A DNA stretch of 64,000 bases from positions 1,426,001-1,490,000 of the forward strand of contig NC_015474.1 in assembly GCF_000211475.1 (NCBI RefSeq), written 5' to 3'. A program made the position numbers and the translations under genes. The DNA is from Pyrococcus sp. NA2 (GTDB taxonomy: Archaea; Methanobacteriota_B; Thermococci; Thermococcales; Thermococcaceae). Of this stretch, positions 1-64,000 are shown in pieces; the first letter of the stretch is position 1; each line of letters opens with the position of its first letter. Below the pieces are notes generated by a model, which saw only the letters and a program-made list of their open reading frames with translations, made no database searches and had not been told where the DNA came from.

Positions 1-277
1 AAATCCTTGGCTTATATTTGAGTATCATATACAATGTAAAGGGCTCAAAATCAACGCTTATGGAACCCTCCTCAAGCATTTTTAATGTATCATCGACATA
101 CTCATAGGCCTTTATCATAGCTCTTGTCCAGTTCCTACCTTTCACTTCCTCCTCCCTTATCTCCAGAGCCACTGGACTCAATCTTTCTGAGTACTTTATG
201 GGATCCCAACCCGATCCATCATGAACATATATTATGTCCCCAGGTTGATACGCATGAAAGTGGTAGGTAAACTTCAT
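1..277 (-). CDS. Glycoside hydrolase family 57-type protein (N-terminal 92 residues, runs off window)
   Basis: The first 92 codons of a gene that continues past the window edge. The protein starts MKFTYHFHAYQPGD; the His-x-His-x-x-x-Gln-Pro pattern near the N-terminus is like conserved region 1 of GH57 alpha-amylase/glucanotransferase-type enzymes, and a later stretch (WDPIKYSERLSPVAL) also fits Thermococcales GH57-like proteins. The start is ATG at 277, with GAGGTGG 12 nt upstream. It follows the stop of the 134-residue gene by only 5 nt, so it is probably the third gene of an operon that begins with the KaiC-like ATPase. Catalytic residues lie outside the window, so substrate cannot be judged. 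Confidence 0.7.
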   Translation of the reverse strand, partial: MKFTYHFHAYQPGDIIYVHDGSGWDPIKYSERLSPVALEIREEEVKGRNWTRAMIKAYEYVDDTLKMLEEGSISVDFEPFTLYMILKYKPRI

Positions 278-282
278 GAACA

Positions 283-687
283 CTAACTTCCACCTCTGAG
301 GAAGCCTTTGAGAAATCTTGGGAGTTCAGTCCCTCTAAAACCGCCTAGGAATTTTGGGATTTTTTCTTTTCTTGGGAGTCCTGAATCTTCCAAGTCTTCG
401 TTAAGAAGAACATTTAATCCTGTCACTTCAGTCTCGGCCTCTTCTTTTATTAATCCACCATAAATCCTTCTTAACCTTTCCCTTCTTCCTATTTCTTTGC
501 CTTCTCTGTAAGCTTCTCTCACCTTATCATATAATTCAAGTTCTATGGCTTCCCTATATATACTCTCAAGCACCTCACGAATCCATCCTGACCATTCAAT
601 GTGACCATAAAGGCCAACATAAATGCCGAAAAGATAAGCCCTCCTGATCACGTTCTTCTCCTTTAGTATCTCATTAACATCCAGCAT
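283..687 (-). CDS. Conserved hypothetical protein, 134 aa
   Basis: I do not recognise a named family. The protein is basic and largely helical; residues 40-75 are rich in Glu/Arg/Tyr, and the C-terminus carries two similar short segments (IPKFLGGF and LPRFLKGFL), a small internal repeat. The gene starts 1 nt downstream of the KaiC-like gene stop, and the GH57 gene starts 5 nt after its own stop. The three are therefore almost certainly co-transcribed. No catalytic motif or membrane segment is visible. Its job may be linked to the polysaccharide enzyme or to the ATPase, but this is inference from position only. Confidence 0.7.
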   Translation of the reverse strand: MLDVNEILKEKNVIRRAYLFGIYVGLYGHIEWSGWIREVLESIYREAIELELYDKVREAYREGKEIGRRERLRRIYGGLIKEEAETEVTGLNVLLNEDLEDSGLPRKEKIPKFLGGFRGTELPRFLKGFLRGGS

Positions 688-688
688 T

Positions 689-1399
689 TCAAACTACCTC
701 GAATGGGGATTTGTTATATACAACTAATCCCTTGTCAGTAAACTTAAGTAGCTTTAGGTCAGAGTCATGTCTAGTGCCTCTCATCTTGAATATTTGAATT
801 GCCCTGATCATCTTCCCCTGATGCATGAAATAATGGAGCATTATTATTCCACTAACCAAGAAATGCTCCTCAGAATATTTGTCAAGTTCCATCATTTCTG
901 CTATCAGATAAGCAGTGATGCCAAGATCCTCAAGCCCTCTAATGAACTTTGCAAGCTCGACTCTTTTTTCAACTGGATCTTGGCGAGGGAAATCTATTGC
1001 AGTTAGGGGATCTATAACGAGTCTCGTTATTCTCTCATCTTCCACTATCTCTCTTATTCTAGACAGAACACTCCTCCAACTTGGAACCCTTGTAGATTCC
1101 CTCCAAAGAATTGGGCCAAGATCATACAACATTAACTTCCAGCTGTTAACGTAAACGTAGATAGATGGATCAAATCTCACCATATCCTTAACGACGTCTT
1201 CGGGATCATGAATTAAAGAAACGTAAGCTACCTTTTCACCCCTCCTAGCTCCTTCAAGAAGAAACTGCATCCCAAAAGTTGTTTTACCACTTCCTGGGGG
1301 CCCAGTAACCAGGTAGACTCTTCCTGGGATTAGACCTCCCTCTATTAGCTCGTCGAGACCCTTAACACCCGTCGAAATTCTCTCATAGTATTGTTGCAT
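689..1399 (-). CDS. KaiC-like RecA-superfamily ATPase
   Basis: A 236-residue single-domain KaiC/RadA-like ATPase. It opens with RISTGVKGLDELIEGGLIPG, typical of the family, followed by Walker A GPPGSGKTT (about residues 33-41) and a Walker B-like stretch ITRLVIDPLTAID. Thermococcales carry many such single-domain KaiC-like proteins, often of unknown role (signalling or motility regulation). A longer open frame reaches 1504, but the upstream part is unlike the family and the ATG at 1399 has GAGGAG in front. It overlaps no neighbour and diverges from the M19 peptidase gene. No specific partner can be named. Confidence 0.85.
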   Translation of the reverse strand: MQQYYERISTGVKGLDELIEGGLIPGRVYLVTGPPGSGKTTFGMQFLLEGARRGEKVAYVSLIHDPEDVVKDMVRFDPSIYVYVNSWKLMLYDLGPILWRESTRVPSWRSVLSRIREIVEDERITRLVIDPLTAIDFPRQDPVEKRVELAKFIRGLEDLGITAYLIAEMMELDKYSEEHFLVSGIIMLHYFMHQGKMIRAIQIFKMRGTRHDSDLKLLKFTDKGLVVYNKSPFEVV

Positions 1400-1486
1400 T
1401 CTCTTCACGCTCCTCAGGCCCCATGATTTAAGTAATGTACAAATGTTAATAAAGGTATTGAAATCGAACAATATTTGGTGGTAAAT

Positions 1487-2416
1487 GTGATATTTGATGC
1501 ACATTCAGATTTACCAACCTACGTTTACGAGGAAAGAGAAAAGGGAAAAACAAGAGTTCTGGAAAGCAACTTTGAAAAGTTCTTTACTGGGATATCAGCT
1601 AGAGTCATGAGCGTTTGGAGTAGGCCCGAAAAAAGGCCCACAATACTCAGATATTCCCTAGAAGCGTATAACAGGCTTTTTAAGGATGTTGCTGAAAGTG
1701 AGAGATTCACCATAGTTGGGAGTGTAAAGGAAATGGATGAAGCTATAAATTCGGGCAAAGTGGCCTTATGGCTTGGAATGGAGGGAGGGGAACCCATTGA
1801 AAGCTTAGATATCCTAGAAGTTTTCCATTCCATGGGTCTAAGAGTCCTTACTCTGACATGGAGCTTGAGAAATCAGATAGGAGACGGTGTATTTGAGAGA
1901 ACAAAAGGAGGATTAACGAATTTTGGTGTTGAAGTTGTAGGGAAATGTGAGGAGCTTGGAATAGTAATAGATGTCAGTCATATAAATGAACAAGGGTTCT
2001 GGGATGTTCTCAATACAACGGGATTTCCAGTGATAGCATCTCACTCAAATGCCAAAGCCCTCTGTGATAATCCCAGGAATCTAACCGATGAGCAGATAAA
2101 GGCAATAGCTGAGAGAGATGGAGTTGTTGGAGTAGTTGCAGTTCCAGCTTTCGTTGATAAGGAGAAACCGACAATTGATAAGTATGTGAAGCATATAGAA
2201 TACATGGTTGACCTCGTTGGATACAAACACGTTGGGATTGGGTTTGACTTCGTGTACTACCTACCGGGATGGAGTGGAAAGAGCGTGGAAGGGCTTGAAG
2301 ATGAGTCCAAGATACCTAAGCTGATCGAGATGCTCAAAGAAAAATTTAGCGAGAAAGAAGTTAAAGCTATAACGTTCGAGAACTTTAAGAGGGTTTTTGA
2401 GAGGGTAGTGGGCTGA
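1487..2416 (+). CDS. Membrane dipeptidase-type metallopeptidase (M19 / renal dipeptidase family)
   Basis: A protein of about 309 residues with the zinc-site pattern of M19 dipeptidases: an N-terminal DAHSD, GMEGG near residue 100, DVSHIN and ASHSNA in the middle, and GIGFDF in the C-terminal third. These enzymes hydrolyse dipeptides, sometimes with broad or D-residue tolerance. The frame extends to a TTG at 1475, but GTG at 1487 has GGTGG five bases upstream and places the first metal ligands at the usual distance from the N-terminus, so I prefer it. The stop overlaps the ATG of the next gene (TGATG), indicating translational coupling. It probably works in intracellular peptide turnover. Confidence 0.88.
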   Translation: MIFDAHSDLPTYVYEEREKGKTRVLESNFEKFFTGISARVMSVWSRPEKRPTILRYSLEAYNRLFKDVAESERFTIVGSVKEMDEAINSGKVALWLGMEGGEPIESLDILEVFHSMGLRVLTLTWSLRNQIGDGVFERTKGGLTNFGVEVVGKCEELGIVIDVSHINEQGFWDVLNTTGFPVIASHSNAKALCDNPRNLTDEQIKAIAERDGVVGVVAVPAFVDKEKPTIDKYVKHIEYMVDLVGYKHVGIGFDFVYYLPGWSGKSVEGLEDESKIPKLIEMLKEKFSEKEVKAITFENFKRVFERVVG

Positions 2417-3255
2417 TGGAGGAGATTTATTTCTTAACTTTCAGAGAAGCCAGGGCAATACTAAGGGGAGAAACAAGGATAAATACTGATTTGATGAAGA
2501 CGGGGAGAAAAATTGAGATCAAGATTAGGGGAGAGAGTATTGAATTTCCCAATGGTTCAAAAGTTGAACTCGAAGTTGTCAGGAAGATAGCAAAGGACGA
2601 GGGGACGGTATACTTCGTTAAAAATGGTGAGGTGTATAAAGCGGCAATCGCCGGAGAGCATTTCTATAAACTCGTTCCAACAATACCCCCAACGATTGAG
2701 ATAAATGGAATCAGGATGCATAGGACTAAAGATACAGACCCCTTAAGAGACACAATCTCCAAGGTAAACACCGTTAATCCAAGGAAAGGTGAAGTAGTTT
2801 TGGACACCTGCATGGGTCTTGGTTATACCGCCATAGAATCTGCCAAGAGAGGAGCAAGGGTAATTACAATAGAGAAGGATGAAAACGTCATTCAGCTTGC
2901 AAAGATAAATCCCTGGAGTAAGGATCTTTTTGATTCCCCCTTGATAAAAATTATCCATGGAGATTCATACGAGCTCGTGAGGAAATTTGAGGATGAAATC
3001 TTTGATGCCATAATCCATGATCCACCTAGATTCTCCCTGGCCGGAGAACTCTACAGTGAAGAGTTTTATTCGGAGTTATTTAGGATCCTAAAGCCTGGGG
3101 GAAGATTGTTCCACTATGTTGGCAATCCAGGGAAAAAGTATAGACGAAAGGACATCCAAAGAGGAGTAATGGAGAGACTCAGAAGGGTTGGATTCATAAA
3201 GGTTAGAAGGGTGGAGGAAGCCCTTGGAGTATTTGCAGTCAAACCTAAAGTCTAA
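2416..3255 (+). CDS. Archaeal SAM-dependent methyltransferase (COG2521-type)
   Basis: A 279-residue class I methyltransferase. Motif I is seen as VLDTCMGLGYTAIESA (about residue 130), the acidic SAM ribose-binding position as ITIEKDE, and motif IV as IIHDPPRFS. The N-terminal 90 residues form a separate beta-rich domain found in this archaeal family; the substrate is not known to me. The gene overlaps the upstream peptidase by 1 nt and its last 11 nt overlap the 3' end of shuA on the other strand. The DPPR motif resembles those of spermidine synthase-like and RNA/DNA amino-methyltransferases, so a polyamine or nucleic-acid substrate is possible. Confidence 0.8.
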   Translation: MEEIYFLTFREARAILRGETRINTDLMKTGRKIEIKIRGESIEFPNGSKVELEVVRKIAKDEGTVYFVKNGEVYKAAIAGEHFYKLVPTIPPTIEINGIRMHRTKDTDPLRDTISKVNTVNPRKGEVVLDTCMGLGYTAIESAKRGARVITIEKDENVIQLAKINPWSKDLFDSPLIKIIHGDSYELVRKFEDEIFDAIIHDPPRFSLAGELYSEEFYSELFRILKPGGRLFHYVGNPGKKYRRKDIQRGVMERLRRVGFIKVRRVEEALGVFAVKPKV

Positions 3256-4483
3256 CGAGATGAACCGAACAAGAGATGCAAGGATCGAAGGCCCTAACTA
3301 TCTCTTCAAGTCTATTCTTGAACCTATCTTCTGGTTCTCTTCCAAACATTCTCTTAGCATCCTCCAACAAACTTCTTTCCATCATCCCTTGGTTGAAAGC
3401 CGTTGGGGTTATGGTATTTGACCACACTACTCTACCCTTTTCAATTCTGTAATGGTGAACTAAGACTCCTCTTGGGGCCTCAACGTAACCTATGCCCTCC
3501 CCACTGTCTTCACTTGCCTCTCCACTACCTTTTTCAATTCCCTCACTTGCTATCTCAGAAGCTAACTCGGAAACCCTTTCAAGGGCGTAGACCAACTCTA
3601 TAGCTTGAGCTAAGTTATTGTAAATCACGTATCCACTTTCGATTTTGTCCTTATAGGCCTTGAGAAGTCTACTTGATTCTCCTACAAGCCTATCTCCTTT
3701 AAGCAATAACCTTGCTAAAGCACCTACGAAGATTGGCTTCCCCTTATAATAGGTGTGCTTAGCGAAGCTATATTGAACTGGAACCTCATCGAGGCTCTCG
3801 TACTGGATTCTCTCGTTTCCGACTATGAGTTCATCTCCCCAGAGATACTCCGAAGTTACCATTGGAATTTCAACCTTAGCTCCTCTTGCCTCTTGAGAAG
3901 CGAAGACGCTGACTATTCTTTTTGCAAACCTAACTAGGGCGTTGGCATGCTTAGCTATCGTCCCAAGTTCCTCCTCTGTTGGATACCTTCCAAATCCTCC
4001 TGGCTTAATGTTAATTCCATGTATCTCCCTTCCACCTATCAATTCCCTTATGGTGTTTCCAAAGGCCTTTATTGCTAAACCTTCCTTGACAAGTTCACCG
4101 AACTTCGATAGCATTGATATAACATCTGGGTAACCATAGACATCAGGTAAAGCCAAGAGATAGAGATGTAGGGCGTGGCTCTCTATGATCTCACCAAGAA
4201 GTGCAAGCTCTCTAAGCTTCTCTACGCTCTCCGGTACCTCTATACCCAAAGCCTTTTCAATTGCCCTTACGGAGGCTATTGAGTGGGATGCATAACATAT
4301 TGCACATATTCTAGCCTCAATATCAGGTACATCCCAGTAATTCCTCCCAACAGTTAACAACTCAAAGAATCTCGGCCCTTCAAGAATCTTTACTCTTACC
4401 TCCTTAACACTGCCATTCTCAATTACAATTTCTGCTTTTCCAATTCCCTCGACCCTTGTGAATTCATCAAGCTCAATTATCAA
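3245..4483 (-). CDS. shuA: Sulfhydrogenase II, [NiFe] catalytic alpha subunit
   Basis: This is the Ni-Fe catalytic subunit of cytoplasmic hydrogenase II, which exchanges electrons between H2 and pyridine nucleotides. The N-terminal RICAICYASH and the C-terminal DPCISCSVH supply the four cysteines that bind the Ni-Fe centre. The ORF extends to a GTG at 4492, but a TTG at 4483 sits just behind GAGGTGG and gives MIIELDEFTRVEG, the usual start of the family (412 aa). A low-complexity Ser/Gly/Glu stretch occurs around residues 310-330. The C-terminus ends only six residues after the last Cys/His motif, so it may already be in the mature, processed form. It is the last gene of shuBGDA. Confidence 0.95.
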   Translation of the reverse strand: MIIELDEFTRVEGIGKAEIVIENGSVKEVRVKILEGPRFFELLTVGRNYWDVPDIEARICAICYASHSIASVRAIEKALGIEVPESVEKLRELALLGEIIESHALHLYLLALPDVYGYPDVISMLSKFGELVKEGLAIKAFGNTIRELIGGREIHGINIKPGGFGRYPTEEELGTIAKHANALVRFAKRIVSVFASQEARGAKVEIPMVTSEYLWGDELIVGNERIQYESLDEVPVQYSFAKHTYYKGKPIFVGALARLLLKGDRLVGESSRLLKAYKDKIESGYVIYNNLAQAIELVYALERVSELASEIASEGIEKGSGEASEDSGEGIGYVEAPRGVLVHHYRIEKGRVVWSNTITPTAFNQGMMERSLLEDAKRMFGREPEDRFKNRLEEIVRAFDPCISCSVHLVRL

Positions 4484-4485
4484 AT

Positions 4486-5202
4486 TTACCACCTCGTGAA
4501 CGTCTTTAGCTTTCTTGAGATGTCCCCCTCAGGAATTATCTCCTTCAGGATGTCAACCAATCCCGGAATATTTGGATCAGGAATTGGTCCTCTGCATCCT
4601 ATGCATCCCAGCCCTATGGCAGGACATTTAGCGTTGCACCCTCCAAGGGTTACGGGGCCTAGGCAGGGAACGCCCTTTTTCAAGAGCACGCATTCGTACT
4701 CGTTAAGTTTGCACTCCAAGCAAACTGGATAGTCCTTTGGAACTGGATCAACGCCTTTTGCTATGTCAATTAAAACCTGAAATACTTCCTCTTTTTCATA
4801 GGGACATCCAGGAATCGCAAAATCTACGGGTACGTAGTCTATGACAGCTCTTGGCTCAAGAACTTTTGTCGGTCCCCTTATATCGCCGTAAACCTTTTTC
4901 ATGTTCTCCTTTACTGAGTTCTCAAGGCCACCCTGAACTCCCCCATGAGTTGCACATGTTCCCAAGGCTATTAGATACTCAGCTCTATTTCTTGCCTCCT
5001 TTACTACCTCAAGATCCCTCTGAGTCGAGACACTTCCAGTGACAATTGCGACGTCCAACTTCTCCTTGCTCCTCTGGGATGTTGCCATGTGAAACTCAAC
5101 TATCTCGTAAAACTCAAGCACATCAAATAGCTTTTCATACAGGAATAACAGGTTTAATGCACAGCCTCCGCAACTTGTTAGCTCGAATACTCCAAGTTTC
5201 AT
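4486..5202 (-). CDS. shuD: Sulfhydrogenase II, small (delta) subunit
   Basis: The small subunit of the [NiFe] hydrogenase, carrying iron-sulfur clusters that pass electrons from the Ni-Fe centre to the gamma and beta subunits. It starts MKLGVFELTSCGGCAL, with CxxC cysteines for the proximal cluster; later motifs are LGTCATHGG, IPGCP, VCLECKLNEYEC and a CxxxC...CIGC region near the C-terminus, enough for three clusters. The open frame reaches 5322 but upstream residues are unrelated to the family. I use ATG 5202 (ATG 5205 is equally possible), overlapping the gamma stop. The shuA start follows the stop by 2 nt. Confidence 0.95.
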   Translation of the reverse strand: MKLGVFELTSCGGCALNLLFLYEKLFDVLEFYEIVEFHMATSQRSKEKLDVAIVTGSVSTQRDLEVVKEARNRAEYLIALGTCATHGGVQGGLENSVKENMKKVYGDIRGPTKVLEPRAVIDYVPVDFAIPGCPYEKEEVFQVLIDIAKGVDPVPKDYPVCLECKLNEYECVLLKKGVPCLGPVTLGGCNAKCPAIGLGCIGCRGPIPDPNIPGLVDILKEIIPEGDISRKLKTFTRW

Positions 5203-6068
5203 CATATCAACCCCCTCGTTGAGAGGGCATCCCAGTAACTGAACACGGGGCCATCTTTGCAGATGTACTTTATCGAAACGCTCGTTCCAACTATGCAATG
5301 ACCGCACTTCCCAATCCCACACCTCATCCTCCTCTCAAGCGTCATGTATATTCTCCCTGGAGATAGTCCCTTGTCAAGTAATTCCTTTATGACGAACTTG
5401 TACATGACTGGAGGGCCACATATAAGGGCATAGGAGTTCTCAACGTCGAAGTGCTCTCCCCTGAATAGATCAGTCACTAGACCCTTACACACCTTCTCGG
5501 AGAATCCCTTTTCTAAATAAACACAGGATGGAGTTTCGACTTCGTATGCAAGTTTTACATGACAGTTCAACTTCTCCCCATGTTTGAGGAGGTAAATTAT
5601 CTCATCCCTGAAGAGTATGTCCTCGTAGCTTTTCGTTCCATAGTAGAGGTATATCTTCTCGAACTTTCCGCTGTCTATAGCGTACCAGAGAACAGATCTT
5701 AGAGGAGCCATTCCGAGTCCTCCAGCAACTAGAATGAGAGTCGAACCTTCCATCTTTTCTAGTGGGAATCCATTGCCATAGGGACCTCTTATCCCTACAA
5801 CGTCTCCTTCGCTGAGCTTATGTATGAACCTCGTGAGCCTTCCAACCCTCCTTATGCAGAGCTGAATCGGCTTCCTGGTTGGTGAGGAGCATAGGCTGAT
5901 GGGAAACTCCCCGTAACCTCTTATGTCAACTATGACGAACTGACCAGGAATAAACGTGAAGCTCTCCTCTATCTTAGGATCAAGAAACTTTAAGGTGAAC
6001 AGCTTTTCCCTTGGAGTTAATTCTCTAACCTCAATTATTCTAGCATCGTAACTTTTATAGGGATTCAT
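5202..6068 (-). CDS. shuG: Sulfhydrogenase II, FAD/NAD(P)-binding gamma subunit
   Basis: A 288-residue ferredoxin-NADP reductase-type subunit. The FAD-binding domain includes GEFPISLCSSP; the NAD(P) domain has LVAGGLGMAPLRS (about residue 113) and ALICGPPVMY. The C-terminal [2Fe-2S] cysteine set is MRCGIGKCGHC followed by YICKDGP. In sulfhydrogenases this subunit exchanges electrons with NAD(P)H and passes them to the Fe-S chain. It overlaps shuB by 4 nt and shuD by about 1-4 nt. Homologues include dihydroorotate dehydrogenase electron-transfer subunits and NfnS, but the operon decides the assignment. Confidence 0.94.
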   Translation of the reverse strand: MNPYKSYDARIIEVRELTPREKLFTLKFLDPKIEESFTFIPGQFVIVDIRGYGEFPISLCSSPTRKPIQLCIRRVGRLTRFIHKLSEGDVVGIRGPYGNGFPLEKMEGSTLILVAGGLGMAPLRSVLWYAIDSGKFEKIYLYYGTKSYEDILFRDEIIYLLKHGEKLNCHVKLAYEVETPSCVYLEKGFSEKVCKGLVTDLFRGEHFDVENSYALICGPPVMYKFVIKELLDKGLSPGRIYMTLERRMRCGIGKCGHCIVGTSVSIKYICKDGPVFSYWDALSTRGLI

Positions 6069-7069
6069 ATGAGACCCTCCCTAACCTCCTCCAGAACCTT
6101 AACGTGCTCTATCTTAGCTGGGCAGAATTCATCACATCTTCCACAACCAACGCAATTGAAGCCACTGGATGGGTCAAAATAGCTCTTACAGTAGTAACGA
6201 TGCCTGAACCTATCTAGACGAGTTTGTCTAAAGTTATGACCTCCAGCAACAAGGCCATGAGTTGGCATGAAGCATGAATCGTACCTTCTTATCCTAAGGG
6301 ACTCATAGGCCTTGATCCAATTGTCGCAGACCTCGTAGCACCTACAAGTTGGACAAACGAGAGTGCAGTTCCCACAGCCGAGGCATTTTTCAGCGTATTT
6401 CTTCCAGACCCTGCTTCCAAAGGCTAAATCAAGGATATCGGCTAGGCCTTCTTTGCTTAGCTCTCTCTTGAAGGATTTGCTTCTCTTCTCCTCAAACTCC
6501 TTGAAGTTCTTAATATCTTCCTCCGTAACCTCCTCAAATAACTCCTGGTTCTTCCATACCACTTCATGCCCCTTAATGCTTCCAACTCTAACCAGCCAAC
6601 CATCTGGGAGCTCGTGTAAGAACAAGTCAAAGCCATCCATGGCGAAGTGCGTTCCAAGACTCTTGCAGAAACAGTACTCATCGGGCATGCAACTTATTCC
6701 CACGATAAAGGCCTTTTCCCTTCTTGCCTTGTAATAGGGATCTGCAGGCTCACTTAGATATACCCTGTCAAGTATCTTTAGAGCATGGATGTCGCAAGAA
6801 TGGACACCAAAGAGCACAAAGCTTTTTTCCTCAATTAACTCGACTATTTCTTCTCCCTTAATTTTAAACATTGGATCTCTTGGCTTAACGAAGAACTTCT
6901 TTGGTGGCAATAGGGTTCTAGTGTAATCTAGTGCAACTTCGCTTAAATCTTGAACTATGTCAAACTTGTATATGGAATTATGTCGCACTGGAGCATACAC
7001 TTTGCCAATTTCTTTCAACTTCTCAAAGAACTCAGGAAAGTTTTCGGAGGGAAGCTTTACATACCTCAT
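6065..7069 (-). CDS. shuB: Sulfhydrogenase II, iron-sulfur beta subunit
   Basis: A 334-residue electron-transfer subunit with two C-terminal ferredoxin-type [4Fe-4S] motifs, CLGCGNCTLVCPTC and CVGCGRCDEFCP. The N-terminal half (HSCDIHALKILDRVY) matches the beta subunits of archaeal hydrogenases and anaerobic sulfite reductase A. It is the first gene of the operon. A TATA-like element (minus strand AAATATAAGG, near 7083-7092) lies only about 15-20 nt from the ATG, implying a very short or absent leader. A SurR-type box is located at 7146-7162, consistent with known control of this operon by sulfur through SurR in P. furiosus. Confidence 0.94.
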   Translation of the reverse strand: MRYVKLPSENFPEFFEKLKEIGKVYAPVRHNSIYKFDIVQDLSEVALDYTRTLLPPKKFFVKPRDPMFKIKGEEIVELIEEKSFVLFGVHSCDIHALKILDRVYLSEPADPYYKARREKAFIVGISCMPDEYCFCKSLGTHFAMDGFDLFLHELPDGWLVRVGSIKGHEVVWKNQELFEEVTEEDIKNFKEFEEKRSKSFKRELSKEGLADILDLAFGSRVWKKYAEKCLGCGNCTLVCPTCRCYEVCDNWIKAYESLRIRRYDSCFMPTHGLVAGGHNFRQTRLDRFRHRYYCKSYFDPSSGFNCVGCGRCDEFCPAKIEHVKVLEEVREGLI

Positions 7070-7145
7070 GACTTTATCCCCTTATATTTTTACTTGCAGG
7101 GGCAGATAATTAAGAATTTTTAAAACAAGGCTTTAACAACCTTCC

Positions 7146-7162
7146 GTTCCCAACAAAGGGTT
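7146..7162. promoter_or_regulatory. SurR-type operator between shuB and nfnS
   Basis: The sequence GTT-CCC-AAC-AAAGG-GTT matches GTTn3AACn5GTT exactly, the motif described for the Thermococcales redox/sulfur regulator SurR. It lies in the divergent 149-bp promoter region, about 55 bp upstream of the shuB TATA box and just upstream of a weak A/T-rich element (about 7170-7185) for nfnS. One site could serve both directions. SurR activates hydrogenase genes when S0 is absent. Confidence 0.8.
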
Positions 7163-7218
7163 CACCCAATGAAAAGAATTTTTAGGAAAAATGAGGAGTT
7201 TGATTGAGGTGGTGCTTA

Positions 7219-8055
7219 GTGTACAAGATACTCAGAAAGGAACGGCTTGCACCTGGGATAAATCTTTTTGAAGTACATGCTCCAAAGATAGCAAAGCATG
7301 CAAAACCAGGCCAGTTCGTAATAATAAGGTTGCATGAGAGGGGTGAAAGAATACCCTTGACGATTGCAGACTTTGACATAAGTAAAGGTTCAATAACGAT
7401 AGTGGCCCAGGAAGTTGGGAAGACCACGAAGGAGTTAGGAACGTATGAGGAAGGGGATTACATATTGGACGTTCTTGGCCCTCTCGGAAAACCCAGCCAT
7501 GTGGAGAAATTCGGAACTGTAGTAATGGTTGGAGGTGGAGTTGGAGTTGCAGAGATATACCCAGTTGCAAGAGCAATGAAGGAAATTGGAAACTACGTGA
7601 TATCAATTCTTGGCTTTAGAACCAAAGATCTAGTTTTTTGGGAGGATAAGCTTAGAGAAGTCAGCGATGAAGTAATTGTAACGACCAATGATGGCAGCTA
7701 TGGGATGAAGGGATTCACAACTCATGCACTTCAAAAACTCATAGAGGAGGGAAGAAAGATAGACCTCGTCCATGCGGTTGGTCCAACAATAATGATGAAG
7801 GCAGTTGCAGAGCTGACTAAACCTTACGGAATAAAAACAGTTGCAAGCTTAAACCCAATAATGGTCGATGGTACGGGGATGTGTGGGGCCTGTAGAGTTA
7901 CAGTCGGTGGTGAAATAAAGTTTGCCTGCGTTGACGGCCCAGAATTCGATGCTCATTTAGTTGATTGGGATGAGCTGATGAAGAGACTTACATATTATAA
8001 GGAATTAGAAAGGATAAGTTTAGAAAAATGGGAAAGGGAAAGGAGGATGGTTTGA
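7219..8055 (+). CDS. nfnS: NADH-dependent ferredoxin:NADP oxidoreductase, small (FAD/[2Fe-2S]) subunit
   Basis: A 278-residue FNR-like subunit (also called SudB). FAD domain: RIPLTIADFD; nucleotide domain: VVMVGGGVGVAEIYPVA and VHAVGPTIMM; [2Fe-2S] site: GMCGACRVT and FACVDGPEFD. With NfnL it bifurcates electrons from NADPH to ferredoxin and NAD or runs in reverse; the older name is sulfide dehydrogenase. The frame starts at TTG 7204, but GTG 7219 lies behind GGTGG and gives MYKILRKERLAPG, the family start. The stop codon TGA is followed directly by the nfnL ATG. The shared promoter with hydrogenase II fits a common role in reductant balance. Confidence 0.92.
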   Translation: MYKILRKERLAPGINLFEVHAPKIAKHAKPGQFVIIRLHERGERIPLTIADFDISKGSITIVAQEVGKTTKELGTYEEGDYILDVLGPLGKPSHVEKFGTVVMVGGGVGVAEIYPVARAMKEIGNYVISILGFRTKDLVFWEDKLREVSDEVIVTTNDGSYGMKGFTTHALQKLIEEGRKIDLVHAVGPTIMMKAVAELTKPYGIKTVASLNPIMVDGTGMCGACRVTVGGEIKFACVDGPEFDAHLVDWDELMKRLTYYKELERISLEKWERERRMV

Positions 8056-9483
<1,428 letters not shown>

Positions 9484-9512
9484 CATTTTCATTATTTTTT
9501 ATATTTATTCAT
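9484..9512 (+). terminator. T-rich terminator after nfnL
   Basis: Directly after the nfnL TGA there are two oligo-T tracts (TTTTCATTATTTTTTATATTT) without a stem-loop. This is the usual archaeal intrinsic terminator form, and the facing gene ends shortly after it. Confidence 0.5.
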
Positions 9513-9529
9513 CCACCATAGCCTTGAAA

Positions 9530-9994
9530 TTACCATTCATGATTCCTATATCCCAGGAAGAACCCCTTAAAACTAGCTCCAATGAAATCCTTTGCAAGAA
9601 ACTCATTAAAGAATTCCTGGGTTTGCCTTTCGTCAAGCCATTCTATGTGTTCTGGGATCCCCTCTGAGAATACATAAATTATCGAATTCAAGTCCCTGGC
9701 TATATCAAGAGTGTATATCTTTTTCTTAAACTTTTTTGCTTTGCTAACCTCCCTGCAAACAAGAGACGAGAACTTTCCTTTAATCGCTACTGCAACAACA
9801 TAGTCAACCTCTGCTATCCTATCACTTATGTCCCTAAGCCCATAATCAGAGGGTTTTATAACATTTGTTGAATTCAGCTTCTCTTCTATTATCTCAAGGA
9901 TTATTCTCTCGGTCTTTGTGTGGTATAATAAAGTAGGTTCGCTTAAATATACAAGCGGTCCTCTCTTCTTTTTCTTTTTAAATATCCCAAACAT
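9530..9994 (-). CDS. Conserved hypothetical protein, possible Rossmann-like nucleotide-binding fold, 154 aa
   Basis: The N-terminus is a Lys-rich patch (residues 5-10), followed by alternating strand/helix segments: YLSEPTLL, KTERIILEIIEEKL, VIKPSDYGLRDISDRIAEVDYVVAVAI, CREVSKAKKFKKKIYTLDI. The pattern of a variable loop, a D-x-x-D helix and hydrophobic strands resembles nucleoside deoxyribosyltransferase-like folds, but I see no certain catalytic Glu, so this is weak. The start ATG at 9994 has GAGGTG upstream, within a CACCT-C-AGGTG palindrome. I see no TATA box upstream; the neighbouring repeat-rich segment may have displaced the original promoter. Confidence 0.65.
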   Translation of the reverse strand: MFGIFKKKKKRGPLVYLSEPTLLYHTKTERIILEIIEEKLNSTNVIKPSDYGLRDISDRIAEVDYVVAVAIKGKFSSLVCREVSKAKKFKKKIYTLDIARDLNSIIYVFSEGIPEHIEWLDERQTQEFFNEFLAKDFIGASFKGFFLGYRNHEW

Positions 9995-10016
9995 TTAGAT
10001 ACACCTCAGGTGGGGA

Positions 10017-10535
10017 TTGAAACGTCATCATCGACCCCTTTCAGCAGGGATGACACTCATCATCGGTTCGCGACTCAAAAAGCCCTATTCGGGCTTTATT
10101 TTCGAAACGAAGCCTAATTACGGAACCAGATATCATCGGTTAACACCCCCACCATCATCCCTTACTTGCATACTCAATTTTGAAAGAGGGTTAATAAGCT
10201 TTTGTTTCCAAAACAAAAGGAATCTACAGGACTCACTTTCCGTCATCGGTTAACTCTTCAAAAATTCTCTAGAGTTAAAGTTCAATACCGATGATTTCAC
10301 AATAATAAATACTGGGATGGCATGATGACGGCACCTGCAAACCGACCTAAGCTTAAAGTTGCACTATGGTGCAACTTACATACCCCTGAACTTGGCGCCT
10401 TCCTAGCAACATGCGATTAACAACCCTCAGTAAGACCTCTCGGTAGCAAGGCAATGAAGAGAAATCCCGGAGGAAGATATTCACCATATCTTAAGGACGA
10501 AGCTTGCAAAGAAAAAGTTAATGTAAAAATACCGA
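10017..10535. repeat. Non-coding hairpin- and iteron-rich segment
   Basis: No convincing gene is present in these about 520 bases. TCATCGGTT recurs at 10060-10068, 10133-10144 (as TCATCGGTTAAC) and 10243-10254 (same 12-mer), with an inverted copy ACCGATGA at 10287-10294. The 10243-10294 part can fold as nested stems (TCATCGG/CCGATGA outside, TTAACTCT/AGAGTTAA inside). Further perfect hairpins: AAAGCCC/GGGCTTT (about 10078-10096), CTTTTGTTT/AAACAAAAG (about 10199-10219), AAGTTGCAC/GTGCAACTT (10356-10377), AAGATAT/ATATCTT (10474-10492). Stems are A/T-rich, unlike typical hyperthermophile structural RNAs, so DNA-level function (iterons, integration or replication remnant, operators) or a foreign origin is more likely. 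It abuts the defence operon's 3' end. Confidence 0.55.
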
Positions 10536-11633
10536 CTAACTTCGGAGTCCTGCGGTTTTTAGGGTTTTTATTAGATAATTGAGAAGTAACATCGCTTGAA
10601 GAACAGCGAATTCAGCATCGTTTTTACTTGGAAGTGAATTGTAGGCTTTTCCAGAACCCGCTGTAAGTGTACCATGCCTAAGGGCCGATGCATACTTGAA
10701 AATTGCATCACTGAAGTTATTAAGAACATTCTTACTACCCTTGCCCTTCCCGTCGCTGTTCATTGATTTCCCAAGAAGAGTTTCTGAAAGTTCTTGGGCC
10801 ACTTCATCTAACGCTCCACTATCAATTTCCCTAGCGATTGGGAGCACCTTAAATGCCAACTTTAATGCCCGATAAACTTTGAGTCCAGCTGGTTTTCTAG
10901 GAGTTAAGCCCTCAATACTCCGCCAAACATCATCAATGACATTCCTGTAATCATCAGTAGTGGTGACATACTCGAGCTTCTTTAAAGCTGTTAAAAGAAG
11001 TTTTTGTTTTTCAAGAAGAATCCTCAATGCCTCACGGAACTCAGGTGAAAACTTATCCAGCTTCTCTTCATCAATCGGTTCCACAATAACTTCGATAAAT
11101 TCCCGTCTTAGCATGTCTGCAGGCTCAAGAACGTCCTTAACAAAATCCTGGCGTGAAATTTTCATACCTCCACCCTGAGGCCCTTCAAAAGATATTTTTA
11201 TGGGTTTATTGAGCTTGAAGGCATCATCCTCAAGAAATCCCAAGCACTCAATCTCCCAGCTAAGTCCAATTGAAGTCACCCTTAAAAGTTCGTCAATCTC
11301 GTGAAGCTCTCGTAGTGATAATGGTTCAGGGACAATCCTAACATGCGGTGGATATGATAAAGCCTGCCAGAAGTTGTCAATACCCGCTCTTATTTTGATT
11401 GTCTCTCTACTGCTGGGGTTGAACAGGTATATGTTTCCCTTGGAGGTTATTATGTTCAAATTAACGGGTTTATCCTCGAAAAGGTATTTATCCGTAGGAT
11501 CAACTAATTTAACCTTATTGTAATACACATCCAGAACAAGTCTCATCTCTTGTGGGTATTCATGCTTCTCCCTTCTTTCCGTCCTGAGCTGCACCCGTTC
11601 AGGTTTTGTGAACTTAAGTTGAAACTCACCCAT
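10536..11633 (-). CDS. Unknown protein of the DUF499/DUF1156 operon, 365 aa
   Basis: I do not recognise a named family. The N-terminal half (to about residue 160) looks beta-rich; residues 170-260 are helical with many charged residues; the C-terminal 90 residues are helical and contain a stretch SALRHGTLTAGSGKAY followed by a hydrophobic helix (LQAMLLLNYLIKTL). The Arg-His-Gly turn and last helix are reminiscent of HEPN/Abi C-terminal RNase folds, but the full RxxxxH motif is not present as such, so this is only a hint. The ATG at 11633 has GGTGAT upstream (the frame reaches GTG 11645). It is the last gene of the operon, 57 nt after the helicase gene. Confidence 0.7.
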   Translation of the reverse strand: MGEFQLKFTKPERVQLRTERREKHEYPQEMRLVLDVYYNKVKLVDPTDKYLFEDKPVNLNIITSKGNIYLFNPSSRETIKIRAGIDNFWQALSYPPHVRIVPEPLSLRELHEIDELLRVTSIGLSWEIECLGFLEDDAFKLNKPIKISFEGPQGGGMKISRQDFVKDVLEPADMLRREFIEVIVEPIDEEKLDKFSPEFREALRILLEKQKLLLTALKKLEYVTTTDDYRNVIDDVWRSIEGLTPRKPAGLKVYRALKLAFKVLPIAREIDSGALDEVAQELSETLLGKSMNSDGKGKGSKNVLNNFSDAIFKYASALRHGTLTAGSGKAYNSLPSKNDAEFAVLQAMLLLNYLIKTLKTAGLRS

Positions 11634-11690
11634 AAAGATCACCAAGCCTTAATTGAGTTGTTCCATCTGGGTTCTCTCTAACCGGCCTTT

Positions 11691-14600
11691 CTAAGTATCT
11701 CCCTGTACTCGTTCTTGATTGAGAGATAGCCCCTTTAGGTTTATTATGTAACGTGGTTTCCATTCGATTTCTATGAGATCTTTCAGAGTATTTACCGGAT
11801 CTGGAATTATTATCGGCTCCTCGGGTTCAAGCCCCTGAAGGATACGTTGGTAATTCTCAATTGCGTGGGGAACAATGTAAAGGAGGTACTTATCCTTGTA
11901 ATATGAAGCCGCATGGTACTCGTTCTCCGTGAGTTCGACCTTGACAGGCTCCCTCTTAAACCCCTTGACCTCGACGTAAAAAGTCTCATGATTCTCCCCC
12001 ACACTCTCAATATCATACCCCCTTCCATCCGCGGAAACATCCCTTGGGTTTCTCCCGAATTTGTGCTTCTCCCACCATTCAACAACTGCCATAGCCGCAA
12101 GTTCAACTTCCTTTTTCCTCTTCCAGAGTTCGGGGTCAAACGGTTTAGACTCCCCACTGGATTTTTTGAGGGTGAACTTATTCGCGTCATTGACCCCAAT
12201 TAGGAGAACTTTCCCAATGGGCTTCTCTGAGAAGGATACTTCCACTGCTCTTTTTCTGTTCATTTCCTGTTTAACTTTCTCTCTCAGTTCTTTGAGCTTC
12301 CTCTCCCTTATGTATTTGTCGAGCTTAGTATCAGAACTAACCTTACGTATCTCGGAGTGATATTTCCCTATCAGCAGGGTAGCGCGGTTTTTGACTGATT
12401 CATGAACATCTCTGCGAAGGCACTTTATGAGCTCTGAATTAATGGCAACTTTTGTATCCACTTGCTTTTGGAGCAGTTCTTTGATTTTATCATGGTCGAT
12501 TTCGTCGAGAACCTCGAGCTCTTTGAGCCAAGTTACTGGTTTCACATCCCCGTTCTCCAAAACAACTACCGGAATTTCATTCACAACGGTTCCAAGGCCG
12601 TCAGTAAACGTGGCTATCCTAACTTCACCATAAAGGGTTTCCCCTTCCCACAAGAATGCCGCAACCCCCTCGCTCTCTAATCCTAAGAGTATGGCCTTCA
12701 TAGCACCGAGGTCGTCCAGATTTGGCCTCACGATTTCAGATGCTTTCTGAACTCTCTTCCAAATGGCTTTGACCTGCTTCTTGTTGACCAGTTTTATGTT
12801 GTCGAAATTGGGTTCTTTATCATTAATCCACATGTGCCCAAACTGATCCCCAATGGAACCATAAACGAGGCCTGTCTCCCTTAGGTATTGGAGGTAACGA
12901 ATGACATGTTGCTCCGTTACCAGTTCAAGCACGTTTTTGTCCTTCAGAAGGCGTTCAAGACGAACGTGTTTCTGAACTGCCTTCGCTTTACTCAGAGCCT
13001 CCTTGATTTTATTGAGTAACCGCCGCTTTTCCTCAAAGTTCCTGCTAATCTTTTCTCTTGCCTCCTCTGTGTTCAAGAGGTTTGCGTAGGTTTCCATTAT
13101 CACTTTCTCAATGTCCTTCTGTGAGATTATCTCACCTACAATCTCTGCACTTCCCAGGTCAAAGTCTGTCTTGATTTTGTTAATCTTGTCAAGTACAACC
13201 TCCAAAACGCGCCTTTCTACTTTAAAGACAGGAAGAATTCCGTAAATAAAAATCACGGGCTTTTTCTGTCCATATCTGTAAACCCTACCGATTCTCTGAA
13301 TGTACACGACGGGGTTCCAAGGTATTTCGTAGTTTATAACGACGTTAGCAGCCTGAAGGTCAAGGGATTCCCCAGCTGCATCGGTTGCAATCAAGATTGA
13401 CGCTCCGTCCTCAGCCCAGAGCTTCCTAACGCTCTCGTCTTTTTCCTCGGGTTTCATGCTGCCGTAGATTAGGGTTACTCTTTCTGGCCCGTACTTTTCT
13501 CCAAGGATTTCGTTGAGGTAAAACAACGTGTCGAGGTACTCCGTGAATATGATAACCTTGTTCCCCTTCTCCAAGTGTTCATCGACAATTTTCAAGAGCT
13601 CTTTGGCCTTGGTGTCTATCCGCTCCCGCCGAATTATCGATTCACCCATCTCAATGAGCTTCTTTAGACGTTCCTCCTCTACTTTGAGTTCATCACGTAG
13701 TTGGGGAGGGATAAAGTTGATTATCTCCTCCCTGAGCTGTTCAACTGTTTTATCATCGGCCTCTTCCATAGCCTCCTGGAGTTTCCTAAGAACTTCATCT
13801 GGGTCGATTTGTGACGTTTCAGTTGCAATGCCCGCCGCTTCCATGGTCAGCCTGTTAAGCCTCCTCTTTAGGGCCGCAACGCCTGCACGGATGCTCGAGG
13901 ACACGGTGCGACCGATTACAGTAGCCACAAGCCCTATGGCCCGGTTGTTCTCCTGACTGGCGAGCCTGTAGTAGTGCCTTATGTACTCCTCAACCGCTCG
14001 ATAAAACTCGCGTTCTTCGGGTGTGGGTTCAATTTCCACCGTTCTCGTTATTGGGAGTTGTGGAAAGAGCTTTCTCCCATCCAAGTCAGTTACTTCACGC
14101 TTTATCCTTCTTATCACGTACTGTCGAACGAAATCCTTGTAGTTGCTTTCGTCAACGCTGGGGTTAATAAGGCTCAGTCGGAATATGAAGTTCTCCTCCT
14201 TCCCATCATGAGGTGTCGCAGTCAGGGCAATGAAGTGCTTTGTCCGCGAGCTGACCAGCTGGATTAACTGGGCGCGCTGGTTGCCTTCCTTGGCCCTGTG
14301 GAGCTCATCCACAACCACAATATCCCAGCGGTACTCATACTCCTCAATCCATTTCTTCCAATGTTCGAGTTTTAGAGTGTCCATAGATGCTATCAGCCAC
14401 TTTTCTTTGAGCATGTCTGGGCTTTTATCAAGCTCAAAATCAACTTTGAAATCTAGGTTGAACTTCTCCTTTAACTCGCGCTTCCACTGCCGTCTAATGT
14501 TTGGGGGCACAAGGATTAGAACGCGCTGGTTCTCGTCTCTCAGTAGCATTTCCTTCAAGAAGAGACCGGTGACTATCGTTTTTCCAAGTCCCGTCTCATA

Positions 14601-14780
14601 CGCGAGCAGAACCCTAACTTCTCCCGTTTCAGCCATGTCAAGGAGAGTGAGGAAGTCCTCAATCTGATAGGGCAAGAGGTCAATCTTTGATGTAGCGAGA
14701 ACCGTCACGGGGTCGTAGAGGTAGCGGGTAAAAATGAAATTGGAATCCACGCCCACCCTAAAGCGGACGTAGTCAATCAT
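11691..14780 (-). CDS. SNF2-type helicase/ATPase with C-terminal DUF3883-like nuclease domain
   Basis: A 1029-residue SF2/SNF2-family ATPase. Motif I is ETGLGKT (about residue 62), motif II VVVDELH (about 155), motif III LTATPH (about 186); the second RecA lobe has VIIFTEYLDTL, ILIATDAAGESLDLQ and QRIGRVYRYGQ. The C-terminal section has GRGYDIES...FYVEVKG, the D...ExK arrangement of DUF3883/PD-(D/E)xK-like domains. Such helicases accompany DNA methylases in antiviral systems (DISARM DrmD-like, BREX-like). ATG 14780 overlaps the methylase stop (ATGA) and has GAGGTGG before it. Base composition is more G/C-rich than the window average. Confidence 0.9.
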   Translation of the reverse strand: MIDYVRFRVGVDSNFIFTRYLYDPVTVLATSKIDLLPYQIEDFLTLLDMAETGEVRVLLAYETGLGKTIVTGLFLKEMLLRDENQRVLILVPPNIRRQWKRELKEKFNLDFKVDFELDKSPDMLKEKWLIASMDTLKLEHWKKWIEEYEYRWDIVVVDELHRAKEGNQRAQLIQLVSSRTKHFIALTATPHDGKEENFIFRLSLINPSVDESNYKDFVRQYVIRRIKREVTDLDGRKLFPQLPITRTVEIEPTPEEREFYRAVEEYIRHYYRLASQENNRAIGLVATVIGRTVSSSIRAGVAALKRRLNRLTMEAAGIATETSQIDPDEVLRKLQEAMEEADDKTVEQLREEIINFIPPQLRDELKVEEERLKKLIEMGESIIRRERIDTKAKELLKIVDEHLEKGNKVIIFTEYLDTLFYLNEILGEKYGPERVTLIYGSMKPEEKDESVRKLWAEDGASILIATDAAGESLDLQAANVVINYEIPWNPVVYIQRIGRVYRYGQKKPVIFIYGILPVFKVERRVLEVVLDKINKIKTDFDLGSAEIVGEIISQKDIEKVIMETYANLLNTEEAREKISRNFEEKRRLLNKIKEALSKAKAVQKHVRLERLLKDKNVLELVTEQHVIRYLQYLRETGLVYGSIGDQFGHMWINDKEPNFDNIKLVNKKQVKAIWKRVQKASEIVRPNLDDLGAMKAILLGLESEGVAAFLWEGETLYGEVRIATFTDGLGTVVNEIPVVVLENGDVKPVTWLKELEVLDEIDHDKIKELLQKQVDTKVAINSELIKCLRRDVHESVKNRATLLIGKYHSEIRKVSSDTKLDKYIRERKLKELREKVKQEMNRKRAVEVSFSEKPIGKVLLIGVNDANKFTLKKSSGESKPFDPELWKRKKEVELAAMAVVEWWEKHKFGRNPRDVSADGRGYDIESVGENHETFYVEVKGFKREPVKVELTENEYHAASYYKDKYLLYIVPHAIENYQRILQGLEPEEPIIIPDPVNTLKDLIEIEWKPRYIINLKGLSLNQERVQGDT

Positions 14781-17449
14781 TTCACCCACCTCTCGATGTC
14801 AGTTTGCCTTTCACCCCGCTCTCCGATAAAGCCCAAGTTCCTTAAGTGGGTCAGTATCTCGTGTGCTATCTTGGCCTCTTCGTCATTCTCTCTCTTGGGA
14901 TCTAGTCTTATTGATGCCAGAGCCTCGAGAACTTTGATTATTGAGCCTTCTGGATATGGCGCCTCCTTGAGAACGTCTTTGAGTCCCTTGATGCCGTTCC
15001 GCACGAAGGCCCTCATGACCTTGTGAACGTAGTCTATTAACGTGGTCGCCTCAAGGGGGTCCTCTCCCTTGAACTCAAGGTCGGAGTCCCCGCGGTAGAA
15101 GTTCTCAAGAATAACCTTTTTGCTCCCCTTCTCCTCGCTTGAGTATCTTATCAGCTTCTTCTTTTCCAAGAGCCTTTCATCAATGCCGAGGCTCTTCATG
15201 AGCTGGTTGGCTGTGCTGTAATCAACTTCATCCATACCGTTTAGGCGGAGGTAGAGGTAGAACGTGGTTATCTCATCAACGTTGTCGAGGCCCGTGACCC
15301 TCTTGGCCACGTATCTCGCGAGGAACTTCATGGCAAGTTCTACTGCGTCGGCCGTTGAGGCCTTTCCCGAATAGCTTTTCAACTCGGAATACTGGGTCAG
15401 CACTTCGAGGACGGCACCGGTTGAGGCCACGAGGAGGTCGGAGCCTTTAAGGCCGTAGCCTTCGAGTTTCTTGGCCTTCTCTTCAACCTTCCTTTCGATT
15501 TCGTCCATTAAGTCTTCGATGAATCCGGTTTTGTCTTCCTTCCTCTTTCTGGTGACTATGATGAGGGAGTGATAGATAGAGCGCTTACCCCTTGCCACTG
15601 AACTCTCAGTGCTCTCCGTGTGTATCGGATATGTAGCCGTGATAACGAAACCAGCCTTCCTGAGGGCCTCGAGGACGAAGTGCCAGGCCTCAGAGCTCTT
15701 GTGCGCAAAGAAAAGAACCAGAACGCCGTCGTCATAGAGGAGCTCGTGGAGCTTTTTCAACGCCTCTGTAAAGAGTCTGTTGAAGTGCTCCTTGTCTCTG
15801 TTGCCACCGACGTCAATTTCCTCTTTGGTCTCCACCTTGCGGTTCTTGAAGAGCCTGCTCTCCTTCTCGAAGAGCCACCCAACTATCCGGCGGTGCCAGA
15901 CGTAGAAGACCTCACTGACCTCTCCGTACGGGACGTCATCGTAATAGGGCGGGTCGGTTATTATGACCTTGAACTTTTGCCCCGGGTTAAAGCGCAGGAT
16001 TGACTCGTTGTGGATTTTGACATTCCCTTCGGTTCCAGAGAGCTTCTCAATCGCGTACTTTAGCCCATTAAGAACGTTATCAATCATTCCTTGAAGGGCA
16101 CCCGATGATTTTACGAACGGATTAACCTCAAGATGGTTCCACATCATGGCAATTCCACGTTGAGCAAACATATGAGACACTTGCTGATTGTAAGAATCCC
16201 ATGTTGTAGCCCTGCAGTTCCTATCTATGTGTTTTGCCAGAATGAACGAAAGATACACTCCTACTGCCTTTGCATATTCCTCGTCCTCCTTCGCTATCTC
16301 CTCAACTATTTTCTTGGCCTTCTCGGCGTACTTCAACATGAGGAGGAGCTGGCGTGGGTTGAAGAGCTGGTAGTATCTGGGAAGATATTCATATGCCCAA
16401 GTGGTTCTGCTATCTTCTGGGATGTGCTCATCAGGAATCAGCCCTTCCCTGTAAAACCTCAGCCAGTTCCTCTTAAGTTCTCTCTTGGCCTCTTCAAACG
16501 CTTTTATATCGTCTTCACTTGGTACATCGTATGACTTCCCTCTTTTCTCCAAAAGGACAACGGCCATCATGACCTCTTCCTCGTGCTTCCGAATGTATTC
16601 TGCAACGTAATCGTCGGAAATCTGGGCACCGCACTTTAGGCATGTGAAAACACCATCGGAGACATTCCCACTTTGGGGAGCTTTACCCTTCTTGATTTCA
16701 AACTTGATTTTGTCCTCTTGGATTTTGTAGTCGATGTAGTGTGCTTCCCTGGTTACCTCTCCTTTCTTGTTTCTTTTCTCCGTGGAGAGTTGCCAGCTCC
16801 CCACCAGTGGAGTCTTGAACCCGCAGTACGGACACTTAACCACCCATGAGTAGATGTAAGCTGCGACGTCCTTCCCGTTGTGCTTCGGATAGAGGTGACC
16901 AAGTTCTTCTTTCAGCTCGTTGAGGATTTGATTTGCATATCTTTTCACGTCCTCATACAGCTTCCAGCCGTATTTCTTTGGATATTCAAGCGTGGCCTTG
17001 AGGATTAAGTAAGCGACGGGGTTGTAATCGTTGGCAACCACACTTGTCCCTACTCTCAAGACTTCAAAGGGTATCGAACCTGCTCCAGCGAAGGGGTCGA
17101 GAACCTCCGGAACTTCTCCCCAGGTTTTCTTTATTGCCTTTAGGAGAAGTCCTCTATCTGGGTCGTAGTTGTGGGCTCTCTTCTCTTTATTAAGCTTGAG
17201 TAGCTCGACAAAATTGGCATAACGGGCTTTCTCAAGGTCATCATAAGCTTTGGGGTCAATTTTCCAGGGCATCTCGTCAATTCCAATCAAGGAGCCTATG
17301 GCAACAGCTCTCGCTGTTATCAGAGGTTTCCCAGTCCAATAATAGTGAATCGAGGATATTGGAGGTTTGGCATTCCCTAATTTCTCCGTCTTTGCCTCCT
17401 TATTTATCTCCTCAATCGGCAGGAACTCCTCAATTATTAGCTTCTTCAT
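14777..17449 (-). CDS. DUF1156-type DNA (adenine/cytosine-N4) methylase
   Basis: An 890-residue amino-methyltransferase. It has the SAM motif DPFAGAGSIPFEVLRVG (about residue 118), the acidic NDYNPVAY, and the catalytic motif ITDPPYYDDVPYGEV in the second half; a permuted order with N-terminal SAM motif is typical of DUF1156 proteins. Two CxxC pairs (CPYCG, CLKCG) between them likely form zinc ribbons that sit in the target recognition part. In defence systems such enzymes mark host DNA. The frame starts at ATG 17464, overlapping the upstream stop, but ATG 17449 has GAGGTGGAGG before it and is preferred. Coupled to the helicase gene by a 4-nt overlap. Confidence 0.9.
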   Translation of the reverse strand: MKKLIIEEFLPIEEINKEAKTEKLGNAKPPISSIHYYWTGKPLITARAVAIGSLIGIDEMPWKIDPKAYDDLEKARYANFVELLKLNKEKRAHNYDPDRGLLLKAIKKTWGEVPEVLDPFAGAGSIPFEVLRVGTSVVANDYNPVAYLILKATLEYPKKYGWKLYEDVKRYANQILNELKEELGHLYPKHNGKDVAAYIYSWVVKCPYCGFKTPLVGSWQLSTEKRNKKGEVTREAHYIDYKIQEDKIKFEIKKGKAPQSGNVSDGVFTCLKCGAQISDDYVAEYIRKHEEEVMMAVVLLEKRGKSYDVPSEDDIKAFEEAKRELKRNWLRFYREGLIPDEHIPEDSRTTWAYEYLPRYYQLFNPRQLLLMLKYAEKAKKIVEEIAKEDEEYAKAVGVYLSFILAKHIDRNCRATTWDSYNQQVSHMFAQRGIAMMWNHLEVNPFVKSSGALQGMIDNVLNGLKYAIEKLSGTEGNVKIHNESILRFNPGQKFKVIITDPPYYDDVPYGEVSEVFYVWHRRIVGWLFEKESRLFKNRKVETKEEIDVGGNRDKEHFNRLFTEALKKLHELLYDDGVLVLFFAHKSSEAWHFVLEALRKAGFVITATYPIHTESTESSVARGKRSIYHSLIIVTRKRKEDKTGFIEDLMDEIERKVEEKAKKLEGYGLKGSDLLVASTGAVLEVLTQYSELKSYSGKASTADAVELAMKFLARYVAKRVTGLDNVDEITTFYLYLRLNGMDEVDYSTANQLMKSLGIDERLLEKKKLIRYSSEEKGSKKVILENFYRGDSDLEFKGEDPLEATTLIDYVHKVMRAFVRNGIKGLKDVLKEAPYPEGSIIKVLEALASIRLDPKRENDEEAKIAHEILTHLRNLGFIGERGERQTDIERWVK

Positions 17450-17460
17450 AGCCCTCCACC

Positions 17461-17844
17461 TCATTGAATCTCGTAAAGCACCTTAAAGGCGGTAATCCCT
17501 CTCCTGCTCGATGAGACCTTCCATGCCCAGAAAAGGACTTCCTCATCAGGTAAAGAGGAAACAGCATCGAGAATTGCATACTTCAATTCTGGCCTCTTGA
17601 GGGTAGCGAGGACCCTCATTGCAAGGTAGAGCCTCATCGCGAGCACTACGTCGTAAATCTCGGCTTTTCCCTTGAATTCGACCCCGAATTTTTTCAGGAT
17701 TTCCTCGAGGATATGGCCCTTGCCGAGGCCTATCCTCGCCAGCCTGTTGGTGTAGCTCTCCTGCTCACTCCTAAAGTGCTCGTAGAGCTCGTAATAGTAA
17801 CCCTTCCTCCGGAGTTCATACCATGTGTTCTTTATCGCGACCAT
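17461..17844 (-). CDS. Small helical protein of the defence operon, 127 aa
   Basis: No family recognised. The protein is helical, with an aromatic N-terminal segment (WYELRRKGYYYELYEHF) and a C-terminal segment with hydrophobic helices (VVLAMRLYLAMRVLATL; VLFWAWKVSSSRRG). ATG 17844 overlaps the DUF499 stop (TGATG) and its own stop overlaps or abuts the methylase start, so it is translated in a coupled fashion between the ATPase and the methylase. Its tight placement suggests a structural partner of one of these large proteins. Retained short size and overlaps argue that it is real. Confidence 0.75.
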   Translation of the reverse strand: MVAIKNTWYELRRKGYYYELYEHFRSEQESYTNRLARIGLGKGHILEEILKKFGVEFKGKAEIYDVVLAMRLYLAMRVLATLKRPELKYAILDAVSSLPDEEVLFWAWKVSSSRRGITAFKVLYEIQ

Positions 17845-20800
17845 CAAGCTTCCCTCTCAACGGTGAATTCCTTCTTGGACTTCGTGTCCTTCAATGGCTC
17901 AATGTAATCAAGTACCTCATCATCTACCTCGATTCCCTCTGAGAACTCAAGAATTATGGTGTAATCGATGTCCTCCTCAATCTCTGAAACGGCTCTTGCC
18001 GCATCTTCCAGTTTCTGGGCGTCATTAGCCTCAACCTCACGTATCTTGAGATCAACCCTTTCTCCCTTGGCCACGAGGCTTACCTTGGCATCAACGTTAA
18101 GCAACGCGAGAATTCCAAGGACGTTGCCCATGTCGTCCGTGAGCTCACCTTTGCCCGCAATCTCCAGTCCCTTCCAGAGGTCTCCTTTCTCTGGCCATTC
18201 AACGATTATTTTTTTAGGACCTTTCGAGCCACGAGGTTTGGTAGGCCCAATAGGTCCCACAGGACCCATGTCTATTATGTATCTCCTTTTAATGTCCTCT
18301 GCAAGCTCTGAGGTAAGAATGATTGTCGAGTCTTCTATTGGCCCTCCAAAGCCGTTAAGCAATACCCTTCTTTCAGACTCTTCGAGCTCCTCTCCATTAA
18401 CTGCCCTTATGAACAGCCCCTCTTCTCCGTTCCAGACTTCCAACTTGGGGGACGTTCTGATTGCCTCTTTCAAATCTTCATCCCCATAGTTCGGGAGGCT
18501 CCGTGCAAGATCCCGGAACTTGCGGTAGCCGTCTGATAGGTGCTTCATTATCTTCTCTGCTATCACATCTGCCTTCTTCTGCTTGGCCTTCTCAATCAGC
18601 TCCTCGGCGTACTCCCTCTTGAGAACGAAATCTCCTTCCCTGACCTCGGATAGCTCCGTTCCCAGTTTTAAGTTCTCAAGAAGCTTTGCAGCGTTCGCTG
18701 TACTGATTTCCCCGACTTCAAGTGGAATTCCGTCGGACCACTTCAGATAGGCAAGTTTGCCCTCTTTTACAAGGTTCTTTATTCCCTCCTTCAAAAACGT
18801 GGCCGGAACGTACGGAAGTTTGGGTATTTTGGCGGGTTTATCGAGCAGTTCTTTGACTTTGATGTACACTTTGTTCCCCATGAGTTCTTCAACGTAAGCA
18901 AGCCCTACACTCTTCAGAACCTTGCCCTTGCTTACTAAGACTTCAAAGATTCTCTCAGAATACGGTTTCTTCTCAGCCTCTTCAGATACAATGGAACTTA
19001 TTGGAATTATGACGATCTCATTTCCTTTGTAGTATGCGGCGGAAGTGTACGTGGCAACCAGCATCTGAAGGGTCTTGGCTTCGTACTCCTTGGCAATCTC
19101 GGATAGCTCGTCCTTTATGTCCTTGCGCTCTTTTTTCAGGTTCTCAGCGGCGATTCTTTGTTTGACTGTCTCAGTGAGCTTTGGAACCATCTCAGGGTCA
19201 GGGAGCACTATCACAACGGCGTTCCTGTTAGGGGTCGTTATCTCTATCATCCTGCTGATTATCCTGTTGAACGTCTCCTGGACTATGATACTTTTCTCCT
19301 TACCTGCAAATTCCTCTTCCTGGGAGACCCGCTTGTATTCCTCAAGGACTTCTTCGTAATCAGTAAGGAATAGATGGAGGCTTCTTGGTTCAACGTTCTC
19401 CACTTTGTCCTCAAATATGTGTATTTTTAGGTAGTTCGTGCTCTTGAAGACCTTTGGTATGGTCTTTAATAGGCTCTTGCGAACCTCTGTGTCCTTTATG
19501 TCCTTTGCATGCCTGCGAACGAGCGCTCTCGGGTTAACCTCGGGCTTGAAGTAGTACTTGCCAGTCCCAGAGTGACGCCAGAGGTGAACCAAAACCTCGT
19601 TGTAGAGTTTTATAAGGTACTCCTCCACAGTTCCGGGTTTAAGGGAAGTGTCTGCAAGAACTCTAACGATGTCTTTGGGTGTTCCACCTGCCTTTTGGAC
19701 TTCTGGGTAGAGGGAATACAAGTAAACGGCAGTTGCTATTCTCGTGTGGGTTCCAAAGCGAGTACGACCCTCTTTCTTACGATCCTCCTCCTGGGCATGC
19801 GCATCTCCCTTATCGTTGGCAATGTCAACCTCAACGATTTCCTTGAAGTTGTTTCCAAAAGGCCGCGTGAGCTCATCCCTTATCGCGGCCTCAGAAAGGT
19901 CTATCTCACCTGCGGATATCATCAGGCTGGTATCAGGTAATTCATCCAAGTGGGCGAGGATGTTGACTATCGTTTTTGCCATTATCCTCATTATCGCCCT
20001 GGTCTTCTGAAAGTTCTCAAAGAGGGCCGCCCTCCCGAAGAACACTTCCTCGACGAGTTCTGGGTTGAATGGATACGACTCTGCAAGTTTGTCTATCTTA
20101 GTGGTGTCACTGTACGAACCATAGAGAACCGCCACTTCTTTGGCAACCCTGTTTGCGAAGTTTCTATCCACGTGTTCGACGAGACGTTTTTTGAGAATCT
20201 TAATGATGTCACCTTTTGATACCGGGGAAAGGCTCTTAGCACTCCTTTCAAGGATTTGAACGAGGCTACTAAGGAGTTCGGATGCCCTCTTGTACGCCTG
20301 AGATTGAGGAATCGTTATGACAACCAAGGGCGTTTTAAGGCCCGCAACAGCCACCATGAGTGAATGAAGAAACGCTTTGTTTCTGTCGGCCCTCTCGCTG
20401 GAAGCACCTATTTTCTCAAAATACACAACCAGCTCGTCCAAAAGGAAGAGAACCGGCTGTCCTACGCTTCTGATGACCTCCTTTATTGTTGGAACGTCCT
20501 TGGGGCCCTCTTTTAGTTCTTCGCTATCCAAGGCCTCACCAAGTATCTCCCACAAATCCTTGGAAGGGTCAATACTATGTCCGTCTATGGAGATTATCTT
20601 GGTTGTCGGAATCTCTGAAATCCCGACCTCTTGAAGGAGCTCTCTAATTTCTGGAACAGCTATGGCAACGTTCCGCTCGTTAAAAAGGTGATAGAGCGCT
20701 ATTAACGTGTGTGTCTTACCACCACCAAATGTTGTGTCTAGAGCTAATATTGCAGGGGCTCCTTCGAGACCACTAACACGAGAGACTGCGAACTTGATGA

Positions 20801-21023
20801 TGTTCTTTAGTTCTTGGGTAAAATATGTCGCTCTAAAGAACTTTCTTGGGTCTGTGTACACATCTGGAGCGTCTCCGCTCAGAAAGTTCGAGAACTCGAC
20901 TGCGAACAGAGATTCGTCAACGGCACTTGGCCCCTTTTCTTTCAGTCTTTCGAGATCGGGGGAGAACTTGAGTTTTCCATTCTTTATCGCATATTTTAGT
21001 GAAAGTGAGCTAACTCCCACCAT
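17844..21023 (-). CDS. DUF499-type ATPase of defence operon
   Basis: A 1059-residue P-loop ATPase. Walker A is TTFGGGKTHTL (about residues 97-107) and Walker B VLFLLDELVVYF (about 191-202), the pattern of DUF499 (BrxC/PglY-like large ATPases are analogous). A collagen-like Gly-Pro stretch (GPVGPIGPTKP...) occurs near residue 925, encoded at about 18210-18270, and separates a C-terminal 110-residue domain. DUF499 ATPases are repeatedly found with DUF1156 methylases and helicases in defence islands. ATG 21023 is chosen over an upstream frame start at 21050. The minus-strand A/T-rich element at about 21060-21075 could be the promoter. First gene of the five-gene operon. Confidence 0.88.
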   Translation of the reverse strand: MVGVSSLSLKYAIKNGKLKFSPDLERLKEKGPSAVDESLFAVEFSNFLSGDAPDVYTDPRKFFRATYFTQELKNIIKFAVSRVSGLEGAPAILALDTTFGGGKTHTLIALYHLFNERNVAIAVPEIRELLQEVGISEIPTTKIISIDGHSIDPSKDLWEILGEALDSEELKEGPKDVPTIKEVIRSVGQPVLFLLDELVVYFEKIGASSERADRNKAFLHSLMVAVAGLKTPLVVITIPQSQAYKRASELLSSLVQILERSAKSLSPVSKGDIIKILKKRLVEHVDRNFANRVAKEVAVLYGSYSDTTKIDKLAESYPFNPELVEEVFFGRAALFENFQKTRAIMRIMAKTIVNILAHLDELPDTSLMISAGEIDLSEAAIRDELTRPFGNNFKEIVEVDIANDKGDAHAQEEDRKKEGRTRFGTHTRIATAVYLYSLYPEVQKAGGTPKDIVRVLADTSLKPGTVEEYLIKLYNEVLVHLWRHSGTGKYYFKPEVNPRALVRRHAKDIKDTEVRKSLLKTIPKVFKSTNYLKIHIFEDKVENVEPRSLHLFLTDYEEVLEEYKRVSQEEEFAGKEKSIIVQETFNRIISRMIEITTPNRNAVVIVLPDPEMVPKLTETVKQRIAAENLKKERKDIKDELSEIAKEYEAKTLQMLVATYTSAAYYKGNEIVIIPISSIVSEEAEKKPYSERIFEVLVSKGKVLKSVGLAYVEELMGNKVYIKVKELLDKPAKIPKLPYVPATFLKEGIKNLVKEGKLAYLKWSDGIPLEVGEISTANAAKLLENLKLGTELSEVREGDFVLKREYAEELIEKAKQKKADVIAEKIMKHLSDGYRKFRDLARSLPNYGDEDLKEAIRTSPKLEVWNGEEGLFIRAVNGEELEESERRVLLNGFGGPIEDSTIILTSELAEDIKRRYIIDMGPVGPIGPTKPRGSKGPKKIIVEWPEKGDLWKGLEIAGKGELTDDMGNVLGILALLNVDAKVSLVAKGERVDLKIREVEANDAQKLEDAARAVSEIEEDIDYTIILEFSEGIEVDDEVLDYIEPLKDTKSKKEFTVEREA

Positions 21024-21380
21024 AGTTTGACACCCACTAGGATAACACACAACAGAGGTAATAAAATATCTTTCGAATTAACACCAGCGTTGTGGGTAAC
21101 ATAAGATGACAACTGGTACATAATAAGTCCCAAGGAATACTATCAAGCCCTTAATATTTCTGTTATCGAACCCTCTGAATTTCCTAACAACAAATTAGTA
21201 ACCCCGGCGTTACGTTCTTTCAAGGTTTTCAAGAGAAAATGGGCATGCCATAGTCAAAGATAAGCTAAAAATTTCGAGTGTTTTTTTACCTTGGAACTTT
21301 GAGATAGACAAATTTTCTCCATTTTATGGATATTGTGCTAAATGAAACTTTTAAATGTTTAAAGCTCCGTAAGATGGCTT
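21024..21380. other. Intergenic region, defence operon promoter side
   Basis: No gene is supported here. The minus-strand GATATTTTATT (about 21064-21074) is the best TATA-like element for the DUF499 operon, 45-50 nt from its start. A T7 tract at about 21281-21287 and other A/T-rich stretches lie between the two operons. A short open frame on the minus strand (21286-21525) overlaps the ATPase gene out of frame and is not supported. Confidence 0.4.
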
Positions 21381-22787
21381 TCACAGCATCAGTAAAAAGA
21401 GCTCCCTTGGTACAAACCATACATTGCCTTTCTTTTTCAAAGGCCCATTGTAGACCACCACACCACAGGTTAACCCCGTTTTCTTCATAGTCTTTGTAAC
21501 CTGACGGAGACCCTTCCTTCCCCAACCAACCTCAATTACAATCCCTGTGGAGTGTCCTTTCAGTATAAAATCTGCACCTCCCTTTTGAGCATCATAGTGA
21601 AGCCCCAACTTCTTCCCCTTAGCGAGCAAGTAAAGATAAAGCGCCACAGCATCCTCAAGAAGCATGCCAAGCGTTTTTGAATCTCTTTCAAACAGCCCAA
21701 ACTCGTAAAGCACTGCACTCCTAAGCATTGGTGCCAAAAACTTATACTTTGGAGTCTTTCGAGCAACCTTGCCTAAAGAACCGTAAGCCCTTATTGGGAA
21801 GAGAACCTCAAGATCCTCGAGCTTCTCAATCAGCTTTTCCACCGTTCCCTTAGCAAGTCCCAGAGTTGAGCTCAAGTCATCATATGCTAAGCTCTCACCG
21901 GAAGCAAGAAGAAGTAATAGGCCAAGAGCCTTTTCTCGTGTCGTCTCAGAGAATCCTTCGTGCGCTAGATCAACTTCGACAATCTTTCTCAGTATTTCAC
22001 AAGCATCTTCAAGCGGATTCTTTGAAGTGAGGTAAATGGGTAATGAGCCTTGAATGAGGTAATCCTCAACGTCCTTTTCAGTGAACCTCAGTAAGACTCC
22101 ATCAAGCTTATCTTCGACTCTGGAGAAATCACAATTGAGAAATGCATGTTTTAAAGTTGCACTAAATTCTTCAGGTATTTGAAGGCCACGCTTAAGGAGT
22201 AAATACTCGGTGAAGGTAAGAGGCAGCACTCTAAGCCTTTTGGCTCTCCTCATCAAGTCAGGATCAAGCTTGAGGGGGAGTGAAGAGGATCCAGTAACTA
22301 TAATCATAAGATTGCTTGCGGAATCATGAAGGTCTTTCACTGTGATGCCAAAGTTCTCATCATAATGAGCTTCATCAATGAAGAAGAAGGTAGGCTGGCT
22401 AAACTCTTCAATTCTTTCACCGAGAAGACGTTCATAAGCTTGAACAAAGTCGTTTAGACCAATTCCTAGTGGACGAAGTTTGTCGAGGGAAACGTAAACA
22501 AGTCTTTCCCTTGGGATTTGAGGAAGAAGTTTGAAGTATATCTGAGCAAGCATGGTAGTTTTTCCGACACCACGGAGATCATATAGGACGAGGAGTTTGT
22601 TCTCCCACGTCCTGAGGAATGATTCAACCTCCTCTTTAAGCTTTGCGAGAGGTTTCCTTTCAGGTCGTTTTTCTCCAATTGGGGTAAAAACGTACTTTCT
22701 AAGCCTCGCCTCAGCTGTATCAATTGTCCTCCTCACGATGCTTTCAACAAGTTTTTCCTCTACAACTCTCACCTTAGTGTAGTTCAT
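21381..22787 (-). CDS. AAA ATPase with DUF4143-type C-terminal nuclease-like domain
   Basis: A 468-residue protein: Walker A DLRGVGKTT (about residues 69-77), Walker B TFFFIDEAHYD (about 133-143), sensor VTGSSSLPL, a winged-helix-like middle part, and a C-terminal GGADFILKG...VIEVGWG, like the nuclease-fold end of DUF4143 proteins. Archaea hold many such AAA_14/DUF4143 genes; their role is unclear (often mobile or defence-linked). The minus-strand TATA box GATATAAAAC is about 25 nt before the ATG, so the mRNA is nearly leaderless. It is transcribed alone and lies upstream of the defence operon in the same direction. Confidence 0.85.
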   Translation of the reverse strand: MNYTKVRVVEEKLVESIVRRTIDTAEARLRKYVFTPIGEKRPERKPLAKLKEEVESFLRTWENKLLVLYDLRGVGKTTMLAQIYFKLLPQIPRERLVYVSLDKLRPLGIGLNDFVQAYERLLGERIEEFSQPTFFFIDEAHYDENFGITVKDLHDSASNLMIIVTGSSSLPLKLDPDLMRRAKRLRVLPLTFTEYLLLKRGLQIPEEFSATLKHAFLNCDFSRVEDKLDGVLLRFTEKDVEDYLIQGSLPIYLTSKNPLEDACEILRKIVEVDLAHEGFSETTREKALGLLLLLASGESLAYDDLSSTLGLAKGTVEKLIEKLEDLEVLFPIRAYGSLGKVARKTPKYKFLAPMLRSAVLYEFGLFERDSKTLGMLLEDAVALYLYLLAKGKKLGLHYDAQKGGADFILKGHSTGIVIEVGWGRKGLRQVTKTMKKTGLTCGVVVYNGPLKKKGNVWFVPRELFLLML

Positions 22788-22805
22788 TGCAATAGGATAA
22801 AAACC

Positions 22806-22822
22806 TACTGTTTTATATCATC
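22806..22822 (-). promoter_or_regulatory. TATA box of the DUF4143-type ATPase gene
   Basis: The minus-strand sequence GATGATATAAAACAG is a strong archaeal TATA box centred about 27 nt upstream of ATG 22787, leaving almost no leader. It overlaps the 3' part of the adjoining gene remnant. Confidence 0.6.
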
Positions 22823-22842
22823 TAGTTGATATTAAATGCGAA

Positions 22843-23126
22843 TCAATTACGAAGTTCAGTTTCTATTTTCCTAGCAAACTTAGCCAACGGTGGAATTAGA
22901 CATGCTGAGAGTTTTATCTTTTCTTCTTCTCGTAATAACTTAACAATGCTAATGTCGTCTTCGATTGAAAGAGATCATTCACGGGTTTTGTTCCGCCAAC
23001 GGTGTCAGCACCATCATAACCAGTTTTTGAGTAGAATGGTGCCTTGAACTCGAAAGTGTGAGATTGCAACATAGTTTTATTGCATCTGTGCTCATGATTA
23101 GGCCATGTGTAAGATGTCATGATCAA
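22843..23126 (-). pseudogene. Frameshifted gene remnant of unknown function
   Basis: Two adjoining minus-strand frames look like one broken protein. The first (from ATG 23126) contains TFEFKAPFYSKTGYDGADT and GGTKPVNDLFQ; shifting one base near 22965 continues as SIEDDISIVKLLREEEKIKL and LIPPLAKFARKIETELRN before a stop at 22843. The second part has normal protein-like composition with an amphipathic helix, whereas the unshifted frame degenerates into Lys runs. I do not recognise the family. It lies between the DUF4143 ATPase and the unknown three-gene module and may have been part of the latter. Confidence 0.4.
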
Positions 23127-23169
23127 AACCTTAAGAGAGCTATGTAATTCACTCCACAGTTTTTGAGAT

Positions 23170-25386
23170 TCAAATTTTTTCTCTGAGTTCTTTTGTCTCT
23201 TTTAGGGCTTCTCTTACCTTTTTTGCGAAGGTTTCGAGGTTAAGTAGCTTCCAGCCTTTATCATACACAAGAACTTTAAATTTAATTGGAGCCTCACCGT
23301 AAAGGAGTTCGAAGAGTTTTTGACGATGTTTCAATTCTTCATAGTGAATTAGGGCCGAGACTGGTCGTAGTACAATCCAAAGTTCATGGCCATTCAAGAT
23401 TAGCTGGCCACCTTGTGAATACTTGCTTATCGTTTTGTCAATCTTTTTAAGTGGATCTTCAGTGCCAATGAGAGTCTCAATCTCAATGTAAACCTTCTCT
23501 TCATTTCCCTCATAAATTATGTCTGGAATGACTTCCCTCTCGCCGACCTTTATTGGAGACTCAATTCTTATTTTCCCATCTTTCATGAGATCTACAATAA
23601 ACTTGTAGAATTCTTCTCCAACAGGTAGCTCGTCAAGTTTTTTGAGTTCTAAATCAACGAGGTATGAGAAGACAGCAACTTTGAGCGGATACTGGTGAGC
23701 TTCTCTGAACGAGTGCTCTTGAGTCTCATCAATGCCTCTCGGCACAAAGAATGACAATGTTTTTACGATCCCCTTAAGTAGCTCCCCATATTTTTCAAGA
23801 GCTTTTAAGAAGTCGTCAGAATGTAGCCCAAGAAGTGCATAAGTAAGGGCGTCATACCTCTTAAGAACCTTTGATTGGGGAATCTCTGGGAGCATTGTAA
23901 TTTTTGCAACTCCTTCGATGTTATTTAATAAGTCTTCAATCTCTTGAATTTTATCATTCTCGACAACAATTAGGAAGAAGCCAAGCCCTTGTAAATAAGC
24001 TGTCTTGAGTCTTCCTCTAATCTTTTCAAAGAACGATTTAATTTTTGAAGTTTCAACTTTCCTTCCGTCGAGAATTTCAATCTTTCCCCAGGGCTTAAAA
24101 GTTACCATCAAGTAAATTTCCCTGGTGGAGTCAACGTTTTTTGCTTCTTCAACATACTCTCTAAAATCTCTAAGTGTTGGACTTGGCTTTTCGCCCTTAA
24201 TCTCCTTGTAAAGTTCTGATAAAAGATACGCTATTGGATAGTGCCATTTCCCCATATCCTGTCCTAAAAGCACAAAGATTGGTTTATCAAACGCTTCGCT
24301 TGCCCCCTTCGGTAAGTAGCCCTTTATATTCAAAAGTTCTGATAAGAGGTCTTCACCTTCCATTCTTTCAACCTCCGCACTAACAAACTTTTCAACAGTA
24401 TTTGGTAGCTCAACGACAATAAATTCCCTCTCAAAACTTGGCATCTGAATCTCTATCTCATCTAGTGGCTTAGCCTTTGGAAGTGGCAATTCTTTTTTCT
24501 CTGGAATCTTCCTTGTGAACATTAAATGAACGTAAAGTTGAGGGGATAACTTAAGTCGAGGAATTTGAAGGAAATTTTCCGCAGAAGGCAAGCCAGTGGT
24601 TAATAAAAGCTTGATTTTCTGTTCTTTAATCCTGATAGTTGGATAGCCTTTGCTCCCTTCGGCTGATGGGATTCCTGTAGTTACCAATAACTTTTGCAAG
24701 ATAGTTTTGCTTGCGTAAATTCTTGGAAATGCCTCACTTTCTTTACAAAGGGGCAACGAGACGTTGAGCGAAATTTTTTGAATTTCATCAATCGTCAATG
24801 TTCGGAGTGGTAAAACAAGAATCCCTTCGCTTATAACTGTAAATTTTGTCTTAACATCTGGAATTTTAACCTTTGTGGGAGAGGCTCTCAGATTAGGATA
24901 AACAATACTTTCAGCCTTGGGTTTCTCAAAAGGAACTGTAACTTCTGGTGTAATGGTGTGAAACTTGTTAAAAACTTTCATTCTCGGAAATTCAAAGCGA
25001 TATAGCTTTGAGGAAGGAGTTTTAAGAGCAAGGAATGTCTGAGCATTTGAAATTTTTAAGAGGCTGGCTTTTGGCGTAGAAAGTCTGATTGGGTATCTCT
25101 CGAATTTGGTGTTTGAAGTTATAACTGGAACTTGGGTTTCCTTTAAAACTGATAAAAATGGGGTAGGAGGAAACCTACGCTTAGGAAGTTCTCTAACAAA
25201 GCTTAGAGAGGGCGTCGATTTTGGAATTATTTTGAGTCCTGGAAATGTTAATCTTTTAGCTGTTTTAATCTTTAGAGATGTTCTCCGCTGGCCTCGTCTT
25301 CCTTGCTTTCTTGGTTTGCGGATATCATCTTCCTCCAAATATTCGAGAGGTATTTGTTTTTGTTCAGTTATCTGTTTTGCTCTCAT
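23170..25386 (-). CDS. Large unknown protein with restriction-nuclease-like C-terminus, 738 aa
   Basis: No named family recognised. The N-terminal 40 residues are strongly basic. Residues 45-320 consist of many short strand-like segments rich in Pro/Lys/Ser/Thr, with a clear internal repeat: LLVTTGIPSAE (about 233-243) and LLLTTGLPSAE (about 260-270). The remaining part is globular. Near residue 625 there is PDIIYEG...VYIEIETLIG, resembling the D...ExE/K core of PD-(D/E)xK nucleases, followed by a helix with regularly spaced Lys. ATG 25386 has AGGTGAG upstream (frame extends to GTG 25398) and overlaps the preceding gene by 23 nt. Function may be nucleic-acid cleavage in defence or a mobile element, which is inference. 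Confidence 0.65.
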   Translation of the reverse strand: MRAKQITEQKQIPLEYLEEDDIRKPRKQGRRGQRRTSLKIKTAKRLTFPGLKIIPKSTPSLSFVRELPKRRFPPTPFLSVLKETQVPVITSNTKFERYPIRLSTPKASLLKISNAQTFLALKTPSSKLYRFEFPRMKVFNKFHTITPEVTVPFEKPKAESIVYPNLRASPTKVKIPDVKTKFTVISEGILVLPLRTLTIDEIQKISLNVSLPLCKESEAFPRIYASKTILQKLLVTTGIPSAEGSKGYPTIRIKEQKIKLLLTTGLPSAENFLQIPRLKLSPQLYVHLMFTRKIPEKKELPLPKAKPLDEIEIQMPSFEREFIVVELPNTVEKFVSAEVERMEGEDLLSELLNIKGYLPKGASEAFDKPIFVLLGQDMGKWHYPIAYLLSELYKEIKGEKPSPTLRDFREYVEEAKNVDSTREIYLMVTFKPWGKIEILDGRKVETSKIKSFFEKIRGRLKTAYLQGLGFFLIVVENDKIQEIEDLLNNIEGVAKITMLPEIPQSKVLKRYDALTYALLGLHSDDFLKALEKYGELLKGIVKTLSFFVPRGIDETQEHSFREAHQYPLKVAVFSYLVDLELKKLDELPVGEEFYKFIVDLMKDGKIRIESPIKVGEREVIPDIIYEGNEEKVYIEIETLIGTEDPLKKIDKTISKYSQGGQLILNGHELWIVLRPVSALIHYEELKHRQKLFELLYGEAPIKFKVLVYDKGWKLLNLETFAKKVREALKETKELREKI

Positions 25387-26821
25387 CTTCAAGCTCACCT
25401 AAAGCTTTTATAAGCTCCAAATAAGAATCCTTGCCGTCACCATATCTACTTTCACACCGTGTTGGGCGGGTTGCAAGAAACTCAAAAGTTAGGGTTCTCG
25501 GTATGTCCCACTCTCTGAGATACCAGCGGTCATAACTTACTTTTGCTTGAAGATAGTTTGTTGCAAACAATGGGAAAAGCTCCTCTAGGAGTATAACAAT
25601 TGGATATGCCGTTTTAAGTGAAGGAGAGTAGTTGTAAAGATAATTGCTTAGTCTCCTTACATGATCTTCATAATAATTCCCCAACCATTGGGGTTCAGGA
25701 GGATACCTACTTCCGTGTAATAAGTCAATTCCAGTAACATCCTTGAAGTTAGGAAGATCAGATTTTACAAGGAGGATTGCATAGTTTTTATTCTCGCATA
25801 CTTCCTTAATCCATTTTCTATGAGAATCTCCTCCAAGGAATACTCTTAGCTCCTCTGGGGGAGTCCATTTGCCGGATTTCGTAAGTTCAATCAGCGAGTT
25901 AAACCTTTGTGCCCATAATTCTTTAAACTTCTCATTGACTTCCGGATAAATCCTTCTTATGAGCTTGTGCATTATTCCATTTTCTCCAAAAAGATCTAAT
26001 ATTTGACTAGCTTTTGAAGTATTAGAACTATCATACTGACTTAAGATCCAGAATAACTCGCTTACACTTTCTTCATTTATAGTTTCTGCACTCTTTGAGT
26101 TGAGTTCATTGTCATAAATATTAGCTTCCAAAAGCTCTGCTAAGTTCTTTACACCCTTAACATCACATCCAAGGAAGTCCATAAGTAACCCGAGAGTGGT
26201 AACGTTGAAATAGCGAATAAATAGGACATAGGGATTTGTAGGCTCAAGCATGTTTGCCCCAAAGTTCAAGAATTCACTAAGCTTTTCAACGAGTTTTGGA
26301 TTTTCTGGATCAACCCACTCTATGAAATCTTCTTTAGGGACCTCGAGACTTTCGGAAACTCTAAGTTGTTGCTTGAAATGATTGATTATCCACTCAAGCT
26401 CTTGAAGCAGAACATTTTCGAACTTATCCTCTTCAATACCCAAAACTTTTGGGCCTACTAAAATTCTGATGCCATCTCCTCTTCTTTCGTAAAACATAAC
26501 ACTCTCTTCATAACTCTTTGCTCCCGCTGCTTTCACGCCAAAAAGCTTAAACATCATTCTCGCAAATGCATTCTCATCTTTCCCTCCGCCTGCAACAATG
26601 AGTCTTGCTGGATTCCTTAGTTCCTCTGGAAGGAGGGAAATCTTTCTGTTGTTAAATGTCTTTTTAAGCCATTTGTGGAACTCCTGGAACTCCTTGAGCA
26701 TTACATAAAGCTTTTCTAAACTTTTAAGGAAAGGTCTCCAACTTTCTTTTTTCCAAATTTCGTTTTCTTTTGCCCAAGTCTGCAAGTCAACGTTTTCAAC
26801 TCTATCTACTGTATTCCCCAT
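25364..26821 (-). CDS. Unknown protein of three-gene module, 485 aa
   Basis: No recognised domain. The protein is mostly helical and acidic; LIVAGGGKDENAFARMMFKLFGV (about residues 72-94) has a Gly-rich turn but is not a Walker A; RRGDGIRILVGPKVLG follows. The C-terminal part has LRVFLGGDSHRKWIKEVCENKNYAILLVK and a Trp/Tyr-rich segment (VSYDRWYLREWDIPRTLTFEFLATRPTR). ATG 26821 has GAGAGGTGGGG before it. It overlaps the 67-residue gene upstream by 20 nt and the 738-residue gene downstream by 23 nt, so the three are one translational unit and probably one complex. Confidence 0.7.
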   Translation of the reverse strand: MGNTVDRVENVDLQTWAKENEIWKKESWRPFLKSLEKLYVMLKEFQEFHKWLKKTFNNRKISLLPEELRNPARLIVAGGGKDENAFARMMFKLFGVKAAGAKSYEESVMFYERRGDGIRILVGPKVLGIEEDKFENVLLQELEWIINHFKQQLRVSESLEVPKEDFIEWVDPENPKLVEKLSEFLNFGANMLEPTNPYVLFIRYFNVTTLGLLMDFLGCDVKGVKNLAELLEANIYDNELNSKSAETINEESVSELFWILSQYDSSNTSKASQILDLFGENGIMHKLIRRIYPEVNEKFKELWAQRFNSLIELTKSGKWTPPEELRVFLGGDSHRKWIKEVCENKNYAILLVKSDLPNFKDVTGIDLLHGSRYPPEPQWLGNYYEDHVRRLSNYLYNYSPSLKTAYPIVILLEELFPLFATNYLQAKVSYDRWYLREWDIPRTLTFEFLATRPTRCESRYGDGKDSYLELIKALGELEDESKTDN

Positions 26822-27005
26822 ATTTCCCCACCTCTCCGAGGAGTTTTACCAATAAATCCACGATGATTGAATAACAGTCACACATTATCGGAATGTCACA
26901 TTGATGTACCTTTTTCATAAACTTATTAATCTCCAGATCACTTTGGAGGGCTACTTTCTTTCCACTCTTCTCCATGATCCGCTTCGGGGCTATTAAAAAG
27001 GTCAT
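26802..27005 (-). CDS. Small Cys-containing protein, 67 aa, first gene of unknown module
   Basis: A short ORF with GGTGG six bases upstream of its ATG and a 20-nt overlap with the following gene, which supports translation. It holds the motif HQCDIPIMCDCYSIIVDLLVKLLGEVG: three cysteines that could bind a metal, followed by an amphipathic helix. The N-terminal 30 residues are basic. A strong minus-strand TATA box (ATTTATAAAA, 27121-27130) lies about 120 nt upstream, leaving an unusually long leader for this genome. Confidence 0.5.
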   Translation of the reverse strand: MTFLIAPKRIMEKSGKKVALQSDLEINKFMKKVHQCDIPIMCDCYSIIVDLLVKLLGEVGKYGEYSR

Positions 27006-27120
27006 GTCAAGCCACCAACGAAATTCATAACGTCCAAGAGTTTTAAGTCTCTTACGGTGATGAATAATGACATTCTCAGAATAAGCAGAGAAAAGTTAAG
27101 TTTAGATCTCTGAGATGTTA

Positions 27121-27130
27121 TTTTATAAAT
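27121..27130 (-). promoter_or_regulatory. TATA box of the three-gene unknown module
   Basis: The minus-strand sequence ATTTATAAAATAAC is a good archaeal TATA box and the only strong one between the RAM-domain gene and the 67-residue gene. An open frame spanning 27002-27211 starts upstream of it and so would not be transcribed from it in full. A 23-codon frame (27002-27073) ending ATGA-overlapped with the 67-residue gene is possible as a leader peptide but is unsupported. Confidence 0.5.
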
Positions 27131-27254
27131 AAGGAGGTTTTCTATTACTTTCCATACTAGCTTTATGCACATAAGCTCGTTAACCCTATAAGATGCGAAG
27201 TCAAATGACATATAGGAATTCTTCTGAAACCCTTCAGAACAAGATTGCTCTTGT

Positions 27255-27530
27255 TCATTTACATCTGTATTCTGTATTTTCCTTTATTACTTTCGTCACA
27301 ACAAATATCTGGATCAGCTTAACACCCGGTATGCGAGATATTTTATTCACGATCATTCCAAGCTCCGTGCTACCCTCAACGATAACCTCAACGAATAGTT
27401 CAAATTCACCCGTAACTTCATAGATGCGTTGTACCTGAGGTATGCTAGCCAGAATTTCATCCATTTCAAATACTCGTTTCATTGGCTCAATCCTGAGAAA
27501 GAGCAGAGCTTTTATTTGCTTGCCCATCAT
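27255..27530 (-). CDS. Stand-alone RAM (Lrp/AsnC ligand-binding) domain protein, 91 aa
   Basis: A 91-residue protein made only of the amino-acid-binding RAM domain of Lrp/AsnC regulators: KALLFLRIEP, EILASIPQVQRIYEVTGEFELFVEV and the Gly-rich turn before the last strand. It has no DNA-binding domain. Such SraB-like proteins can assemble with full-length Lrp or act as amino-acid sensors. The gene overlaps the 3' end of the adjacent lrp gene by 44 nt; start ATG 27530 has GGGAGTG upstream. The close coupling suggests it forms mixed octamers with that Lrp or tunes its response. Confidence 0.85.
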   Translation of the reverse strand: MMGKQIKALLFLRIEPMKRVFEMDEILASIPQVQRIYEVTGEFELFVEVIVEGSTELGMIVNKISRIPGVKLIQIFVVTKVIKENTEYRCK

Positions 27531-27990
27531 CGTTCACTCCCAGGAGCTTTCCCAGATCACAGATGTGTTCTCTCATTATTACCATTGTCGAAGTCTTCCT
27601 TATTCCCCCAATCTTCGTCAGAGAGGTGAGTAAAGTATCCCTTAAATCAGCTATGTCCCTTGCTACTACCCTCGCTATTATGTCATAATCTCCACTTACC
27701 TCGTAGAATTCCACTATTGTATCAAGCTTGGAGAGTTCCTTTAAAACATGCTCCCTCATAGAAGGCTCCACTGCCATTCTTATAAACGCCGAAATACTGT
27801 AGCCCATTTTCTCAAAATTTAGCCTTGCTGAATATCCATCTATGATCCCCTCCTCCTCAAGCTTGGCAATTCGCTTCTGAATTGCGGTAACACTTATCCC
27901 AAGCATTTTGGAAAGTTCTACAAGCTTTATGCGAGCATTCCTCGTGAGCGCAAGTAGAATCCTCCTATCAGTCTCGTCAAGTTTTCTCAT
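27487..27990 (-). CDS. Lrp/AsnC family transcriptional regulator
   Basis: A 167-residue Lrp-type regulator: N-terminal winged helix (LDETDRRILLALTRNARIKLVELSKMLGISVTAIQKRIAKLE) and C-terminal RAM domain with VSGDYDIIARV. ATG 27990 with GGAGGTG upstream is clearly the start, two bases after the stop of the peptidase gene; the longer frame from 28026 has no family similarity. The C-terminus extends about 15 residues beyond the usual domain, in the region that overlaps the RAM-only gene. It probably regulates the divergent peptidase and aminotransferase operons through palindromes at 28996-29031. Confidence 0.92.
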   Translation of the reverse strand: MRKLDETDRRILLALTRNARIKLVELSKMLGISVTAIQKRIAKLEEEGIIDGYSARLNFEKMGYSISAFIRMAVEPSMREHVLKELSKLDTIVEFYEVSGDYDIIARVVARDIADLRDTLLTSLTKIGGIRKTSTMVIMREHICDLGKLLGVNDDGQANKSSALSQD

Positions 27991-27992
27991 TC

Positions 27993-28949
27993 CTACACCT
28001 CCAGTGCACCGTGAATAACAAGCCATCTATTATCAACCTTTAAACTAGCTCCCCAAATTGCCAAATCAATGTGATCCGGCGCTTTGATATTTCCTTTTAA
28101 ATGCCCTACATTTTCTCCAATCCCTATGATCACCGCACCCCTTGCGCTTTCATCTTCGGTTGCATTTCCCCTAATCCTCATCATTGGATGTACGCCAACC
28201 CCTATTTCGGCTATCTTAAACATGTTTTCATCCCCGTAAGACTCCAAAAGCTTTTCAAATTTTTTCGCATCTTCCCCACCAGAAATCTCGACGATCTTTC
28301 CCTTCTCTACTTTCAATTTGATCTCTGATGTCAAAGGCCCCATATGGCTTATGCTACCATTGATTACAAGCCCCCCTTCAGGTGTTCCCTCAATTGGTGC
28401 TATTCCTATAATGCCCCCAGGTATTATTGTGAACTTCCCAGGCTTATTCGCTAATCCGTCCACGTAAATTGCTTCCCTCTCTGATATCGAGGCTTTAAAT
28501 TTCCTGCCATTCGACATTATCTCCAGGGATGATGCCTCACTCAACAGGGAAGCGACCTTCCTAGTTTCGTTGGATAGCTTTTTTGGATCAACAGAAAGAG
28601 CCCTGCAAAACATGTCCTCGTTAGTTCTTGGGCATGATACAACTCTTTTCTCTTCCTTTAAAGCTGTCCACACCTCTTTTGAAAAACTCAAGGACACGCT
28701 TGAAACAAGTATGATGGCATCAGAGTCTTCAATTAATCCAGAGATTGCTGGGGGAAGGAAATCCCTTCTTGTGGGCATGAAAGAAAAATGATATGGTTTT
28801 CCTCCAACTTTCAGGGCTTCCCTTAATATTGCTTCGACGATTCTTTTACCCTCGAAATCCGAAATTATCAGAAGTTTTTCTCCTTTCTTAAGTGAAATGA
28901 CTTCCCTAACGAGAACCCTAGCGGCATTAGCCAGTTTTTCCTCCTCCAT
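27993..28949 (-). CDS. M29-type aminopeptidase-like metalloenzyme
   Basis: A 318-residue protein of the AmpS/M29 family (also related to the 2,5-dihydroxypyridine dioxygenase-like proteins). The likely metal ligands are visible: Glu in PIEGTPEGG, His in GENVGHLKG, and His/Asp in APDHIDLAIWGA; length is shorter than classic M29 enzymes (about 400), as in archaeal variants. It would release N-terminal amino acids in the cytoplasm. It starts the operon peptidase-lrp-RAM, with AAGGGG before ATG 28949, and diverges from the aminotransferase-transporter operon, suggesting joint control of peptide and amino-acid use. Confidence 0.8.
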   Translation of the reverse strand: MEEEKLANAARVLVREVISLKKGEKLLIISDFEGKRIVEAILREALKVGGKPYHFSFMPTRRDFLPPAISGLIEDSDAIILVSSVSLSFSKEVWTALKEEKRVVSCPRTNEDMFCRALSVDPKKLSNETRKVASLLSEASSLEIMSNGRKFKASISEREAIYVDGLANKPGKFTIIPGGIIGIAPIEGTPEGGLVINGSISHMGPLTSEIKLKVEKGKIVEISGGEDAKKFEKLLESYGDENMFKIAEIGVGVHPMMRIRGNATEDESARGAVIIGIGENVGHLKGNIKAPDHIDLAIWGASLKVDNRWLVIHGALEV

Positions 28950-28995
28950 TTTAATACCCCTTGGTTTGTGGATTTAACATGCTTAAGTATTTTGA

Positions 28996-29031
28996 GTTGA
29001 ATTTTTCAACCATACTATCTCAGGGAGTATG
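28996..29031. promoter_or_regulatory. Two adjacent palindromes in divergent promoter (candidate Lrp operators)
   Basis: GTTGAA-TTT-TTCAAC (28996-29010) is directly followed by CATACT-N9-AGTATG (29011-29031); both arms are perfect. They lie between the peptidase promoter (minus-strand ATACTTAAG, about 28984-28993) and the TATA box of the aminotransferase operon. Lrp-type regulators bind such paired dyads. Which palindrome serves which direction cannot be told. Confidence 0.5.
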
Positions 29032-29088
29032 AAAGAGCCAGCTTCCAATCTCCTTCTTAAGCCCCGTTTTGATTTTTTAAACGCAAGA

Positions 29089-29100
29089 TTTATATAAAAT
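29089..29100 (+). promoter_or_regulatory. TATA box of the aminotransferase/SNF transporter operon
   Basis: TTTATATAAAAT about 30-40 nt before ATG 29130 is a near-ideal archaeal TATA box, with a purine-rich BRE (CGCAAGA) in front. The leader would be about 10-15 nt and includes AAGGTG as ribosome binding site. Confidence 0.7.
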
Positions 29101-29129
29101 TCGATTTAACGGCTTTCTAAGGTGTTATT

Positions 29130-30272
29130 ATGGACAGAAAAGCTATTAGAAAGCTCTTTCCAATAGTACACGAGGAAGGAGTTGCATATTTTGCATCCTG
29201 CTCCTACGGTCCCCTCAGCGAGCCAGTAAAAAATGCAATCCTTAATTACATTGAGGATTGGGAAAGAAAGGGCATGAACTGGGATTTTTGGATGGAAAAA
29301 TATGAGGAGCTAAGAAAAGAGGCAGCCTTTCTCCTTGGGGCACATAAGGATGAGATAGCCCTTGTTCCCAATGTAACAAGCGGCCTCATTGCGGTAGCAA
29401 ATTCCCTCAATTACGACGGTAAAAAGGTAGTCCTCAGCGATCTCAATTTCCCCACGGTAGGCCATGTATGGTTGGCCCAGGAAAAGAGAGGAGCTAGAGT
29501 AGAATTCGTGAAGGGCAGGAATTGGAGCATAAGTTTGGAGGATATTGAGAGAGCCGTGGACGATGACACTCTCGTTCTCTCAGAACCTCACGTTTGCTAT
29601 CAGAGTGGTTTCAAGTACCATAGAGTTAAGGAACTTTCGGAAATAGCGCATGAGCATGGCGCTTTGTTCATCTTAGACGATGCTCAATCTACCGGAGTCA
29701 TAGATATTGACGTGAAGAAGGAGGACGTTGATGTCCTCGTGACAACCACGCTGAAGTATCTTTTAGGTGGCGCTGGTCTTGGAATAATGTACATTCGAAG
29801 GGAATTAGTGGAGGAACTAGAACCCACGGTCACGGGATGGTTCGGACAAGAAAATCCATTCGCCTTTGATATCTACCATCTCAACTATGCTGGCAATGCT
29901 AGGAGATTTGAAACTGGTTCCCCGGCGGTTCCAACGGTTATAACATCTCTTGAAGCAATCAAGCTCATAAAAAAGATCGATCCGAAAAAGATCGAGTCGC
30001 ACGTGCTTTCTCTGGTTTCATATGCAACAGAACTCGGAGAAGAAATGGGGTTGGACATACTATCACCAAGGAATCCAGAAAACATGGGCCCAATGTTCGT
30101 TTTTAAGGTTAATAACCCTCACGGGATTGCTGAAGAGCTACTTAGAGAGAAGATAGTTGTTTCTCCAAGAGGGCCAGCCATTAGAGTTGCGATGCATATT
30201 TTCAACTCTGAGAATGACGTGGAGAGGCTTTTTGAATTTTTGAAGCGTTATGGAGGCGGACGAGTTGGTTGA
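29130..30272 (+). CDS. Class V aminotransferase-fold PLP enzyme (first of two)
   Basis: A 380-residue PLP enzyme of the NifS/isopenicillin epimerase/kynureninase-like fold. The PLP-ring Asp is in LFILDDAQSTGV and the Schiff-base Lys in TTTLKYLLGGAGLG; the N-terminal VAYFASCSYGPLSEPV and ALVPNVTSGL bind phosphate and substrate. There is no active-site Cys loop like a true cysteine desulfurase near residue 330. Reactions in the family include transamination, beta-elimination and C-beta cleavage of amino acids. The last 23 nt overlap the SNF transporter gene. With a second homologue and RidA downstream, an amino-acid lyase/deaminase role is likely. Confidence 0.87.
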   Translation: MDRKAIRKLFPIVHEEGVAYFASCSYGPLSEPVKNAILNYIEDWERKGMNWDFWMEKYEELRKEAAFLLGAHKDEIALVPNVTSGLIAVANSLNYDGKKVVLSDLNFPTVGHVWLAQEKRGARVEFVKGRNWSISLEDIERAVDDDTLVLSEPHVCYQSGFKYHRVKELSEIAHEHGALFILDDAQSTGVIDIDVKKEDVDVLVTTTLKYLLGGAGLGIMYIRRELVEELEPTVTGWFGQENPFAFDIYHLNYAGNARRFETGSPAVPTVITSLEAIKLIKKIDPKKIESHVLSLVSYATELGEEMGLDILSPRNPENMGPMFVFKVNNPHGIAEELLREKIVVSPRGPAIRVAMHIFNSENDVERLFEFLKRYGGGRVG

Positions 30273-31593
30273 GAGTGTTGTTGAAGGTAGAGAGACGTGG
30301 GCTAGTAAAATTGGTGCCATATTGGCCCTAATAGGAGTTGCCGTGGGACTAGGGAATGTGTGGAGATTTCCCTATATGCTGGGAAAATTTGGTGGAGCAG
30401 CATTTTTGGTGATCTATCTTGTATTAGTTGCCGTGATAGGAATCCCAGCTTTGTGGGTGGAGTTCACTATTGCGAGATACACAAAGAGCGGTCCGGCAAC
30501 TGCGTTCATAAAGGCGGGGCTCCCAGGAGGAAAATACGTTGGGTGGCTCTTGGTTCTGGTGGCAATAATGGCGGTATCCTATTATCTTGTTGTAATTAGA
30601 TGGGTTCTTTGGTACTTCATAGCCTCCTTAACTGGGATGTACACTACCACGGACGCTGGAACCTTCTTCAACAACACGCTTGGAAGCATATCAATACAGG
30701 CAGCCATGGATATATTAGTTCTCCTCTTCATAGGTGCGATACTGCTCGGAGGAATTAGGAGGGGAATTGAGAGAGCAAGCAAGATTTTCATGCCCTTCTT
30801 CTATATAGCCTTCTTAATCCTCATGATCCGTGTCTTCACGCTCCCAGGAGCGAGTAAGGGATTGGCCTACTACTTAAAACCAGACTGGTCGATGATAACT
30901 CCAATGACGATACTCGCATCGATGGGACAGGTATTCTTCAGCCTTGGCCTTGGAGCTACATGGATATTCATATACGGTTCATACCTTTCCGATGATCAGG
31001 ACCTAATTTCATCGGGAATATGGACCGCAGTTGGTGACACTGCAGCGGCTTTTATTGCTGGACTTGTAATACTCCCGGCAGTATTTGCTTTTGGCATAGA
31101 TCCAACATCCGGACCGCCGCTAATATTCATCACACTTCCAGAGGTTTTCAAACAGATCCCTGGGGGATTAATATTTGCAGCGTTGTTCTTCCTTGCGCTG
31201 TTCCTTGTGGCAGTACTCTCAGCAATTCCTGGGTTTGAGATTGTAATAGATGCATTTAGAGAAAAATTCAATTGGAGCAGGAAGAAAACAATTGGACTCA
31301 TGATAGTTCTTGAATTCCTGTTAGGTTTGCCTACGATGTACGACCTGAACTTCCTCCTCTACAATGATCTCTTCTGGGGCTCCACAATGCTACCAATAGG
31401 TTCACTGATTGCGATAATAACCTTTGCATGGGTATTGGGAAGAGTTAAGGCCTTTGAAGAGCTTAAGAAAGGTTCAAGAGTAAGATTTGGAGGCCTAGGA
31501 GAGACCGTCCTGTATTACTGGGTGAAGTTCGTAATGCCAATCTTCATAATTCTAACGTTGTTCTGGGGATGGTATTCATTCTTTACATCTTGA
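30250..31593 (+). CDS. Sodium-dependent SNF (neurotransmitter:sodium symporter) family transporter
   Basis: A 447-residue membrane protein with about 11-12 hydrophobic segments. TM1 has the family signature VGLGNVWRFPYM, which forms the Na+ and substrate sites in LeuT-type transporters; TM6 region includes FFSLGLG. Prokaryotic SNF proteins import amino acids such as Leu, Trp, Tyr or Met with Na+. The ATG at 30250 overlaps the upstream aminotransferase, and the second aminotransferase begins 13 nt after the stop, so uptake and metabolism of one amino acid are co-expressed. Confidence 0.92.
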   Translation: MEADELVESVVEGRETWASKIGAILALIGVAVGLGNVWRFPYMLGKFGGAAFLVIYLVLVAVIGIPALWVEFTIARYTKSGPATAFIKAGLPGGKYVGWLLVLVAIMAVSYYLVVIRWVLWYFIASLTGMYTTTDAGTFFNNTLGSISIQAAMDILVLLFIGAILLGGIRRGIERASKIFMPFFYIAFLILMIRVFTLPGASKGLAYYLKPDWSMITPMTILASMGQVFFSLGLGATWIFIYGSYLSDDQDLISSGIWTAVGDTAAAFIAGLVILPAVFAFGIDPTSGPPLIFITLPEVFKQIPGGLIFAALFFLALFLVAVLSAIPGFEIVIDAFREKFNWSRKKTIGLMIVLEFLLGLPTMYDLNFLLYNDLFWGSTMLPIGSLIAIITFAWVLGRVKAFEELKKGSRVRFGGLGETVLYYWVKFVMPIFIILTLFWGWYSFFTS

Positions 31594-31606
31594 AGGAGGT
31601 GGTAGA

Positions 31607-32866
31607 ATGGTGGAAAATGGAGAAATAGAAAACCTAAAAGAAATCAGAGCCCAATTTCCGATATTGAAACATTGGGTCTATTTGAATGCAGCAGATCAGG
31701 CCCCTCCAGCAAGATACTGGATGGATGCCATAAGGGAATGCCTCGTGTTCTATGAGGCAGGAAAAATTGAGGACGTGGCCCCATACGGAGAGGCAACGCA
31801 CCCGTTCCTAACTACAGTCTTCTTTGAGACAATCAAAAAAGCAGCGAAGCTACTTCATGCAAAGAAGGAAGAAGTGACAAACAACTATAGGGTAATGACG
31901 GCTGCGAATCTCATAATAAACGACCTCATAAAATGGGAAAGAGGAGACAATGTGGTCTTCACGGATTTGGATTATCCCTCGATTCCATACATTCTCCTTA
32001 ATCTCCATAGGAAGAAGGGGGTTGAATTAAGAAGAATAAAGAACGTGAATGGAAGAATTCCATTAGAGGAGATGGAAAAGGCTATAGATGACAGGACGAA
32101 GTTAGTAGTGATAAACCACACAATGCCATGGAGTGGCTTTACCTATCCCAACCTCAGGGAGATTTCGGACATAGCTCATGAGCATGGGGCATACGTGTTG
32201 GATGATGCTTTCCAAACGGTTGGAGCAATTGACGTAAACGTGCATAAGGAAGGAGTAGACTTTCTCCTCACCGGAAGCTATAAGTGGCAATGTGGACCAG
32301 AAGGAGCAGGAATCTTCTATATTAGGGAAGAGCTCATAGAAGAATTTGATCCTGACTTCAGAAACTACCTTTGGGCAGATATTAAAGGAGGCATACCGTT
32401 TGAGAGCCCTGAGCATGATAACATAAAACACTGGGACTATCCACTTGTGAAGAACGCGAATAGATTCGACATGGGAACTTGTGTAACTCCAATACTCTTT
32501 GGATGGAACGCAACGCTCGACTTTTTCCTTGAAATTGGCATGGATAGGATAGAGCGCAGGGTTAGGAAACTTGGCAGTTACCTTATAGACAGGCTATACG
32601 AAATTGGATGCAAGGTCATAACACCCGAGGATAAAAGGGAGAGACATGGCTTGATAGTTTACACCACAGGGGATTTAAAGCTCGATAAGAAAAGTTTCGA
32701 ACGCTTTAACGTTCCACCAGCTGGAGAAAAGCCCATTAAGGTTTCACTAAGGTATGTAGGAGGTGTCGGTGGAATAAGGGCAAGCACCCACTTCTTCAAC
32801 ACTAAAGAGGACATAGATTACCTAATTGAAACTCAGGAGAAAGTGCTAAGAGAAGAGAAGGGGTGA
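31607..32866 (+). CDS. Class V aminotransferase-fold PLP enzyme (second of two)
   Basis: A 419-residue relative of the gene at 29130. PLP Asp is in [12 protein letters not shown] and the Lys in [14 protein letters not shown]; the phosphate-binding area and [11 protein letters not shown] end match the family. Compared with the first enzyme it carries longer N-terminal and middle insertions (for example [13 protein letters not shown]), so the two may be different enzymes or a heteromer. GGAGGTGG precedes ATG 31607. The stop overlaps the region of the ridA ribosome binding site. Confidence 0.85.
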
Positions 32867-32871
32867 GGTAT

Positions 32872-33246
32872 ATGATAGAGGTCGTGTTTAGTGAGAATGC
32901 ACCAAAACCCATTGGGCCCTATAGTCAAGCCATAAAGGCAGGAAACTTTCTTTTCATAGCAGGACAAATTCCACTTGATAAAGATGGGAAAGTGGTGGAA
33001 GGGAACATAAAAGCTCAGACGAGACAGGTGCTTGAAAATATAAAGGCAATTCTTGAGGCGGCTGGGGCAGGTTTGGAAAACGTAGTTAAGGTTACTGTGT
33101 ATTTAAGGGACATGAACGACTTTGGAGCAATGAACGAGGTATATTCTGAGTATTTTAACAGATCTAAACCTGCAAGGGTTGTGGTTGAGGTTTCAAGGTT
33201 GCCAAAAGACGTAAAGATTGAAATCGAGGCAATAGCCTATCTTTAG
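32872..33246 (+). CDS. ridA: RidA family enamine/imine deaminase
   Basis: A 124-residue RidA/YjgF protein: [13 protein letters not shown] at the N-terminus, [14 protein letters not shown], and the substrate-carboxylate Arg with Glu in the C-terminal [22 protein letters not shown]. RidA hydrolyses reactive 2-aminoacrylate/2-aminocrotonate made by PLP-dependent beta-eliminating enzymes, to 2-keto acid plus ammonia. The GTG at 32863 overlaps the upstream gene, but ATG 32872 with GGTGAGG upstream is better. It is the last gene of the operon and points to an imine-producing reaction by one or both PLP enzymes. Confidence 0.93.
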
Positions 33247-33686
33247 TCTTTCCTTAAATTTTAATTATTCAGTTCTAAAATCTTAGGACTTAGACTAATT
33301 TAGATCTGAATCCCTCTGAATTTCATGGAATCTTAAGTTATTCTTCCGAAGACCAAGGACTTACAACTTCTCTTTCTTTATATCTCTCGGTTTAATTCTC
33401 TCATCAGTTATTTGACCGATCTTCAAAGAACATCCTAAAAAGTTCAAAATTTCTTATTTTAATTAGCAAGAAAAGGGCCGAGTTACTAACCACGAACAAA
33501 GGTTACATTCTTATGGAACTCTCCTGATTTTCAAACGGTAGACTCATGGCGGTAATAATGTTTAAGAATTTCACACTAATGTTGAATCCATAACGCTCAT
33601 ATACTGATGAGATTGGAAATTGAAACGGTAAGGAGATATCTTAAAAAGTCTGTTAAATATCTGTTCCAAACCAAAGCATTAAATAC
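33247..33686. other. Intergenic region with a short gene remnant
   Basis: About 440 bases without an intact gene. A T-rich stretch after ridA (33249-33270) may end transcription. On the minus strand, 33361-33453 reads as a protein-like C-terminal piece (EILNFLGCSLKIGQ, then ITDERIKPRDIKKEKL and a stop) with no start, likely the tail of a deleted gene. No tRNA or clear C/D-box RNA was seen. TTAAATACTT at about 33679-33688 is a TATA-like element for the next gene. Confidence 0.35.
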
Positions 33687-33719
33687 TTGAACTTCCAAGG
33701 TTTAAAGTTGGTGATCTAT

Positions 33720-34147
33720 GTGGTTGAACCTCTGGTCAAGAAGGCGTATGAAGTTGAAAAGGAGGCAGTCTCCAGCTACTTCGATGGCCTTGCAAAAATA
33801 AGGGGCCAGGGACTAAGGTATGAGGACGTTGAAAAGGTTATTAAGAGGATAGCCATAGACACGATAGTACATAAGCATCTCATGAAGGCAATTATGGATG
33901 CCCAGGAAGAGATAAGAAAGCTTGGCGAACTCGAGACTAGAGAGGAAGATATCCCAGAGGAAAGAAAAGCCTTGATAAAGCGCTTTGCGGAGATACATTT
34001 AGAAATTGAGAAGAACATGATTGAAACCTATGAAAAGATGGCCGAAAAGATGACACATCCACTCTTTAAAGGCCTTGCAAAGGCTCTAATGGAAAACGAG
34101 AGGGAACACCACAAAATGCTCAAAGAACTTATAGATAGGTATTCCCT

Positions 34148-34151
<4 letters not shown>
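33720..34151 (+). CDS. Ferritin-like four-helix protein, 143 aa
   Basis: An all-helical protein with Glu and ExxH patterns spaced like a di-iron ferritin-like fold: YEVEKEAVSSYFDGL, IVHKHLMKAIMDAQEE, FAEIHLEIEKNMIETYEKM, and ENEREHHKMLKEL. The open frame extends back to a TTG at 33687, but GTG 33720 has GGTGAT upstream and begins MVEPLVKKAYEVEKE. It could store or detoxify iron or another metal; the neighbouring copper genes and its convergent 4-nt overlap with copA suggest a metal context. Substrate unknown. Confidence 0.7.
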
Positions 34152-36556
<2,405 letters not shown>

Positions 36557-36607
36557 GTGTGTTCACCTCAGGTACATACTCTATTGGAAACATTATTGGC
36601 ATTATTC

Positions 36608-36622
36608 TTGACAAGGTGTAAA
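36608..36622. promoter_or_regulatory. CopR-type operator between copA and copR
   Basis: TTGACAAGGTGTAAA fits the palindrome TTnnCAnnnTGnnAA that I recall for Thermococcales CopR. On the minus strand it is followed by GAATAATGCC, apparently the BRE/TATA region of copA; on the plus strand it is about 20 bp upstream of the copR TATA box (TTTTTATAGT, about 36637-36646). A second, matching arrangement lies upstream of the Met-rich gene (38779-38793). Confidence 0.7.
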
Positions 36623-36675
36623 TCAAATATAAGAAAATTTTTATAGTTTGGAAACATAGTATCACTGGTGAAAAG

Positions 36676-37290
36676 ATGATAAGGCTGGATGGACTTGACT
36701 TGAAACTTATATACCTTTTAATGGAAAACTCTCGACTAAGTATTTCAGAACTAGCTGAACGTCTAGGTGTTAGCAGGCCGACAGTAAAGTCAAGACTGGA
36801 GAGATTGGAGAAGGAAGGTGTAATTAAACGTTATACTATAAAACTCAATCCTGAACTTCAAAGAGCCAAAAATATAGTGATCTTAATAATTGAAACAGAA
36901 AAACCGAATAAACTTCATGAATTTGAAGAAATAATTGAGATAAATAGGTTTGCAAGTAGGAAATATCTTGTAAAAGTTGCGGTTGAAGACATGAAGGATC
37001 TCAAGAACATCATAGAAAAACCCGAGTTTGAAGTGCTTGAGATAATGCCTATTCTCGAGAGCATCGAAAAAGAATATGTTCCCAAGGTTAAGGTGTCTTT
37101 TAAATGTGATTATTGTGGTAAGGAAATAGTTGGAGAACCAATAATCTACAAGTATCGTAACAAAGTCTACTTCTTCTGTTGTGAAACCTGTCTAAGGGAG
37201 TTCAAAAGAGCTAGAAAGAACTTAGAAAAATCCAAAAAGGAACAAGAGATAAATCACACTCACTATCACCAAAATAACTCCCATAGCTAA
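36676..37290 (+). CDS. copR: Copper-responsive Lrp-type regulator with TRASH domain
   Basis: A 204-residue regulator. Residues 1-55 form an Lrp-like winged helix (LSISELAERLGVSRPTVKSRLERLEKEG). The C-terminal TRASH metal-binding domain has CDYC (Cys144, Cys147) and FFCCETC (Cys168, Cys169, Cys172). The last residues are His-rich (HTHYHQ...SHS), an addition that may also bind metal. ATG 36676 has GGTGA five bases upstream and a nearby TATA box. The last 69 nt, including the His tail, are overlapped on the opposite strand by the CcdA-like gene. It most likely controls copA, itself, and the 38717-37222 operon. Confidence 0.92.
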   Translation: MIRLDGLDLKLIYLLMENSRLSISELAERLGVSRPTVKSRLERLEKEGVIKRYTIKLNPELQRAKNIVILIIETEKPNKLHEFEEIIEINRFASRKYLVKVAVEDMKDLKNIIEKPEFEVLEIMPILESIEKEYVPKVKVSFKCDYCGKEIVGEPIIYKYRNKVYFFCCETCLREFKRARKNLEKSKKEQEINHTHYHQNNSHS

Positions 37291-37983
37291 GTCCCCTCTC
37301 CCTGTGAATCTCGAGAGTCTGTCAACAGTTTCCGCTATCCTCCGATGTTTTCTTCCATAATGAAAGCCTAACGTAACGACAAGAAGAGGAACTATGAATA
37401 TAACATTATACAACACTAAAAGGGCGACCTTAGTCGTGAGATTAAAACTCTGAGATAGTATTGATGTTATGAGTAAATATGGTGGCAATGTACATATCAG
37501 AGCTAAAAACGGCATTATAACACCAACTCCGAATGCACTTATTGGTGAAGTTGCTTTCTCCAATACCTTATTACTTTTTTCTCTTAGAGGATTTTGAAGG
37601 GTCATGTTTATTAATCCGAAAGACTTGAAAATCTTGTAAAAGCCTACAAATAAGCTGAATGCTACCACAACGTAGCTTAAAAATCCAAAGCTCCGGTGGA
37701 GCTTAATTAGACCCAGTCCGATGATTAGGTATCCAATAAAGACACCAGCAGTGAAGGAAAGGCCAATTCTCAGGATCTTTCGTTCATCAATAATAGCTAT
37801 CATGGACAGCAAAAACACGATCATCAGAAACACTACGGGTCGGAGAGAGTTTAACAGACCAAAAACGATAATTGGAAGCATGATCTCCCTGGTATCAAAC
37901 TCTTTAAGTTCCATTGCATATGCACTTGAGGAGAAAACCAGAGTAAAAAGCACAAGAGTTATCCAGAACAGCTTTCTTTTCAC
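37222..37983 (-). CDS. CcdA/DsbD-like membrane protein lacking the first thiol
   Basis: A 253-residue protein with an N-terminal signal-like segment and six further hydrophobic stretches, arranged as in CcdA/DsbD transmembrane electron carriers. The family's first active-site Cys (SL-x-PC) is replaced: here GLLNSLRPVVFLMI; the second is kept in ALICTLPPYLL. Thus ordinary disulfide exchange may not occur, or it may act as a copper/metal transporter like other CcdA-superfamily members. GTG 37983 has GAGGTGG upstream. The 3' end overlaps copR by 69 nt on the other strand. Third gene of an operon with an anchored Cys protein and a Met/His-rich protein. Confidence 0.7.
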   Translation of the reverse strand: MKRKLFWITLVLFTLVFSSSAYAMELKEFDTREIMLPIIVFGLLNSLRPVVFLMIVFLLSMIAIIDERKILRIGLSFTAGVFIGYLIIGLGLIKLHRSFGFLSYVVVAFSLFVGFYKIFKSFGLINMTLQNPLREKSNKVLEKATSPISAFGVGVIMPFLALICTLPPYLLITSILSQSFNLTTKVALLVLYNVIFIVPLLVVTLGFHYGRKHRRIAETVDRLSRFTGRGDLAMGVILVIVSVIYLLFLFGFF

Positions 37984-37994
37984 TGCTCTCCACC

Positions 37995-38348
37995 TCAATG
38001 CTTCATTGAAGGTGGGCCTTTTCTTACAATTTTTACCGTTGAGTTATCAAGCGGCAAAACATCCACCCGGTCTCCCTTCGAAAGGCAGGGAACTTCAATT
38101 GGATGAGTGTAGCGGACCTTTAGGATGTTCCCGTTGGCATCTATCACCGCGGTGCACGTGAGCATTGTGTGTTCCTCGTTGGGCACGCAGTCCATATCTG
38201 CCAAAACAGCGGCGTTCTCAATGCTGATGGCCCTGCCTTCCACAAGATGGCCTATGAAGGTGTCGCCCGTTTTGGGAGCCGTTGAAAAGTAATATAGCAT
38301 AGAGAACAGGGAAAGGAGCAGGCCCACAAAAAATAAAGCTTTTTTCAT
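37995..38348 (-). CDS. Membrane-anchored extracytoplasmic Cys-containing protein, 117 aa
   Basis: One N-terminal transmembrane helix (ALFFVGLLLSLFSMLYYF) is followed by a small outside domain of about 90 residues with three cysteines (ADMDCVPNEEHTMLTCTAVID and VPCLSKGD) and a beta-rich pattern (HLVEGRAISIENAAVL; VRYTHPIEVP). The composition suggests an OB-like or CcmE-like thiol/metal-binding domain, but I cannot name it. ATG 38348 has GGAGGTC upstream. It sits between the Met/His-rich gene and the CcdA-like gene, 11 nt before the latter, suggesting they form one envelope copper-handling unit. Confidence 0.7.
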   Translation of the reverse strand: MKKALFFVGLLLSLFSMLYYFSTAPKTGDTFIGHLVEGRAISIENAAVLADMDCVPNEEHTMLTCTAVIDANGNILKVRYTHPIEVPCLSKGDRVDVLPLDNSTVKIVRKGPPSMKH

Positions 38349-38378
38349 CCCATCGACCTCCAAGTATAAAGGCGGTAT

Positions 38379-38717
38379 TCACTCATCCTCAATTCCCATC
38401 ATCCTTTCACAGTACTCGTGCATCTCCTTCCAGCCCTCTCCCATGTACTTTTCCATTATTGCCTCCATATTCTCTTCCATTTCCTCATGAATTTCGGTGA
38501 AGTTTCCGTTCTCCATGTACCTCTCCATCTCCTCGTGCATGCCCTCGTTCATCATGCCCATGTGCATGCCCATTCCATGACCCATGCCTGTCATTAGTCC
38601 AAAGCCCCTCCAGGAGTTCTCATCTTCGCTCTCAAAGACTCCCGAGTGCGCCAGACTATAGGGAACCGCTATGAGCACCCCAATTATAAATCCTATCAAC
38701 ACGGATTTCCACTCCAT
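38379..38717 (-). CDS. Membrane-anchored Met/His-rich putative copper-binding protein
   Basis: A 112-residue protein: an N-terminal helix (SVLIGFIIGVLIAVPYSLA) and then an outside part with MTGMGHGMGMHMGMM followed by acidic Met-rich helices (HEEMERYM, HEEMEENMEAIMEKYM). Clustered Met and His residues are typical of extracytoplasmic Cu(I)/Cu(II) binders such as PcoE/CopK-like or CopM proteins, though I see no named family. ATG 38717 follows GGTGATG; a GTG/ATG at 38726/38723 is possible. It is the first gene of a three-gene operon and has two CopR-type sites upstream, supporting a role in copper stress. Confidence 0.75.
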   Translation of the reverse strand: MEWKSVLIGFIIGVLIAVPYSLAHSGVFESEDENSWRGFGLMTGMGHGMGMHMGMMNEGMHEEMERYMENGNFTEIHEEMEENMEAIMEKYMGEGWKEMHEYCERMMGIEDE

Positions 38718-38736
38718 TTGCATCACCTTTTTGGTG

Positions 38737-38793
38737 TTTTCATGATGTGATCAGGGGCAAATGCTAATAGGCTTATTATTGGCAATGTGAAAA
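38737..38793 (-). promoter_or_regulatory. CopR-type operators and promoter of the Met-rich operon
   Basis: TTGGCAATGTGAAAA at 38779-38793 matches TTnnCAnnnTGnnAA exactly; TTTTCATGATGTGAT at 38737-38751 matches all but one fixed position. On the minus strand the first site is followed by TAATAAGCC, nearly the same arrangement as at copA (AATAATGCC). The second lies near the expected transcription start. Confidence 0.65.
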
Positions 38794-38871
38794 CTTGTTA
38801 TGAGTAAATTTGCCAGAATGCAAGGATAAACCTAATTGAATACTCCCTTAGGACTGCAAAATGTGGGGGAG

Positions 38872-39486
38872 ATGGATAGCACCGCAAGAAAATATGACAG
38901 ATTTTCAAAAATTTACGACATCTTCGAGATTCCAATGGAGATATGGGCTTTCTCAAAGTACAGGCAAAAAGCATTGAGCTTAGTTAAGGGCAAAGTTCTT
39001 GAGATCGGTGTTGGAACAGGAAAGAATCTCCCTTATTATCCCGCGGGCGTTGAAGTAATCGGCATAGATATCAGCAAAGGAATGCTCGAAAGAGCTGAAA
39101 GGAGAAGGAGAAAGCTTGGTTTAGATAACGTTAAGCTCCTCTTAATGGATGTTCAAAATTTGGAGTTTGAGGACAACACTTTTGATACTGTCTTAAGCAC
39201 CTTCGTGTTCTGCACAGTTCCAGACCCACTGAAGGGGCTAAGAGAAGCGTATAGAGTCTTAAAACCTGGAGGAAAGGCGATATTCTTGGAGCACATGAAG
39301 AGCGAGTCGAGGCTATTGAACATCCCGCTTTACTTGATCGATCCGATAACAAAGGCACTGGTAGGCACTTCAATGGTCAGGGAAACTCAAAAGAACATTG
39401 AAAAAGCGGGTTTCAAGATAGAGAGGGTTGAGAATCTATTCTTTGACATTGTGAGGTTAATAATTGCCACGAAAGAACCTACGTGA
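38872..39486 (+). CDS. UbiE/MenG-like class I methyltransferase
   Basis: A 204-residue SAM methyltransferase: VLEIGVGTGKNLPYYP (motif I), VIGIDISKGML (motif II), FDTVLSTFVFCTVPDP (motif IV) and VLKPGGKAIFLEHMKS (motif VI). Similar proteins methylate quinones, lipids or small thiols; some archaeal and bacterial relatives are annotated as phospholipid or arsenite methyltransferases, but the Cys triad of ArsM is absent. The start is uncertain: ATG 38872 has GGGGGAG directly before it; GTG 38863 and TTG 38836 are alternatives. It is a single gene between the copper operon and the cystathionine operon. Confidence 0.8.
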   Translation: MDSTARKYDRFSKIYDIFEIPMEIWAFSKYRQKALSLVKGKVLEIGVGTGKNLPYYPAGVEVIGIDISKGMLERAERRRRKLGLDNVKLLLMDVQNLEFEDNTFDTVLSTFVFCTVPDPLKGLREAYRVLKPGGKAIFLEHMKSESRLLNIPLYLIDPITKALVGTSMVRETQKNIEKAGFKIERVENLFFDIVRLIIATKEPT

Positions 39487-39572
39487 GGGTGTGGAGTGGG
39501 CAAAAGTACGGCTATACGGCATTCAAACTTATTCTAATCGGTTACATTTTCGGAGGGATTTTGCCGTAATCA

Positions 39573-39609
39573 AAAGATATATATGCACATTTTTACTCAC
39601 TTTTGAGTA
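39573..39609 (+). promoter_or_regulatory. Promoter and palindromic operator of the cystathionine operon
   Basis: A strong TATA box (AAAGATATATATGC, about 39573-39586) is followed by the perfect inverted repeat TACTCA-CTTT-TGAGTA (39594-39609), which would cover the transcription start. The start codon ATG 39623 follows 13 nt later. A dyad at this place usually binds a repressor, here probably one that senses cysteine, methionine or a precursor. Confidence 0.6.
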
Positions 39610-39622
39610 GGTGAGGCGCTAA

Positions 39623-40795
39623 ATGGCAGAAAATTACACAAAAATGAGTATCCACGATAACATAATACAAACTATTGGAAGGACACCATTGGTAAGGCTC
39701 AAGAAGATAGAGAGCTACTTTAATGTCAAAAATGAGCTCTATGCCAAAGTAGAGTTCTTTAACCCCGGTGGCAGTATAAAGGACAGGATAGCCAAGTACA
39801 TGATCGAAGGTGCTAAAAAGGAGGGAAAGATAGTTGAAGGAGCCGTTATAATTGAACCTACCTCCGGAAACACAGGAGTTGGTTTGGCATTAGTTGCGGC
39901 GGTTGAGGGGTACAAAACAGTGTTCACGATGCCGACTAAAATGAGCCCGGAAAAGGAGCTCCTCCTCAAAGCCCTAGGCGCCTTTGTAATCAGAACCCCA
40001 ACAGCCGTTGCTCCAAGTGACCCCAATTCGTACTACAAAGTCGCTGAAGTCGTGAGGAACTTAATCTGGAAAAAGAAAAAGCCGGTGAGCAGGGAGGAAC
40101 TTAAGGAGGTAGTCGACTATGTGCAGAGGCTCGTTGATAAGGGGAGGCTTGAGGAGTTAAAGGCCATTCTTGAAGAGGAAGTTGAGGAAACACCCTATGC
40201 TTACATCCCCAATCAGTATTTCAACAGATACAACCCAATAGCCCACTATGAAACAACAGCTAAGGAAATCTGGGAGCAGACTGGGGGAAATGTAGACTAC
40301 CTTTTTGCCGGAATAGGTACTGGAGGAACGATAACGGGAATTGGACGCTATCTAAAGGAGAAGAAGAGAGACGTTAAGCTAGTAGGCGTTGATCCGGTTG
40401 GCTCGATATACCACCTTATAAAGAAAGGAATGAGCCTAGAAGAGGCCCTTAAAAAAGCCCATCCCTACTTAGTTGAAGGAATTGGGGAGGATTTGCTCCC
40501 GGAGACCGTTGACTTGAGCTTGATTGATGACATAGTTGTCGTCAACGACCAGGAGGCTTTTGCAATGACGCGTTTTCTGGCAAGAAGGGAAGGAATACTT
40601 GCGGGAGGCTCTTCGGGGGCGGCCCTTTATGGGGCAATAAAATACCTCAAGGAGAATGGGATAGAAGGAAAGAAAGTCGTCATAATATTCCCGGACACTG
40701 GGAGGAACTATCTAACGAAAATTTTCAACGATAACTGGCTTCTTGAGAATGGCTTTGAAATAGATGATGAAAAAATTCTGGAGGGATTGAGATGA
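39623..40795 (+). CDS. Cystathionine beta-synthase/cysteine synthase family PLP enzyme
   Basis: A 390-residue fold-type II PLP enzyme. GGSIKDRIA holds the PLP Lys; EPTSGNTGVGLA is the substrate/phosphate loop; GTGGTITGIGRYLKE binds PLP phosphate; the final SGAALYG gives the pyridine-N ligand. There is no heme or CBS domain. It carries an insertion of about 60 residues around 145-200 (KKKKPVSREELKEV...) not found in minimal O-acetylserine sulfhydrylases. It probably makes cystathionine from homocysteine and (phospho)serine or cysteine from sulfide. Its stop overlaps the next start (ATGA). Confidence 0.87.
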   Translation: MAENYTKMSIHDNIIQTIGRTPLVRLKKIESYFNVKNELYAKVEFFNPGGSIKDRIAKYMIEGAKKEGKIVEGAVIIEPTSGNTGVGLALVAAVEGYKTVFTMPTKMSPEKELLLKALGAFVIRTPTAVAPSDPNSYYKVAEVVRNLIWKKKKPVSREELKEVVDYVQRLVDKGRLEELKAILEEEVEETPYAYIPNQYFNRYNPIAHYETTAKEIWEQTGGNVDYLFAGIGTGGTITGIGRYLKEKKRDVKLVGVDPVGSIYHLIKKGMSLEEALKKAHPYLVEGIGEDLLPETVDLSLIDDIVVVNDQEAFAMTRFLARREGILAGGSSGAALYGAIKYLKENGIEGKKVVIIFPDTGRNYLTKIFNDNWLLENGFEIDDEKILEGLR

Positions 40796-41955
40796 GGTTC
40801 TCAACTAAAGCTATTCATGTTGGTGAAAATCCAAGAGAGATGCAGTACGGAGACGTTGTTTCCCCGATTCACCTCTCGACCACTTTTGCAAAGAAGAGCG
40901 TGAGGGAAGTTGAGAAGGGTTACGTTTACTCAAGGACTGGCAACCCCACAAGGGACAGCCTTGAGAAAAAGCTGGCGGCACTTGAAAACGCCAAGTATGG
41001 GTTAGCATTTTCCTCGGGGTTAGCGGCTGAGTCAACGATACTCTTGGCTTTACTAAAGAAAGGAGATCATGTCGTAGCTTTCGATGACCTTTACGGTGGC
41101 ACTAAGAGGCTGTTCAACCAAGTTATGGAGCGCTTTGGGATTGAGTTCACCTATGTGGACGCAAGAGATCCTGAGAACGTTAGAAAGGCGATAAAAGAGA
41201 ATACAAAGATGATCTGGCTCGAAACTCCCACAAATCCCCTCTTAAAGCTGGCTGATATTAAGGCAATATCCGAGATTGCACATGAGAGAGACATAATCGT
41301 TGTGGTGGACAATACATTTGCGAGTCCATACTTCCAGAATCCCCTTGACTTAGGTGCAGATATAGTTCTCCATAGTGTCACCAAGTATCTCAGTGGGCAC
41401 TCCGACGTTGTGGGTGGGGCGGTTATGCTAAACGACGATGAGCTTTATGAAAAGCTGAAGTTCCACCAGAACGCAGTGGGTGCAATTTTGTCACCCTTTG
41501 ACTCTTGGCTCGTTATGAGGGGGATTAAGACACTCGCCGTCAGGATGGAGAAGCATGAGAAAAACGCCATGAGGATTGCAGAGTATCTAGAAGAGCATCT
41601 GCTGGTTGAGAAAGTTTACTATCCTGGTTTGCCGTCACATCCACAATATGAACTCGCAAAGAGACAGATGCGTGGTTTTAGTGGAATGCTTTCATTCGAA
41701 CTCAAAGGAGGACTGAAAGAGGCCGTGAAGTTCGTGGAGAACCTTGAAATCTTTGCGTTGGCTGAAAGCCTCGGCGGGGTGGAATCCCTAATTGAGCTCC
41801 CAGCTTTAATGACCCATGCTTCTCTTCCGAAGGAAGAAAGGGAGAGAATCGGCATAAAGGACTCCCTCATCAGAGTTTCAGTTGGAATAGAAGACGTTGA
41901 AGACCTGATTGAAGACTTGGAGAGGGGCTTTGAGGCGGTGAGAAGATGCTATTGA
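40792..41955 (+). CDS. Cystathionine gamma-synthase/gamma-lyase family PLP enzyme
   Basis: A 387-residue Cys/Met-metabolism PLP enzyme. It shows YVYSRTGNPTRDSLE, the Asp region VVVDNTFASPYFQNPL, and the PLP Lys in LHSVTKYLSGHSDVVGG; the C-terminal SLGGVESLIELPALMTHAS is the family signature. It overlaps the upstream gene by 4 nt and the downstream methyltransferase by 10 nt. With the preceding enzyme it completes transsulfuration between homocysteine and cysteine; the direction cannot be decided from sequence. Confidence 0.9.
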   Translation: MRFSTKAIHVGENPREMQYGDVVSPIHLSTTFAKKSVREVEKGYVYSRTGNPTRDSLEKKLAALENAKYGLAFSSGLAAESTILLALLKKGDHVVAFDDLYGGTKRLFNQVMERFGIEFTYVDARDPENVRKAIKENTKMIWLETPTNPLLKLADIKAISEIAHERDIIVVVDNTFASPYFQNPLDLGADIVLHSVTKYLSGHSDVVGGAVMLNDDELYEKLKFHQNAVGAILSPFDSWLVMRGIKTLAVRMEKHEKNAMRIAEYLEEHLLVEKVYYPGLPSHPQYELAKRQMRGFSGMLSFELKGGLKEAVKFVENLEIFALAESLGGVESLIELPALMTHASLPKEERERIGIKDSLIRVSVGIEDVEDLIEDLERGFEAVRRCY

Positions 41956-42677
41956 GCGTTGATGATGTCAGAGATTTCCTAAAAAAGCTTGGGTTCGATG
42001 AGGGCTCAGTTAATGAGCTTATAGAGCAGATAGAGTACTTTGAAAAAGAAGCGCCGCAGAGAGATGACATCGTGAGAGACTACCTAAGGGAGGAGTGCAT
42101 AGAGACGATAGTTGAGGAGATAGTCGAGGAAATCCTGAAGATGAACAAGGAAAGCATCAGGCTCTTGGACGTCGCCGCCGGGTCTGGATTTTTCACAGAA
42201 AGGATTAAGAGAAAGCTTGAGGAGAGAGGGGTCAAAGCGGACGTGTATGCTCTGGACATAACTCCAAGCATGCTCAGGAGGCTTGATGAGAAGGGGATAA
42301 CCCCAATCTGGGGAGTTGCCGAGAAAATCAGGGAATCCATTGAGATTGCCAATGAGCACTGCGGTATAAATGCCCCAAGAGAGTTTGACGTTGTTTTATC
42401 GACTTTAGCGTTCCATCACTTTTTAAATCCCGAGGAAGTCTTAAAGAGCATGAAAAGCGTTTTAACAGAAAATGGCAAGGTAATAATAATTGATGTTCTC
42501 AAACATGAGCATGAGGAGTTTAAAGAAACCTTAAAGGATATCCACCTTGGATTTTCATTGGAAGAAATAAAAGAGATGGGCTCAAAGATCTTCAAAAAAG
42601 TAGAAGCCCGCTATATGGATGTGTACTGTGAGGTAGGTGACATAATAATCGGACTGTACAAAGCGGTGTTTGCTTAA
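41946..42677 (+). CDS. Class I methyltransferase, third gene of cystathionine operon
   Basis: A 243-residue SAM-dependent methyltransferase: RLLDVAAGSGFFTERIKRKLE (motif I), VYALDITPSMLRRL (motif II), FDVVLSTLAFHHFLNPEEVL (motif IV) and LTENGKVIIIDVLKHEHEEF. The N-terminal 60 residues are an acidic helical extension. The 10-nt overlap with the gamma-synthase/lyase gene implies joint expression. It may use or produce a sulfur amino acid (for example S-methylation, or supply of S-adenosylhomocysteine), but no substrate motif is visible. Confidence 0.78.
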   Translation: MLLSVDDVRDFLKKLGFDEGSVNELIEQIEYFEKEAPQRDDIVRDYLREECIETIVEEIVEEILKMNKESIRLLDVAAGSGFFTERIKRKLEERGVKADVYALDITPSMLRRLDEKGITPIWGVAEKIRESIEIANEHCGINAPREFDVVLSTLAFHHFLNPEEVLKSMKSVLTENGKVIIIDVLKHEHEEFKETLKDIHLGFSLEEIKEMGSKIFKKVEARYMDVYCEVGDIIIGLYKAVFA

Positions 42678-42887
42678 TTCTCTAAGAGCTTTCTCTTTCT
42701 TCTCTTATATTCTTCGTCGTTTATTTCTCCCCTCGTTGAGTATTTCAAGTGCTCGATTTCTTGATGTGCTGCTTGAGCTCTGTTCGATTATCTACTTAAT
42801 GAGCCACACCACGGCAACTATTACTGCAATCCAAAAGAGAGGCATTAATATTGCTCCTAAGATCCCAAAATAGCCAAATCCCATCAT
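42674..42887 (-). pseudogene. Broken small membrane protein with SHOCT domain
   Basis: From ATG 42887 (GGAGGT upstream) the frame encodes MMGFGYFGIL...FWIAVIVAVVWLIK, one transmembrane helix, then an in-frame TAG. Past a further one-base frameshift near 42780, another frame gives AQAAHQEIEHLKYSTRGEI and NDEEYKRRKRKLLEN, a clear SHOCT (short C-terminal) domain, ending at 42674. The natural protein would be about 70 residues. Such SHOCT membrane proteins often lie near metal pumps. Two separate lesions indicate a dead gene. The end overlaps the methyltransferase stop by 4 nt. Confidence 0.75.
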
Positions 42888-43075
42888 GTCATGTTACCTC
42901 CATTCTCTCTCCCTCAATACTTTTGACATCATCTACTTACCTCCTTGAATTGTTCATTTGTGAGGGATTATCCGATTTATCTTTGCCAAAATTAAAAAGT
43001 AAAACCAGATTAGTTTTTCAAAATGTGTGGCAACTATCGAAAATACTCTCAATCTGTATGAGCAACGTTTAAAAT
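42888..43075. other. Intergenic region upstream of thi4
   Basis: No gene seen. TTTTCAAAATGTGTG at about 43015-43029 is a weak, two-mismatch relative of the CopR motif. GTTTAAAATC at about 43067-43076 may be the TATA element for thi4. Confidence 0.3.
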
Positions 43076-43099
43076 CAAGTTATTGAAATCAATAACTTG
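43076..43099 (+). promoter_or_regulatory. Perfect 10-bp palindrome at the thi4 promoter
   Basis: CAAGTTATTG, four bases (AAAT), then CAATAACTTG form a flawless inverted repeat that ends 8 nt before the thi4 ATG and includes the GGTGA ribosome binding site at its edge. It would cover the transcription start and block transcription when bound. A thiamine-sensing archaeal regulator of the ThiR/ThiN kind is the natural candidate. In RNA it could also hide the ribosome binding site. Confidence 0.65.
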
Positions 43100-43107
43100 G
43101 TGATACC

Positions 43108-43899
43108 ATGACGGCAAAAATACTAGCAAATGTTAGTGAAAAAGACGTGACTTCGGCAATAGTAGACACATTCTACACCATGCTCAAGGAATACACGGAA
43201 TCTGACGTTATAGTTGTGGGTGCTGGGCCAAGTGGCTTAATGGCTGCAAAAGAGCTTGCAAAGGCAGGCAAAAAGGTCTTGGTTATAGAGAGAAACAACT
43301 ATCTTGGTGGTGGTTTCTGGATAGGTGGTTTCCTAATGAACAAGATTACTGTTAGAGCCCCTGCCCAGGAAATACTCGACGAGCTTGGCGTCCCCTATGA
43401 GAAGTACAGAGAGGGTCTCTACGTTGCAGATGGCCCACATGCATGCTCCAAACTCATTGCGGCTGCCTGTGACGCTGGAGTGAAATTCCTTAACATGACA
43501 AGCTTCGATGATGTCGTTATAAGGGAGAAAAGGGTTGCAGGCGTTGTAGTTAACTGGACTCCGGTGTCAGCTTTACCAAGACAGATAACATGTGTCGACC
43601 CAATAGCTCTCGAATCAAAGATAGTCATAGATGCCACCGGACACGATGCTGTTGTTGCTAAGAAGCTTGAGGAAAAAGGACTAATAAAGACAAGAGGACA
43701 TGGTTCAATGTGGGTAGAGGAGAGCGAAGATGCCGTGATAAACCACACGGGCGAAGTCTATCCTGGGCTTATAGTCACGGGAATGGCTGTCTCCACGGTC
43801 TTCGGTCTTCCAAGGATGGGACCAACCTTCGGAGGAATGCTACTTAGTGGAAAGAAAGCAGCTGAGGTTGCCCTAGAAAAGCTCAAGGAACTTGAGTGA
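43108..43899 (+). CDS. thi4: Thi4-type thiazole synthase
   Basis: A 263-residue FAD/NAD-binding enzyme that makes the thiazole part of thiamine from NAD, glycine and sulfide. [17 protein letters not shown] (about 38-54) binds the dinucleotide; [14 protein letters not shown] and the C-terminal [17 protein letters not shown] are family signatures. At the position of the yeast sulfur-donor Cys205 (before DP) this protein has Cys162 in ITCVDP; many archaeal Thi4s have His there and use free sulfide catalytically. This one may be a single-turnover (suicide) type or use Cys differently. Start ATG 43108 has GGTGA upstream. Confidence 0.92.
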
Positions 43900-43904
43900 T
43901 AGCT

Positions 43905-44552
43905 ATGAAGATTTACATTGAAGATCGCATCTGGGATTCCTTCCAATTTTTTGATGAGATAAGAAACCTTTTCAAGTTCCCAGTAGAGTTTGAGCCTTAC
44001 ATGTTTAAAGACCCACGCTTTTTAGCCTACATAAGAATCAGAAGACCAGATAAGAGGGAGTTCTATGAGCCTTTTCCAGTAGAGGTTGAGAACGAAAGAA
44101 AGGGTCTCATAAAGGGAGTCATCTACGATGGCATTGAGCTGCTCAAGCACTTCTGCCTCGATGTTAACGTCTCTAAACCGACAGTTCTCATTACAGACAG
44201 ACTTATTGCAACGTTTGACGAGGATGGAAGGTATCACCTCAGAATGATCGTTATGGGGCCAGCAGCGATAATCTCACTCAAGGGTATACTCTACGCTCCA
44301 GCAAAGCCGCCTCAATATTATATAAAGCTCTCCCTTGGTTTTGAAGATGCCATTGACATCGATGTCAGCAAAGTTCTCAAGATGCTTCTCCTTCAGTTCT
44401 ACGCTTATTTCAAGTATGAAGAAGTCTTCTGCGAAAATGATGAGTGCATGCTCCACAATTGCCACACGACGGAGGAGATAAAGAAAGTGAAGGGATTGTG
44501 CGAAAAACATAAGAAAATGCTTGAAGATGCTGTAAATTTAGGAGATCTATGA
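43905..44552 (+). CDS. Conserved archaeal protein with C-terminal Cys/His cluster (DUF6775-like), 215 aa
   Basis: I do not recognise a characterised family; it looks like archaeal DUF6775-type proteins. The C-terminal part has FCENDECMLHNCHTTEEI and GLCEKHKKML, a Cys/His set fit to bind zinc, like the end of archaemetzincin-type proteins but without HExxH. The N-terminal 150 residues are mixed alpha/beta with VLITDRLIATFDEDGRYHLRMIVMG. The frame begins at GTG 43896 overlapping thi4, but ATG 43905 gives MKIYIEDRIWDSF. Coupling to thi4 suggests a link to thiamine or NAD-derived thiazole chemistry. Confidence 0.65.
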   Translation: MKIYIEDRIWDSFQFFDEIRNLFKFPVEFEPYMFKDPRFLAYIRIRRPDKREFYEPFPVEVENERKGLIKGVIYDGIELLKHFCLDVNVSKPTVLITDRLIATFDEDGRYHLRMIVMGPAAIISLKGILYAPAKPPQYYIKLSLGFEDAIDIDVSKVLKMLLLQFYAYFKYEEVFCENDECMLHNCHTTEEIKKVKGLCEKHKKMLEDAVNLGDL

Positions 44553-44880
44553 CATGAACATAGAATTAGTACTTAAATGGCGTTGGAAAACGTCACACTC
44601 TTCACGAGATTGAAGAAAATCAAAGTGGAAAATTCAGAAGGCTACAGTTAGTGAGATTTGAGCCTTTATCATAAGCCGTGCAATGCCTTGCTCCTTTGTG
44701 ACGAAAAGTCTTTCTTTCTAAAGGTCATAAGATTAATTGGGTTAAGATATATAACCGTCAGTTATCAAACATTTTAACCATGGCAAATAACACTATCAGA
44801 GCTTTCGAGGAACACGAGATTGAGAAAATAAAATAAAGAGCTGATAAACGCCTCATCTATTTCTATCCATGGAACAGCCT
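44553..44880. other. Intergenic region with a promoter and a truncated leaderless ORF
   Basis: A TATA box (AAGATATATAACC, about 44744-44756) is followed by the inverted repeat ATAAC-CGTCA-GTTAT (44751-44765) and then ATG 44780, which opens an 18-codon frame (MANNTIRAFEEHEIEKIK) ending at 44836. The promoter looks intact but the gene seems cut short. The rest, 44553-44740 and 44837-44880, shows nothing that I can support. Confidence 0.4.
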
Positions 44881-46887
44881 TCAAACCTTCAAGAACTTTG
44901 CATTTATAGCAACTATCACCGTGCTTAGACTCATTAATAAAGCACCCACCGCTGGGCTTAGCAATATCCCATAGCTGTAAAGTGCTCCAGCTGCTAAGGG
45001 AATTGCAAATGTATTATAACCAGTTGCCCACGCTAAATTTTGCACCATCTTTCTGTAGGTCGCCTTAGCAAGATGTATCGCCGTTATAACATCTCTTGGA
45101 TCGTTCTTGACAAGAATTATATCGGCACTCTCTATTGCCACATCGGTTCCAGCTCCAATTGCTATTCCAACATCTGCTTGAATTAGGGCTGGAGCATCAT
45201 TTATTCCATCCCCAACCATTGCGACAACAAAGCCAGATTCTTGAAGCTTTTTGATTTTCTCCGACTTCTGGTGAGGCAAGACCTCTGCGAAGTAGCCATC
45301 TAGACCGAGTTCTTCAGCAACCCACTTAGCTACCTTGGCATTGTCTCCAGTGAGCATGTAAGCTTTAATCTCCATCTCATGAAGCTTTCTTATTGCTTCC
45401 CTTGACTCTGGTCTTATCTTATCAGCTAAAGCCAAAGCACCGACAAGTTTTCCGTCAATAATTAAGAATACCACAGTTTTTCCCTGCTCTAGAACTTTGT
45501 TAACACGTTCATTCTCTTTCCAAAGTCCTTTCTCTTTTAAAAACCCCGGGCTTACAATGAGAACTTCTTTGTCATTGACAATGCCTTGAGCGCCTTTTCC
45601 TGGAATTGCTTTGAATTTCTTAACTTCATAAGGCTTAATCTTCTTTTCTTTTGCTTTTTCAACTATTCCCTGCGCTATTGGATGATTTGAATGACTCTCC
45701 AGTGTTGCTGCGTATTTTAAAATTTCTTCCTCGCTAATCTCATTCAGCGGTATTATATCTGTTACTTCAAACTTTCCTTCTGTTAATGTTCCCGTCTTGT
45801 CAAAGACAACCACCTGAACATCCTTTGCCCTCTCAAACGCTTCCCTATTCCTTATGAGTATTCCCTTTTTTGCTGATATCGATGTTGAAACTGAGACTAC
45901 TAACGGGACAGCTAATCCCAAAGCATGGGGGCATGTAATCACCATGACGGTGACCATTCTTTCCAAGGCGAAGACGAAAGGCTTGCCAAAGTAAAGCCAG
46001 AGTCCTAAGGTTATACTCCCAGCGGTTATCGCTATAATTGTGAGCCAAAAGGCCGCCTTATTAGCTAAATCTTGAGTTCTTGATCTCGTCTCTTGAGCCT
46101 GCTTTACGAGCTCAACTACCTGCATCAAATAAGTCTCTTTTCCAGTTTTCTCGATCCTTACCTTGATTGAGCCCTCCAAGTTTATTGATCCACCAATAAC
46201 AATGTCGCCAGGTTTCTTATAGACTGGCCTTGACTCACCAGTCAGCATTGCTTCGTTCACACTTGTCTCTCCTTCAATTATGATGCCATCTGCAGGTATC
46301 TTCTCACCAGGCTTAACAAGGACAATGTCTCCCTTCTTTAATTCGCTCACTGGAATATTTCTTATTCCCTTGGAGGTTATAAGATGTGCCTCTGTGGGCA
46401 TTAGCTTTATAAGTTCTTCCAATGCTCTTGAGGCACCGAGGATGGAGCGCATCTCAATATAATGGCCAAGAAGCATAATGTCTATAAGTGTGGCAAGTTC
46501 CCAATAGAAGGTCTTTCCCTGTAGGCCAAAAGTCACTGCTACGCTGTATGAGAATGCAACAGTTATTGCCAACGCTATTAACGTCATCATTCCAGGTAAT
46601 TTCTTTTGAAGTTCCTCTTTCATTCCCTTAAGGAAAGGTTTTCCGCCATAGAAGTAAACAATCGCCGAGAGCCCAAAGAGAATATAATGGTCACCAGGAA
46701 AACTAACATTAAATCGGAAGAAGTTTTGCACCAATGGAGATAGAATTAGAATTGGTATCGTAAGTATCGTTGATACTATGAAACGCCTTTTAAAATCCTC
46801 CATCATCATTTTATGGTGTTCTGCATGAGAGGGCTTTTCATGATGGTGCCCCTCGTGAGTTTTCATTTCGTGATCTTTATTTTTCAT
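44881..46887 (-). CDS. copB: CopB-type P1B ATPase (CPH motif)
   Basis: A 668-residue heavy-metal pump. The N-terminus is His/Met-rich (HEGHHHEKPSHAEHHKMMM) instead of an HMA domain. The transmembrane motif is TCPHALGLAVPL (CPH about 319-321), marking the P1B-3/CopB class (Cu(II)/Cu(I), sometimes Ag). DKTGT (Asp363), SHSNHPIAQGI and GDGINDAPAL are all present. ATG 46887 has GGTGA upstream (frame reaches GTG 46899). A minus-strand TATA-like ATTATATTTTTT with a TTTAC/GTAAA dyad just downstream (46939-46951) lies about 55-75 nt before the start. It complements CopA in copper export. Confidence 0.93.
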   Translation of the reverse strand: MKNKDHEMKTHEGHHHEKPSHAEHHKMMMEDFKRRFIVSTILTIPILILSPLVQNFFRFNVSFPGDHYILFGLSAIVYFYGGKPFLKGMKEELQKKLPGMMTLIALAITVAFSYSVAVTFGLQGKTFYWELATLIDIMLLGHYIEMRSILGASRALEELIKLMPTEAHLITSKGIRNIPVSELKKGDIVLVKPGEKIPADGIIIEGETSVNEAMLTGESRPVYKKPGDIVIGGSINLEGSIKVRIEKTGKETYLMQVVELVKQAQETRSRTQDLANKAAFWLTIIAITAGSITLGLWLYFGKPFVFALERMVTVMVITCPHALGLAVPLVVSVSTSISAKKGILIRNREAFERAKDVQVVVFDKTGTLTEGKFEVTDIIPLNEISEEEILKYAATLESHSNHPIAQGIVEKAKEKKIKPYEVKKFKAIPGKGAQGIVNDKEVLIVSPGFLKEKGLWKENERVNKVLEQGKTVVFLIIDGKLVGALALADKIRPESREAIRKLHEMEIKAYMLTGDNAKVAKWVAEELGLDGYFAEVLPHQKSEKIKKLQESGFVVAMVGDGINDAPALIQADVGIAIGAGTDVAIESADIILVKNDPRDVITAIHLAKATYRKMVQNLAWATGYNTFAIPLAAGALYSYGILLSPAVGALLMSLSTVIVAINAKFLKV

Positions 46888-46938
46888 ACCATTCACCACA
46901 CTTATGATGTTTGCAGTTTGGTTTGATATTGTTTATTG

Positions 46939-46951
46939 TTTACAAAGTAAA
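46939..46951 (-). promoter_or_regulatory. Dyad operator in the copB promoter
   Basis: TTTAC-AAA-GTAAA is a perfect short inverted repeat just downstream of the minus-strand TATA-like element (46953-46964), at the likely transcription start. It differs from the CopR consensus (no CA-N3-TG core), so another factor may bind here. Confidence 0.4.
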
Positions 46952-47027
46952 AAATATAATGCAAAATATATCTCCACCCTTATTTCAGCACTATGGAAAT
47001 TTAAAGAGGAAGGATATAATGTCACCC

Positions 47028-47240
47028 CTATTTTAATTTAAGCTCAGACCAAACTATAATCCTCAAAAGTACTCCAATAAGAACGATCAATTGTCCAGGG
47101 ATGTTTGACTCCTTAGGGAGAATATTGCATTTTGGAGGTTCTTTATATTATTCATGTTCATTTTTAGCAAAGTGTCAAGTTCTTTATAATAAAACAGAAG
47201 TGGCAATTACTGAGATAGGAGTCACATCCTTACCCATTAT
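47028..47240 (-). pseudogene. Decayed small membrane protein remnant
   Basis: Minus-strand pieces in changing frames read NGKDVTPISVIATSVLL, ELDTLLK, NEHE, then YKEPPKCNILPKESNIPGQ followed by LIVLIGVLLRIIVWSELKLK and a stop at 47028. The last part is a convincing C-terminal transmembrane segment. Stops and frame changes interrupt the rest. The family is not recognisable. It lies between the other decayed gene and copB. Confidence 0.35.
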
Positions 47241-47257
47241 ATTCCCTGGATAGTAGA

Positions 47258-47841
47258 TTAGGATTCCTTATTGAGCGGTAATGCATGGAGAGTTACGTTC
47301 CTTGGGAGTGGCTCTCTGAGCGGGACCCTATAGGTAACGTTCAACCTAAAGACGATGGTTTCATTCTCAATTATTCCATTGACTCCTGGGGTATTTTTCT
47401 GAGGATTGTGTATAAAGTTGCTTAAAATTTTCGAGTTTTCACACTTTCTCAACCCTGTTCTTACAAGTTCTGTGCATAACTGTTATGGCGATGTTCTTAT
47501 ACGGAACTATCGTCTGCTTGCGCTGCAAGATATAAAATGTTCCATTAATCTTAGCCACCACGGAGGGTTCTCTAAGTGAAGGATTACTGAATAATACCTC
47601 ACTTCCATTGAAAAGATAATACCGATCATACTCCATCGGGCATGTTACGCCTAAGTGTTTCTTCTCCCGCAATTCTCTCGAATATCCATATCGGAGTTAT
47701 GCACAACGATGAATGCGTATCCATCTCCTAGCAATATTGATGCAATTGTTTCATAAGGCTTACAAGTTTCAGGGGAGATTAGTGGAAAAGGGAGAATAAG
47801 ATTAGGAGGACACTCCTAAGGGACGCGATCACTACTACCAT
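47258..47841 (-). pseudogene. Frameshifted secreted protein gene downstream of cadA
   Basis: A reconstructable protein of about 190 residues broken by at least three frameshifts. From ATG 47841: a signal peptide (MVVVIASLRSVLLILFSLF); shift near 47780 to PLISPETCKPYETIASILLG and DGYAFIVVHNSDMDIREN; shift near 47690 to KKHLGVTCPMEYDRYYLFNG and on to IAITVMHRTCKNRVEK; shift near 47446 to CENSKILSNFIHNPQK and the end LPRNVTLHALPLNKES. It starts 12 nt after cadA, so it was the next gene of that operon. The four cysteines suggest an extracytoplasmic metal- or disulfide-containing domain; family unknown. Confidence 0.7.
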
Positions 47842-47853
47842 GCATCATGAATC

Positions 47854-49911
47854 TCATTTCAGAATTCTCATTGCATTAAAGACTGCTATAAGGGCAACCC
47901 CAACGTCGGCAAAGACTGCTTCCCACATGGTTGCTTCTCCGAGGATTCCAAGACTTATGAAAGCTAACTTAACGCCAAGGGCAAGGGCTATATTCTGCCA
48001 TACTATTCTCTGAGTTTTTCTGGCTATTCTAATAGCTTTAGGCAATTTTGACGGCTTGTCATCCATTATAACGACATCTGCTGCTTCGATAGCGGCATCA
48101 CTTCCCAAGGCTCCCATTGCAACGCCAACATCTGATCTTGCCAAAACCGGGGCATCATTTATACCATCTCCCACAAAAACAACTTTTCCATTCTTTTCCA
48201 GTTTCTCGATAACCTTAACCTTATCCTCTGGAAGGAGTTCAGCATAGAACTCGTCAAGACCTATTTCTCTTGCTATCTCCTCAGCGACCTCTCTACTATC
48301 TCCAGTAACCATGACTACCTTTTTCACTCCAAGCTTTTTGAGCTCCTTAACGGCCAATGAGGCATCTCCCTTTATCTCATCAGATATTACGATGTATCCC
48401 GCATACTTCCCGTTAATCACGACGTGAGCTATGGTGCCTTTAACCTTGCAGGTGTCATGCTCGATGTTAAAGCGATGGAGTAGCCTATCGTTACCGACCA
48501 TTACCTCAGTGCCATTAACCTTCGCTCTCACTCCATGACCAGCTATCTCCTCGTACTCTGTAATTTCTATTCCGTTTACCTCCTTTCCATACGCTTCTTT
48601 TATTGCTCTTGCTATTGGATGATTTGAGTGAGCCTCAGCCAATGCTGCAAACTTTATTAGATCTTCCCTGGTAAAACCATTTCTTGTTTCCACTTTAGTT
48701 ACCTTGAAGACTCCCTTAGTTAACGTTCCAGTTTTGTCAAAGGCAACTATCGTAGCTTCTCTAAGTGCGTCCAAATAGTTGGAACCCTTAACAAGTATAC
48801 CCTCTTTCGCAGCTTTACCTATGCCACCGAAGTATCCGAGTGGAATTGAGAGCACTAAAGCACAGGGACATGAAATTACCAAAACAACAAGGGCCCTATA
48901 GATCCAAGGTGCGAAGGGCTTTCCAAATGCAAATGGCGGTACTAATGCAATTAGTGTTGCTATTGCAACGACGGTCGGTGTATAGTAGTGGGCAAACTTC
49001 GTTATGAACTTCTCGGTCTTCGCCTTTCTTGCACTCGCCTTTTCAACGAGCTCAAGAATCCTTGTAATGGTGGACTCACTGAGCTCTTTTGTCACTCTAA
49101 CCTTCAAGAGTCCATTCAAATTGACCATACCTGAGAGGATTTCATCTCCTTTCTTGACATATCTTGGAATGCTCTCCCCTGTAAGGGCCGATGTGTCAAC
49201 ATTTGATGTACCCTCAATTATTACACCATCAACGGGAACCCTTTCTCCAGGCTTTATGATTATTATATCCCCAACTTTGAGGTTCTCGGGTCTCACTTTT
49301 ACTAGCTTGTCTCCAACAAGAAGATTTGCATATTCAGCCTTTAAGGCGAGGAGAGATTTAATTGAGCGTCTAGACCTATCTACTGCTAAATCCTGGAAGA
49401 ATTCTCCTATTACATAGAATAGCATGACCGCAACTCCTTCTGGATACTCTCCTATCATGAAAGCTCCTATAGTTGCCACTGTGATTAGGAAGTTCTCATC
49501 AAAAAAATTACGATGAATTGAGTTCACCACAGCGTTTCTAACAACTTTCCATCCGACAAGTAGATAACTAACTACGAAAATGCCAAACACGATTGGCTTG
49601 TTAATATTGTAATAATATTTCAGGATCATGCCTATAGCGAACAATACCAAGGAAGGAATTATGAAGTAGAGAGCTTTCTTTGGATTTTCTTCTTCCTCTT
49701 CATGGTGGTGATGCTCATCTTCGATTATCTCAACTTCTGGCTCAATTTTCTTGATTATCTCCTTTGCTCTCTCTACATCTCCCTCTATTATTGCTTCCTT
49801 GGTTGCAAAGTTAACTATGGCAAACTTAAATCCCTCTCTCTTTAGGGCTTCCTCTATTTCATAAGCACAGCTTGCACAGTCAAGTCCTTCAAGTTTCAAT
49901 TTTTTGGGCAT
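47854..49911 (-). CDS. cadA: CadA/ZntA-type heavy-metal ATPase (Zn/Cd/Pb)
   Basis: A 685-residue P1B-2 pump. One N-terminal HMA domain has LDCASCAYEIE (Cys12, Cys15), followed by an acidic His-rich linker (EDEHHHHEEEEE). The transmembrane motif is SCPCALVLSIPLGYFGG (CPC about 348-350), the EGVAVMLFYVIGEFFQ helix and the C-terminal Asp (FADVGVALIAVFNAMR) are typical of Zn/Cd/Pb exporters. AFDKTGT and SHSNHPIARAI are present. ATG 49911 has AGGTGAG upstream. The promoter has a TATA box (49961-49968) and an ArsR-type operator (49941-49957) shared with the adjacent arsR gene. Confidence 0.93.
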   Translation of the reverse strand: MPKKLKLEGLDCASCAYEIEEALKREGFKFAIVNFATKEAIIEGDVERAKEIIKKIEPEVEIIEDEHHHHEEEEENPKKALYFIIPSLVLFAIGMILKYYYNINKPIVFGIFVVSYLLVGWKVVRNAVVNSIHRNFFDENFLITVATIGAFMIGEYPEGVAVMLFYVIGEFFQDLAVDRSRRSIKSLLALKAEYANLLVGDKLVKVRPENLKVGDIIIIKPGERVPVDGVIIEGTSNVDTSALTGESIPRYVKKGDEILSGMVNLNGLLKVRVTKELSESTITRILELVEKASARKAKTEKFITKFAHYYTPTVVAIATLIALVPPFAFGKPFAPWIYRALVVLVISCPCALVLSIPLGYFGGIGKAAKEGILVKGSNYLDALREATIVAFDKTGTLTKGVFKVTKVETRNGFTREDLIKFAALAEAHSNHPIARAIKEAYGKEVNGIEITEYEEIAGHGVRAKVNGTEVMVGNDRLLHRFNIEHDTCKVKGTIAHVVINGKYAGYIVISDEIKGDASLAVKELKKLGVKKVVMVTGDSREVAEEIAREIGLDEFYAELLPEDKVKVIEKLEKNGKVVFVGDGINDAPVLARSDVGVAMGALGSDAAIEAADVVIMDDKPSKLPKAIRIARKTQRIVWQNIALALGVKLAFISLGILGEATMWEAVFADVGVALIAVFNAMRILK

Positions 49912-49940
49912 CTGTCTCACCTAATTTATCATTTCTACAT

Positions 49941-49968
49941 TTGAGCATTTGTGCAAATGTTTTATAAA
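49941..49968 (-). promoter_or_regulatory. TATA box and ArsR operator of cadA
   Basis: The plus-strand word TTGAGCATTTGTGCAAA (49941-49957) lies just downstream (minus-strand sense) of the TATA box TTTATAAAA (49960-49968). The same word with one change occurs at 50374-50390 in front of arsR. Its place over the transcription start fits repression released by metal. Confidence 0.75.
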
Positions 49969-50007
49969 TTTTATGCTTTAATAATGTTTAACGTTTAATG
50001 AGGTGAA

Positions 50008-50355
50008 TTATTCTTTCATGTGTTCTAGTGCAACTTTTAGAATCTCCCTAATATGCTCGTCGTTTAGTTTATAGAAAACGTTCTTTCCATCTTTTCTGTA
50101 AGTGATGATCTTCCTATCCTTTAAAATCCTAAGTTGGTGAGAAACTGCAGAGACTGAGAGTCCTGTAATATTTGAGAGGTCACATGTGCATAGTTCATCC
50201 TCTAAGAGGGCGAAGAGTATTTTCAACCTCGTGGGATTTCCAAGGGCATCAAAAAAGTCTGCAATTTCCAAAATCAACTCCTCCTTTGGCAACTTCTTCT
50301 TGACTCTGAGTATCTTATCGATGTGCTCTTCATACACCTTACATACCTCAACCAT
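50008..50355 (-). CDS. ArsR/SmtB-family metal-responsive repressor
   Basis: A 115-residue winged-helix regulator. The metal-binding helix contains ELCTCDLSNI, the CxC-D motif of CadC/ArsR-type sensors of thiophilic metals; the DNA-recognition helix is SVSAVSHQLRILKDRKII, and the wing KDGKNVFYKL. ATG 50355 has GGAGGTTGAG upstream. Its own promoter and that of cadA carry nearly identical operators, so it most likely controls both. It is a separate transcription unit just upstream of cadA on the same strand. Confidence 0.92.
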   Translation of the reverse strand: MVEVCKVYEEHIDKILRVKKKLPKEELILEIADFFDALGNPTRLKILFALLEDELCTCDLSNITGLSVSAVSHQLRILKDRKIITYRKDGKNVFYKLNDEHIREILKVALEHMKE

Positions 50356-50373
50356 TCACTCAACCTCCTATAG

Positions 50374-50400
50374 TTGAGCAATTGTGCAAACTCTATAAAT
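50374..50400 (-). promoter_or_regulatory. TATA box and autoregulatory ArsR operator
   Basis: TTGAGCAATTGTGCAAA (50374-50390) follows, in minus-strand sense, the TATA element ATTTATAG (about 50393-50400), leaving GGAGG and the ATG shortly downstream. It differs from the cadA site at one base in 17. Confidence 0.75.
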
Positions 50401-50717
50401 GTTTTTGGAAGAGTCTGGGGCCTAAGAGAATGTATAAGTACTGGATATCCAAAGTGATGTTACTCCTTGAAATAAGAGTGAGCTAATAACTGTTGATTCA
50501 ACTACTTAATGGTAGACTAATGGCGCTAACAACTCTTCAGTTCTTTGGAAATGGGGTAGCAAAGAATAAAGATAAGTAAAGTTAAGTGGGGTCGAGCATG
50601 TGATAATGCTCATGGCCATGGAGATACGTTCCATTTTCAGGATTTAATTCAAGTTGGGCTTTATAGTGTGAAGAGCAGATTCACTAACTTCCACTCCGCA
50701 GACTGATCAATCTACAT
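50401..50717. other. Intergenic region with possible coding remnant
   Basis: No intact gene. On the plus strand, about 50604-50706 reads DNAHGHGDTFHFQDLIQVGL and SVKSRFTNFHSAD before a stop, with no start codon; the His-rich start and normal composition suggest the tail of a lost gene, at low confidence. The rest shows nothing I can support. Confidence 0.3.
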
Positions 50718-50924
50718 TCAAACAATCTCCGCTTCGTATCCAAACTTTGCAATTGCACTGATTAGGTCCTCGACCTTCAATTTTGACTCATCATACTCGA
50801 CAATTGCAATTTTATTCTCGAGACTGACCTCGGCCTTAGCTCCAATTTTCTCTAAAGTCCTCTTAATTGTCATTACACAATGCTGACAACTCATATTATT
50901 GATTTTCAAAATGACTTTTGCCAT
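50718..50924 (-). CDS. copZ: CopZ-like copper chaperone (single HMA domain)
   Basis: A 68-residue stand-alone heavy-metal-associated domain with INNMSCQHCVMTIKRTLEKIG (Cys pair near residues 11 and 14) and the terminal FGYEAEIV strand. It would carry Cu(I) to CopA/CopB in the cytosol. ATG 50924 has GGTGAG upstream; the frame extends to GTG 50936. A near-match to the CopR site, ATTTCAAAATGTGAA at 51003-51017, lies about 80 nt upstream. Confidence 0.9.
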   Translation of the reverse strand: MAKVILKINNMSCQHCVMTIKRTLEKIGAKAEVSLENKIAIVEYDESKLKVEDLISAIAKFGYEAEIV

Positions 50925-51002
50925 TTTGCTCACCAAATATAAGTTATGTATGAAAACTTATTGCCCTTATCTTTTCCAAAACGAAAAGAAGATGTAACAA
51001 AA

Positions 51003-51017
51003 ATTTCAAAATGTGAA
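51003..51017 (-). promoter_or_regulatory. Near-consensus CopR-type site upstream of copZ
   Basis: ATTTCAAAATGTGAA matches TTnnCAnnnTGnnAA at all fixed positions but the first. It sits between the DUF302 gene end and copZ. A single-mismatch match in A/T-rich DNA can occur by chance, so support comes mainly from the neighbouring gene. Confidence 0.4.
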
Positions 51018-51020
51018 AAA

Positions 51021-51398
51021 TTAAAGGGTATCAATTATTTTCTTAAGTTTTTCTTCCATAGGTCTCATGAGCTCCACTATTTCTTCACCTGCTATCTTCC
51101 AAGCAACACTTGGAAGTCCAACTCCAATATAGACTCCATCTTCTCTTATATAACCAAACGCTGTACACGGCATTAGTGCTCCGATATTAGGCTCTAGCTT
51201 AACGAGTTCTGCAACTACTTCACGATCACATATGAAGAGCAGACGATAATCTGCAATTATGCCATCTTCTCTTTCCACTATGCTAACCGGGATTCTCTCT
51301 CCTACAATGAGAAATCCTTCTTCCTCGATTTTCTTTTTGAGTTCTTCCCAAAGCTCATCTAAATCCCTCATAAATCTTCGGACGTAGTAAAATTCCAT
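51021..51398 (-). CDS. DUF302 domain protein, 125 aa
   Basis: A one-domain DUF302 protein: FYYVRRFMRDLDELWEELKKKIEEEGF, ICDREVVAELVKLEPNIGALMPCTAFGYIREDGVYIGVG, with the single Cys in MPC as in the family. The fold is small alpha/beta; the function is unknown, although DUF302 genes often accompany metal, heme or thioredoxin-related genes. ATG 51398 has GAGGGTGG upstream. A strong minus-strand TATA box (CGTATAAAAAGTG, about 51487-51499) lies about 90 nt before the start. Confidence 0.85.
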   Translation of the reverse strand: MEFYYVRRFMRDLDELWEELKKKIEEEGFLIVGERIPVSIVEREDGIIADYRLLFICDREVVAELVKLEPNIGALMPCTAFGYIREDGVYIGVGLPSVAWKIAGEEIVELMRPMEEKLKKIIDTL

Positions 51399-51525
51399 CT
51401 CTACCACCCTCTACAAAGTTATCCGTTAAATTTTTCCAAAGTGTTGCCGCTTTATTTCCTTCTCTAATTTGAATTTGGATTCACACTTTTTATACGTTGT
51501 TGGACAAAAGTGGGTAAAGTGATGT

Positions 51526-52383
51526 TTAGACGATGCTCCTCTTCATGCCTTTGTTGCCATTGAGCGATGGGTCCTTCCCATATGACTTAAACACAAGGTA
51601 AAGAGCCGTAAATAGGTAACCGAACTGGATTATCACTCTTCCTAACTCCATTTTTGTTGAATACCCAAAGAGAACTGCAAATATTGAGCCTATTGCCCCC
51701 TTATGATGCCAGATGCTGTCTTCAGGTATTCCAAGATCGTAGACGATATTTGCTAAAACCCCAGGCGAGTAACCTTCTTTCTCTGCCCATTCTATTAGTT
51801 CATGTGTCCCATATCCAATTAAACCTGCTGCCACTAATACCAGCAATATCGAACTGAAGTAGAAGAACTTCTTGAGATTTATTCTCATGCCAAGACCATA
51901 AATAAGATACGCAAGTACAAGCGCTGCCATTAATCCAGTGACGAAACCAAGGAGTGTCTCTTCAATGTTTCTAATTATAAAAGGCGTAAGAAATATAACT
52001 GTTTCAAGCCCCTCTCTAAAAATAACTATGAATGTGAAGGTTATTAATGTTAGAGGAGTTATTGAAGTGCTGATTTTATTTTCAATTTCTGATTTAACGT
52101 TTTTACCTTTGGTGGCCATCCAATATATCATACTCGTAAGGACTATCACGGCAAGGTAAGAGGCCACACCCTCAAAGAGCTCCTTCTCTTTAAAACCTCC
52201 ATAAAATCTTACTATTCCCATTCCAAGTAAGACACTGGTGCCAACTGAAAGGGCAGTTCCTATCCATACCTCTCTAATTTGACTCGTTCGGTTGGTTCTC
52301 TTTAGATATGCCACCATTATTCCAATTATTATAGCTGCTTCGAGGGCTTCTCTAAATGTTATTAGGAAGGTACCAACGATCAT
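51526..52383 (-). CDS. FTR1/EfeU-type iron permease
   Basis: A 285-residue membrane protein with seven hydrophobic segments and two REXLE motifs, TFREALEAAIIIG in TM1 and IFREGLETVIFL in TM4, which line the iron pathway in FTR1/EfeU permeases. No EfeO/EfeB partner is nearby. ATG 52383 has GGAGGTG upstream. The leader region has TTAGGTTCATCTAA (52403-52416), similar to DtxR/IdeR boxes, and a CTTTTG/CAAAAG dyad (52445-52462). It probably imports Fe(II) or Fe(III) for the Fe-S and ferritin-like genes next to it. Confidence 0.9.
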   Translation of the reverse strand: MIVGTFLITFREALEAAIIIGIMVAYLKRTNRTSQIREVWIGTALSVGTSVLLGMGIVRFYGGFKEKELFEGVASYLAVIVLTSMIYWMATKGKNVKSEIENKISTSITPLTLITFTFIVIFREGLETVIFLTPFIIRNIEETLLGFVTGLMAALVLAYLIYGLGMRINLKKFFYFSSILLVLVAAGLIGYGTHELIEWAEKEGYSPGVLANIVYDLGIPEDSIWHHKGAIGSIFAVLFGYSTKMELGRVIIQFGYLFTALYLVFKSYGKDPSLNGNKGMKRSIV

Positions 52384-52402
52384 CTGCACACCTCCAAATT
52401 TA

Positions 52403-52462
52403 TTAGGTTCATCTAAAATTATTTGGATATTCTTATGAGCTTTACTTTTGCAAAATCAAAAG
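52403..52462 (-). promoter_or_regulatory. Candidate iron-regulator sites upstream of the FTR1 gene
   Basis: TTAGGTTCATCTAA (52403-52416) is an imperfect dyad resembling the TTAGG...CCTAA boxes of DtxR-family regulators, close to the expected transcription start. CTTTTG-CAAAAT-CAAAAG (52445-52462) is a second dyad. No clear TATA box separates them. Confidence 0.35.
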
Positions 52463-52748
52463 TTTCGAATTTAGGAGATAAAAGCTACAACTAATTAAGC
52501 TAATATGGAAATTATTAAAACCTCTCAAGTTCAATTTTAGAAAATATTTGATATCAATATAAAACAAAACATTCTGGCTAAGTATCCAAATTGTATTAAT
52601 TACAAAAATGCAAGATTTAAAGCTGTTGTAGTTTCAAAATGAGAAAAACTTTCAAGCCGTTCAAAGGAAATGTAACCCCTAGAAATAGATATCCTACAGA
52701 AACCTCATCCCCATGGCTAGGGTATATGATAAGAGAAAAATGGAAAGC
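52463..52748. other. Intergenic region between FTR1 and sufD genes
   Basis: No supported gene. CAATATAAAAC (about 52556-52566) and GATTTAAAG (about 52613-52621) are TATA-like on the plus strand; a short frame from ATG 52638 runs antisense into sufD and has no other support. GTTTCAAAATGAGAA (52629-52643) is a one-mismatch CopR-like word with no target gene. Confidence 0.3.
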
Positions 52749-53855
52749 TCAAAATAACTCTTCAACAACTTCTGTTGCGATACTTCTTGCTTTACTTCTT
52801 AGCCATTCAAGGTGAGAGCTTAAAGATTCTCCAATACCCTGAATAAGTAGTTTAATCGTCTCTTTCTGATCTATTCCCCTCGATCTCAAGTAAAAGAGTG
52901 CATATTCATCAAGCTGCTTTACACTTGAAGAATGGAAGGCACCTTCTATATTATCTGTATCTACTTCAAGCATTGGAACACTCACACCAAGTGATCCTTC
53001 ATCCATAATTGTTATCTCTGATACCACCCCGCTAGAAGCATTTTTGGCACTCTCAAGAATTCTGGCAACGCCTCTATGAATAGTCCAACCCCTTTTATAA
53101 GAAAATCCATGAACTCTAATATCACTCATACTGTTCTTACCCGATTGGAGTACGTTGGTTAAATAATCAGCAGATCTGCCGATTGTTATTGGGAGACCTC
53201 TGAGAATAAGCTTACTTCCCTCTCCTTCTAAGAAATAGTCTTCGCGATGATGGCTCATTCTACCACCATTTATAGCTGTGAAAACCCTAATTTGGCTCTT
53301 TCCTATAAGACTAGTTCGTAGAAGGTAGTGAGAGAGATTTTCATGTCTTCCTACATTGAGAAGTTCGACTTCTCCATTTCTTATTATGAGTTCAACCACA
53401 AGGGATTTTACACCATTCTCAGCAATATCATAGATCACTATTGGCACTCTTGCATTTTCAACTTCGATACTAACATGATGGCTCACAAAAGCTCTCCTTG
53501 ATAAGTGAGAGACTATTATTAAAGGTTCTTGCAGGTCTTTTTTAATTCTCAATCTGTAAGCCCTTTTGAGAGCATAAAAATGGAATCCCAGAATTTTTGA
53601 TTCTTTTGGGTTGGAGAGTCCCAGAGTTCCTTCATCAACTTTAACATCCTTTGGTAGGCTGATCTTCTCTTCCCTTCCCGAGAGAGTAATATGACCGGTA
53701 ATAGGCACTTTTCCACCTTTTGCCTCAGTTGGAAGCTTTAGGGGGGAATTCTCTTCAAAGAGCTTCCAATTTGTATAACTTTTAATGGTTGGACTGTCAC
53801 CATATCTCTGATAGGTTAGCCCTTTGAGCATCTCAGGGGTTATTTTTTCACTCAT
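52749..53855 (-). CDS. sufD: Fe-S cluster assembly protein SufD
   Basis: A 368-residue SufB/SufD-family protein with the beta-helix core and the C-terminal AFHSSSVKQLDEYALFYLRSRGIDQKE signature. His in AFHSSSVKQLD corresponds to the conserved cluster-related His. Together with SufB and SufC it forms the SufBC2D scaffold that builds Fe-S clusters. ATG 53855 overlaps the sufB stop (TAATG) with GGAGGTG upstream. The order is sufC-sufB-sufD, as in other archaea. Confidence 0.93.
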   Translation of the reverse strand: MSEKITPEMLKGLTYQRYGDSPTIKSYTNWKLFEENSPLKLPTEAKGGKVPITGHITLSGREEKISLPKDVKVDEGTLGLSNPKESKILGFHFYALKRAYRLRIKKDLQEPLIIVSHLSRRAFVSHHVSIEVENARVPIVIYDIAENGVKSLVVELIIRNGEVELLNVGRHENLSHYLLRTSLIGKSQIRVFTAINGGRMSHHREDYFLEGEGSKLILRGLPITIGRSADYLTNVLQSGKNSMSDIRVHGFSYKRGWTIHRGVARILESAKNASSGVVSEITIMDEGSLGVSVPMLEVDTDNIEGAFHSSSVKQLDEYALFYLRSRGIDQKETIKLLIQGIGESLSSHLEWLRSKARSIATEVVEELF

Positions 53856-55282
53856 TAACCTACACCTCCAACTTCACTAAATTCAAGTTCAATTACTTTT
53901 TTGAGAACTTCAACATATTCTAGAGGCAGATCCTCCAGAATCTCGCTAATAAAACCAAGTACTATGAGGCTCTTTGCTTCTTCTTCGCTTATACCACGAG
54001 ATTTCATATAAAAGAGCTTATCTTCACTAAGCTTTCCTGTTGTAGCTTCGTGAATTATACTTCCTGTAGGTTCATCGTTTTGATTGTGGGGGTATGTGTA
54101 GGCTTTACTTTTTTCATCTAGAATAAGAGAATCACATGAAACCGTTGCAGTGGAGTTCTTTGCTCCCTTAACAATTCTCACTAATCCACGATAAATGTTT
54201 ACTCCTCCACTTGCACTAATACTTTTTGAAACTATCTTCGAGCTTGTGTTTGGAGCAAGATGCCAAGTTTTAGCTCCCGTATCTTTGAGATATGGGCCAT
54301 TAGTGAGTGAGACTACATACTGTGCAGTTCTTGCTCCCTCACCTTTTAAAACACTCGATGGATAGGTATATGTTATTCTGCTTCCGATACTTCCCTCTAT
54401 CCATTCAACATATCCATTTTTCTCGACTATTGCACGTTTGTTATTGAAGTTTATCACATTTCTACTCCAATTTTGGATCGTTGTAAATTTAACAGTAGCA
54501 TTCTTGTGGACATAAATTTCTACCATGCCATCATGGAAGGAAAATTCCTTATACATTGGGGCTGAACATCCCTCTATAAAGTGAACGTAGCTCCCTTCAT
54601 CTGCAATAATTAACGTATGTTCAAATTGTCCTTCCAAGGCCGAACCTATTATGAAAAAGGCCTCTATAGGAAATGGAACTTCTAATCCCTTTGGAATGTA
54701 AACAAAAGCTCCCCCGCTCCATAATGCATGATGTAATGCTGAGAACTTGTGTTCACCAGCTGGGAATATTTTTCCAAAGTAATTTCTTATTACATTTGGG
54801 TACTTTTTCACGGCTTCCTCCATAGGTATCATTATGATTCCCTTCCTCTTGAACTCTTCCTTGAGTTTAGAGTAGACGCTTTCACTATCAAAAACTGCTG
54901 TCAAACCTGAAAGAAATCTTTTCTCTATTTCCGGTATATTTAGACGTTCAAATGTCTTTCTAATGTTCTCTGGCAAGTCGCTCCAGTCTTTTACTTCCCT
55001 GTCTATCTCGGGCTTTGAATATATTACTAGGTTCTCTAGATCCAATTCTTCAATTCCAACAAGCCACTTTGGCATGGGTAGTTTTTCGAATAATTCTAGG
55101 GCTCTAAGCCTATGTCTCTTCATCCACTCGGGTTCCCCTTTTATTTTTGAAAGTTCCTCGATAGTGCTCTTTGTAATCTTCCCCCTAATTTCGACCTCCT
55201 TAGAATATGGAATAGCTGTGCCAAGAAGCTCTTCTAAGGAGCCTGCCTCAAGTATTTCTTTAAATCTTGACTGCTTCTCCAT
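53855..55282 (-). CDS. sufB: Fe-S cluster assembly scaffold SufB
   Basis: A 475-residue SufB: ALHHALWSGGAFVYIPKGLEVPFPIEAFF, EGCSAP, and the end IIHEATTGKLSEDKLFYMKSRGISEEEA are diagnostic. A Cys in TVSCDSLILDEKS lies at the region where bacterial SufB accepts sulfur. No SufS/SufU is next to it; sulfur may come from sulfide or a distant desulfurase. ATG 55282 has GGTGG upstream and overlaps sufC by 23 nt; the longer frame to 55315 is unlike the family. Confidence 0.95.
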   Translation of the reverse strand: MEKQSRFKEILEAGSLEELLGTAIPYSKEVEIRGKITKSTIEELSKIKGEPEWMKRHRLRALELFEKLPMPKWLVGIEELDLENLVIYSKPEIDREVKDWSDLPENIRKTFERLNIPEIEKRFLSGLTAVFDSESVYSKLKEEFKRKGIIMIPMEEAVKKYPNVIRNYFGKIFPAGEHKFSALHHALWSGGAFVYIPKGLEVPFPIEAFFIIGSALEGQFEHTLIIADEGSYVHFIEGCSAPMYKEFSFHDGMVEIYVHKNATVKFTTIQNWSRNVINFNNKRAIVEKNGYVEWIEGSIGSRITYTYPSSVLKGEGARTAQYVVSLTNGPYLKDTGAKTWHLAPNTSSKIVSKSISASGGVNIYRGLVRIVKGAKNSTATVSCDSLILDEKSKAYTYPHNQNDEPTGSIIHEATTGKLSEDKLFYMKSRGISEEEAKSLIVLGFISEILEDLPLEYVEVLKKVIELEFSEVGGVG

Positions 55283-56003
55283 AGTGATCCACCGCTCCAA
55301 ATCCTTTCTCCTCAATAATCTTCACAAGTCTAGCATCTCCAGAAGCAACTATCTTACCATCCTTTAGAACATGAACTCTAGTTGGGTTCAGGTATTCAAG
55401 TATTCTTCCATAGTGTGTAATTAGTAATATTGATGTTCCTCCCTTGTGCAGTCTTGAAATTACACTCGCAATGGTCTTTAAAGAATCAACATCAACACCG
55501 CTGTCTGGCTCATCTAATATAAGGAGTTTTGGTTTTATCAAATAAGCCTGAAGTATTTCAAGTTTCTTTCTCTCCCCTCCAGAAAAGCCAACATTTAGGT
55601 ATCTTCCTAATATTGAAGTATCGAGCCCTAGATCTTTAACAGCTTTGAAAATAAGTTCATATGATTCAACTTCTCCTACTCCTTTGAGCTTCATTAACAC
55701 TCTCTGGAGAAAGTTGAGTATCTTAACCCCCTCAACCTCCACAGGATACTGAAATGCCAGGAATATTCCCTTCTTTGCTCTTTCTTCTGGAGTAAGTCCG
55801 GTTATCTCCTCTCCTTCGAATATTATCCTGCCCTCTCTCACCCTATATCTAGGATGTCCGGCTATAGTTAGTGCGAGCGTTGATTTACCGCTTCCATTTG
55901 GACCCATTATGACGTGTAGTTCTCCCTTATTGATTATTAACTCGATACCCTTTAGTATTTCCCTTCCTTCAACCTCAACACTTAGTTTCTCGATCTTCAG
56001 CAT
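55260..56003 (-). CDS. sufC: Fe-S cluster assembly ATPase SufC
   Basis: A 247-residue ABC ATPase: Walker A GPNGSGKS, signature GFSGGERKKLEILQAYL, Walker B LLILDEPDSGVD and the switch His in LLITHYGRIL. The sequence GFSGGE and the DSGVDVD segment distinguish SufC from transport ATPases. It powers the SufBD scaffold. ATG 56003 has GGTGATA upstream (frame to 56012). The minus-strand promoter region holds a weak TATA-like TTTTAATAG (about 56050-56058). First gene of sufCBD. Confidence 0.95.
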   Translation of the reverse strand: MLKIEKLSVEVEGREILKGIELIINKGELHVIMGPNGSGKSTLALTIAGHPRYRVREGRIIFEGEEITGLTPEERAKKGIFLAFQYPVEVEGVKILNFLQRVLMKLKGVGEVESYELIFKAVKDLGLDTSILGRYLNVGFSGGERKKLEILQAYLIKPKLLILDEPDSGVDVDSLKTIASVISRLHKGGTSILLITHYGRILEYLNPTRVHVLKDGKIVASGDARLVKIIEEKGFGAVDHYGEAVKI

Positions 56004-56084
56004 AGTTATCACCGTTCCATATTGTACATTAGCGTGTAAGTCAGATAGCTATTAAAACATTTCTACTCAAAAATGTGTAATAAT

Positions 56085-57176
56085 TTAAAGAAGGTTTCGC
56101 CTCTTAAGCTCAAATTTAATTTCTTCAAATTCCTGAATCCCAGGCATTGTTACAACTCTTTCAGGTCTAAATGGACATTCACAGTATGGAAATTCAAGAA
56201 AAGCCTCATATGTCCCAATCTTCTTTGCAATGTTTACTATTTCTTCTTTGTCAAAACCTATTAGAGGTCTATATATGGGAAAATTGATACTGACAGTTTC
56301 AAAGTAGAGATTCGATAATGTTTGAGAAGCCACTTGGCCCAATGAATCTCCTGTAACAATACCTAGAGCCCCGATCTCTCTGGCTATTTCAGCTGCCCTT
56401 TTTAGCATGGCTATCTTGCAAATTACACATGTCCATTCTCTCCTCTTAATATCTGTTAATGCTTGGACATATGGTTTTAAGACTTCAAAATGATTTTCAA
56501 CGATTAGCTCTATTGGATCAGGAGAGTACTCACTTAGTATTTCGACAACTTTTTCGACAACTGCCTTGGCATTGGTACCTTGATCAAAGTGTAGAGCCAC
56601 AACTTCAGCACCACGCTTAAGCATTAGGAACGCTGCAACTGGGGAGTCAATTCCACCACTTAATAGCGCAACGACTTTTCCCTGGGTTCCAACTGGTAAA
56701 CCACCAACTCCCTTAATTTTTTCTAGGAATACGTAAGCTTTTCCCTTAATTATCTCTATCCCAATAATTAGTTCTGGATTCTCTAAATCAACTTTCCAAC
56801 CAAATTCCTTAACAATGAAGGCACCAATTTCCCTATTTATTTCAATTGAAGTTTTTAAGAAAGTTTTGTCTAACCTTTGAGTTTCAACCTTGAAACTCTT
56901 AGGATTGTACTCTTTTAGGACCTCCTTTAAATAATTTGGAACTTCACTATATTCTAATTCTTTGGCTGGAGAGACCGATACTACTCCCGGAACTTTTGCT
57001 ATTATACTTGCTACATAGTCTGGAGCATTAACAAGAATTCTACCTCTAACTATCTTAACTTTTCCACTTATTCCTTTTCTTTTGAGAATTTTCTCTATAT
57101 TTTCAGCTAATTTTTGTTCAAATTCCCTCCTTTTTCCTCTTTTAATTGCTATCTCGCCGTACCTTACGATTATCAT
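56085..57176 (-). CDS. thiI: tRNA 4-thiouridine synthase ThiI
   Basis: A 363-residue ThiI: N-terminal ferredoxin-like and THUMP domain (KIVRGRILVNAPDY), PP-loop VALLSGGIDSPVAAFL (about 170-185), and CVICKIAMLKRA with further Cys near the C-terminus (FPYCECPF). It lacks the rhodanese domain of E. coli ThiI, as usual for archaea, where sulfide can be the donor and extra cysteines may hold an Fe-S cluster. It sulfurates U8 in tRNA. It follows the E1-like gene by 2 nt, and is close to sufCBD, consistent with a sulfur-transfer group. Confidence 0.93.
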   Translation of the reverse strand: MIIVRYGEIAIKRGKRREFEQKLAENIEKILKRKGISGKVKIVRGRILVNAPDYVASIIAKVPGVVSVSPAKELEYSEVPNYLKEVLKEYNPKSFKVETQRLDKTFLKTSIEINREIGAFIVKEFGWKVDLENPELIIGIEIIKGKAYVFLEKIKGVGGLPVGTQGKVVALLSGGIDSPVAAFLMLKRGAEVVALHFDQGTNAKAVVEKVVEILSEYSPDPIELIVENHFEVLKPYVQALTDIKRREWTCVICKIAMLKRAAEIAREIGALGIVTGDSLGQVASQTLSNLYFETVSINFPIYRPLIGFDKEEIVNIAKKIGTYEAFLEFPYCECPFRPERVVTMPGIQEFEEIKFELKRRNLL

Positions 57177-57178
57177 TT

Positions 57179-58201
57179 TTACACCCCTATATATCTAGAA
57201 AAGATGTTTTTTGCCTTGTTCTCATCTTCAACTCCTCTTATTACCATTCTTCCACCGTTAAAGATGAGAATTTCAGTATCGTCATCTTCAAATTGTATAA
57301 ATTGGCTAGTTTTCAACACTTCTATCCCCATACTTTCTAGTCTCTTCTCAAGTTCATCGAGGTTAATTTCTATCTTCATAGGCGGTGTTATCTGAATTGA
57401 TCCATCACAAAGTCTCTCTATTTTCATTCTCCTCTCAAGAAATTCAAATTTCTTTAAAACACAAGCTGGGCAATTATTTCTCCTCGGAATTTCAATTTTT
57501 TGGAAATCTAGTGTCTTTGTGTCAAAAAATATTAGTTCGCTTTTTATCTCCTCTCCAAGGAGAATCCTAGTAGCTAGAGAAACGGCTAAAGATGCAGCCA
57601 ATGGAGGTACATAACTCATTATCCCCTCAATTGCACATGTTGGAAGGGGTCTTTCAGGTAATTTTGGAATCAAACATCTAAAACATGCAGTTTTTCCTGG
57701 GATTATCGGCATTATGTTCCCATAGGTTGCTAACACCCCAACATAGATCCATGGTTTGTTCGTCTTTATTGCATAGTCATTAATTACCTGTCTTGTGTAT
57801 ATATTGTCGGTTCCGTCTATTATTAAATCTGCTTCATCTAGTAACTCAACAGTGGAAGGATTTAGATCCTCGAAATACCCTATGATATTGAATTTTTCTT
57901 TTAACGCTTCTACTTTTGGCTTTCCAATGTCCTCCTCGCTATAAATAGTCCTATGGAGGTCACTCTCCTCTACAAAGTCTCTATCTATAACGATAATTCT
58001 TCCAATACCAAGTTTGTGAAGGAGGTAAACTTCCCAGCTTCCGAGGGCTCCCGCCCCTACAACTGCAACGGTACTCTCTCTGAGCTTCTTTTGACTATCA
58101 ACACCAATTATTGGAAAATGTCTTGAGAAGTCAAACATGTTTATAGCCCTATTCCTAGAATTTATGAATTTTTCATTTATCATGTTGTTATTTTTCTTCA
58201 T
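57179..58201 (-). CDS. E1-like adenylyltransferase (ThiF/MoeB/HesA family)
   Basis: A 340-residue E1-like enzyme: nucleotide-binding VAVVGAGALGS, DRD (about residue 73), DGTDNIYTRQVIND, two zinc-binding pairs CFRC and CPAC, and a candidate catalytic Cys in PTCAIEG. It adenylates the C-terminus of ubiquitin-like sulfur carriers (MoaD/ThiS/SAMP) for molybdopterin/tungstopterin, thiamine or tRNA thiolation. The extra C-terminal 70 residues (QITPPMKIEINLDELEKRL) look like a small ThiS/MoaD-like or regulatory domain. The start is uncertain: ATG 58201, 58183 or 58138. Confidence 0.87.
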   Translation of the reverse strand: MKKNNNMINEKFINSRNRAINMFDFSRHFPIIGVDSQKKLRESTVAVVGAGALGSWEVYLLHKLGIGRIIVIDRDFVEESDLHRTIYSEEDIGKPKVEALKEKFNIIGYFEDLNPSTVELLDEADLIIDGTDNIYTRQVINDYAIKTNKPWIYVGVLATYGNIMPIIPGKTACFRCLIPKLPERPLPTCAIEGIMSYVPPLAASLAVSLATRILLGEEIKSELIFFDTKTLDFQKIEIPRRNNCPACVLKKFEFLERRMKIERLCDGSIQITPPMKIEINLDELEKRLESMGIEVLKTSQFIQFEDDDTEILIFNGGRMVIRGVEDENKAKNIFSRYIGV

Positions 58202-58345
58202 ATAAAACTAAAAAGTTGAGAAGGATATTCATGGGAATTATTTTGATTAGGTAAATTAATTGGTTTAGAATTTGTCAAACTTGAAAACGACACCTTGGGG
58301 CAAACATTTTTATGTTTCTCGTACCAATTAGGTTCGGGGATAGAA

Positions 58346-59575
58346 ATGACCAGGGTTTGGATTAAGAAACTTATTGATAACCCAGAGTTATATATACTAA
58401 GGGTGGACGATGATAGGATTAGGTACTTTGAGGCCACTTGGGATATACCTGAAGGAATAACATACAATGCATACCTCCTGAAGCTTAACAATGCAGTTGT
58501 ACTATTCGATGCATGGAAGGCTGATTATGCTGATTCCTTCTTAGAGGAGTTATCGAAGATCGTTGACCCCAGGGAGATAACCCACATAATCGTTCATCAC
58601 ACTGAACCAGATCATACTGGAGCTCTTGTGAAGGTTCTTGAGGCCAACGGTTACAAAGCTGAAATAATAGGAACAAGTTTCGCGAAGAACTTACTTGAGG
58701 GCTTCTATGGAAAGAAGATAGTCGAGAAGTTTCATGTGGTAAAAGACGGAGAAGAGATGAAAATCGGAGGAAGAACATTCAGATTTATAACGGTTCCATG
58801 GCTTCACTGGCCAGACACGATGATAACTTACATAGTTGAGGACAAGATAATCCTGAGCTGTGACGCTGGAGGAGGTTACTCAATTCCCGAGGAGATAGAT
58901 GATTCCGACGAGGAGGTAGTTCAGAGGTATCTACCATACGTTACCAAGTACGTTGTGACCGTTATAGGGCACTACCACAAGTACATAGTTGAGAACATAA
59001 AGAAGCTGAAGGATCTTGGAATAATAGAAGACGTCAGAATGATACTTCCCGGTCATGGACTAATCTGGGTAAAGAACCCAGCAAGAATATTTGAACACTA
59101 TGAGAGAATTGGAGAAGGAAAAGCTACCAAGGATAAAATTTTGGTTGTCTATGACTCCATGTACGGCTTCGTAAACAGGAGAATGGAAATAGTAATTGAT
59201 GAACTGAGAAAACTTGGAAAGAATCCAGTTATCTACAGGTTCACCGACAAAGAAGCACCAGCTGTGAGTGACATTCTGGGAGAGGTGCCTGATAGTGAGG
59301 CAATAGTGATAGGAGTCTCAACTTATGAGGCGGATATTCATCCTAGGATTAGGTACACCCTATACGAGGTGATAGACAAAGCCAATTACGAGAAGCCTGT
59401 CCTTGTAGTGGGAGCTTTTGGTTGGGGTGGCGCCGCTGGAAGAAAAATAAAGGAGTTACTTGGCAAGAGCAAGTTTAAACTAGTGGATATCATTGAAAGC
59501 AAGGGAAAAATTAATGAAAGAGAGGAAGAGAAAATAAGGGAGGCTGTCAGAAAGCTTGTTTCCCTTCTTTCCTAA
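58346..59575 (+). CDS. fprA: Flavodiiron protein (FprA, O2/NO reductase type)
   Basis: A 409-residue A-type flavoprotein. The metallo-beta-lactamase-like domain supplies di-iron ligands HHTEPDHTG, VPWLHWPDT, SCDAGGGYS and PGHGLIW; the C-terminal flavodoxin domain begins VYDSMYGFVNRRM and has YEADIHPR and GAFGWGGAAG. In Thermococcales this enzyme reduces O2 (or NO) to water with electrons from rubredoxin. ATG 58346 has GGGGATAG upstream; the longer frame from 58295 is not supported. A TATA-like ATTTTTATG is 35-40 nt upstream. It heads the oxidative-stress cluster. Confidence 0.93.
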   Translation: MTRVWIKKLIDNPELYILRVDDDRIRYFEATWDIPEGITYNAYLLKLNNAVVLFDAWKADYADSFLEELSKIVDPREITHIIVHHTEPDHTGALVKVLEANGYKAEIIGTSFAKNLLEGFYGKKIVEKFHVVKDGEEMKIGGRTFRFITVPWLHWPDTMITYIVEDKIILSCDAGGGYSIPEEIDDSDEEVVQRYLPYVTKYVVTVIGHYHKYIVENIKKLKDLGIIEDVRMILPGHGLIWVKNPARIFEHYERIGEGKATKDKILVVYDSMYGFVNRRMEIVIDELRKLGKNPVIYRFTDKEAPAVSDILGEVPDSEAIVIGVSTYEADIHPRIRYTLYEVIDKANYEKPVLVVGAFGWGGAAGRKIKELLGKSKFKLVDIIESKGKINEREEEKIREAVRKLVSLLS

Positions 59576-59608
59576 ACCTTTTTATATTCTAGGAGAGAAC
59601 TTTACAAT

Positions 59609-60151
59609 ATGGTAGAGGAAATAGTTAAGCATCTAGAAAAGTTTTCACCAAAGGAGATACTTGGATACGCAATAGCTTCTGAAGATGATTCAAAGAAACT
59701 TTATGAGGCTCTAGCTCCAAACTTCAGGGGATTATTAAGGGATTTCTTTATGGATCTGGCGAAAGCTGAAGAGGAGCATAAGAAGATTCTCCTTGAATTA
59801 CATGAAAAGTTATTTGGCGATAGGAATTATATAGTTCCTAAGGGAGTTAGGTTCGCTGAAACATCTATTAATGTCAAAACCGTTGCAAATTTAATTGAGG
59901 CATTAAAGATAGCCTTAACAAATGAAGCAACAGCTGAAAGAATTTACAGACATTTGGCTGATAGAATTTCAGAGTCGAGGAAGCTACTGCTTTTCCTGGC
60001 AACCCAAGAGAGAAGTCATTATGAGTCAATTAAAGCCCACAAGGAATATTTTGAAGCCATGGGAGAGGGTAAGCCTGAGCTCATTTCAGCTCCTGTTGAA
60101 TACATAAGTAGCCAGCTTGAGATCCCCTTTGGACCACAAACAAAAAAGTGA
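59609..60151 (+). CDS. Rubrerythrin-like ferritin-superfamily protein, 180 aa
   Basis: A di-iron four-helix protein: ligands in ASEDDSKKLYEAL, AKAEEEHKKILLEL, LTNEATAERIYRHLAD and ATQERSHYESIKAH. There is no rubredoxin CxxC domain, so it is an erythrin-type protein; it may act as peroxidase with an external electron donor or bind iron. The TATA element TTTTTATATTC (about 59579-59589) is only 20-25 nt before ATG 59609, giving a very short leader. It converges on the encapsulin gene with 4 nt between stops. Confidence 0.85.
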   Translation: MVEEIVKHLEKFSPKEILGYAIASEDDSKKLYEALAPNFRGLLRDFFMDLAKAEEEHKKILLELHEKLFGDRNYIVPKGVRFAETSINVKTVANLIEALKIALTNEATAERIYRHLADRISESRKLLLFLATQERSHYESIKAHKEYFEAMGEGKPELISAPVEYISSQLEIPFGPQTKK

Positions 60152-60155
60152 AAGT

Positions 60156-61193
60156 TCAGGGCTCAAGAACGGCTATTGCATTTGGATCCTTGACTCTAAC
60201 AGTTAAGGCCTGACTGACTAAGAATGCGACAACGTCCCCTTCAGGTCCAAGTTCCTTTAAATTGACATCCTGGCCAATTACAACATCGATTACGGAGGGA
60301 GTATTTGCAAGCACTACTACCTTATCCTCCTTTATATTTGGTGTCACAATTATGCCTCCCTTGAACACTTCTCTTAGTATTTCTATGAGCATCTTTCCAC
60401 TCCTTTCATGAACCTTCAGCAACTTTGCATACCTCTTTGGATTCAGTATTATTGCAAATGGTCCCCTTGATGTTTTGCTTACTTCTTGTAGAGCATTCAT
60501 CAAGTCTTCGATTGCCTCCTCTGTATCAGTCCATTCCCTTAGCTTTAATCTGACTCCTGCACTGCTTAGTACCTCAGATATAATCAGATTTTCCTCTTCT
60601 TTCACTAAAAGTTCCCCAGCCTTAACTGCTATAGCCGGGTCGAATGAACCATCGCTGAGCTCTCTTAATCCTACGTAGAACTTCCTGGAGAGTAAAGGAA
60701 TTGGTTTATATTCCTGCTTAACTACCCTAACTCCATCTTTGCTTTCTATAATATCCACCCTCACGGATTGTAGCCCAATTACTTTGGTTACTGGAAGGTG
60801 AGAAAGTAAAACTCTACTCCTACTTACAGCTGATATTAAGGCGTTATTTAGCTTTTCGATATAATCACTATTGACACTCTCACTACTTGAGTCTAACTCT
60901 GTCTCAATCCCAGTTAACTCTTTCACCTCTTCAAATCCTCCTTTTAGTTCCTTAACTTGCTCATCATCGAGGTTTAACAGTAAAGCTAAAAACTCGCCAA
61001 CATGAGCTTTTTCTTCCCTTGCAATGTCTAGGAACACCTTTCTTACATTCTCATCCTCTATGAAAGTTGCAAACTGCTCATAGAAGTTTATAGCATCTAA
61101 CTCTGCTTCAATAGCCCATCTTAAGGCTTGGGCTATTTCCTCCCTTGATAGAGGTTTATCTCTTGAAATGGAGATTGGGTTCAAACCTAACAT
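60156..61193 (-). CDS. Encapsulin with fused N-terminal ferritin-like domain
   Basis: A 345-residue protein. Residues 1-95 form a ferritin-like helical hairpin (ALRWAIEAELDAINFYEQFATF, REEKAHVGEFLALL) that can oxidise iron; after an acidic Ser-rich linker (about 95-110) residues 115-345 are the HK97-fold shell protein (FEEVSKTSRGPFAIILNPKRYAKL-like core and VIGQDVNLKELG). It is the same size and design as the P. furiosus virus-like particle/encapsulin and should self-assemble into a shell that stores iron. ATG 61193 has GGGGTGTC upstream. It lies next to dpsL and Fur/PerR. Confidence 0.93.
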   Translation of the reverse strand: MLGLNPISISRDKPLSREEIAQALRWAIEAELDAINFYEQFATFIEDENVRKVFLDIAREEKAHVGEFLALLLNLDDEQVKELKGGFEEVKELTGIETELDSSSESVNSDYIEKLNNALISAVSRSRVLLSHLPVTKVIGLQSVRVDIIESKDGVRVVKQEYKPIPLLSRKFYVGLRELSDGSFDPAIAVKAGELLVKEEENLIISEVLSSAGVRLKLREWTDTEEAIEDLMNALQEVSKTSRGPFAIILNPKRYAKLLKVHERSGKMLIEILREVFKGGIIVTPNIKEDKVVVLANTPSVIDVVIGQDVNLKELGPEGDVVAFLVSQALTVRVKDPNAIAVLEP

Positions 61194-61241
61194 GGTGACA
61201 CCCCAATAAAATTATTTTACTTCTAAATAACTTTTTCCAAA

Positions 61242-61793
61242 TCACCTTAAGAACTTCGAGACATATGGGCTTTCTCCTGGCTTATTCCTTCTAAAATGAC
61301 CACTTGGTTTGCCTGTAAGAAGCTCCTCAAACCAAGCTTCGTGCTCTATCTCTTCATGAAGGATGGCAAGTGCCAGATCATAGGTTCTTGGGTCTTTCCC
61401 AAAGGTATAGTTGCATATCTCCGTGTAAACTCCAACGGCACACCGTTCAGCCTGTAGGAGAACTTTCAGAATTTCCTCAATTGTTGGATTCTCTGGAAGG
61501 TAAGCGTCACTACACCATGCAATATTAGCGAATTCCCTTATATCTCTTGGTAACTCCCCACCTAGCTCATATATCCTTGGAACCAGTGCCTCAAAATGAT
61601 TCCTATCCTCTATCCTGGCATCTTCAATTATCTCTTTCACCGTCTCACCTTCGAGGCCAGTTGCATGGTTCCTAAGTATAGTGTAGTAATAATAAGTCGT
61701 AAACTCTGCCGCTGCAGCCTTCAACAACATCTCTAACAACTTTTCAATATCTATTCCTGCCTTTTCAACTAATCTTCGATTGTGTTCTGACAC
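61242..61793 (-). CDS. dpsL: Dps-like thioferritin (DpsL)
   Basis: A 183-residue ferritin-like protein with the motifs [39 protein letters not shown], and [20 protein letters not shown]. Cys in CSDAY and the [12 protein letters not shown] pair form the thioferritin Cys motif near the di-metal site. DpsL proteins use H2O2 to oxidise Fe(II), protecting DNA. The frame starts at TTG 61805, but GTG 61793 has GGTGG upstream and gives [13 protein letters not shown], as in P. furiosus DpsL. It is divergent from the Fur/PerR gene and shares its operators. Confidence 0.93.
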
Positions 61794-61834
61794 AAGCTCC
61801 ACCAATGTTTGTTAATACTTCTACTTAATAAATT

Positions 61835-61865
61835 TTTCTATTTAGAAACGATTTCTATTTAGAAA
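61835..61865. promoter_or_regulatory. Two tandem Fur/PerR-type palindromes between dpsL and fur
   Basis: TTTCTA-TT-TAGAAA occurs at 61835-61848 and again at 61852-61865, exact copies 17 bp apart. They lie between the two TATA elements: minus-strand ATTTATTAAG (about 61822-61831) for dpsL and plus-strand TTTTATAAAC (about 61868-61877) for the fur-like gene. This should be the operator of the adjacent Fur/PerR protein, controlling itself and dpsL. Confidence 0.75.
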
Positions 61866-61896
61866 ATTTTATAAACTCAGTTGAAGACGTGAGATC

Positions 61897-62304
61897 ATGT
61901 GGGGGGAAAGGGCTAGAACGTTGCTTAAAGAGAACGGTTACAAACTCACTCCCCAGAGGCTGAAGCTCATAACAGTCCTAGAGGAAATTGGGAAGAAACA
62001 TCCCTCCATAACTGAAATTCTCGAGGAAGTGAGGAGAGATTTTCCAACGATAAGCTTCTCAACTCTCTATTCCAATTTACTCATCTTACATGACCTTGGC
62101 CTAATAGAGCTGTTTCCTCTAAAAGGTGAGACTAGAGTTGAGGTCAATATGGAGCCTCATATCAACATAATAGAGGGAGAGGAAGTAGTGGATCTCAAAG
62201 ATCCTGAGATAATTGAACTCATAACTAGGAAAACCGGGAAAAAGGTCAAGCTTGTTAACGTGCTTGTGGATAGTTCTCAGTCTACCTCAAGGCTGAAGTC
62301 CTGA
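61897..62304 (+). CDS. Fur/PerR family regulator
   Basis: A 135-residue winged-helix regulator: GYKLTPQRLKLITVLEEIGKKHPSITEILEEV and FPTISFSTLYSNLLILHDLGLIELFPLKGETRVEV are the Fur DNA-binding domain. The dimerisation domain is short and has few His (EPHINII); the zinc-binding CxxC pairs are absent. Such variants in Thermococcales are linked to peroxide or iron response. The TATA box is about 25 nt before the ATG, so translation is nearly leaderless. The 3' end overlaps the next gene (opposite strand) by 28 nt. Confidence 0.88.
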   Translation: MWGERARTLLKENGYKLTPQRLKLITVLEEIGKKHPSITEILEEVRRDFPTISFSTLYSNLLILHDLGLIELFPLKGETRVEVNMEPHINIIEGEEVVDLKDPEIIELITRKTGKKVKLVNVLVDSSQSTSRLKS

Positions 62305-62759
62305 TAGTCCATCCATATCCCCGTCTTCATTATCGAATCATATTGAGCCTTCATTAATTCATAGTGAGCCTTTTCTATCCTTGCCAAATTCTTGAAGACC
62401 TTCCTTAGTTCTTCACTTTTAGCTTCTTTTGCAGCCCTCTCATAGAACTCCCATGTTAATTTCTCCTGTTCCATTCCAATTTTAACGGCGTCAATTTCAC
62501 TAAGTTCTCCTTCCCTTATTTCTTTGAATATCAATCTTTCAACTAGCTCATTGTTAATTCTAGGCATCTCACACTCATTTACAAGTTTCTCCAGGAATTC
62601 TTTCTCAAATATCTCCCAGTGGTTTGCTTCCTCATTGGCGAGGAAAAGAAACATCTTCCTTGCTCTTTCATCGCTAACTTTTCTTGCAAGATTCAGGTAG
62701 AACTTGAGTTCGGCTTTCTCTATCTCCAAAGCCAATCTGAGGATATCTATCTCCTTCAT
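62277..62759 (-). CDS. Rubrerythrin-like ferritin-superfamily protein, 160 aa
   Basis: A four-helix di-iron candidate: LEIEKAELKFYLNLARKV, LFLANEEANHWEIFEKEF, GMEQEKLTWEFYERAAKEA, LARIEKAHYELMKAQYD. All ligand-type Glu and His are spaced as in erythrins; no rubredoxin domain. It follows the 174-residue homologue by 10 nt and was probably born by duplication with it. The products may form a heteromer for peroxide reduction or iron binding. Its C-terminal end overlaps the Fur-like gene on the other strand. Confidence 0.83.
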   Translation of the reverse strand: MKEIDILRLALEIEKAELKFYLNLARKVSDERARKMFLFLANEEANHWEIFEKEFLEKLVNECEMPRINNELVERLIFKEIREGELSEIDAVKIGMEQEKLTWEFYERAAKEAKSEELRKVFKNLARIEKAHYELMKAQYDSIMKTGIWMDYQDFSLEVD

Positions 62760-62769
62760 CGCGAGCCCC

Positions 62770-63294
62770 TCAGAAGTTGAAGTTTATGTCCTTCATTAGC
62801 TGGTCATAGAACTCCTCCTTGTATATGTCTGGATATCGGGTTATATACTCGTATTGCTTCTTTATTATATTGTAGTGGTTTCTCTCCATGTCCGCGAGCA
62901 TTTCAAGAAGTAATTTCGTCTTTTCAGTTGCGGCATACTTTGCAAGCTCCCTATAGAGTTTCTCACTAACAAGCTCAGCTTCCATGGAGATCTCATAAAT
63001 GTCGTCAATAGTCACCTCAACATCCTCTATTATCTCTCCCATTTTCTCCGCAATGACTTTGAATTCCGCAATGACATCTAGTTCTATCTTCTTTGGTTCA
63101 GCGTTCTCTCCTAAAACCTTCTCTGCAATGTTCTTGACGATCTGCCTATGTTTTTCCTCTTCACTGGCTAGGAAGAGAAGCTCATCTCTTATGACGTCAC
63201 TCTTAACCATCGAAGCAAGCTTCTCATAGGCTTCCTTTGCTCTTATCTCGGAGTTCATCGCTATCTCAAAAACTTCCTTATCCGTAATCTCCAC
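62770..63294 (-). CDS. Rubrerythrin-like ferritin-superfamily protein, 174 aa
   Basis: Helical di-iron candidate with EIAMNSEIRAKEAYEKLASM, FLASEEEKHRQIVKNIAEKV, SMEAELVSEKLYRELAKYA and LADMERNHYNIIKKQYEYI. It resembles the 160-residue neighbour throughout. The start is GTG 63294 with GAGGTG six bases before it. It is the first gene of a two-gene operon at the edge of the oxidative-stress cluster; the A/T-rich sequence TAATTATAATAAC (about 63331-63343, plus strand) contains a possible promoter. Confidence 0.83.
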   Translation of the reverse strand: MEITDKEVFEIAMNSEIRAKEAYEKLASMVKSDVIRDELLFLASEEEKHRQIVKNIAEKVLGENAEPKKIELDVIAEFKVIAEKMGEIIEDVEVTIDDIYEISMEAELVSEKLYRELAKYAATEKTKLLLEMLADMERNHYNIIKKQYEYITRYPDIYKEEFYDQLMKDINFNF

Positions 63295-63435
63295 CTAGAA
63301 CACCTCAATTATTTTACCCTCTTTAATTATAATAACCTTTCGGGTCAAATTTATGCACAAAAGATTTCAAATAATAGACATTACTGGATTTAAATTCGAA
63401 CAGAATGCCAGGTGAATCATCGGTAAACCTTATTA
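63295..63435. other. Intergenic region upstream of terminal ATPase gene
   Basis: Divergent promoter region without a gene. TCATCGGTAAAC at 63418-63429 resembles the repeated word of the 10.0-10.5 kb segment (TCATCGGTTAAC) at 11 of 12 bases; this may be chance. Confidence 0.3.
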
Positions 63436-63472
63436 ACTTGTAGGGGTACAAGTAACTTGTGGGGGTGCAAGT
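63436..63472 (+). promoter_or_regulatory. Two tandem palindromes directly before an archaeal ATPase gene
   Basis: ACTTGTA-GGGG-TACAAGT (63436-63453) is a perfect dyad; one base later ACTTGTGGGGGTGCAAGT (63455-63472) is its near copy (ACTTG/CAAGT arms). The second ends 2 nt before ATG 63475, and its GGGGGTG may serve as the ribosome binding site. CTTATTAA (about 63429-63436) is the nearest TATA-like element. A duplicated operator, probably for autoregulation, is the simplest reading. Confidence 0.6.
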
Positions 63473-63474
63473 TA

Positions 63475-64000
63475 ATGTTATTTTCTCCATATCCAAAAAG
63501 AGTAAGAGAAGAACTCTTCAACAGAGAGAAGGAACTTGAAGAACTTAAAGAGGCAATAGAAAGAGGAGAAAGGCTGATACTTCTTCTTGGGCTCAGAAGA
63601 CTTGGTAAAAGTTCACTCTTAAATGTTGCCCTAAATGAAATTCCAGACCCATCAATTAAGATAGACGTAAGAAAAACATATTCAGAGTTTTCCTCAGTGA
63701 ATAGGTACATAATTGGAAGGATGCTCCTCTCAGCCATGAAAGGAAAGCGAAGAATAATAGAGGAAGCAAAGATTTTCCTTGAGAGGGTTAGGGGAATAAG
63801 CATCTCTGGTGTTAAAGCTGAGATAACATCACGGGAATTTTCAATAGTTGAGTTACTTGAGGCCCTGAACGAGTATGGTGAAAAAACTGGAAGAGTTGTG
63901 ATAGCATTCGACGAAGCACAGTACCTCCGCTTTGGAGGAGCAACTAGGTACGATGGAATCTTAGCTTATGCTATTGATAACCTAGAGAATATAACATTCA
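63475..64000 (+). CDS. Archaeal AAA ATPase (PF01637-like), N-terminal 175 residues, runs off window
   Basis: The protein starts MLFSPYPKRVREELFNREKE, followed by Walker A LLGLRRLGKSSLL (about 34-46) and Walker B VIAFDEAQYLRF near residue 145. This is the archaea-specific ATPase family often found in many variable copies in Thermococcales; C-terminal winged-helix and nuclease-like parts would lie beyond the window. The start ATG 63475 follows a G-rich ribosome binding site within the second palindrome. The function is unknown; copies are linked with genome variability and possibly defence. No stop is seen before the window edge. Confidence 0.85.
   Translation, partial: MLFSPYPKRVREELFNREKELEELKEAIERGERLILLLGLRRLGKSSLLNVALNEIPDPSIKIDVRKTYSEFSSVNRYIIGRMLLSAMKGKRRIIEEAKIFLERVRGISISGVKAEITSREFSIVELLEALNEYGEKTGRVVIAFDEAQYLRFGGATRYDGILAYAIDNLENITF

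Follow-up and report, generated by a model that had tools for sequence, protein, structure and literature searches.

The window analysed here is a stretch of 64,000 nucleotides that forms part of the complete 1.86-Mb genome of Pyrococcus sp. NA2, and its ORF list confirms five open reading frames on the minus strand at 10536-21023. The first encodes a DUF499/HmaC-type (BrxC-like) AAA+ ATPase (17844..21023; 1059 aa from the ATG at 21023, which is the preferred start, an alternative upstream GTG at 21050 being possible). Directly after it come the genes for a small DUF7680-like protein of 127-128 aa (17461..17844), for a DUF1156/HmaB-type DNA amino-methyltransferase of 895 aa with a DPPY motif and a zinc-ribbon-like insert (14777..17464), and for an HmaA-type SNF2 helicase of 1029 aa with a C-terminal NOV_C (DUF3883) domain of the PD-(D/E)XK type (11691..14780). 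The fifth gene (10536..11633) encodes a protein of about 365 aa with no assigned family, and beyond it on the same strand lies the C/D-box sRNA sR55 (10004..10067; Rfam RF01307, 86.5 bits). Read from the DNA, the junctions are TGATG between the DUF499 and small genes (1 nt overlap) and ATGA at both the small gene/methylase and methylase/helicase junctions (4 nt overlap each), while 57 nt separate the helicase stop (11691) from the fifth-gene ATG (11633). The first-pass annotation had described this layout, five same-strand genes with overlaps of 1-4 nt and 57 nt before the last, and all of it is seen in the DNA.

Large proteins. The ATPase, amino-methylase and helicase-nuclease motifs that had been called earlier are intact, and a search against PADLOC models (2023 version) assigns each of the three proteins to a component of one system. 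The DUF499 protein matches HmaC (E=1.3e-57) and, under the model cut-off, NCBIfam DUF499_antiphage (E=1.4e-42); Pfam DUF499 gives no match, so this is a divergent DUF499 member, with GGGKTH and LLDE motifs. The methylase matches HmaB (E=4e-81), Pfam DUF1156 (E=8e-11) and N6_N4_Mtase, carries DPFAGAGSIP, DPPY and a CPYC/CLKC pair, and is 86% identical to a protein from a Thermococcus MAG. The helicase matches HmaA (E=2.8e-90) and the Pfam families Helicase_C, SNF2 and NOV_C (the last at E 7e-15), with GLGKT, DELH and QRIGRVYR motifs; at its C-terminus GYDIES...EVK, a motif of the PD-(D/E)XK type inside NOV_C, predicts a nuclease. Only ~35 residues precede the helicase core, versus ~100 in the Thermus proteins and in one of the Thermococci classes described below (class C). 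The Pfam scan of the helicase gave no PLD match and no TUDOR match, although divergent TUDORs may escape such a scan. Among the five operon proteins there was no Pfam match to DUF3780, and none to PglZ in PADLOC or Pfam.

Small protein. The earlier reading had left two of the five genes unrecognised, which stands for the fifth but not for the small one. Against Pfam DUF7680 (PF24728) the small protein scores 21.8 bits (E=2.4e-4), under the curated cut-off of 24. In profile-profile comparison the match reaches 94% probability (E=1.2e-7), and 60 shuffled controls reach at most 1.1%. A DUF7680 HMM built only from mesophile and halophile proteins was run on 3262 ORFs, comprising all loci and the whole window. 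It found the small protein (E=0.0015) as the only ORF of the window, the next unrelated ORF having E=0.46; the counterparts in three Thermococcales loci (L018-L020) scored ~1e-10 and that of a WOR-3 operon 3e-4, and above the inclusion threshold there were only the corresponding operon ORFs. Judged by these profiles, the small protein is a divergent DUF7680 member despite its score under the Pfam cut-off, and members of this family occupy one and the same place in the operon in different phyla. It is predicted to be all-helical (AlphaFold2 pLDDT 80, pTM 0.74). Since this model rests on two sequences and a Foldseek search with it gave no PDB match (best E 1.5), any role for the protein is a guess. 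PADLOC and NCBIfam had no match for the DUF7680 family members tested, and the word DUF7680 was absent from the open-access literature searched.

Related operons. A methylase scan of genome contigs with strict patterns returned two loci only; the broader sample was drawn from searches of whole genomes and plasmids. The WOR-3 operon, from a candidate division WOR-3 genome, has the order DUF499, 123-aa protein, PIN-like gene, methylase, 158-aa protein, helicase; the order DUF499-small-DUF1156-helicase is thus common to it and the window, with the PIN-like and 158-aa genes inserted in WOR-3. Identities between the two are 41% for the DUF499 protein, 39.5% for the small protein, 60% for the methylase and 50% for the helicase. 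DUF7680 proteins of Nostoc, Pseudanabaena, haloarchaeon DL31, Aminobacter and Rhodococcus match the Pfam family at E 5e-28 to 3e-47. In four of these the gene lies between DUF499 and DUF1156, and in DL31, where the DUF499 gene is unannotated, directly before DUF1156. On cyanobacterial, rhizobial, Rhodococcus and haloarchaeal plasmids it follows DUF499 upstream of DUF1156 on one strand, and further plasmid regions keep the DUF499-DUF7680-DUF1156 order, sometimes with inserted genes. A DUF499 or DUF1156 gene occurs within 7 kb of DUF7680 in 41 of 44 plasmid records (a count read from tables of plasmid regions that include near-identical records), the other three being unchecked. That DUF499 and DUF1156 recur together, as stated in the first pass, is borne out by the co-occurrence of DUF499, DUF1156 and SNF2 genes across genomes and plasmids. 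Helicases of the plasmid DUF7680 operons are mostly PLD-like, some of them weakly or not recognised by Pfam; unlike most of these, the window and WOR-3 helicases carry NOV_C. Relatives of the small gene at or near the DUF499-DUF1156 interval in cyanobacteria, alphaproteobacteria, Rhodococcus, haloarchaea and WOR-3 suggest that the small protein is a conserved fourth part, common to archaea and bacteria and missing from published descriptions of these systems.

Thermococci hold several arrangements, which we call classes A to D. To class A belong the window operon and a fragment from a Thermococcus MAG. Class B has the order methylase, DUF499, a protein of 145-178 aa, and helicase with NOV_C; class C has helicase, methylase and a DUF499 protein of about 900 aa, with no small gene recognised; class D has a PglZ-like gene together with DUF7680. 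In the class D loci L018, L019 and L020 (Thermococcales) the DUF499, PglZ-like and DUF7680 genes lie on one strand, faced by the methylase, and genes for a helicase and an SMC-like ATPase are close by. The host genome itself carries a second, different DUF499-type operon of class B at 1.098-1.108 Mb (G000:C1:1097500-1117000; L012 549-10325), in which methylase, DUF499, a 147-aa protein and a NOV_C helicase each overlap the next, and which is found across Thermococcales. The methylase tree places window and WOR-3 as sister to Thermococcales class B (99/97) and groups class C with Thermus (99/97), away from window and WOR-3; the DUF499 tree places window and WOR-3 with weak support (64/52). The class B small protein (P0006) was compared with DUF7680 as well. 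Its 71% probability against the window pair (best shuffle 14.6%) is suggestive, but against the rest of the family it reaches 1.8%, below the best shuffle of 2.4%, and it is therefore not claimed as DUF7680.

It could be that the operon is a three-component type-1 BREX-Related (Hma) system, as defined below, and that the small gene, for example an antitoxin, moves on its own and was inserted beside DUF499 by chance. Published definitions do have three core genes, such loci frequently contain insertions, toxin-antitoxin genes among them, and the class C and Thermus systems have no recognisable small gene. Inserted genes vary, however, whereas the small gene stays in one place even where the hosts are very distant, and start and stop codons often overlap there; the small proteins are related across archaea and bacteria, and DUF499 or DUF1156 stands alongside in nearly every record of the searches made. 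We therefore regard an incidental small gene as unlikely.

Fifth gene. The first-pass annotation had treated the locus as a five-gene system, which would make the fifth protein a working part, e.g. a sensor or nucleic-acid reader. The gene shares the strand of the others and its 57-nt spacing makes co-transcription plausible, but its occurrence is not tied to that of the other four. It is convincing in 2 of 396 archaeal genomes, the host and one other, where the relative (L009 5733-8068, 43% identity) has a tyrosine-recombinase-like gene as its neighbour; the core genes are missing from this Thermococcales contig, which is short and belongs to an incomplete assembly. Neither the WOR-3 operon, which has the four core genes in the same order, nor any further DUF1156 locus inspected contains the fifth gene. 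Its composition (GC 0.415, GC3 0.389) is host-like, against GC3 of 0.54-0.66 in the core genes. A working five-gene system is accordingly quite improbable; the operon should be read as 4+1, the fifth gene probably being separate accessory cargo outside the conserved unit. The fifth protein had no meaningful relative in Pfam, PADLOC, NCBIfam, PHROGs or PDB (by sequence), nor in the plasmids, phages or viral contigs searched, and AlphaFold gave no usable model of it (pLDDT 43). An impression by eye that its C-terminus resembles Abi_C/HEPN was not backed by Pfam, and its one relative does not keep the RH dipeptide.

Acquisition. The GC3 of the four core genes lies above that of all 42 other window ORFs (mean 0.417, sd 0.065, max 0.523). 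Higher G+C and different codon choice, previously taken as signs of transfer for the whole operon, thus hold for these four and fail for the host-like fifth gene. Eight other Pyrococcus genomes had no close counterpart of the operon. On the left, the genus shares an oxidoreductase gene, a 154-aa gene and sR55, and blastn matches to six of seven Pyrococcus genomes stop at 10066-10069, the end of sR55, the seventh reaching about 10207; on the right side, synteny with one Pyrococcus genome (G001) resumes at window position ~47.9 kb. The operon therefore lies at the edge of a variable segment. There is no tRNA in the window and so no tRNA integration site, and the search for repeats at the island edge gave only a weak 22-nt repeat. 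Similar TCATCGGTT stretches follow sR55 within 10004-10270, perhaps further sRNAs. Composition and synteny support recent acquisition of the operon. That it is decayed, or has a non-defence function (an ORC-like DUF499 protein controlling replication, for example), is very improbable: DUF499 is homologous to ORC1/CDC6 ATPases (PMC7641849), but all four core reading frames are open with motifs intact, and the patchy distribution in the genus and the transfer signs fit defence.

Known systems. The suggestion that the operon may match a recently named family proved right, all three PADLOC Hma models being matched. Hma (helicase-methylase-ATPase) was proposed in 2021 from gene association as a system of three genes (Payne et al. 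2021, PMC8565338); the window has all three signature proteins and adds a DUF7680-like gene between HmaC and HmaB. A 2026 paper (Rakesh and Krishnan, PMC12839542) recasts systems of the Hma kind as DUF499-centred BREX-Related (BR) systems of three types. It reports DUF499/DUF1156/SNF2 systems in 3592 taxa, describes the commonest type as a three-gene core, sees BrxC, BrxXI and BrxHII as the relatives of DUF499, the methylase and the helicase, respectively, and refers to a report (its reference 112) that the helicase-nuclease of such a system is antiphage. With type 1 the window operon shares a DUF499 ATPase, a DUF1156 methylase with zinc insert and an SNF2 helicase with a C-terminal PD-(D/E)XK-type nuclease domain. 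Type 1 is described there as ATPase, methylase and helicase only, with an N-terminal TUDOR on the helicase, whereas the window has an extra small subunit and only the short N-terminal stretch ahead of its helicase core. Type 2, as outlined in the same text, combines an HKD/PLD-helicase with DUF3780; DUF7680 relatives do mostly accompany helicases with a PLD-like N-terminus, but the window helicase lacks PLD, its operon has no DUF3780 match, and DUF7680 and DUF3780 are different Pfam families. Type 3 is given as PglZ plus iSTAND; the class D loci combine DUF499, DUF1156, a PglZ-like gene and DUF7680, while the window operon has no PglZ-like gene.

With NOV_C, an extra subunit and neither a TUDOR-sized extension nor PLD nor PglZ, the operon exactly fits none of the three published BR types, and within the accessible open-access literature the Hma and BR definitions omit the DUF7680-like subunit. 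A COG1743-DUF499-SWI2/SNF2-nuclease (EVE) cassette was noted in diverse archaea (Bell et al. 2020, PMC7641849). The 158-aa WOR-3 protein resembles EVE, by eye only, but the window operon has no EVE gene, and the small subunit is unmentioned in the accessible part of that paper. As to BREX (BrxC, type 3), the searches made gave no PglZ, BrxA, BrxB or BrxL match among the window operon proteins. The helicase resembles DrmD of DISARM, at 298 bits against an NCBIfam cut-off of 610, but DISARM needs DrmA/DrmB and no other operon protein matches a DISARM model. We conclude that the kind of system is known but its four-subunit form undescribed, and that its point of interest is the conserved small subunit.

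Gene content, conserved gene order, motifs, the kinship of the small protein with DUF7680 and the signs of transfer were all observed, and on these grounds the locus is likely a horizontally acquired, restriction-modification-like BR (Hma) defence operon of DUF499 ATPase, DUF7680-like subunit, DUF1156 methylase and SNF2 helicase-nuclease. BrxC binds DNA in an ATP-dependent manner, and BrxA and BrxB control BrxC assemblies (PMC13326643). By analogy, the putative defence might work as follows. The methylase would mark its own motif on host DNA as self, a putative activity, and the DUF499 AAA+ protein, like BrxC, would bind DNA ATP-dependently and nucleate a putative surveillance complex. For the small helical subunit, whose translation is coupled to that of DUF499, we propose that it would bind DUF499 and tune or license its assembly, a candidate role likened to that of BrxA and BrxB acting on BrxC. 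On unmodified DNA the complex would recruit or license the SNF2 motor, and the NOV_C PD-(D/E)XK-type domain would carry out the putative cleavage.

More broadly, we lean towards DUF7680 being an unreported core subunit of a widespread archaeal and bacterial lineage of DUF499-centred BR systems, with PLD- and NOV_C-type helicases alike; the class B small protein after DUF499 in Thermococcales may be a further diverged form. If so, the window operon would be the first described hybrid subtype, joining DUF7680 to a NOV_C nuclease without a TUDOR-sized extension. A conserved fourth subunit could account for cases in which a cloned system is reconstituted only in part or not at all; it would also be a candidate for regulating a BrxC-like ATPase and would serve detection tools as a better marker. 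A hyperthermophilic member could supply stable proteins for structures on BREX-like ATPase regulation.

Among the related loci, class C (L050 13213-14298, L054 and others) has, just before DUF499, a protein that matches nothing in Pfam and whose N-terminus is hydrophobic and membrane-like. One class B helicase is in two frames (L060 1286-4290), a possible pseudogene or sequencing error. The DUF1156 methylase gene of an Annamia dubia plasmid (L078 10030-14484) apparently contains an intein, with an NCBIfam intein_Nterm match inside.
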